Virus record (IMG/VR): IMGVR_UViG_3300027704_000140
Coordinates: 1-25,725 of that record
Length of the DNA stretch: 25,725 nucleotides
From: a virus
Reading direction: 5' to 3' (one strand)
Below the pieces are notes generated by a model, which saw only the letters and a list, made by a program, of their open reading frames with translations, did no database searches and was not told the DNA's origin. The position numbers were made by a program, and so were the translations under genes. This document shows positions 1 through 25,725 of the stretch, piece by piece (position 1 is the stretch's first letter; every line of letters begins with the position of its first letter).

Positions 1-178
1 TATTAACGGTAAGAGGACCGCCAAACACAGAACGTAGCCGCTCGCAAGCGTCAAGGAAGCTAGGAACCACAAGCAAAGAGCCTGAGCCCCGACAGGCAAA
101 TTCTTTTGGGCTGAACCATTTGTCCCACGGCCACGATGAATAATTCCGAGGTATTTGAGAATAATGTTCATATAACAT
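1..178 (-). CDS. Endolysin, peptidase M15A family (partial, C-terminus outside window)
   Basis: The first 59 residues of a gene that runs off the left edge. The start is an ATG at 178 whose A is the last base of the TGA of the lipoprotein gene before it (TGATG), so translation is coupled. The visible part contains WFSPKEFACRGSG, then LLVVPSFLDACERLR and FGGPLTVN. This is the N-terminal pattern of the M15A (Peptidase_M15_3) zinc peptidases, in which a Ser-Gly-Tyr-Arg segment and the zinc ligands come next. Family knowledge: these enzymes cut stem peptides or cross-links of peptidoglycan and serve as phage endolysins. The zinc-binding His and Asp residues are beyond the edge, so catalytic competence cannot be judged. 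The position at the end of a lysis block supports the endolysin role. Confidence 0.82.
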   Translation of the reverse strand, partial: MLYEHYSQIPRNYSSWPWDKWFSPKEFACRGSGSLLVVPSFLDACERLRSVFGGPLTVN

Positions 179-315
179 CAGTCAATTCTCAACAATGACT
201 CAAGTTCTTTTACTTCGTTTAAAAGGTCTGAATGTGAATAGAACGTGGGGAGTGAAATAACTGTCTTACAACTGGCGACTAAGAAGAGTGCAACCAAGAC
301 TAAAAATTTGGTCAT
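178..315 (-). CDS. Small lipoprotein, probable Rz1-like outer-membrane spanin
   Basis: A 45-residue protein. It starts at ATG 315 behind GGAG and ends at TGA 178-180. Residues 1-16 are a lipoprotein signal peptide: MTKF, a hydrophobic stretch LVLVALFLVAS, and Cys16 in the lipobox VASC. After cleavage and lipidation about 30 residues remain, ending in an acidic, helix-prone tail (NEVKELESLL). Very short phage lipoproteins next to an endolysin are typically Rz1-type o-spanins, which join an inner-membrane partner across the periplasm to disrupt the outer membrane. The start overlaps the stop of the upstream membrane-protein gene by 4 nt, and the stop overlaps the endolysin start. The tail is less proline-rich than lambda Rz1. 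It could also be another small lysis lipoprotein. Confidence 0.75.
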   Translation of the reverse strand: MTKFLVLVALFLVASCKTVISLPTFYSHSDLLNEVKELESLLRID

Positions 316-650
316 GTTTGTTCTCCGTTAATTTTGTGGTCTAACATTCGATCATCGCCGACGACCCGGCGTAGTTCATGGCTGGTAATTTTAGATGATG
401 GGATGTATTGCCATGTCCGACCGTATTTGCCGTTACGCTCAAAGATCGTTTCACGCAGTCCGATGTGGATGATAGTAACTTTGTCGCCATCAAGAATACA
501 CGTATCCATCGGCTCAAATCCCGGAGTAGCTTTCCACTTCCACGCGGCGATTAGATCGCTTGCCCAGTCGCGTATGGCAAGGCCGATTGTCACCGTGATT
601 ATGAACCCGGCCCAAGCTACCCAGCTTTGAGGCAGTTCGATTTCTGGCAC
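312..650 (-). CDS. Small membrane protein resembling the MscS pore helix and beta domain
   Basis: A 112-residue protein with a GTG start at 650 preceded by CAGGG. Residues 9-30 form one membrane segment ending in TIGLAIRDWASDLIAAW, followed by GFEPMDTCILDGDKV, an IHIG.RET segment and WQYIPSSKI. This order matches, with few gaps, the end of MscS TM3 plus its beta domain (GLALQGSLSNLAAG, then FRPFRAGE, then IPNGKI in E. coli MscS). Seen: the pattern and a single membrane segment. Known: MscS forms a heptameric tension-gated channel whose TM3 lines the pore. Inferred: a minimal MscS-like pore protein or a membrane-anchored beta domain in the lysis block. It lies between the holin-like gene and the Rz1-like gene, overlapping the latter by 4 nt, so it also sits where an inner-membrane spanin would be expected. 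Its function is open. Confidence 0.72.
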   Translation of the reverse strand: MPEIELPQSWVAWAGFIITVTIGLAIRDWASDLIAAWKWKATPGFEPMDTCILDGDKVTIIHIGLRETIFERNGKYGRTWQYIPSSKITSHELRRVVGDDRMLDHKINGEQT

Positions 651-652
651 GG

Positions 653-844
653 TTACATACCCTGCATGACAACAGTTATGAGCATTAGGATTATGGCCGC
701 TGTCGTAGACATAATGATAACTTCAAGCCGTTTTAACCGCGCATTAACCCCCGCGAATTGAAGTTCAATGTTTTTGCTGCGCTCACCACAAACTTGTTCA
801 TGTGAATCTAAATCTTTAGATAACTCGGCAACGGTTTTTTTCAT
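653..844 (-). CDS. XhlA-like small membrane protein, holin candidate
   Basis: 63 residues. Residues 1-42 are charged and helical (KKTVAELSKDLDSHEQ, then NIELQFAGVNARLKRLE) and probably form a coiled coil. Residues 43-62 are a C-terminal membrane segment (VIIMSTTAAIILMLITVVM). A soluble N-terminal coil, an Arg/Lys-Leu-Glu boundary and one C-terminal membrane helix is the layout of the XhlA/holin-like family. Such proteins act as holins or holin partners in the inner membrane. The ATG at 844 overlaps the previous stop (TGATG), which suggests coupling. No second membrane segment is present, so a class III holin or an antiholin is possible. Assigned from architecture and location. Confidence 0.65.
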   Translation of the reverse strand: MKKTVAELSKDLDSHEQVCGERSKNIELQFAGVNARLKRLEVIIMSTTAAIILMLITVVMQGM

Positions 845-1065
845 CAGTCGTTCACTTTCTTTACATAGTCTACTACATACCCAAGGGTCGCTGGATATTC
901 TCTTGCTATACGCGTTTTTGCATCATCCGCTGAATCGGCCCAACGTTCAAAATATAGAACATCGGCAAATTCTGGGCTAATATGAACGTGGTTAGGTAAA
1001 TCTTCACCTGATCGTACAAAATTTCTGACGGTCTGGTTATACACTCCTACGGTATAAATCTTCAT
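844..1065 (-). CDS. Conserved-looking small protein of unknown function in the lysis block
   Basis: 73 residues, not recognised. It starts at ATG 1065 directly after the TAG of the upstream gene (TAGATG) and ends in a TGATG overlap with the holin-like gene, so it is tightly embedded in a coupled cluster. There is no signal peptide or membrane segment. The sequence alternates short beta-prone stretches (MKIYTVGVYN, ADVLYFERWA) with an acidic helix-prone segment (DSADDAKTRIAREYP) and ends in a Lys/Asp-rich tail, suggesting a small cytoplasmic alpha/beta fold. A role in lysis timing, for example as an antiholin or regulator, is only a suggestion from position. Confidence 0.7.
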   Translation of the reverse strand: MKIYTVGVYNQTVRNFVRSGEDLPNHVHISPEFADVLYFERWADSADDAKTRIAREYPATLGYVVDYVKKVND

Positions 1066-1581
1066 CTAACACACCGTATCTTGGCATCTATTAATCCAAA
1101 TATAATAGCCAACAATTACACTTAGAATTGCAAACACAGTCAAAATCGTAATATTTTTCAGCCATATAAAAACCGTATCAAAAAACTTATCAGATTTTGC
1201 TTTTTCTCTAATTCTGTTTTTCTTAGCTACCGCAATTTTATCTTCTCTGGCCTTGAGGATAATGTCCCAAGTTGTAGGCTTGCCGTGATCAGTAGGCCAC
1301 TTCTTATTAATCTCATAAGCTAGATTATCTAGAGCAATCTGGTGTGATTTCTTTGCTAACACCTCATCCATTACCGCTGATATACTTGTATCGTCCTGAC
1401 CGTCTTCACCTGTGCGCTGTCTCAACACTTTTTGCTGTTGTGTTTCGGCTGGTTTCTTCTGATCTTTTTGGCTCAATAAATTATCAATAGATGACCCAAT
1501 ATCTTTAAGATCACTGGCGTGTTCCAATCCCGCTTTCACCAATGCAATAGCTGCGAGAGTTGCTGAGATTGGCTCTACCAT
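1066..1581 (-). CDS. C-terminally membrane-anchored phage protein, lysis accessory candidate
   Basis: 171 residues, starting at ATG 1581 immediately after the TAA of the adhesin gene. The N-terminus (MVEPISATLAAIALVKAGLE) is amphipathic. A polar, Gln/Lys-rich linker follows at about residues 38-65, then a helical, strongly basic segment (KAREDKIAVAKKNRIREKAK). One membrane helix near the C-terminus (ITILTVFAILSVIVGYYIWI) is followed by a short tail with two Cys. The predicted topology is a cytoplasmic N-terminus and an inner-membrane anchor. Similar proteins with a charged coil and a C-terminal anchor occur after tail-fibre genes in marine phages, mostly without known function. It opens the lysis block, so a holin partner or i-spanin-like scaffold is possible but not shown. 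Confidence 0.72.
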   Translation of the reverse strand: MVEPISATLAAIALVKAGLEHASDLKDIGSSIDNLLSQKDQKKPAETQQQKVLRQRTGEDGQDDTSISAVMDEVLAKKSHQIALDNLAYEINKKWPTDHGKPTTWDIILKAREDKIAVAKKNRIREKAKSDKFFDTVFIWLKNITILTVFAILSVIVGYYIWINRCQDTVC

Positions 1582-4500
1582 TTAACGAGCGCGCCCTTGA
1601 TTTATTTTCCCATCTCCTTGGATTGGTCTGCCGCCCCACATAGCACCAACGTAAGAAGAAGCCACGTTTGGTGAATTAGTTGAACGTAATTTTATACCAT
1701 TAGAAACTGCGTCTAGCGCGGAGTTATCCACTGGCACGTTTGTAGCTTGAAGGAGTAAAGGGTATCCCCATTGGTTAGGGGCTGAGAGGGCTTCGTTAAA
1801 GTAGTACCAAGAGTCAGCGGCCGTATCTATGTCTTTCGTAAGAATGACGTTAGGATAAGACCCCGTGTTAATAAACGGGCCAGAAGCGTTTGCTGTGCCT
1901 TCATGTCGCCAAAACAGTGAGTAAGAATCAACTGAGTGCCAACCAAATAACACTTGAGTTCCCGCATTATTTACATTTGAATTTGTACCAAGAGAAATTA
2001 AGGTTGCAGTTGGTATAGTAGAGTTCCAAATGCTGGCGTGATTTGCTTCAGGGGCAGTTGTAGCTAAATCTAGATACCCTGTTGTCGGTGTGTCTAAATC
2101 TTTATGCCAAGCCAGCGCCCTGTCCGTTCCGTCTAATCTTTTTGCAATCATAAAATCAAGAGCTTTTGATAACGGATTTCCGAGCGTTGCGTTAGCCCCG
2201 GTTCCTTCATAGAGATGTATTTCAAAGCCCGATTCAGTGTTAAAACTAGTTTTTGTTGAATGTAGTGATCCAGCAGTATTTGCTGCCGTGGCGCTTGCAA
2301 GCCCTGCCCTGTGAAACTCAACTAGGTACTTCTTTGCTCCAAGCGACGAACCCAATGAAAACTGGGTTCCAGAAACCGAAAGAACATTAGCATCTGATGA
2401 AATCGCTGTATTAGCATTAGATGACCAATATTTATTTACGCCATTCAAACTATCAATCCAATACCACTTCTCAACCGCACCCGTTGTATTCTTGATAATC
2501 GCAAGCCACTCGTATGTATCTAAGTTGAACGTGCAAGTTGCTGCTGTTGATGTTCCATTATGCGTTACGACTTCACTGAAAAAGTGATCATCTGGGTTGA
2601 TTGGGGTTGGTAGGTTGGCTGTTGATAGTGCAATAAAGCCAGTTGGTTGTGTATATGCAAAATCAGTTGCACCAAAATTTCCTGTGAACGAGTCTCCTGT
2701 AGTCCCACTCGCTGAGTTAGCAACTGCAAACGTGTAACCAAATCCCGCAAGACCTGTGAAAGCTGCGTTAGTTGTCGTTCCTGCGTTTACTTCTCCGATA
2801 GTAGCAGAAGCTTGCCAAGTGCCGTTCTTTGAGAACCAAACCGCTCCAGCAACTGTGTCGATAGCGACGCCGATCACATCTCCTGCCGTGAAGGTATTCC
2901 CATAGCTTGCGGCAGAAGCGGCTCCACCCCGTTTTTGTCCGTTGGCGCCCCTGTAACCGTATTCAAGCGCACCCGATAAGTTTGTTGAGCTTAAAGTTGT
3001 TTGACTGTCGCTACGCCTTATCCCAACCGTTGGGTTCGCCGCATTAGTGTCTACTGTTATTTCGCAGTAACCCTTTGATCCGGCAGGTACAAACATAGTT
3101 GTCTCAGCACCATCGTCAGCATTGTTTAGCGTGACTTTACGATTTCCATCTGCATAAACTCTACTAGAATTTAATTCTGAGATTAAGGGGTTCCAAGTTG
3201 CATAATTACCGTACCCATCATCTGAGTTCGTCGGAGAATCTGAAGTCGAAATTATTGAGCCGGTTTTTAAAAACGAATTTCCTACATCATAAGCTAAAGT
3301 AGGTACAGTATACGATGCCGCTGTTGTTAATGCTGTTCCCATCAACACCATCACTTCATCCATATGCCCTGCAAAAAGATCAGCAGTGCCTAGGTTTCTT
3401 GACCCAAGTTCAATCGGTGTATCATTATCTACAACTGTTGTTGTGTTTGCAGTACCAGAGCCTAATCGTGTGCCGTCGACATACAACTGAATTTTGCCGC
3501 CGCCTCTAGTAACTCTTAACGCATACCACGTATCAGCAGAAGGCGACCACGACTCAGATATTGAAACCGTCCCGCCTGACGCAGTTACTTGAAATATAAG
3601 TGAGCCATCATTACTAAAAGAAAGTGACCAAGTTCTTTTACTTGTAGCCGTGTTGTATTTACTGACAAACCGCTGATAGCTGTCTACCGCATCTAAACGT
3701 ACTCGACATTCGATAGTAAAGTCTCTTGCTCCCATCTCTGTAGCAGCCGTGTCGGGTATTGACACGTAGTCTCCAGATGATCCGGGGAATAAAATAGAAG
3801 ATGTTCCAAACACTTTCTGCGCTGTAACGTGTTTTGTGTTGCCGTTCATCGTCACAGCAGAACCGTCTGCTCCAGAGTTTACAGCAGTAGTTGAGTTGTT
3901 TGTTGTATTAGAATGAATTAATAGGTTTGGTGTAGCTCCGGGCTGGTTAGTTCCATTGCTATCAGTACCAGCCGCGATTGCTGATCCCTCAATTACAAAT
4001 CCATTCGCCCCAAACGTAAGTTCGGATATATCATTTAGTTGCCAAAATCCGTCCTCACTTGTTTCACCGAATGATGTTGGGTCTAGTGCAGCGTCATTAA
4101 TGTAAACGAACCGCGCAAAATACGAACTAGAATAATTACCAGCGTTCTGAGCGCCTAGTTGGTGAAGATTGCCACTTGTACCCCAAAAACTTTCTGCATT
4201 TTGGCTTGGATAATTTTCAGTATCAAAATCTGTTATCTGAACGCCATTCACAAACAGCCTTATAGATGAAGAACTTGGAGTTGAAACAGTGGAATCGTAA
4301 GAATAAGTAATGTCGTAATAACTGCTTGGGTCACGAAATTGTTGTGTCGTAATAAGATGTAGTGGGTAAGCAGAATTGACGTAGTCTAGTATTGTTAATT
4401 TACCGTTTGGATCAAATCTAAATGACGTTTGATTTGTATTAGACGTATGTGCGCTAAACACAAACGGATACCCACTGGTAGGATTGTTTATTTTTGTTAC

Positions 4501-4650
4501 AGCGTTTAATGTAAACTTTTTGCGGTTGCTCCCTGCGTCAAATGTTCTACCTAATCTACCACTGGAACCATCAAATAATGCACTGCCCTGAATAATATGA
4601 CCGCTTGCAGTAACAGGCATCAAAGGTGGAAAGAATATACTTACAACCAT
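1582..4650 (-). CDS. Large multidomain tail adhesin with LamG-like and SPRY-like domains
   Basis: 1022 residues; ATG at 4650, two bases after the tail-fibre stop. Visible modules: a concanavalin-like region at about 20-225 (SALFDGSSG, later IRLFVNGVQI); a LamG domain at about 280-445 (SSILFPGSSGDYVSIP, FTIECRVRLD, WYALRVTRGGGKIQLYVDG, GHMDEVMVL); a SPRY-like domain at about 475-680 (GVAIDTVAGAVWFSKNGTW, TGNFGATDF, PTGFIALSTANLP); and a C-terminal region at about 690-1015 (DFMIAKRLDG, DSWYYFNEA, SNGIKLRS) of the kind found at the ends of marine phage tail proteins (DUF7483-like, from memory). Such beta-sandwich chains bind glycans, so it probably forms or decorates the receptor-binding part of the tail. 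A start at the ATG of residue 11 is also possible. Confidence 0.85.
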   Translation of the reverse strand: MVVSIFFPPLMPVTASGHIIQGSALFDGSSGRLGRTFDAGSNRKKFTLNAVTKINNPTSGYPFVFSAHTSNTNQTSFRFDPNGKLTILDYVNSAYPLHLITTQQFRDPSSYYDITYSYDSTVSTPSSSSIRLFVNGVQITDFDTENYPSQNAESFWGTSGNLHQLGAQNAGNYSSSYFARFVYINDAALDPTSFGETSEDGFWQLNDISELTFGANGFVIEGSAIAAGTDSNGTNQPGATPNLLIHSNTTNNSTTAVNSGADGSAVTMNGNTKHVTAQKVFGTSSILFPGSSGDYVSIPDTAATEMGARDFTIECRVRLDAVDSYQRFVSKYNTATSKRTWSLSFSNDGSLIFQVTASGGTVSISESWSPSADTWYALRVTRGGGKIQLYVDGTRLGSGTANTTTVVDNDTPIELGSRNLGTADLFAGHMDEVMVLMGTALTTAASYTVPTLAYDVGNSFLKTGSIISTSDSPTNSDDGYGNYATWNPLISELNSSRVYADGNRKVTLNNADDGAETTMFVPAGSKGYCEITVDTNAANPTVGIRRSDSQTTLSSTNLSGALEYGYRGANGQKRGGAASAASYGNTFTAGDVIGVAIDTVAGAVWFSKNGTWQASATIGEVNAGTTTNAAFTGLAGFGYTFAVANSASGTTGDSFTGNFGATDFAYTQPTGFIALSTANLPTPINPDDHFFSEVVTHNGTSTAATCTFNLDTYEWLAIIKNTTGAVEKWYWIDSLNGVNKYWSSNANTAISSDANVLSVSGTQFSLGSSLGAKKYLVEFHRAGLASATAANTAGSLHSTKTSFNTESGFEIHLYEGTGANATLGNPLSKALDFMIAKRLDGTDRALAWHKDLDTPTTGYLDLATTAPEANHASIWNSTIPTATLISLGTNSNVNNAGTQVLFGWHSVDSYSLFWRHEGTANASGPFINTGSYPNVILTKDIDTAADSWYYFNEALSAPNQWGYPLLLQATNVPVDNSALDAVSNGIKLRSTNSPNVASSYVGAMWGGRPIQGDGKINQGRAR

Positions 4651-4651
4651 G

Positions 4652-6463
4652 TTAAGTCACCGCCAAGCTGTTGGTCACTACTATGATTGCCGAGGTTGGG
4701 GCATAGTACCCAAGCATATAAGTACCCGCTGCCGTAACCGTTGATAAAAGATTTGCATCTACTTTAACAGAAGCGTGTTTGGTTATTGTGTGACCAGAGT
4801 TAACAACATAAAGAATGCCGCCTTGCCCAGCGGTTATGTTCGTAAACGTAATCGCTTGGTTGCCCCCCGGTGTATAATTAAAATTGTTGCCTGTATTCAT
4901 ATCAAAGCTGCCAGATGTGTTGGTTACTGGCGTTGATCGTTGGCTCCCTGTCCAAGATTGGTCTTGCGTTAAATTCAACGAAACGACTGAACCTGTTTTG
5001 CTTAAACCTGATCCAACTGTTATTTGGCTCAGATTAACTCCAACCCAATTATCTGGGCTATTGTCATCACTGACGAATTGAATTTGTGCGTTAACATCTG
5101 TCATCGTAATGTTAGAAGCTGATCCGTTTAGCGTGTCTGAGCCAGACCTTGCAAAGATTAAGCTGTTAGATGCAGATGTTTTTTGAAACGCATATTTAAC
5201 ACCTTCGCTTGTTCCAATCGCAGGGAGTGTAACAGTGATATTATTACTAGATGTATCGCATAGAAAGTATGTACCATCCGCTGACAATGCTGGAGAAATA
5301 GTAGCACCTGTTTGGTTTACAACCGTACTATATATCTGACCACTTGCGGCAACCGCTGCACTAGCCGCCGCATTAGCTGCATACTTTTTTGCAGAAAACA
5401 CACCACCAGCAACCGCCGTTCCTTCTGTATAAGATGACCCCCCGCCTAGCGCCCATTGCTTACTTGATCCACCATTTGATCCTTGCACACCAAGAGCGTA
5501 TTCTTTTGAAGAAAATAAAGTTCCATCAACTGTGCTACTTGTTAGGCTTGCCCAATCTTTTGATGCGCCACCAAGTGTGGAACCCGTCATTGATGCACCT
5601 TGCGCCCAATTTTTAGCACTTCGGTCATTTGTCCCCGCGCCGTTTACTTGGTTGGTGTCTTGCGCCCAGTCTTTGGCGGAGCCGCCTGTTGAAGCTTGCG
5701 TTCCAGCCGCATATTCTTTAGCCGAAAATGATGTCCCGTCAACCGTTCCAGATGTCTCCGTCGCCCATTCTTTTGAGGCTCCTTTTCCCGAAGTATCCGT
5801 AACCCCTGACCCGCCCACGGCCCAAGCCTTACTTGAGTGGTCCGACGCTGCGGCAACCCCGTCTATTTTTACTGCATAATTCGCCGCAGTGACAGCTGAT
5901 GCGGCGGCTTCGTTTGCCTTCGTTGTTGCTGTCGCTGCGTTTGTTGCCGCTGCACTTATAGCGGTGGTTGTTGGGCCATTTTCTAGGGCACTTGCTGCAC
6001 TGTTCCATGCCAAGACCTTGCTCGCGCTCGGCTCTGGAACTGTCGTTGAAGCCGACCCGGTGTAAGTATCAGGATATTTAAATGCTTGAGCAATATCGCC
6101 GTCACGCTCTTGCCCGGCCATTGCCAGCCGATCTAATGCAAGCTCATGCGTATCCGCCGGGAAAGGATCATTTGTGACATAATCAACCGTTTGCGTCGTC
6201 GTTGTATTACGACGAATGTGCCATTGCACGGAGTCCGCCGGAGCCGATGCCGCGACAACAGTTCCTGTCGATCCGCTGCCGCCTGTAACCGTGTAGTGCG
6301 TGGTATAGCTCAAGGTTGTTTCAGCGCCCGTAGCAATCGTTCTTTGTACAACGGTTAACTCTGACGATGTGCCAGTCCCTTGAAACGGAAACGTAACCGC
6401 AAAGCTGGTCGTGCTTCCGTTGCCAGTGAAGCTTACGGATGTCGTGGTGGATGAAACGGTCAT
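4652..6463 (-). CDS. Tail fibre protein with T7-type N-terminal attachment domain
   Basis: 603 residues; the ATG at 6463 overlaps the previous stop (ATGA). Residues 1-130 carry the T7 gp17-type tail-attachment pattern: SFTGNGSTTSFAVTFPF, HYTVTGGSGSTGTVV, IRRNTTTTQTVDYV, NDPFPADTHELALDRL. This end normally docks on the tail tube. Residues 165-200 are Ala-rich and helix-prone. Residues 205-362 contain about nine degenerate copies of S-A/S-K-x-W/Y-A at 15-24 residue spacing (SKEWA, SAKEYA, SAKDWA, SAKNWA, SSKQWA, SAKKYA), a likely trimeric shaft. The rest is beta-rich and ends in TAAGTYMLGYYAPTSAIIVV. No catalytic motif was seen, and there is no clear receptor tip, so the neighbouring adhesin may supply host recognition. 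Confidence 0.9.
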   Translation of the reverse strand: MTVSSTTTSVSFTGNGSTTSFAVTFPFQGTGTSSELTVVQRTIATGAETTLSYTTHYTVTGGSGSTGTVVAASAPADSVQWHIRRNTTTTQTVDYVTNDPFPADTHELALDRLAMAGQERDGDIAQAFKYPDTYTGSASTTVPEPSASKVLAWNSAASALENGPTTTAISAAATNAATATTKANEAAASAVTAANYAVKIDGVAAASDHSSKAWAVGGSGVTDTSGKGASKEWATETSGTVDGTSFSAKEYAAGTQASTGGSAKDWAQDTNQVNGAGTNDRSAKNWAQGASMTGSTLGGASKDWASLTSSTVDGTLFSSKEYALGVQGSNGGSSKQWALGGGSSYTEGTAVAGGVFSAKKYAANAAASAAVAASGQIYSTVVNQTGATISPALSADGTYFLCDTSSNNITVTLPAIGTSEGVKYAFQKTSASNSLIFARSGSDTLNGSASNITMTDVNAQIQFVSDDNSPDNWVGVNLSQITVGSGLSKTGSVVSLNLTQDQSWTGSQRSTPVTNTSGSFDMNTGNNFNYTPGGNQAITFTNITAGQGGILYVVNSGHTITKHASVKVDANLLSTVTAAGTYMLGYYAPTSAIIVVTNSLAVT

Positions 6464-9396
6464 TGGATTTGCCTTCCTGCATTTTCTCTAATATTTCGTT
6501 GGGCTTCAACTTTTTGGCGAAGGTCTGCAAACTGTTCAGCGTACCGTTCATCATAAAGAATTAAGTCTTTGGCTATTGCTTTGTAATCAGAATCAAGCCC
6601 TTTAATTAACGTTTGCTTGTCGGGGGTCTTTAATTCTGCCCATGATTCATCTGATGTCATTTCGGCCATCGCTTCGTAAAAAGTCGGTGTTTCAATAAAT
6701 CGGTTGCCTACCATTACTGGCGGTGGAGCCGCCGCAAACGTAACCAAAACATCGTATTCTTTTGCTGTTAATGGAACGGAATCTATTTTTCTTTTAGGCA
6801 TTGTTAATGGGATACCAGCCGCAAGAATTTCCAACATAACAGGGTCAGCTTTTATCTTCTCTTCATCTTGCCCCATGATGTCAGAGATGAACGGCGGCAG
6901 AATTGCTTCCCTTACTTTCGTGCCCTTTTGAAGCCGTGGTTGCCCAAAGCGATCTTTAAGTATAGGAGCCCCATCTTCGCTTTCTGCAAATGGGTTTCGG
7001 CCATCCATCTTGCGAAGGCCAGCATATAAATCTCTTAGCCCCATTGGAATATTTCTATCTGGGATTATGCTTTCCATTGTCGGGTCGCCAGAAACCCGTT
7101 CAATATTTGCTAATAGAGAACTGTAGGGGATTTGAGAGCCGACAATTCGTTGCAAAGACTGAGCGACACCTTGCTCTAATGCTTTCACGTTTCGACTTGT
7201 GATTATACTCGCGATATCCGCAAACCCAGAAAGGACGCTTTGGTCTTTCATGTAACTAAAAATAACATCAACGGCAGACAAGCCGATCTGTTCTAATTCG
7301 GTTTGGCTCGCTGTCGGCCAGCGGAATCTCTCGGTAGTGTCCACCGCCACAGAAAGAATAAACGACACAGGTTCTAGCCGGGCATAGCTGGTGTAATGGA
7401 CATCATCCGGGTGGAGTATTTGTGTGTGCCCAATTTGTATCCAGCGCGGTTTTTCTATTCCTTCTTTTGGCGTAACCATTGACCATCGTTTCCAGCCAAT
7501 AGATTCCATTTGTTTTCTTAGCGCCGTATCTGACGGGCCACTACCTGTGATGCCCCCTTCAACGTATTGTGACCCGGCCCAAGCCATTACGCCTGTTCCT
7601 AGGCTGGCCCGTGAAATCAGCATATCTCTTTTTATGGGGTCTTTAGCGTTAGCAATCGCTTGGATAAAGCCAATCGGAGATCGTTCTAATCCAGCTAAAA
7701 GAATATTATAAGGCGTTTTAAAAAACGGGACTAACATCCGGCCTATTAGTGTGCTTTGCAGTCCCGCCGCGATTGTCGGGATGCCCCCTTTTGCCGGGTT
7801 CGTAAAAGTAGCATATGCGGCAAAGTCTTCAGCCGCTGTCGATATTTCAGTATTTTTCCCCATCATTATATCTTCAAGGGCTTCCGCAATTTCGTCTGGT
7901 GTTGCTCCGTTTCGCTTCAATTCTAAAGCTCTGCGCGTAGCCAAAGAATTAAGTTCCCGGCGATATGCGATGCCTTTATAGAACTCATCTTCAGCCATCA
8001 AAGCGCGGCCCGGCAAACGAATTGCAGTCCCTAGATAATTAATGCCTTTGCCAAAAAAGTTTTCAGAATCGACACCTAGATTCTCGGCGGTTATCATTCG
8101 GCGTGACGCGCTCTCAATCTTACTGACAACGTCTCTAACAGGAGCCTCTGTTTTCCATGCTTCTTTTGCCAGCCGGAACCCATCGCCAATGCCTTGGACA
8201 AGCCCAATAATATCGGCAACGCTTTCTTGCATAAAGATGCGTTCAGCTTTTGAGCCTAATACTTGACGCCCTTGGCCGATCATCCCAGCAAGTAACCGTT
8301 CTGGAATTTGGACAGCTTGGAAAACTGCATTTCCAGCCATGTTGACTACGTGTGTGCCGGGTGCAGACAAAAGCCCATTAATCCAAATTTCAAACCAAGC
8401 GCCTTTAACCTTGTCATAAGCTGAATAGGTAAATTTGTTTCGTTGCGCTTGTGTCGGCAACGCAAGAAATGACTTTGCCATATCGCGAACTGAGTTGGCT
8501 CCCCCAAATTCGCCCATAATGTCTTGCAAGGCTTGCGCGTCAACTTCGGGGCCAACGCCCCTAGGGATACGAAACGCGGCTAAAGCGCGGCCAGCTTCAA
8601 CTTGCGCCCCCTTCATCTGAATCTGAATTGCAGAATGGAAGGATAGATGTTGTCTAAACTTTAAAAGATCGCGTGTGTCCGTTGTTGTTGCTGCAATCTT
8701 AGCTAAACGGTTAAGTTCCATTGCCGAGGTCGCAACGGCCTGCAAAGACGCCGTAATTTCTTCTGCATTAAAAGCTGTCCCGTCAGCGCGTTTTAACAAC
8801 CGCTCAACCGTTGGGCCCAAACCCATATCGTCGGCGAGAGACTTTGTCTCCTCAAACGTCATTTTGCCGCGCCCTGCCGCCCGGCCAGCGTCTGTCCACA
8901 TTGTCGAGATGTTATCAATCGTAGCTTTTAAAGCGTCGGGCCCATCAATGTTTTCAAGATTAAACTCGGCTGTTGGTATGCCTTCAGCGCGTTGCGTTCT
9001 AGTAGGGCTTGGGGCTCCAGAGGTCTTCCCTGTTAATGTCTGAAACTCCAACACTTCATCTGGAGAAGCCTCACGGAAAACTGTGTAGGGTCCGATCTCA
9101 CCAGATGTTGGCCCTTGCCCGGCAATGTCACCAATGCGGGTTTCTGTCTTTGCCCCACCTTTGAGCAGACGTTTTAACGGCTGTGTCAGCATACTTCCAA
9201 GGCCAGCAACCTGTTGTTCTTCTACTGGTGGCGGCGGGGGAGTATCAATGCCAAGGTCGCTATTCATGTCAACTTGAGGGATGCTTTCTATGTCCATGTT
9301 TATGTCAGGCGATGGCATTTGCCCATCAAAAAACCCCGGTTGTGATACCGGGGTTGGAGTTGGGTCAGGTGCTAGGGCTAGGGGGTCAACTGCCAT
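6460..9396 (-). CDS. Large internal virion (ejection) protein
   Basis: 978 residues; ATG at 9396, overlapping the small acidic gene before it by 11 nt. The first 65 residues are Pro/Asp-rich (PDPTPTPVSQP, DTPPPPPVEE) and look disordered. Most of the rest is helical, with the phage signature WINGLLSAPGTHVVNMAGN at about 338-356 and further amphipathic helices. It sits after two other large late proteins and before the tail fibre, the position of T7 gene 16, whose product is ejected to build the DNA translocation channel. The length is below T7 gp16 (1318), and I see no transglycosylase catalytic motif. The call rests on synteny, length and helical composition; the specific role is inferred. 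Confidence 0.72.
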   Translation of the reverse strand: MAVDPLALAPDPTPTPVSQPGFFDGQMPSPDINMDIESIPQVDMNSDLGIDTPPPPPVEEQQVAGLGSMLTQPLKRLLKGGAKTETRIGDIAGQGPTSGEIGPYTVFREASPDEVLEFQTLTGKTSGAPSPTRTQRAEGIPTAEFNLENIDGPDALKATIDNISTMWTDAGRAAGRGKMTFEETKSLADDMGLGPTVERLLKRADGTAFNAEEITASLQAVATSAMELNRLAKIAATTTDTRDLLKFRQHLSFHSAIQIQMKGAQVEAGRALAAFRIPRGVGPEVDAQALQDIMGEFGGANSVRDMAKSFLALPTQAQRNKFTYSAYDKVKGAWFEIWINGLLSAPGTHVVNMAGNAVFQAVQIPERLLAGMIGQGRQVLGSKAERIFMQESVADIIGLVQGIGDGFRLAKEAWKTEAPVRDVVSKIESASRRMITAENLGVDSENFFGKGINYLGTAIRLPGRALMAEDEFYKGIAYRRELNSLATRRALELKRNGATPDEIAEALEDIMMGKNTEISTAAEDFAAYATFTNPAKGGIPTIAAGLQSTLIGRMLVPFFKTPYNILLAGLERSPIGFIQAIANAKDPIKRDMLISRASLGTGVMAWAGSQYVEGGITGSGPSDTALRKQMESIGWKRWSMVTPKEGIEKPRWIQIGHTQILHPDDVHYTSYARLEPVSFILSVAVDTTERFRWPTASQTELEQIGLSAVDVIFSYMKDQSVLSGFADIASIITSRNVKALEQGVAQSLQRIVGSQIPYSSLLANIERVSGDPTMESIIPDRNIPMGLRDLYAGLRKMDGRNPFAESEDGAPILKDRFGQPRLQKGTKVREAILPPFISDIMGQDEEKIKADPVMLEILAAGIPLTMPKRKIDSVPLTAKEYDVLVTFAAAPPPVMVGNRFIETPTFYEAMAEMTSDESWAELKTPDKQTLIKGLDSDYKAIAKDLILYDERYAEQFADLRQKVEAQRNIRENAGRQIQ

Positions 9397-9529
9397 TTGG
9401 GTCGTCTTCCTCTACAGGGTTTTCATCATCGGCATCATCAAGGGGTGTTGGCACTTGTGACAGGCCACTAAGAGCCGCTTTGAATTGTTCCATCGGGTCC
9501 AGCGTTTTCGTACTGTCTGGCGGCATCAT
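9386..9529 (-). CDS. Small acidic protein between ejection-protein genes
   Basis: 47 residues. The start is ATG 9529 (a second ATG follows at once), placed seven bases behind a GGAG ribosome site in GGAGAAATTAG. The frame overlaps the 3' end of the 730-aa gene by 62 nt and the next gene by 11 nt. After MEQFKAALSGLSQVP the protein becomes very acidic (LDDADDENPVEEDDPNG). The good ribosome site, bridging of two large genes and biased composition argue that it is real. It may be a small chaperone-like partner that keeps an ejection protein soluble before packaging, but no family is recognised. It could instead only serve to couple translation of its neighbours. Confidence 0.55.
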   Translation of the reverse strand: MMPPDSTKTLDPMEQFKAALSGLSQVPTPLDDADDENPVEEDDPNGS

Positions 9530-11660
9530 CTAATTTCTCCCTATCTATTCCCGGCAATTCATACCACGGGACTTCTGTCGCGTGGCTTACCTTAAATCCT
9601 TTAGGAACTATACCATTCTTCGGATTTTTAATAAAGGCTTCAAACTCTTTTTGTCTTGGGGGGGATAGGTAAACAACTGAGCCGTCTGATAATGGGTATT
9701 CAATAACCGAAGCTTTTTCGCCTCTAATGTACCGAGTGCCAGAAGAAAAAGTTCCTCGCTTCCCTTCAGTAACACTATGCCCGATTGGATTGCCTGTAGG
9801 TATAGCCGCTAACGTGTCATGGCTTACAACTTGCTCTCCTTCGATAACCCAGCTTTCCCAATGGAATCTTCCAAGGGAACCTTCGCCTTCACGACCAGCT
9901 AAACGATATCCTTCCGCTACAGAATTTTTCATTCCGTCTTCAAGCATTTCTGTTAAGAGCAACCCTCTTGGCCCACGCATAACCCCGTGAAGCCCTTCTT
10001 TTGCAGTTGACCCCTCTTTTGCAAACCCATCATAAATGTTTTTTCCTTCGTAGCGGCCATCGTCCCAAAGGTGACGGCTTTGTATTCTATCCATAACAAG
10101 TAAATCATTTCGGCCAGAAACTAATAATGTAAAGGATACAACTTTATTATCGATCCCTGCTTTATCAGTCATTTCCATAAAGCTTCTTCTTACTTGTGGG
10201 CCAGACAAATCGAAATCTGATATCATGTTATGCAAAACTGAAAGATTAGTTCCACCAGTTGCATGAGGCTTACTTAACTCCATTAACAGTTTTCCTGCCG
10301 CGTTTACATTCATCGTTACCTGACGCGCTGGTGAGCCTTCTGGTAAATTATTAACGTCACCAAATTTTCCTATTTTTTGTTCCCATAAAGTAAGCATTTT
10401 AGCATCAAACTTGCCGCCTATTGCCGCGTCTATAAATGGAGCCGCCGCGTCAATTATGTCAATAAATGCGGCTTCTTGTTGGACAGGGCCAGCCCCTCTA
10501 GAAAGAATGCCCCAAGTAAATAGGTTGCCTGTCATTCGTTCATCGGCATTCCCACTTTGATATATATTTTTTATTGTTTCAACGTGAGCAAACCCTTTAT
10601 CAACCCCAACTTTTAATTCAGGAGTTAGCTTACTAATTTTGTCTGCAACCATTTGAGGGTTAGAAACGTAGGCTATTGCTTGTTGTGGAGCCGCAACTGT
10701 GAAATCTCCTCCAAGGCTATCTTGCATTGCAAGATTCCAATTGCTTTCTGACGCAAGGGCTTCTGGATGATTTAATTTTGTAGTCGTTATGTTTTCAATA
10801 TTTGCTTGTTTATTGGCTGGAGAAAAAGATTGCGTAACAGGAGTAAGTGGTTTCTCCCCTGTACCAACGACAAGAAGTTGATGTGGAACTTTGTGCGCTC
10901 TTGATCCTTCAGCCGCTGGAGCGGCCTGTGCCGGGACAAGCGCACCTTTCCCAGCGTCTTCAATGCTCATGCCAACAGGAATTGGCGACTGGTTATTGTT
11001 AAACCGGGTCACTGCATTTGAAAAGAAATCTTGGACAGCGTCAGATGTCAGTGCTTTACGCGCAACCTTAACCCCGGCTCCAGCTAAAGGAATGCCCTCT
11101 AAAGAACTAAGCCCGGCAACGGCACCACCGATAGCAACGTCTGCCGCGCTTCCAGTTTCTAGCCCTTGATTAACTTGACGAACGCCTTCATCGACACCGA
11201 AGACAAATTCACCGCCTAGAAAGTCTGCTATGCCCAGCCCCAAGGCCGTACTGTTAAATTCGCCATCAGGGTTCCCCCAAAGTTGTTCTGACATCCTCCG
11301 GGCTTTGTACAAATCTAACCCGTGGTTTTCCATAAGATATTCAATTGTATTAAAGCGCACATCTTCCCGCTTGCTTGGTGTGCGATTAGTCAGCGATGGC
11401 AATCCATCAGGATATGCAGATGACGGATTGGCAACCATGTTTTCGACGGGGTCAACTGGTAAGGCACCGAAGGGGTCTGAAGCATCCAAACGGTTTCTAA
11501 ATTCCGGGACTACAGGCGCAGGCGCGGGTGCAGGCGCGGCCCCATCTGTACTTAAATCGCCGCCCACTTGTTGCTCAACTGCGTCAACATTAATAGGCGG
11601 TGCAGGCGGGGGATTGTGCATTGCATCTTGGAAAGCGAGATATTGGTCATCAAGACTCAT
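9468..11660 (-). CDS. Internal virion / ejection protein (730 aa)
   Basis: Starts at ATG 11660, overlapping the upstream stop by 4 nt (ATGA). The N-terminal 75 residues are Pro/Ala-rich (NPPPAPPINVD, APAPAPAPVVPE) and probably disordered, like the start of the 978-aa protein downstream. A Gly/Ala-rich, weakly hydrophobic stretch at about 150-200 (ALGLGIADFLGGEFVFGVD, VAIGGAVAGLSSLEGIPLAG) could interact with membrane. The C-terminal half is a mixed fold (KVVSFTLLVSGRNDLLVMDR). With the 506-aa and 978-aa products it takes the place of T7 genes 14-16, so an ejected internal protein is the most likely role. No enzymatic motif was identified. Confidence 0.65.
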   Translation of the reverse strand: MSLDDQYLAFQDAMHNPPPAPPINVDAVEQQVGGDLSTDGAAPAPAPAPVVPEFRNRLDASDPFGALPVDPVENMVANPSSAYPDGLPSLTNRTPSKREDVRFNTIEYLMENHGLDLYKARRMSEQLWGNPDGEFNSTALGLGIADFLGGEFVFGVDEGVRQVNQGLETGSAADVAIGGAVAGLSSLEGIPLAGAGVKVARKALTSDAVQDFFSNAVTRFNNNQSPIPVGMSIEDAGKGALVPAQAAPAAEGSRAHKVPHQLLVVGTGEKPLTPVTQSFSPANKQANIENITTTKLNHPEALASESNWNLAMQDSLGGDFTVAAPQQAIAYVSNPQMVADKISKLTPELKVGVDKGFAHVETIKNIYQSGNADERMTGNLFTWGILSRGAGPVQQEAAFIDIIDAAAPFIDAAIGGKFDAKMLTLWEQKIGKFGDVNNLPEGSPARQVTMNVNAAGKLLMELSKPHATGGTNLSVLHNMISDFDLSGPQVRRSFMEMTDKAGIDNKVVSFTLLVSGRNDLLVMDRIQSRHLWDDGRYEGKNIYDGFAKEGSTAKEGLHGVMRGPRGLLLTEMLEDGMKNSVAEGYRLAGREGEGSLGRFHWESWVIEGEQVVSHDTLAAIPTGNPIGHSVTEGKRGTFSSGTRYIRGEKASVIEYPLSDGSVVYLSPPRQKEFEAFIKNPKNGIVPKGFKVSHATEVPWYELPGIDREKLDDAARQYENAGPDGTIQSGS

Positions 11661-13177
11661 TGGGGGAAAGCCCTTCTAGCTTGCTTGTCGATATGTGTTT
11701 TTTCAGAAATAGTTAGATTCCGGTTATTGCTTTTGTATACGAGGACATCTTCTAGCCGATTAATACCTAAAGAAGCTAAATAACTTGTCGCCGATTCACG
11801 TAACTCCGCAACATTATCCGGGTCACCTACAAACTCTTCAATTAGGTCTTTAGCTTCTTCAATTGGGTCAAATGGTGTCCCTAAGTCTCTTGCGTCATTT
11901 TCCATTTCTAAAATTTTAGAAAAAATATTAGCTTGCGCGGCATTAAACGCATCGCCCTTTAACCGTGCTTCAGCCATATTTGCCGGGACGAAAGCGCCGC
12001 TTGATTTGATTAGTTCTTTTGCTCTGCCCATTCGCCCTGTTTGTTTTGCATTTAAAAGAGTAATTAATTCATCTGTATTTGAAAGGCCGCTTCCTACAAT
12101 CTCACCAACAGTGACTAAATGCGGAGTTCTAAATATTTTTATTTTTAAGGCTGTTGATTTATTTGGATCGTCAAATCTAGCATTTACGCCGTTGTTCTCA
12201 TCAAGCATTGTTTTATATGTGGTCGGCGACATTTCTGCGTTATCAACTAACTCACTTAATATCTTTGCCCGTCTAGCTGTTATTTGTGCATCATTTAGAC
12301 CTTCATTTAATTTAACATCATAAAAATCTAGCATCCCACTTTTCGCAACTTTTCTTAAATCGTCTTCTTCTTGTTGTTCTTTCTTAGCCTGTAGAGCGTC
12401 CATGCGGCTAATATTAGTGATTTGCCCACTTAACAAAGTTCGTATTTTTTCTGGGCCCAAACCCGCAAACGCCATTGCTGTCTCAGGGTCTTTAAAATTG
12501 CCTGTGTTCATTTGTTTAAAAGCGTCAACCATTGACCCCACAGGTCGGGTGTTCAACCATCCAAGAACAGCTTTAAAACTCATGTCTTCTTGAAATTTAA
12601 TTTTTAACTTTGCCCCGGCGGCAGGCTTTATAACACCAGTCATAACCGCATTATTAATGCTTTGTATGCCTGTCGTTAATGCCATGCTTGTTGTAATTTT
12701 ATTGCCTTTTGCACCAAAGCCATTTGAAAGGCTATTAAGATTTATTATTAAATCTCCATTTAAACTTTCAATTTTTCTTTTGTTACCTGCCGCTTTAACG
12801 TCAATTTGAGACTTGGTCGAGAGTGTCGCCCAACTACGATCAAACATCTTGCGGCCTTGAGGCGTAGCAATAATCGACGCGGCATTGTCATAAATAGTTT
12901 GGGCCTCCCCTGCAAAATTTTGCCCTGCAAGGATGCCATCTTGCTTTGAAAGCTTTGTTTCTAATTCAGCGAGTTTAAGTTGCGCTGATACCGTCGCCGT
13001 AGACACTTCGCTAACGGCTTGGGCCTCTACTAGCTTGCCCCCAATAGCCGTCGCTGTTTGACTATGATTCCCTAAAGCGTTGCCAATGTGGTCATCGATC
13101 TTGACGGCAGGAAGCCCGGTCATGCCTGTTGAGCGGGGAAGCCCTTGTTGCCTTTGGAAAGTTGGGATGACAGCCAT
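11657..13177 (-). CDS. Internal virion protein, T7 gp15-position (506 aa)
   Basis: The ATG at 13177 is shared with the stop of the gp14-like gene (TAATG). The product is largely helical and rich in Lys, Ala and Asn, with no membrane segment. It starts MAVIPTFQRQQGLP, and the N-terminal 130 residues look like coiled coil (VSAQLKLAELETKLSK). Order after a gp14-like gene and before a larger ejection protein matches T7 gene 15, though T7 gp15 is longer (747). The inferred role is part of the internal core that is ejected into the periplasm with DNA. The sequence alone does not name the family. Confidence 0.65.
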   Translation of the reverse strand: MAVIPTFQRQQGLPRSTGMTGLPAVKIDDHIGNALGNHSQTATAIGGKLVEAQAVSEVSTATVSAQLKLAELETKLSKQDGILAGQNFAGEAQTIYDNAASIIATPQGRKMFDRSWATLSTKSQIDVKAAGNKRKIESLNGDLIINLNSLSNGFGAKGNKITTSMALTTGIQSINNAVMTGVIKPAAGAKLKIKFQEDMSFKAVLGWLNTRPVGSMVDAFKQMNTGNFKDPETAMAFAGLGPEKIRTLLSGQITNISRMDALQAKKEQQEEDDLRKVAKSGMLDFYDVKLNEGLNDAQITARRAKILSELVDNAEMSPTTYKTMLDENNGVNARFDDPNKSTALKIKIFRTPHLVTVGEIVGSGLSNTDELITLLNAKQTGRMGRAKELIKSSGAFVPANMAEARLKGDAFNAAQANIFSKILEMENDARDLGTPFDPIEEAKDLIEEFVGDPDNVAELRESATSYLASLGINRLEDVLVYKSNNRNLTISEKTHIDKQARRAFPQ

Positions 13178-13854
13178 TACGTTAATAATCCTAAGTTATA
13201 CGCGCCCTTACCCGCTGCCGTAGCAGTGTTTAAATAGCCGCCATATTTTGCTCTCGACGCATTTTGCTTCGCATTAACTGAGGCAAAACGTTGACCGACT
13301 GCCGACGCTCGGCTGGCATCTGCTTCGTTCTGGCCTCGGTACAAAATGGCAAGACGCTCCAACGCGCCTTCAGAACTGGTATCAGCGGCAACATCTAGCG
13401 GGGTATCTTGATTTATGACGACGCCAGACTTCGCATATTTCGTTGTTTGTTTAGACATCAATCGTTTTAACCTGTCGTCGAAAAGGTCGGCCTCAAATTC
13501 AGCGGCTTGCTCTGCCATCACCGCATTATTGTCAGCAATAGCGGCATTGTAATTTGCCATGTGGGCTTGATAATCGTAATTTGCCTGTTGTGTTTGACTT
13601 GAGTAAATACTACCAAATATTCCGCTGGCCGCGCCCAAGGTGGAAACCGTTTGCCCTAAACCGAAAACCCCCGCCGATCCAAACAAGCCAGATGTCGCGG
13701 CAGTTGTAGCATACGCGCCCGGCACAGTTGCAAGCAGGCTAGACGCGGCAACTGAAGACGCAGTTAATCCAGACCCGGCAAGTGCAGCAGTCCCCGCCGC
13801 CGAAAGCCCTGATGCCCCTGTCGCCGCTCCAAACATTGAAATCGGTTCACACAT
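13177..13854 (-). CDS. Internal virion protein, T7 gp14-like
   Basis: 225 residues; T7 gp14 is 196. The N-terminus begins MCEP, as T7 gp14 also begins Met-Cys, and continues with a long Ala/Gly/Ser-rich hydrophobic region to about residue 85 (AGTAALAGSGLTASSVAAS, GLGQTVSTLGAASGIFGSIY). A polar helical part follows (NYDYQAHMANYNAAIADNN, EQAAEFEADLFDDRLKRL) and the sequence ends in a Gly/Ala tail. This layout is typical of gp14-type ejection proteins, which insert in the outer membrane and start the DNA conduit. ATG at 13854 lies just after the tail tubular B stop, with GGAT as a weak ribosome site. The call is supported by both sequence pattern and synteny. Confidence 0.8.
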   Translation of the reverse strand: MCEPISMFGAATGASGLSAAGTAALAGSGLTASSVAASSLLATVPGAYATTAATSGLFGSAGVFGLGQTVSTLGAASGIFGSIYSSQTQQANYDYQAHMANYNAAIADNNAVMAEQAAEFEADLFDDRLKRLMSKQTTKYAKSGVVINQDTPLDVAADTSSEGALERLAILYRGQNEADASRASAVGQRFASVNAKQNASRAKYGGYLNTATAAGKGAYNLGLLT

Positions 13855-13858
13855 TTAA

Positions 13859-16624
13859 TTATCCATCGTTTGTTACTAAGCGCGTTAATATCGCGGTGAT
13901 GTGAATAGGAAGTGGCTGGTCTTGTTTAATGTAAACTTGACCTTCTGTTTCCCAGCCGCCCCGAAATTGTATTTGTTTGTCGCCGCTGAACAAGGGTGGC
14001 GACCCGTCCATTGAACTGGAACCCGCCCGAAATTGGATCTCATCATAATTAATGCCGTCTTCGCTAACCTTGGCCCCAAGCGTTTGGATAAACCGCGCCG
14101 TCAAATCAAAGACCCGCTTGGTCTTGCCTTGGGCGGTTCCATCGTCGGCCCCGGCTTCTGGCCGCAATGTTTTAACAATGCTTTCGTAGCTTAACCCAAT
14201 TTGAACTTCAGAAACTGCCGGAGCTAGACTTGATATGCCGCCAGATGTCACGCTTTGCGCCGCATAAACACTGCCGTCGCCAAGTATGCTGACTGTTTGT
14301 CCTTCAAGATGATGTAGGCCAGAAATTGTTGCTGTCGCTGTCGAATTGTAACTGAGGCCGCTATCGATGAAAAAAGCATTTTTCTTGGTTGAACTTTCCC
14401 GCGTATCAAAAGTCGCTTCCATAAATTCAATGTATCGCCGGGTAACGCCATCGATGGTTCGTTGCACAATCATCCACAACTCTTCCTCGCCATTATTTGA
14501 CGATGGTATGACGGACAAGCTCTCAACTATTGAAATCTCTTGGTTTGTTGTAGTTAGCCTCGCCGTGTCGCTTGATTCGACCGTAAGCGGCGCGGCCCCT
14601 TTGCGGAGTGTTTCTTCGACTGTAACGACAGCGGCGGCAGGGTTCGCCACTGTGAAATCTGCATGAGCATTAATGCGCGTGAATATATTGTCAGCGGTTG
14701 TATTGTTGCTTTCGTTTGGCCGGAAGCCAAAATCGGTGTCGGCTGGTGCGCCACTGCCAGCCGCCTCGCTGGTGAACGTCACTGTTTGCCCGTTAGACTT
14801 TGTAAATTTTAAAACTGTGCCTGCCGCTATGTTTGCAAAATCATCAACGGTGATAGTACACGCGCCAGATACGCCGCCGATCTTGTGGCGATGCCAAGCT
14901 ATGACTTGCTGATCTCTCAAATATGTGAGGCCAACCAATTGACCGTCAGCCTTTACACCCCAAATTGTTGTGTTTGGCTCTTGCTGATATGCAATTTCAG
15001 ATATGCCGCCCTTCGCAACCTGTGGAGACAAGATCGTTAGGTCAGGAGATTGGTAGCTGTCTGATTCAAATGCGTAGGTAAACTCGCGTAACTTTCGTTG
15101 TTGGCGTTGTATAAAAATAACCGTGTTGTCTACACGCACAGGCTTGTGTGTGTGGCTCCCGCGTGTGCCTTCTCTGACGACGCGGACGTTTGTCGGTGTT
15201 AGCGGGTCACTCGTTGTCGAGCCCGATATGACGAACTCACCGCCAACAGTGCCGACAGCCATGACCTTGCCGGGTGACAGCCAGCGGATCGCGTTGACTT
15301 GATCTGTCGCCAAAGTATAAATCACGGGGTCGTCGTCTAGTGTGCCGGGCGTGTGGTTTTCATAGTCGCCGGATTTCGATCCCCACAATGTTTGTGGTTG
15401 CTCGGTTGATCCAGCCCAAAACAATCGTTGTTCGTAAAAGGCGACAGCGGCGGGATAACCGGACGTTCCCGACCATGCACCCAAGCGCCATTTTGTTTCG
15501 CCAGTTGTGCCCCCAAATGTCGCATCAACCGTGACGACGACAACCGTAGTATTTGTAAAAGCAGTGACTGTGGCGTACCCCCACTGGATACCACCATCGC
15601 GCAAAAACTTCCATGTGACGTTATTGTCAACAATCTCATCGCCTTCGCCAGATGGCCCACCCGACCCGGCAGATGTCCCAGCCTTAATGCATTCATAGAC
15701 ATTGCCGGAGTTGCGTTTGACGACGCCAACCGCGTAGCTCGTAGATGCCGCCCAAGCGGCGGCTTGGTGCCCAATGGAGATTAGCCGCCCAACGTCCGTT
15801 GCCGCGAATCCAGCCCCCCCATTAATGCCTGTAACGGCTGATGCAGTTATTGTTTTCGCTGATCCTGTCGTCGCATTTGGAGTAAGTGTCGTCGTCGTTA
15901 AATTTTCGTCTTGATATGGCCCGTCCGTGTAAACAACGTCTTCAATTGTCCACGTTGTGTGGGCAGTCCGAGAAATCTTTTTAGGCGCATAATCCGGGTG
16001 AGCAAGATAAAGAACGTCTGCCGATTGAGCAAATTGGATGTCAAAAAGGTCGTCAGTTTCAAACGTTGTCGCTATGGTGTAAACCCGTGCAGCCGTTCCC
16101 GCCGAACCATAAGTCGTGAATGCGCTTGAGTTTATGTTAACGTCGTCAATATCAGTTAGCTCAAACGTGTTCGTTGCCTTGTTTTTAATCTTATAATATT
16201 TGCCGTTTAGCTCGGTCATGCCGACGACACTTGTTATGTAAACTTCATCGCCGTTTGAATATCCGTGGCTTGTCGCGGTGATCACGCACGGATTAGCTTT
16301 GGTCGCACCAGAGATTGTCTTGTTGGCCTCTAAAATTGCCCCTTGCTCTTTATAAAATCGAGCATACAAATTCCCAAGTTCAATGCAGTAAGCTTGTGTC
16401 GTTGAAAATTCAAATGGGATTAAGCGTGTTTTCGCCGCCGATGATTTGACTTCTTTGACAAATCGTGTGCCGGGTCGCCGGGAAATACCGCCATGCGGCA
16501 TCACCATAAAGTTCTCTAATGTCTCCGCACCATTGTTGTATTTTGCAATATCGACGCGGCCAAACAGTTCTTCTGATAACTCACCAGCGGTAAAGTTGGT
16601 TGCGATAACGCTTACGCGGCTCAT
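13859..16624 (-). CDS. Tail tubular protein B (T7 gp12-like nozzle) with inserted modules
   Basis: 921 residues; T7 gp12 is 794. The start is diagnostic: NFTAGELSEELFGRVDIAKY, then ETLENFMVMPHGGISRRPG. FYEQRLFWAGSTEQPQTLW, an IRWLSPG segment, HTHKPVRVDNTVIFIQR and ELWMIVQRTIDGVTRRYIE follow, as in gp12-type proteins that form the tail nozzle. Three stretches look inserted: about 105-185 (NPCVITATSHGYSNGDEVYI, E1-FCCH-like), about 291-343 (WAASTSYAVGVV to NNVTWKFL, carbohydrate-binding-like), and about 588-697 (FTKSNGQTVTFTSEAAG). These probably decorate the nozzle surface. ATG at 16624 follows the tail tubular A stop at once, and it is probably cotranslated with that gene. Confidence 0.9.
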   Translation of the reverse strand: MSRVSVIATNFTAGELSEELFGRVDIAKYNNGAETLENFMVMPHGGISRRPGTRFVKEVKSSAAKTRLIPFEFSTTQAYCIELGNLYARFYKEQGAILEANKTISGATKANPCVITATSHGYSNGDEVYITSVVGMTELNGKYYKIKNKATNTFELTDIDDVNINSSAFTTYGSAGTAARVYTIATTFETDDLFDIQFAQSADVLYLAHPDYAPKKISRTAHTTWTIEDVVYTDGPYQDENLTTTTLTPNATTGSAKTITASAVTGINGGAGFAATDVGRLISIGHQAAAWAASTSYAVGVVKRNSGNVYECIKAGTSAGSGGPSGEGDEIVDNNVTWKFLRDGGIQWGYATVTAFTNTTVVVVTVDATFGGTTGETKWRLGAWSGTSGYPAAVAFYEQRLFWAGSTEQPQTLWGSKSGDYENHTPGTLDDDPVIYTLATDQVNAIRWLSPGKVMAVGTVGGEFVISGSTTSDPLTPTNVRVVREGTRGSHTHKPVRVDNTVIFIQRQQRKLREFTYAFESDSYQSPDLTILSPQVAKGGISEIAYQQEPNTTIWGVKADGQLVGLTYLRDQQVIAWHRHKIGGVSGACTITVDDFANIAAGTVLKFTKSNGQTVTFTSEAAGSGAPADTDFGFRPNESNNTTADNIFTRINAHADFTVANPAAAVVTVEETLRKGAAPLTVESSDTARLTTTNQEISIVESLSVIPSSNNGEEELWMIVQRTIDGVTRRYIEFMEATFDTRESSTKKNAFFIDSGLSYNSTATATISGLHHLEGQTVSILGDGSVYAAQSVTSGGISSLAPAVSEVQIGLSYESIVKTLRPEAGADDGTAQGKTKRVFDLTARFIQTLGAKVSEDGINYDEIQFRAGSSSMDGSPPLFSGDKQIQFRGGWETEGQVYIKQDQPLPIHITAILTRLVTNDG

Positions 16625-16626
16625 AT

Positions 16627-17181
16627 TTAAACTCTCACATCAAGCCACGATTGTTCATCAGCCGACAAACTTTCCTGTGCATCTACTAACCGCGCCTCTT
16701 TAAGCATGGACGCGAATTTCTGTTCAGCCGTTGCAGCGACGGTTTGCGATGCCGTTATGTCGTATGCAATGTCAGCGGCAAGGCGAAGCGAGTAAGCCTC
16801 AATGAACTTTGTATCAAAAAGATTTGGGTCTGTGACACGCTCAATATAAACGATTTCAAGCGGAGCCGCCGCATCTGAAACGATTTGCTGACCCTCAACG
16901 GCCCATTCTTCAGTCGTATTGACCTCTATAATTCTAAGTGTGTTATTCGGAAAATCAAAAGCATTGGTGTACTCGAAAATTGGAGCCGTTGTATTTGCGG
17001 CAAGGGCGACCCGTTTAACCGCAAAATTCCACGGATGATCGCGGAGCAACTGGTCGCGTGTTTGCTCAAACAGCCGTTTGCATGCTCGCCCTTCTTTAGT
17101 GTCGTCATCTAAAGACGTAATTGGCGTCGCCCCCAAAAACGTGATTGCCCGATTTGCAATTTCAACAAACGTTGTTGCCAT
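16627..17181 (-). CDS. Tail tubular protein A (T7 gp11-like adaptor)
   Basis: 184 residues from ATG 17181, chosen over an upstream ATG at 17223 because AGGAAAT lies just before it and because residues read from 17223 would be encoded by the terminator hairpin. MATTFVEIANRAITFLGA, then KEGRACKRLFEQTRDQLLRD, HPWNFAVKRVAL and FIEAYSLRLAADIAY are the classic gp11 pattern; T7 gp11 is 196 residues. It forms the ring between portal and nozzle that completes the head-tail junction. First gene after the capsid terminator, it is followed by the gp12-like gene with 2 bases between them. Confidence 0.9.
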   Translation of the reverse strand: MATTFVEIANRAITFLGATPITSLDDDTKEGRACKRLFEQTRDQLLRDHPWNFAVKRVALAANTTAPIFEYTNAFDFPNNTLRIIEVNTTEEWAVEGQQIVSDAAAPLEIVYIERVTDPNLFDTKFIEAYSLRLAADIAYDITASQTVAATAEQKFASMLKEARLVDAQESLSADEQSWLDVRV

Positions 17182-17191
17182 TTTATTTCCT

Positions 17192-17221
17192 AAAAAAAAG
17201 AAAGGGGGACCGAAGCCCCCC
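17192..17221 (-). terminator. Intrinsic terminator with UUCG loop after the capsid genes
   Basis: On the minus strand the RNA reads GGGGGGCUUCGGUCCCCC followed by UUUCUUUUUUUU. The stem is five G-C pairs, a G-U pair and a C-G pair closing a UUCG tetraloop, with an 11-of-12 U tract. It lies between the second head protein gene (stop 17229) and tail tubular A, the same place as T7 Tphi after gene 10. It would lower tail gene expression relative to capsid. Confidence 0.92.
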
Positions 17222-17228
17222 AATCAAT

Positions 17229-17723
17229 TTAATCAACGACATAAGCTAAGTATCCAACGAGATCGTCGCCAGAAACTTGTGCATTGTCCGTTGCCGTCGC
17301 ACGAATTACGACGCCATCTTGTGACTCAAACACGTAGGCTCCGCCCATAAGAAGGTTCGCCGCGATGGCCCCTTCAAATGTTTGGAAACCGACTGTGTCA
17401 ACGTCTAAGGCGTTTACCAACCCGTCTGGGTCTGCCGCTACGGCAGTTCCAGCTTGGTTTGTATAAGCGTCCCAGCCTAAATCCAACGTCGCTGAACTCG
17501 TTGTCCAGTTGACGTAGGCTTTCGACATCGATGTTAAGAGCCGAACTCGGCCAGCGGGTAAACGTGCCAAGGCAACGCTAGACCCGGTGTCACCAGTTCC
17601 GTCTTGATCGTGGGTGAAAAACGCAATACGCACAACACCGTGTTGTTCCGTCGTATTATTGTTAACGGGTGGTGTTGCAGTTACGTTTGTGTATTCAGTC
17701 GATTTTTGTACTGTTACAGCCAT
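17229..17723 (-). CDS. Second head protein, possible capsid decoration protein
   Basis: 164 residues. ATG 17723 has one of the strongest ribosome sites in the window (GGAGG, followed by GTTTGAA). The product is beta-rich and acidic, without Cys or membrane segments: VVRIAFFTHDQDGTG, ARLPAGRVRLLTSMSK, AYVNWTTSSATLDLGWDAY, GGAYVFESQDGVVIRATA. It follows the major capsid gene by 12 bases and precedes the terminator, so it should be made at capsid-like levels. Proteins of this size and place in podoviruses are often head fibre, decoration or head stabilisation proteins. I did not recognise a named family, so the role is inferred from position and predicted expression. Confidence 0.75.
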   Translation of the reverse strand: MAVTVQKSTEYTNVTATPPVNNNTTEQHGVVRIAFFTHDQDGTGDTGSSVALARLPAGRVRLLTSMSKAYVNWTTSSATLDLGWDAYTNQAGTAVAADPDGLVNALDVDTVGFQTFEGAIAANLLMGGAYVFESQDGVVIRATATDNAQVSGDDLVGYLAYVVD

Positions 17724-17735
17724 TTCAAACCCTCC

Positions 17736-18617
17736 TTAACTCGGATGACATTCGATGTAACCCACAAGCTCTTCTTGCATACGGGTTGCACCAATTGACA
17801 TCGATGTGAAAACTTGAGTCGCGTAGTTTTTGTCTGCGCGCTCGGAGATTTTAACGGTTGGCTCTGCACCAACGGCTAGTTTCATACCGGATTTTTGCCA
17901 GTACAAAACTTTATCGTCAGAATTAGAATCCACTGCAATACGTTCGGTGCGCTTAATCATAAAGCCCATGAAAGTATTTACTTCGCCAGCGACCAACGCC
18001 TTAACGGTGTTAAAGTCACTTGAAGTAATTTCAGTTTCAGCCAACAGATTTGACAGTTGCATAGCGTTGATGATCATGTAACGGTCATCGTCCTCTGCCT
18101 CATTCGCATCTAGGTTTTTCTTAGCCGCACGAAGCTTGCCAATGTTTAAGCCAGTGTCAGCCGCTGGTGAAATACCAACTTGGACATCGACAGTCATTGC
18201 CGCCGCATATGCAGTAGATGTGCCACCAGCAACGCCCGTAAAGGCAGTGCCGTCAGCCGCCGCCACGATAACGTCGTCCATAGAACGGCCCATTGCATTG
18301 GCACAGGCCGTGGAATACGGACCTGTTGGGTCAATTAACATACGAACACGATCCTCAGAATCAATGAGGTCGGCCCAGTCATAATCGACTAAAGAGACAC
18401 GGCGTCTTGCGTGTGGGGTGTCCATACGCGGGGTGTCGGCGTGTCGTGAAGTGCGTTGTTGAGCGGACGTTGAACCAATCTGTTCAAAATAAGCGTTCTT
18501 GCCTGTAACTGTCTCTAAAGAAACACAGTCACGAAGGCGGGAACCCTTCTGTTGAACGAGGTGTTCGACGTTACCTTTATATTGCTCAACAAACGCAGTC
18601 GTAATTTGAACTGACAT
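17736..18617 (-). CDS. Major capsid protein
   Basis: 293 residues from ATG 18617, which has AGGAG eight bases upstream; a TTG two codons earlier is less likely. The N-terminal part (TTAFVEQYKGNVEHLVQQKG, SRLRDCVSLETVTGKNAYFE) resembles the N-arm and start of the HK97 fold in the phage_capsid_2 type. DTPRMDTPHARRRVSLVDYD, LIDSEDRVRMLIDPTGPYS and ANAMGRSMDDVIVAAADGTA are typical of this podoviral family. The C-terminus (KNYATQVFTSMSIGATRMQE) is the usual last strand. Length is normal. It lies between scaffold and second head protein, with a 110-base structured leader in front. Confidence 0.92.
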   Translation of the reverse strand: MSVQITTAFVEQYKGNVEHLVQQKGSRLRDCVSLETVTGKNAYFEQIGSTSAQQRTSRHADTPRMDTPHARRRVSLVDYDWADLIDSEDRVRMLIDPTGPYSTACANAMGRSMDDVIVAAADGTAFTGVAGGTSTAYAAAMTVDVQVGISPAADTGLNIGKLRAAKKNLDANEAEDDDRYMIINAMQLSNLLAETEITSSDFNTVKALVAGEVNTFMGFMIKRTERIAVDSNSDDKVLYWQKSGMKLAVGAEPTVKISERADKNYATQVFTSMSIGATRMQEELVGYIECHPS

Positions 18618-18623
18618 GGTCAA

Positions 18624-18732
18624 TTCTCCTTTTGCGTTGGTTTAAAATAAAGATGGTTAAAGGGTTGCCCGGTGTCGGACCCTGCGCGGTCTATCCCGCC
18701 GTCTTGCCCAGACCCGCTTGGGGTTATCTGGT
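18624..18732 (-). promoter_or_regulatory. GC-rich structured leader between scaffold and capsid genes
   Basis: The only sizable gap inside the head operon, and it holds no ORF. Two hairpins can form: 18686-18692 with 18710-18717 (GCGGTCT against AGACCCGC, one bulge, 17-nt loop) and 18661-18665 with 18679-18683 (AGGGT against ACCCT). No U tract follows, so this is not a terminator. It may be a processing site or stabilising 5' end for capsid mRNA, like the RNase III sites between T7 late genes; that is inference. No convincing sigma-70 promoter was found. Confidence 0.45.
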
Positions 18733-19545
18733 TTAGCTTGCGAGTTCAGTCCCGTAAGCCAATTCTGTCAGTCGCGTCAACTTTTGGTTGAGGACTTTAT
18801 GTTCTGGATGCGAAGCGTCCATTAATCCGGGGTTAGACCGAATTGTAGCAATTTGCTCTTTCGCCATGTCTGGCGTCGTGCCGAATTGCCCCGCACTTTC
18901 GCTGTCTTTAAACTGTGGACCCTTGCCAAGGGCAACGCCAATTTTTGATAAAGCGTTAATTATTACAGGGTTCATTCCAAGGTTTGCTTGGTTTAATACA
19001 TCGCGTAGCTCTTCACCGCCAAATTCTCGGACTGCCGAATTGGCGGCGGCGACGCGCTCATCAAAAGCGGTGCCAAATTTGCTTTGGAGTTCGCTATGCC
19101 ATTGCTCATTTTGCTGGTCTATTGACTCAGATTGATCAACTTGGCCTTGGCCCATGCGCTCGACAAATTTGTCGTGCATGGCCTGTGCCATCGATGCAGG
19201 CATCTTGTTTTCGTAAGCAACTTCGCGGAACCAATCAGATAGGCCTTGATCATAATTCTCAGAACCTTCGGGAGCGTTTAGCTCATAGGCCGAAGCTTCA
19301 TCCGGAGTGCCAAGCTTTGACCAGCCGTCCCACTCGCGTAAATCAGTGTCGGCGCTAGGCAAGACAACTTTGTCGGCACCAACAGCTTTTTCTAAATTTA
19401 CGTAGCTTTCTAAAACGTCGCTTGGGCCGCTCCAGCCCTTTGCAGTGACAAGGTCGTCATAACCTTCGTTCCAAGAAGCGGGGGTTGACCCGGCGTCTTC
19501 TGGGTTACCCGCATCAAGTACGGACCCGTCTAGATCATTCGGCAT
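18733..19545 (-). CDS. Scaffolding / capsid assembly protein
   Basis: 270 residues, strongly acidic, Gln/Glu/Asp-rich and helix-prone, with no membrane segment. ATG 19545 has AGGAG nearby and overlaps the Bbp19-like stop by 11 nt. The N-terminal part has WNEGYDDLVTAKGWSGPSDV, YVNLEKAVGADKVVLP and LGTPDEASAYEL, the repeating pattern of podoviral scaffold proteins (W..LG.P....Y.L). The C-terminal region is a charged helical segment. It is directly upstream of the major capsid gene, as expected. Family knowledge: it guides procapsid assembly and then leaves the head. Confidence 0.85.
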   Translation of the reverse strand: MPNDLDGSVLDAGNPEDAGSTPASWNEGYDDLVTAKGWSGPSDVLESYVNLEKAVGADKVVLPSADTDLREWDGWSKLGTPDEASAYELNAPEGSENYDQGLSDWFREVAYENKMPASMAQAMHDKFVERMGQGQVDQSESIDQQNEQWHSELQSKFGTAFDERVAAANSAVREFGGEELRDVLNQANLGMNPVIINALSKIGVALGKGPQFKDSESAGQFGTTPDMAKEQIATIRSNPGLMDASHPEHKVLNQKLTRLTELAYGTELAS

Positions 19546-19801
19546 TAATCGTTTCTCCTATTGCAAGTTTGGTTATTTGGTTTTCATCTAATGCGAGGAT
19601 CGTGATGATCCGGCGCACCATGTCTCTGCCGCCTTCCATGTGCTGGAGTTCGGCGTTGTCTCTGAAACCTGACATCTGATACAGGCCAGAAACTTTCAGC
19701 ATATCTTTAAAAATGATTTCACCTTGTGGCGTGTGGAGGAAAACGTCCCGATAAGCCTGCATGATTTCAGCTTGAACTTTATTTTGTTGTGGTTTGCTCA
19801 A
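19535..19801 (-). CDS. Bbp19-like small phage protein
   Basis: 88 residues with a TTG start at 19801, supported by AAAAGG seven bases upstream. The core (YRDVFLHTPQGEIIFKDML, VSGLYQMSGF, ELQHMEGGRDMVRRIITIL) has the pattern of the Bbp19-like phage family: a YR.vF.t..G..vl..L start and an EG.R.vv..I helix near the end. Members lie next to portal and scaffold genes in many podoviruses; their function is not well established. It is the first gene of the head unit, next to the divergent plus-strand gene, and overlaps the scaffold start. Confidence 0.75.
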   Translation of the reverse strand: MSKPQQNKVQAEIMQAYRDVFLHTPQGEIIFKDMLKVSGLYQMSGFRDNAELQHMEGGRDMVRRIITILALDENQITKLAIGETINAE

Positions 19802-19816
19802 ATAAGGGCCTTTTCT

Positions 19817-19870
19817 AAAAAATCACAAAATTGCCAAAAACCTAAAAAAGCTTTTTTTTCAACTTTTTTT
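19817..19870. other. Phased A/T tracts, predicted curved DNA
   Basis: A tracts at 19817-19822, 19827-19830, 19836-19840 and 19844-19849, then T tracts at 19852-19859 and 19864-19870. The centres of the A tracts are 8-10 bases apart, close to one helical turn, which predicts intrinsic bending. Positions 19844-19857 form a perfect palindrome around GC. The site lies upstream of both the plus-strand gene and the head operon. Confidence 0.5.
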
Positions 19871-19945
19871 CTTTAATGACATCAATAACTTATTTTTTTA
19901 AAACGGCTAAAAACGCCTGTTTTGGCAAAAGCTCAAAAAGCAATG

Positions 19946-19954
19946 TGCTATAAT
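19946..19954 (+). promoter_or_regulatory. Extended -10 sigma-70 type promoter of the plus-strand gene
   Basis: TGCTATAAT at 19946-19954 is a perfect TATAAT with the extended TGn element. No good -35 lies at 17 bases; TTGGCA at 19922-19927 is 21 bases away. Extended -10 promoters do not need a strong -35. Expected transcript start is about 19961, leaving about 83 bases of leader before the ATG at 20044. This suggests use of host RNA polymerase. Confidence 0.7.
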
Positions 19955-20043
19955 AATGGGGTCGTTAAGAAAAAACGATTTTGCAGAAATACATTATAAA
20001 TATGGAATTGTGTTTTTGTAGTCTAACCAAAAAGGAAAAGACT

Positions 20044-20325
20044 ATGGAAACACCATACGTTGCTAAAGACCGCGAGAGCATTACTGCCGCTCTCATAAAT
20101 CTTATTGGCGAAACTGTTTGCGTTAGCTGGGTTTCAGATCAAATCCAATTACGCAAATGCTTTGAGCCTCAAATTTCTGTTCAAGCAGAACTGGAGGGTT
20201 CAGCAAAAACTGAGAAATTTCGTGTTCTTGTTAATGATGACAGTTACACATATTTTTATGGTTATAACGTCTGGTCTGTTGGGCAAAATGTGGGCAAGAG
20301 AGCCGTAATTTTTATTGACAGATAA
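20044..20325 (+). CDS. Unknown protein, lone plus-strand gene with own signals (moron-like)
   Basis: 93 residues from ATG 20044, chosen because AAGGAAAAG stands seven bases before it; upstream in-frame ATGs at 20002 and TTGs lack such a site. Not recognised. There is a helix-prone N-terminal third (KDRESITAALINLIGETVCV) and then beta-rich sequence (IQLRKCFEPQISVQAELEG, KFRVLVNDDSYTYFYGYNVW, KRAVIFIDR), so a small beta-barrel-like fold is possible. No signal peptide or membrane helix. It is the only gene here against late transcription, has a host-type promoter and a shared terminator, and separates portal from head genes. Early expression and a host-directed or regulatory role are plausible but unproven. 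Confidence 0.75.
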   Translation: METPYVAKDRESITAALINLIGETVCVSWVSDQIQLRKCFEPQISVQAELEGSAKTEKFRVLVNDDSYTYFYGYNVWSVGQNVGKRAVIFIDR

Positions 20326-20357
20326 AAAAACGCCTCAAGCTAGAACTTGAGACGTTT
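20324..20357. terminator. Bidirectional terminator between plus-strand gene and portal gene
   Basis: Stem CGCCTCAAG (20331-20339) with CTTGAGACG (20346-20354), one C-A mismatch, six-base loop. On the minus strand it is followed by seven U (20330-20324), a strong intrinsic terminator for the terminase-portal transcript. On the plus strand only UUUAAC follows, so termination there is weaker. It serves two convergent genes and its A tract abuts the plus-strand stop codon. Confidence 0.82.
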
Positions 20358-20365
20358 AACTTAAC

Positions 20366-20385
20366 AAAACAAAACAAAACAAAAC
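20366..20385. repeat. Tandem AAAAC repeat
   Basis: Four exact copies of AAAAC in a row, preceded by a partial copy, between the terminator and the end of the portal gene. On the late transcript this is a GUUUU repeat. It is low complexity and may be without function. Confidence 0.8.
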
Positions 20386-20419
20386 TACATTAACACAATT
20401 CTATTTTACTACAAGACTG

Positions 20420-22045
20420 TTACCCCTGCGACGGCCCTAGCTGGCCCATTTCAGATATTTGCGCGACTTTAAGGGCGGCGTCTGCCGCTTGTGGCGCGGC
20501 TGACAATCCAGCCTGCATGGCCTCTTGCTGACCTCTTTGGTCGCGCATCCCAGCGATTTCGTCTTGGCTCCGCAAAATTCGTTGTGGTGCCCCGTTGGTA
20601 TCGGCCAAAATGCGCGTGATTTCGTCAGTGTTAAAATTATCCATGACGCCCGGATCGACAGCCGCGATAGGCTGGACCATTTCAAGCGTCCGAAGTATTC
20701 CAACGCCCTCTTCGGCCTTCATGGCGCGAGATAGCGGGGAGACATATTCAATTTCGTATTCGCCGCCAGCCTCAATAAGTGCCGGGGGTAAGGGTGGGAT
20801 TAAACCTTGAGAGTCGAGGATGTCGAACTCACGCTCAATCAGCGGCCCTAGCATCTCGGTTTGCTGCCTACCAATGGTTGGAGCTAATAAAGCGCCCTTT
20901 TCTTGAGCCCGTTGCAAAACTTCGGTCGCGGTCATAGATGGTGTTTCAACCAAGATTTGGAACAAAGTCACTAAAAAAGCGTCATTTATTACTCTTCGGC
21001 GTTGCTCCATCATCTCAAAGCCAATGTCTACCCGCGCTCCCGTTTGTAATGGCTGAATAGGCGGTTGGTTCCGGCCATCCATTCGTGCAAAGGTCGCCGC
21101 TCCGGGGTTCGTGTTTATGGGGAACATAACGCCCTCATCCGCGACTAAAAGGGGTGGATCGACTACTTTTTGCGCGGCACGTATAACCGTCTTTGACATC
21201 TCGTTGATCATTTTGATGTCCGGCAGGATTGTCATGCACGGGCTACGGCCATATGTCTCGCGTGGGCCCGTGACATAACGGCTGACGATGTAAGGCATGG
21301 TTTCAAACCCGCCTTCTTCGATCAAATTTTTTGTCTTAATTTCATAATAGCCAGAGAACCACGGCGTATTTTTGCGGTCGCGCCGGGTTGGATCACGATC
21401 TGTCCGAGGCATAACGACATGGAGAAGCTTAACTTTCTCATCGGGCTTGTCGTTTGCCGTCTTGCGTAAGTCGTCGGATAGGTCGCCGTCTTCAAACATT
21501 CGCATAGCTTGCCGGGCTGAGACTTCAAAGCGTCTAAAGACCGTGTCAATTTGACCATGCTCGTTCTCAGCAATAAAAGCGTCAGCCAAATGGATCGCCC
21601 GGTAGATTGCACCACGGGTCGGGGCTTCATCAACAAAAGTAATGCCCGTACCAAAAGCGCCGAGGCTCATATAGCCTTCATGGGTCTGCCCGGCAAAATT
21701 GGCCTTTGGCGAATACCGATGTGCGAACATTGTCTGTTGGACTTTGTCGAACCAAAGGCGGACTTCATCGTCTCTGTTTAATTCTGGGTTGGTTGATCTT
21801 AGCGTATGCCAAGTTGCACCGCGTGGGGTCAAAAGACTTTCGACAGCGGCGGAGAAACGCTCCAAAGCCAAAGCGGCGGTTGCGTCATAAAGTTTGTGGG
21901 TTCGCTTGTCGCCTTGGGTCCGTTCACCAGTGAACTCGGCAGACCTCGGCAAGACACGCTCGGCGATTTCTTCCCAATGGCTTTCCCAAGTACCGCGACC
22001 CGTTTTTAATGAATCGAAGCGTTTGAAAATTTCGTTGCTGTCCAT
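20420..22045 (-). CDS. Portal (head-to-tail connecting) protein
   Basis: 541 residues; ATG 22045 with AGGGG upstream. The N-terminal pattern (FKRFDSLKTGRGTWESHWEE, IAERVLPRSAEFTG, KLYDATAALALERFSAAVES, LLTPRGATWHTL) is that of the podoviral head-to-tail connector family (Head-tail_con). GAFGTGITFVDE, GRSPCMTILPDIKMINEM and PSMTATEVLQRAQEKGALL are further hallmarks, and the length is normal for the family. It forms the dodecameric ring through which terminase packages DNA and on which the gp11-like adaptor docks. The C-terminal 40 residues are Gln/Ala-rich. It follows three small motif-sharing genes. Confidence 0.95.
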   Translation of the reverse strand: MDSNEIFKRFDSLKTGRGTWESHWEEIAERVLPRSAEFTGERTQGDKRTHKLYDATAALALERFSAAVESLLTPRGATWHTLRSTNPELNRDDEVRLWFDKVQQTMFAHRYSPKANFAGQTHEGYMSLGAFGTGITFVDEAPTRGAIYRAIHLADAFIAENEHGQIDTVFRRFEVSARQAMRMFEDGDLSDDLRKTANDKPDEKVKLLHVVMPRTDRDPTRRDRKNTPWFSGYYEIKTKNLIEEGGFETMPYIVSRYVTGPRETYGRSPCMTILPDIKMINEMSKTVIRAAQKVVDPPLLVADEGVMFPINTNPGAATFARMDGRNQPPIQPLQTGARVDIGFEMMEQRRRVINDAFLVTLFQILVETPSMTATEVLQRAQEKGALLAPTIGRQQTEMLGPLIEREFDILDSQGLIPPLPPALIEAGGEYEIEYVSPLSRAMKAEEGVGILRTLEMVQPIAAVDPGVMDNFNTDEITRILADTNGAPQRILRSQDEIAGMRDQRGQQEAMQAGLSAAPQAADAALKVAQISEMGQLGPSQG

Positions 22046-22049
22046 ATAG

Positions 22050-22256
22050 CTAGACCCCTAAAAATGTGTTTTTGCGTAAGGCATCTACGCCGCTGTTACG
22101 CGGGGTGCCCGACAATATTGTTGAGCCGTTTGTACCGCCGCCGCTGGTCGAAGCGTTGGCGCGTTGGGCTTGGTCTAGCCTGCCGCCCGGCGATGACGAC
22201 GCCATCTTTGTGCCGCCAGATTGTTTCTTATTTCCGTAAGCACCGGGGACGCACAT
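22050..22256 (-). CDS. Small protein with shared C-terminal motif (copy 3, next to portal)
   Basis: 68 residues from ATG 22256, which begins MCVPGAYGNKKQ. An upstream in-frame ATG at 22292 was rejected because the upstream gene ends at TAA 22258-22260 and the MC start recurs in the neighbours. The middle is Gly/Ser-rich and polar (MASSSPGGRLDQAQRANAST). The C-terminus, STILSG, then a spacer, then NTFLGV, matches the endings of the two genes before it. No membrane segment or enzymatic motif. It lies four bases before the portal gene, so a role in portal or packaging assembly is inferred only. Confidence 0.72.
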   Translation of the reverse strand: MCVPGAYGNKKQSGGTKMASSSPGGRLDQAQRANASTSGGGTNGSTILSGTPRNSGVDALRKNTFLGV

Positions 22257-22257
22257 A

Positions 22258-22782
22258 TTAAGCGCCCAACAAAGTGCGGCCAATGTTCGCACGGCCTTTA
22301 ATGCCCTGTGAGCCCGTCAACATGGTTGATTGTCGGTTTTGTCTTTTCCGGCTTGGAGCAAGGACGGCCTCATCGCCGCCGAGATCGTCATCTATGTCTT
22401 TAGCTAAAGATGCCGTTTTTTTTGAATTGGCTTTTACTTTGCCAGCAACGGCGCGTTTTGGGTTGCTGGAAGAACCGCTGTCGTTAGGAGACGGTGTGCC
22501 TGCCTTACGTTTGTTATCGTTCATCAAAGCAAAGGTTCTGGCCGCACCGAGCGGGATGCCGCCGGGAATAATCGGTTGGGCGGCAGCTAAAATGCCTTCC
22601 CCGATTTGCCCTTTGTTATGCGGGGAAAAGGGGTTATTGGCGATGCTGACAGCTTGGTCCGCACTTAAATTTGTTCTATTTGGCGTCATTGACGGGTTAG
22701 CTTTATTCCCGTCATGGTTTCTGTTTTGACGAATGCCCCCGGCTGAACCGCCGCCATCGCCGCCGTCATTAGATTCACACAT
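22258..22782 (-). CDS. Protein with shared C-terminal motif (copy 2)
   Basis: 174 residues from ATG 22782, beginning MCESNDGGDGGG. Very polar: Gly-rich N-terminus, Asn/Lys-rich middle, and KRAVAGKVKANSKKTASLAK followed by the acidic patch DIDDDLGGDE. A short more hydrophobic part (IGEGILAAAQPIIPGGIPLG) lies in the middle. The C-terminus (RQSTMLTGSQG, then NIGRTLLGA) matches copies 1 and 3. It starts one base after the stop of copy 1 (TAATATGTG), exactly as copy 3 does after this gene. It looks mostly disordered. Function unknown. Confidence 0.75.
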   Translation of the reverse strand: MCESNDGGDGGGSAGGIRQNRNHDGNKANPSMTPNRTNLSADQAVSIANNPFSPHNKGQIGEGILAAAQPIIPGGIPLGAARTFALMNDNKRKAGTPSPNDSGSSSNPKRAVAGKVKANSKKTASLAKDIDDDLGGDEAVLAPSRKRQNRQSTMLTGSQGIKGRANIGRTLLGA

Positions 22783-22783
22783 A

Positions 22784-23008
22784 TTACGCGCCCAGCAATG
22801 TTTTGCCGACGTTAGCAGAGGCGGTGTCACCGCTTGAGCCCGTCAAAATTGTTGATTTGCGACCTTTAGCCATTAATCTCCGACGCCGGGTAGCCGTCGC
22901 GGCTTCGTTCACGGCGGGATCGTCTCGCGTTGGCAGCGGCTCGACAACCACAGGGGCTGGCATTGGGGGCGGTTTTGGCATTTTTGGGGCCAATGGTCCT
23001 ACGCACAT
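22784..23008 (-). CDS. Small protein with shared C-terminal motif (copy 1)
   Basis: 74 residues from ATG 23008 (MCVGPLAPKMPKPPPMP), with GGAG nine bases upstream; the ATG at 23023 is possible but breaks the MC start seen in the other two. Pro-rich N-terminus, basic centre (ATRRRRLMAKGRK), and a C-terminus STILTGSSG followed by NVGKTLLGA. Its first 143 bases overlap the 3' end of the gp13-like gene in another frame. The three tandem genes likely arose by duplication or share a docking motif. Confidence 0.72.
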   Translation of the reverse strand: MCVGPLAPKMPKPPPMPAPVVVEPLPTRDDPAVNEAATATRRRRLMAKGRKSTILTGSSGDTASANVGKTLLGA

Positions 23009-23507
23009 AATCGAAATCTCCATCGCGTTCTAATCGTGAGCGCGTCCATGAATAACAATGAAACTTTTTCCGGGTCGGGCCGTAGTCTTCAACTGTGGCC
23101 TCTTTGGTCGCACCTAACATCTCAAGCCATTTATGGGCGACGTCGTGGCCTTCCATGCTCCAGCAATCCGCTCTAACGGCTCCGTCAGCAACAAGGGCTG
23201 GTATTAATTCATTCCTTATGTGCCGGGTCACCGTCAACGCCACTTTGGGCCATCGATCTGTCGTGAACATCCACACACTCCAGAAATTCGGGCGCGTCAT
23301 GTTTGCCCCCCACGTAGCGACAGGCATCACCCCAGAGAGCGCAACATGGGCCAGCCCGCCAGATACAGATATCCGCTGGGCTAAGTCTTCTGGTTTCCCC
23401 GTCCATGTCAGCGGTAATATTTCTTCAGCATCTAACGCCCTCATATTTCGGGCTATGTAAACCAAGTCGCCGTAACAGGCGGGGATGATTTCAGCCAAAT
23501 GCGACAT
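22866..23507 (-). CDS. T7 gp13-like protein with GNAT-like fold, extended C-terminus
   Basis: 213 residues; ATG 23507, overlapping the terminase end by 17 nt. Residues 1-155 fit the gp13-like (DUF2833) family, which has an acetyltransferase-like fold: ACYGDLVYIARNMRALDAEE, LAHVALSGVMPVATWGANM, NFWSVWMFTTDRWPKVAL, CWSMEGHDVAHKWLEMLGA, KFHCYSW. T7 gp13 is about 138 residues and is needed for head morphogenesis. Here about 50 further residues follow, basic and Ala/Arg-rich (RAAANARRSRRERSRDG), and these lie over the first part of the next gene. The tail may exist only because of the overlap. Enzyme activity is not implied. Confidence 0.78.
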   Translation of the reverse strand: MSHLAEIIPACYGDLVYIARNMRALDAEEILPLTWTGKPEDLAQRISVSGGLAHVALSGVMPVATWGANMTRPNFWSVWMFTTDRWPKVALTVTRHIRNELIPALVADGAVRADCWSMEGHDVAHKWLEMLGATKEATVEDYGPTRKKFHCYSWTRSRLERDGDFDYVRRTIGPKNAKTAPNASPCGCRAAANARRSRRERSRDGYPASEING

Positions 23508-24834
23508 CCGGGGCCGTCATCACGGGTTGCCCATTCGATAGCCGCCCGGTTCTAGCAACCTGTCTAAAATCATCGTCATTATCGCGGAGCCCTAAAGCGC
23601 CGTATCTAAAACTATCGACGGCATGACTTGACCAGTCGTGGTTTGGCCTGTCTTTCCAGTCGCCAGTCCGGTCGTTAAACTGTCGGTGATAATGTCTCAG
23701 TGCCTTTAAGCCCTCGGCACAATTGCCGCGATCGTAATGGCACTTGGGGATTAACGCTCTGATCGCTTCAATGCCGTCCATGACGGCTAGTTTAGGTACA
23801 ACGGTTGGGCGAACCCCCAAGCTCATCAGAATTTCATAGCGGCTGTTTCCCGATCCGAGTTCTCGGACCATAACGTCGTGGGGGAACAGATGCCGATCAT
23901 AGGTATACGGCCTCGCCTGTAATTCCTTAATGTAGTGGTGTAATCCTTCGCCCGTATTTTCGTAGTAATCAATAACTCTGACGACGTTTTCACGCGGCAA
24001 CTGTTGGTAAAACCAAATCGCCGTTGCGTCAGAAATGCCTAAGTCAAAGCTAGTTGTTACAGGGAGATTTGGCTCCCACGGCACAGAGCCGATCTGCCCC
24101 TTCGTATCGATGGCATCTAATTGCGTAGCAAAGAAAGCCCCGACCCTCGCGGCGCTCCAACTGACTTCAAATTCCTGTTGATATTGGCTTTCATCCATCG
24201 TCGCCTTGGCAGCATCAAGCTCTTTCTGAGCCAAGACCCCCGTCTCACTAGCCGGGAAACGCATGGCAAACCATTCGTCGTCGTCTTTTTCCATGCGCTC
24301 TAAAGCGTAATCGTAAATTTCCTTAAATTGGTTCTCGCCCTTCGGCGTCCCGATCCACAAACATTTTCCGGTCCCGAAATCTGAAAGGGCTGGCCTCACG
24401 ATCTCCGGGTATAGCCGGGCGTTCATGTCGGCAAATTCGTCTAAACAACACGCATCTAAGCGTAAACCCCGAAGGCTGTCCGGGTTCTCGGCCCCTAGCA
24501 ACCAGATCCGCTTCCCGTCCGGCAAGTCGCACCGCAACTCTGCTTCGTTAAACTTAACGCCCGGAATGACCCCGGCGTAATCCCGAAGCATTTGCCAAGC
24601 AATACGCTTACTTTGGCCGTAAGTCGGGCTAATATACGCCCCTTGAGCCCTTGGATGGGGACAAGTAAGGATTTCCTTCAAAAGCCAGTTAATAGCCATG
24701 ACCGTTTTGCCGAAGCGTCTGTGACAACTGGCGACCGAAAAACGCTTATAACCCCGATCAAATTTTGCCTGCAATGGCCGGGGCTTATATGGGATTATAA
24801 TTTTCTGGGTTTTAGCTATCGGCTTGCTCCCCAA
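23491..24834 (-). CDS. Terminase large subunit
   Basis: 447 residues. Walker A is CHRRFGKT at about 37-44, Walker B with catalytic Glu is CCLDE at 129-133, and the coupling motif is IGTPKG at 161-166. The RNase H-like nuclease starts at TTSFDLGISDA with Asp264. These give the usual N-terminal ATPase and C-terminal nuclease that pump and cut DNA at the portal. The start appears to be TTG 24834, inside the run TTTTTTGGGG and overlapping the oxygenase gene by 23 nt; there is no good ribosome site and no in-frame ATG before residue 46, so translation probably depends on coupling. No small terminase gene was recognised nearby. Confidence 0.95.
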   Translation of the reverse strand: MGSKPIAKTQKIIIPYKPRPLQAKFDRGYKRFSVASCHRRFGKTVMAINWLLKEILTCPHPRAQGAYISPTYGQSKRIAWQMLRDYAGVIPGVKFNEAELRCDLPDGKRIWLLGAENPDSLRGLRLDACCLDEFADMNARLYPEIVRPALSDFGTGKCLWIGTPKGENQFKEIYDYALERMEKDDDEWFAMRFPASETGVLAQKELDAAKATMDESQYQQEFEVSWSAARVGAFFATQLDAIDTKGQIGSVPWEPNLPVTTSFDLGISDATAIWFYQQLPRENVVRVIDYYENTGEGLHHYIKELQARPYTYDRHLFPHDVMVRELGSGNSRYEILMSLGVRPTVVPKLAVMDGIEAIRALIPKCHYDRGNCAEGLKALRHYHRQFNDRTGDWKDRPNHDWSSHAVDSFRYGALGLRDNDDDFRQVARTGRLSNGQPVMTAPDVAFG

Positions 24835-25246
24835 AAAACATGATTAGCGCCTTCCGCTCACCACTATTTCGCGTTACTTGATGGGCATTATCGCGGCCAC
24901 CAGAAAAGAATAATAAATCCAAATAATGAAAAATTGGGTTGTCGGGGGTATCCCTAAAATAAAAACCGCCCCCCGAAAATTCCTTGGGGTCTGTCAGCAA
25001 AATAGACGCCGAATATTTGCACCAAGCCATGTGGTCAATCGTGCCAGTGTCTTGATGCCAAGGGTGACCTTCCGGCCGATGCTCGACCCGGCAATACGAA
25101 GGCGAAACCGTCGATATGGGGGCAAATTCACGGATGATCCTAACAAGCCCAGAAACCTTCGGGTCTTCAAAATCTAAATATCCAACGGCCTCAGATAACG
25201 CATTTGCCTGTGCAACCGTAATTGCGCTCGGCAGACACGCCCTCAA
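24812..25246 (-). CDS. 2OG-Fe(II) dioxygenase
   Basis: 144 residues. Iron ligands His64 and Asp66 in HPWHQDTG, distal His122 in DNAHQVT, and Arg131 (GERKALIMFF) for 2-oxoglutarate are all present at normal spacing, with the strand FSGGGFYFRD between. The fold is the double-stranded beta helix of prolyl-hydroxylase-like enzymes. Such phage enzymes oxidise a protein side chain or a base using O2 and 2-oxoglutarate; the substrate here is unknown. The start is TTG 25246, since no in-frame ATG exists before the first stop upstream at 25280-25282; it lies two bases after the neighbour's TAG. The 3' end overlaps terminase by 23 nt, linking their expression. Confidence 0.85.
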   Translation of the reverse strand: MRACLPSAITVAQANALSEAVGYLDFEDPKVSGLVRIIREFAPISTVSPSYCRVEHRPEGHPWHQDTGTIDHMAWCKYSASILLTDPKEFSGGGFYFRDTPDNPIFHYLDLLFFSGGRDNAHQVTRNSGERKALIMFFGEQADS

Positions 25247-25248
25247 AG

Positions 25249-25473
25249 CTAAACCAGCTTGCCGCCTAGACGCCGTAAGCTACTCCGAACTCCGGCAGGC
25301 TTGGCACGTTGATCCTCACGCCTTTTGGCGTCCATGTCCGGCACCTCAATCGTAAAAGCCTCATTGACGTTAGGCGTCGTTGGATCGTCAGCCTTAAAAC
25401 TGCCGTCCGAATTATGAGCCCTCGCCCTACGACGGGCAGGCTCTTTCGTCGCCTTCTTTGTCTTCAATGCCAT
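25249..25473 (-). CDS. Small basic protein of unknown function
   Basis: 74 residues; ATG 25473 behind AGGAAAT. Strongly basic at both ends (ALKTKKATKEPARRRARAH and RSSLRRLGGKL) with an acidic, Pro-rich middle (KADDPTTPNVNEAFTIEVPD). No membrane segment, Cys pair or known fold; probably disordered and possibly nucleic-acid binding. It is next upstream of the oxygenase-terminase pair, where small terminase subunits may lie, but it is too short and lacks their helical features. Unrecognised. Confidence 0.68.
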   Translation of the reverse strand: MALKTKKATKEPARRRARAHNSDGSFKADDPTTPNVNEAFTIEVPDMDAKRREDQRAKPAGVRSSLRRLGGKLV

Positions 25474-25482
25474 GATGATTTC

Positions 25483-25560
25483 CTATTTCAAATACGTTTT
25501 GCGCTTGGGCTTTAACAACGTCTTGCGAACTTTAGTTGGCTTGCTTGAATAATTTGCCAT
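25483..25560 (-). CDS. 25-residue basic peptide
   Basis: A short frame starting at ATG 25560 with AGGA eight bases upstream and ending at TAG 25483-25485, nine bases before the next ATG. Nine of 25 residues are Lys or Arg and none is acidic (KVRKTLLKPKRKTYLK). The ribosome site and exact fit between two genes suggest real translation. Very basic phage micropeptides may bind DNA or RNA; no family is recognised. Confidence 0.5.
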   Translation of the reverse strand: MANYSSKPTKVRKTLLKPKRKTYLK

Positions 25561-25568
25561 CAATAATC

Positions 25569-25725
25569 CTACTTCAATAAACTTTTAGAGTTCCGAGAAC
25601 GGGTTCTTGATTTGCTCTGGACCCGCAAATTGCTTGGGCTGTTATTCCCCGGATTGCGATCCTTATGGTCAACGTCCTTGCCGTCGCCCTTGGATACCCG
25701 CCCCGTCTTTAAAAGCGTTCTACGG
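25569..25725 (-). CDS. HNH-type endonuclease (partial, N-terminus outside window)
   Basis: The last 51 residues of a gene entering from the right edge. KDVDHKDRNPGNNSPSNLR is the second half of an HNH nuclease site: Asp-His with the downstream Asn pair and the N-L-R-V turn. A basic tail follows (VQSKSRTRSRNSKSLLK). HNH nucleases next to terminase are common in tailed phages and can act in packaging-linked cleavage or as homing enzymes. The first His of the motif is outside the window, so activity and type cannot be judged. Stop TAG at 25569-25571, nine bases before the 25-residue peptide gene. Confidence 0.75.
   Translation of the reverse strand, partial: RRTLLKTGRVSKGDGKDVDHKDRNPGNNSPSNLRVQSKSRTRSRNSKSLLK

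Follow-up and report, generated by a model that had tools for sequence, protein, structure and literature searches.

The DNA considered here, which we call the window, is a stretch of 25,725 nucleotides from a virus (IMG/VR record IMGVR_UViG_3300027704_000140). Its minus strand carries, in order, genes for terminase, a gp13-like protein, three small proteins (A, B and C), portal, a Bbp19-like protein and a protease/scaffold-like protein, followed by the capsid and tail genes. ORF calls placed the three tandem reading frames upstream of portal, encoding 74, 174 and 68 residues, where an earlier note made from the sequence alone had described them. As that note had also said, all three begin with ATG-TGY, encoding Met-Cys, and the A/B and B/C junctions are identical. 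The features used in the analysis were:

24834-23491, minus strand: terminase
22866-23507, minus strand: gp13-like internal virion protein (phrog_308, E 2.3e-11), with a 143-nt overlap with gene A
22784-23008, minus strand: gene A (gene 1), 74 residues; starts MCVGPLAPKMPK, is proline-rich, and has TRDDP, RRRR and the tail; a relative of epsilon15 gp3
22787-22867, minus strand: tail of A, KGRKSTILTGSSGDTASANVGKTLLGA (profile match at 22787-22885, E 2.8e-17)
22778-22786, minus strand: A/B junction, TAATATGTG (stop, 1 nt, Met-Cys start)
22258-22782, minus strand: gene B (gene 2), 174 residues; Met-Cys and a Gly/Asp-rich start, an NPFS...PGG segment, a disordered middle and the tail
22261-22335, minus strand: tail of B, RQSTMLTGSQGIKGRANIGRTLLGA (profile match at 22261-22350, E 1.5e-14)
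22252-22260, minus strand: B/C junction, TAATATGTG, from reading of the sequence
22050-22256, minus strand: gene C (gene 3), 68 residues; Met-Cys, QSxGxK, RLDQAQR, GGGT and a variant tail
22053-22127, minus strand: variant tail of C, GSTILSGTPRNSGVDALRKNTFLGV (profile-profile P 8e-4 against the tail profile)
20420-22045, minus strand: portal, or head-tail connector (PF12236, E 6e-131)
13177-13854, minus strand: gp14-like internal virion protein (phrog_418, E 7e-18), starting Met-Cys (MCEPISMFG)

The block does not lie exactly between the gp13-like gene and portal, as had been claimed. The gp13-like ORF (23507-22866) runs into gene A in another frame over positions 22866-23008, which adds about 48 residues to the gp13-like product. 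In several relatives (e.g. L007, L027 and L073) this ORF ends just before gene A, so the overlap in the window looks like a later read-through. The slot of gene C, directly before portal, is conserved in relatives.

Further observations concern other genes. An ORF beside terminase (24812-25246) has a weak match to 2OG-Fe(II) oxygenases (PF13640, E 0.02) with an HxD...H pattern, and an oxygenase/cupin-like gene is located between the terminase and portal genes of Limnohabitans phage DC33 (L098 1139-1765). The nozzle-like tail protein at 13859-16624 (phrog_376) has an E1_FCCH match over residues 115-181 (PF16190, E 5e-11).

The shared C-terminal tail and its distribution

The two-part tails read as STILTGSSGDTASANVGKTLLGA in A, STMLTGSQGIKGRANIGRTLLGA in B and STILSGTPRNSGVDALRKNTFLGV in C. 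We built a tail profile (A3) from relatives together with A and B of the window. In a search of the window, A3 matched A and B and nothing else, and the tail of gene C gave no match. When a profile of the relatives of C was compared with the tail profile, the final 24 columns aligned and the ends were in register (pairwise P 8e-4). Because C was missed by A3 but its relatives aligned in register, we conclude that C carries a diverged version of the tail. The common tail proposed for all three proteins therefore holds for A and B, with C contributing a variant. The sharing of the ends is real and far beyond chance.

The tail is constrained as protein. In a set of 61 different tails, we found all four codons each for Ser, Thr and Gly and all six for Leu, and both TGT and TGC occur at Cys2. 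Since codons vary freely in the tail, the constraint acts on the protein. In 47 slot-A proteins, Met1, Cys2, Gly49, Thr53 and Gly60 were invariant, and Ser52, Ala65 and Leu71-Gly73 were nearly so. As a separate observation, the LLG near the stop is often written TTA-GGA/GGG in relatives, which could also serve in ribosome binding for the gene that follows within a few bases; in the window, the near-stop LLG codons are at 22261-22269 and 22787-22795.

The position of the tail is highly specific. In 80 IMG/VR loci, which were picked by portal, a loose tail pattern was found at the C-termini of ORFs upstream of portal in most loci and never on the opposite strand. Comparing portal positions with match coordinates in 33 whole virus records, we found A3 matches in 27 records at 38 places, all 38 at a C-terminus and no more than 1 kb upstream of the portal gene. 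Since portal or tail had been the criterion for choosing these records, we also searched 369 bacterial genomes, which had not been selected in this way. This gave three matches, all directly upstream of a PF12236-type portal of a prophage; the genomes were drawn from the class of one Klebsiella genome, and one of the three matches is the prophage of that central genome. The pattern search suggested in the earlier note thus placed the tail at C-termini upstream of portal. Its motif was neither absent from related phages nor free to vary in its residues, either of which the note had counted against its proposal.

The tail was present in epsilon15 gp3, phiV10, Klebsiella, Pseudomonas phages HU1, PfDIW6 and Komp, Xanthomonas phage Olaya, Caulobacter phage RapA, Bordetella phage BPP-1 (Bbp22), Limnohabitans phage DC33 and Acinetobacter phage Ab9. 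The pelagiphages HTVC034P, HTVC203P and Baldr have two copies each. These relatives are annotated as hypothetical or without function, and in one case mislabelled as portal. Scans of viral contigs with single proteins recovered near relatives only; the tail itself persists in phages with a portal only about 25-50% identical to that of the window. The profile had no match in the whole records of T7, ZP6, phiVC8, YeP4, Piluca and Vibrio 1.138, of which YeP4 and Piluca have degenerate-looking ends. With no tail detected in T7 or in five phages that have this type of portal, the machine in general does not depend on it. In a very widespread group of podophages, the portal gene is preceded by one or several genes for very small, mostly disordered proteins with common ends.

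Gene slots, variable middles and the N-terminus

The ORFs upstream of portal in the IMG/VR loci fall into three slots, corresponding to A, B and C. Slot A follows the pattern MCxGPxAPKxP...PPTRDDPxVN...RRR...KGRSSTILTG..GDxxxANVGKTLLG, with a proline-rich, basic middle. Slot B has Met-Cys, a variable middle and often the tail. Slot C follows MC..QSxGxK...RLDQAQR...GGGT...TILxGxPRNSGVDALRKTTLLGV and has a weakly predicted helix at residues 23-37. The middles had been described as unrelated and mostly disordered. AlphaFold2 gave little confident structure (mean pLDDT 58 for C and 45 for B), which is consistent with disorder in B and C, and these models were too uncertain for fold searches. The middles are not without conservation: each holds a segment common to relatives in the same slot (TRDDP and RRRR in A, LSxxxA...NPxS...PGG in B, RLDQAQR in C). 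Profile searches of the PDB with the A and C families matched no chain.

Slot B is diverse: at one extreme are Pro-Ala repeats, and at the other are long proteins in which Gly-rich hydrophobic segments lie close to the end (L057, L058, L062 and L044). In three of these relatives (L058 3481-4020, L057 2900-3439 and L062) the segment near the C-terminus resembles a glycine zipper (VGLGVSTLIGGPLGFIAGRAARG), and its sequence suggests a role in membrane insertion. In some relatives (L010, L058 and L060), folded-looking domains stand behind a slot-C-like Met-Cys start. Met-Cys genes with folded-looking domains but no tail also occur upstream of portal (L010 242-583, L058 4346-4774 and L022 4657-4989), and some of the tail-less genes share the slot-C start MCTPDLYKQMGG, as if the N-terminus had been swapped between genes.

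The Met-Cys start is concentrated in this part of the genome. Of the 35 annotated genes located between terminase and portal, 8 have it, compared with 0 of 128 neighboring genes (P 2e-6); counting Met-Cys or Met-Gly starts, the numbers were 19 of 35 and 2 of 128. The small proteins share their N-termini with the gp14-like core protein, which starts Met-Cys in the window, in T7, in epsilon15 and in nearly all relatives read (13 of 14 places, two of these at a second possible start). In HTVC203P and Komp, both the gp14-like protein and the small proteins start Met-Gly, and in BPP-1 the gp14-like and small proteins both start Met-Ser-Gly-Ala. Cys2 in the small proteins went with Cys2 in gp14 (8 of 8 versus 1 of 8, P 0.0014, counting each phage or clade once), with HU1 as the exception; this correlation is only suggestive because the gp14 start codons were picked by the analyst and several of the phages are related, a kinship that the P-value ignores. 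A small protein of phage Ab9 (L097 1520-1807) combines a gp14-type N-terminus (phrog_418 positions 1-50, E 1.2e-4) with an STxLTG...LLG tail.

Proposed role of the shared ends

The earlier note had proposed that the tail is a docking peptide for repeated sites on one partner. A docking tail fits the data best, because it is conserved as protein, sits at the C-terminus of unrelated middles and is found only upstream of portal; terminase and capsid, two of the partners named in that note, received no support here. The N-terminal Met-Cys probably matters just as much, as a second tag, since portal-bound gp14 has Met-Cys and T7 gp6.7 binds the portal barrel by its Met-Cys N-terminus (PMC11784390). 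Judged by analogy, both ends would most likely be address tags that fix the proteins at the portal/tail vertex, as in T7 gp6.7 and gp7.3. On balance we favor the view that A, B and C are minor components of the virion, located at its portal/tail vertex, and that they act in the manner of gp6.7 and gp7.3, with their ends docking as proposed here.

A possible course of events is as follows. The initiator Met would be removed, as expected from Cys being a small second residue, and the Cys-led N-terminus would dock against the outer face of the 12-fold portal barrel, beside the N-terminus of gp14 or in a site of the same kind. For the GRxSTxLTG...TLLG tail, the docking site would be another repeated surface within the same assembly, with the adaptor/nozzle junction or a core protein as the likeliest candidates. 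Between the two ends, the disordered middles would bridge the distance and carry whatever is required by the phage in question. Upon infection, the proteins would exit with gp14 and help to build the exit channel. We infer the virion presence, binding, partner and ejection of A, B and C in this scheme, the partner of each end being modeled on T7.

The ends may represent something more general. Middles range widely, including folded-looking domains behind Met-Cys starts, and for this reason we also put forward a reading with exchangeable cargo. Tentatively, the Cys-led N-terminal tag (shared with gp14) and the STxLTG...TLLG C-terminal tag would form a portal-vertex address code of podophages, by which bearers of one or both tags are loaded at the portal and delivered to the host cell ahead of the DNA. 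Such cargo might include membrane-active glycine-rich proteins and the small folded domains of relatives, a suggestion we make with equal reserve.

The strongest alternative differs from the favored explanation in the partner. The tail might tag a single core or tail protein other than portal (a gp14-like, gp15-like or nozzle protein), with adjacency to portal being inherited operon order. This has an appreciable, though minority, chance of being correct: the tail of T7 gp7.3 binds nozzle and not portal, and the order of many genes is conserved in these phages, but we found no gene whose presence tracks the tail. We think it unlikely that A, B and C are assembly helpers whose tail binds portal or scaffold while the prohead is being assembled or terminase docks, and which are gone before or at packaging. 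Small size and disorder would suit a chaperone-like role, as would the fixed position between the terminase and portal genes. Against this, the Met-Cys start covaries with that of gp14, a virion core protein; the Ab9 chimera joins a gp14-type N-terminus to the tail; and the T7 counterparts reside in the virion.

Tandem duplication by itself, with A, B and C as decaying paralogues and their ends as functionless remnants of ancestry, would account for the similar ends and identical junctions. It is very improbable given that A and C retain slot-specific sequences across many phages, that the ends are conserved while middles and codons change, and that the tail persists across such divergent portals. 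A constraint on DNA or RNA, such as ribosome binding or coupling through TAATATGTG, might explain the junction repeats and the frequent TTA-GGA/GGG, but for the motif as a whole it is refuted by the diversity of codons in the tail and at Cys2, and we give it almost no weight.

Comparison with known systems

Gene A is a member of PHROG 831 (E 3.3e-19, residues 11-74) and is encoded, like that family, between terminase and portal. Gene B matched PHROG 831 through its tail alone (residues 145-174, E 1.4e-5), and gene C matched no family up to E 1 in a search with 67 of its 68 residues and with a full-length relative. PHROG 831, which includes epsilon15 gp3, a phiV10 protein and a Klebsiella prophage protein, has the same position, Met-Cys start and tail, and no recorded function. 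Its phages have one copy each, whereas the window has three genes. In the literature searched, mostly openly accessible, we found neither virion proteomics nor a structure for any protein with the tail, and the PDB contained no such structure. With the proposed role, an unannotated family of many short-tailed phages (epsilon15, BPP-1, pelagiphages, marine phages and prophages) gains a location and a testable function. The genes can be searched for by their signature, and binding sites can be sought directly for the two short peptides.

The gp14 proteins of T7 and epsilon15 (phrog_418) have the Met-Cys N-terminus of the window proteins, and it is their N-terminal 50 positions that the Ab9 protein matches; they differ in having no tail and in being encoded downstream among the core genes.

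The closest functional parallels are in T7. By cryo-EM, 12 copies of gp6.7 encircle the portal barrel through residues 2-15, and six copies of gp7.3 are seen through residues 84-98 on the nozzle, where it meets the adaptor; most of the remainder of both proteins is unresolved (PMC11784390). Gp6.7 exits with gp14 (PMC11784390) to build the outer-membrane channel, and gp7.3 aids nozzle assembly. Both were detected as injected into cells (PMC2525648). Such small ejection proteins were not readily identifiable in the T7-like phages Peru-2 and ICP3 (PMC13320782).

Gp6.7 (phrog_1391; PDB 9jyy; MCFSPKIKTPK) resembles A in its Met-Cys start and MCxxP..K.PK-like lead. It too has about 70-90 residues, is largely disordered, is encoded shortly upstream of portal, and has conserved ends and a variable middle. 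Profile comparison aligned the first 11 columns of A and gp6.7 (P 0.02) and the RRRR..GRKST of A with RKKARAGGKKS of gp7.3 (P 0.004), each a single comparison over a short or biased segment. Whole-protein similarity to gp6.7 was not significant, and A had a weak match to phrog_1320, the gp7.3 family (E 0.15). Gp7.3 (phrog_1320; PDB 9jyz) has a disordered, variable body and a near-invariant basic C-terminal tail, and is also encoded upstream of portal, but its tail (KKSLSVARSSGGGINI) is unlike those of the window, the tail profile has no match in it, and it starts Met-Gly.

Assignment to the gp6.7 family by homology failed beyond the 11 N-terminal columns, gp6.7 having no detected STxLTG...LLG tail (tail comparison P 0.56), and assignment to the gp7.3 family by its conserved tail KKSLSVARSSGGGIN failed as well (P 0.16), these again being single comparisons of short segments. 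The sequence links to both proteins are weak and suggestive, not proof of homology, so we limit the claim to working like gp6.7 and gp7.3, rather than membership in their families. Map position is common to the window genes and T7 genes 6.7 and 7.3, and Baldr has tail-GNAT-tail where T7 has 6.7-7-7.3. With the proposed role, small ejection proteins of the kind known from T7 would also occur in phages that do not belong to the T7 group. Gp6.7 and gp7.3 are built with fixed ends and loose middles, and the window proteins have the same design.
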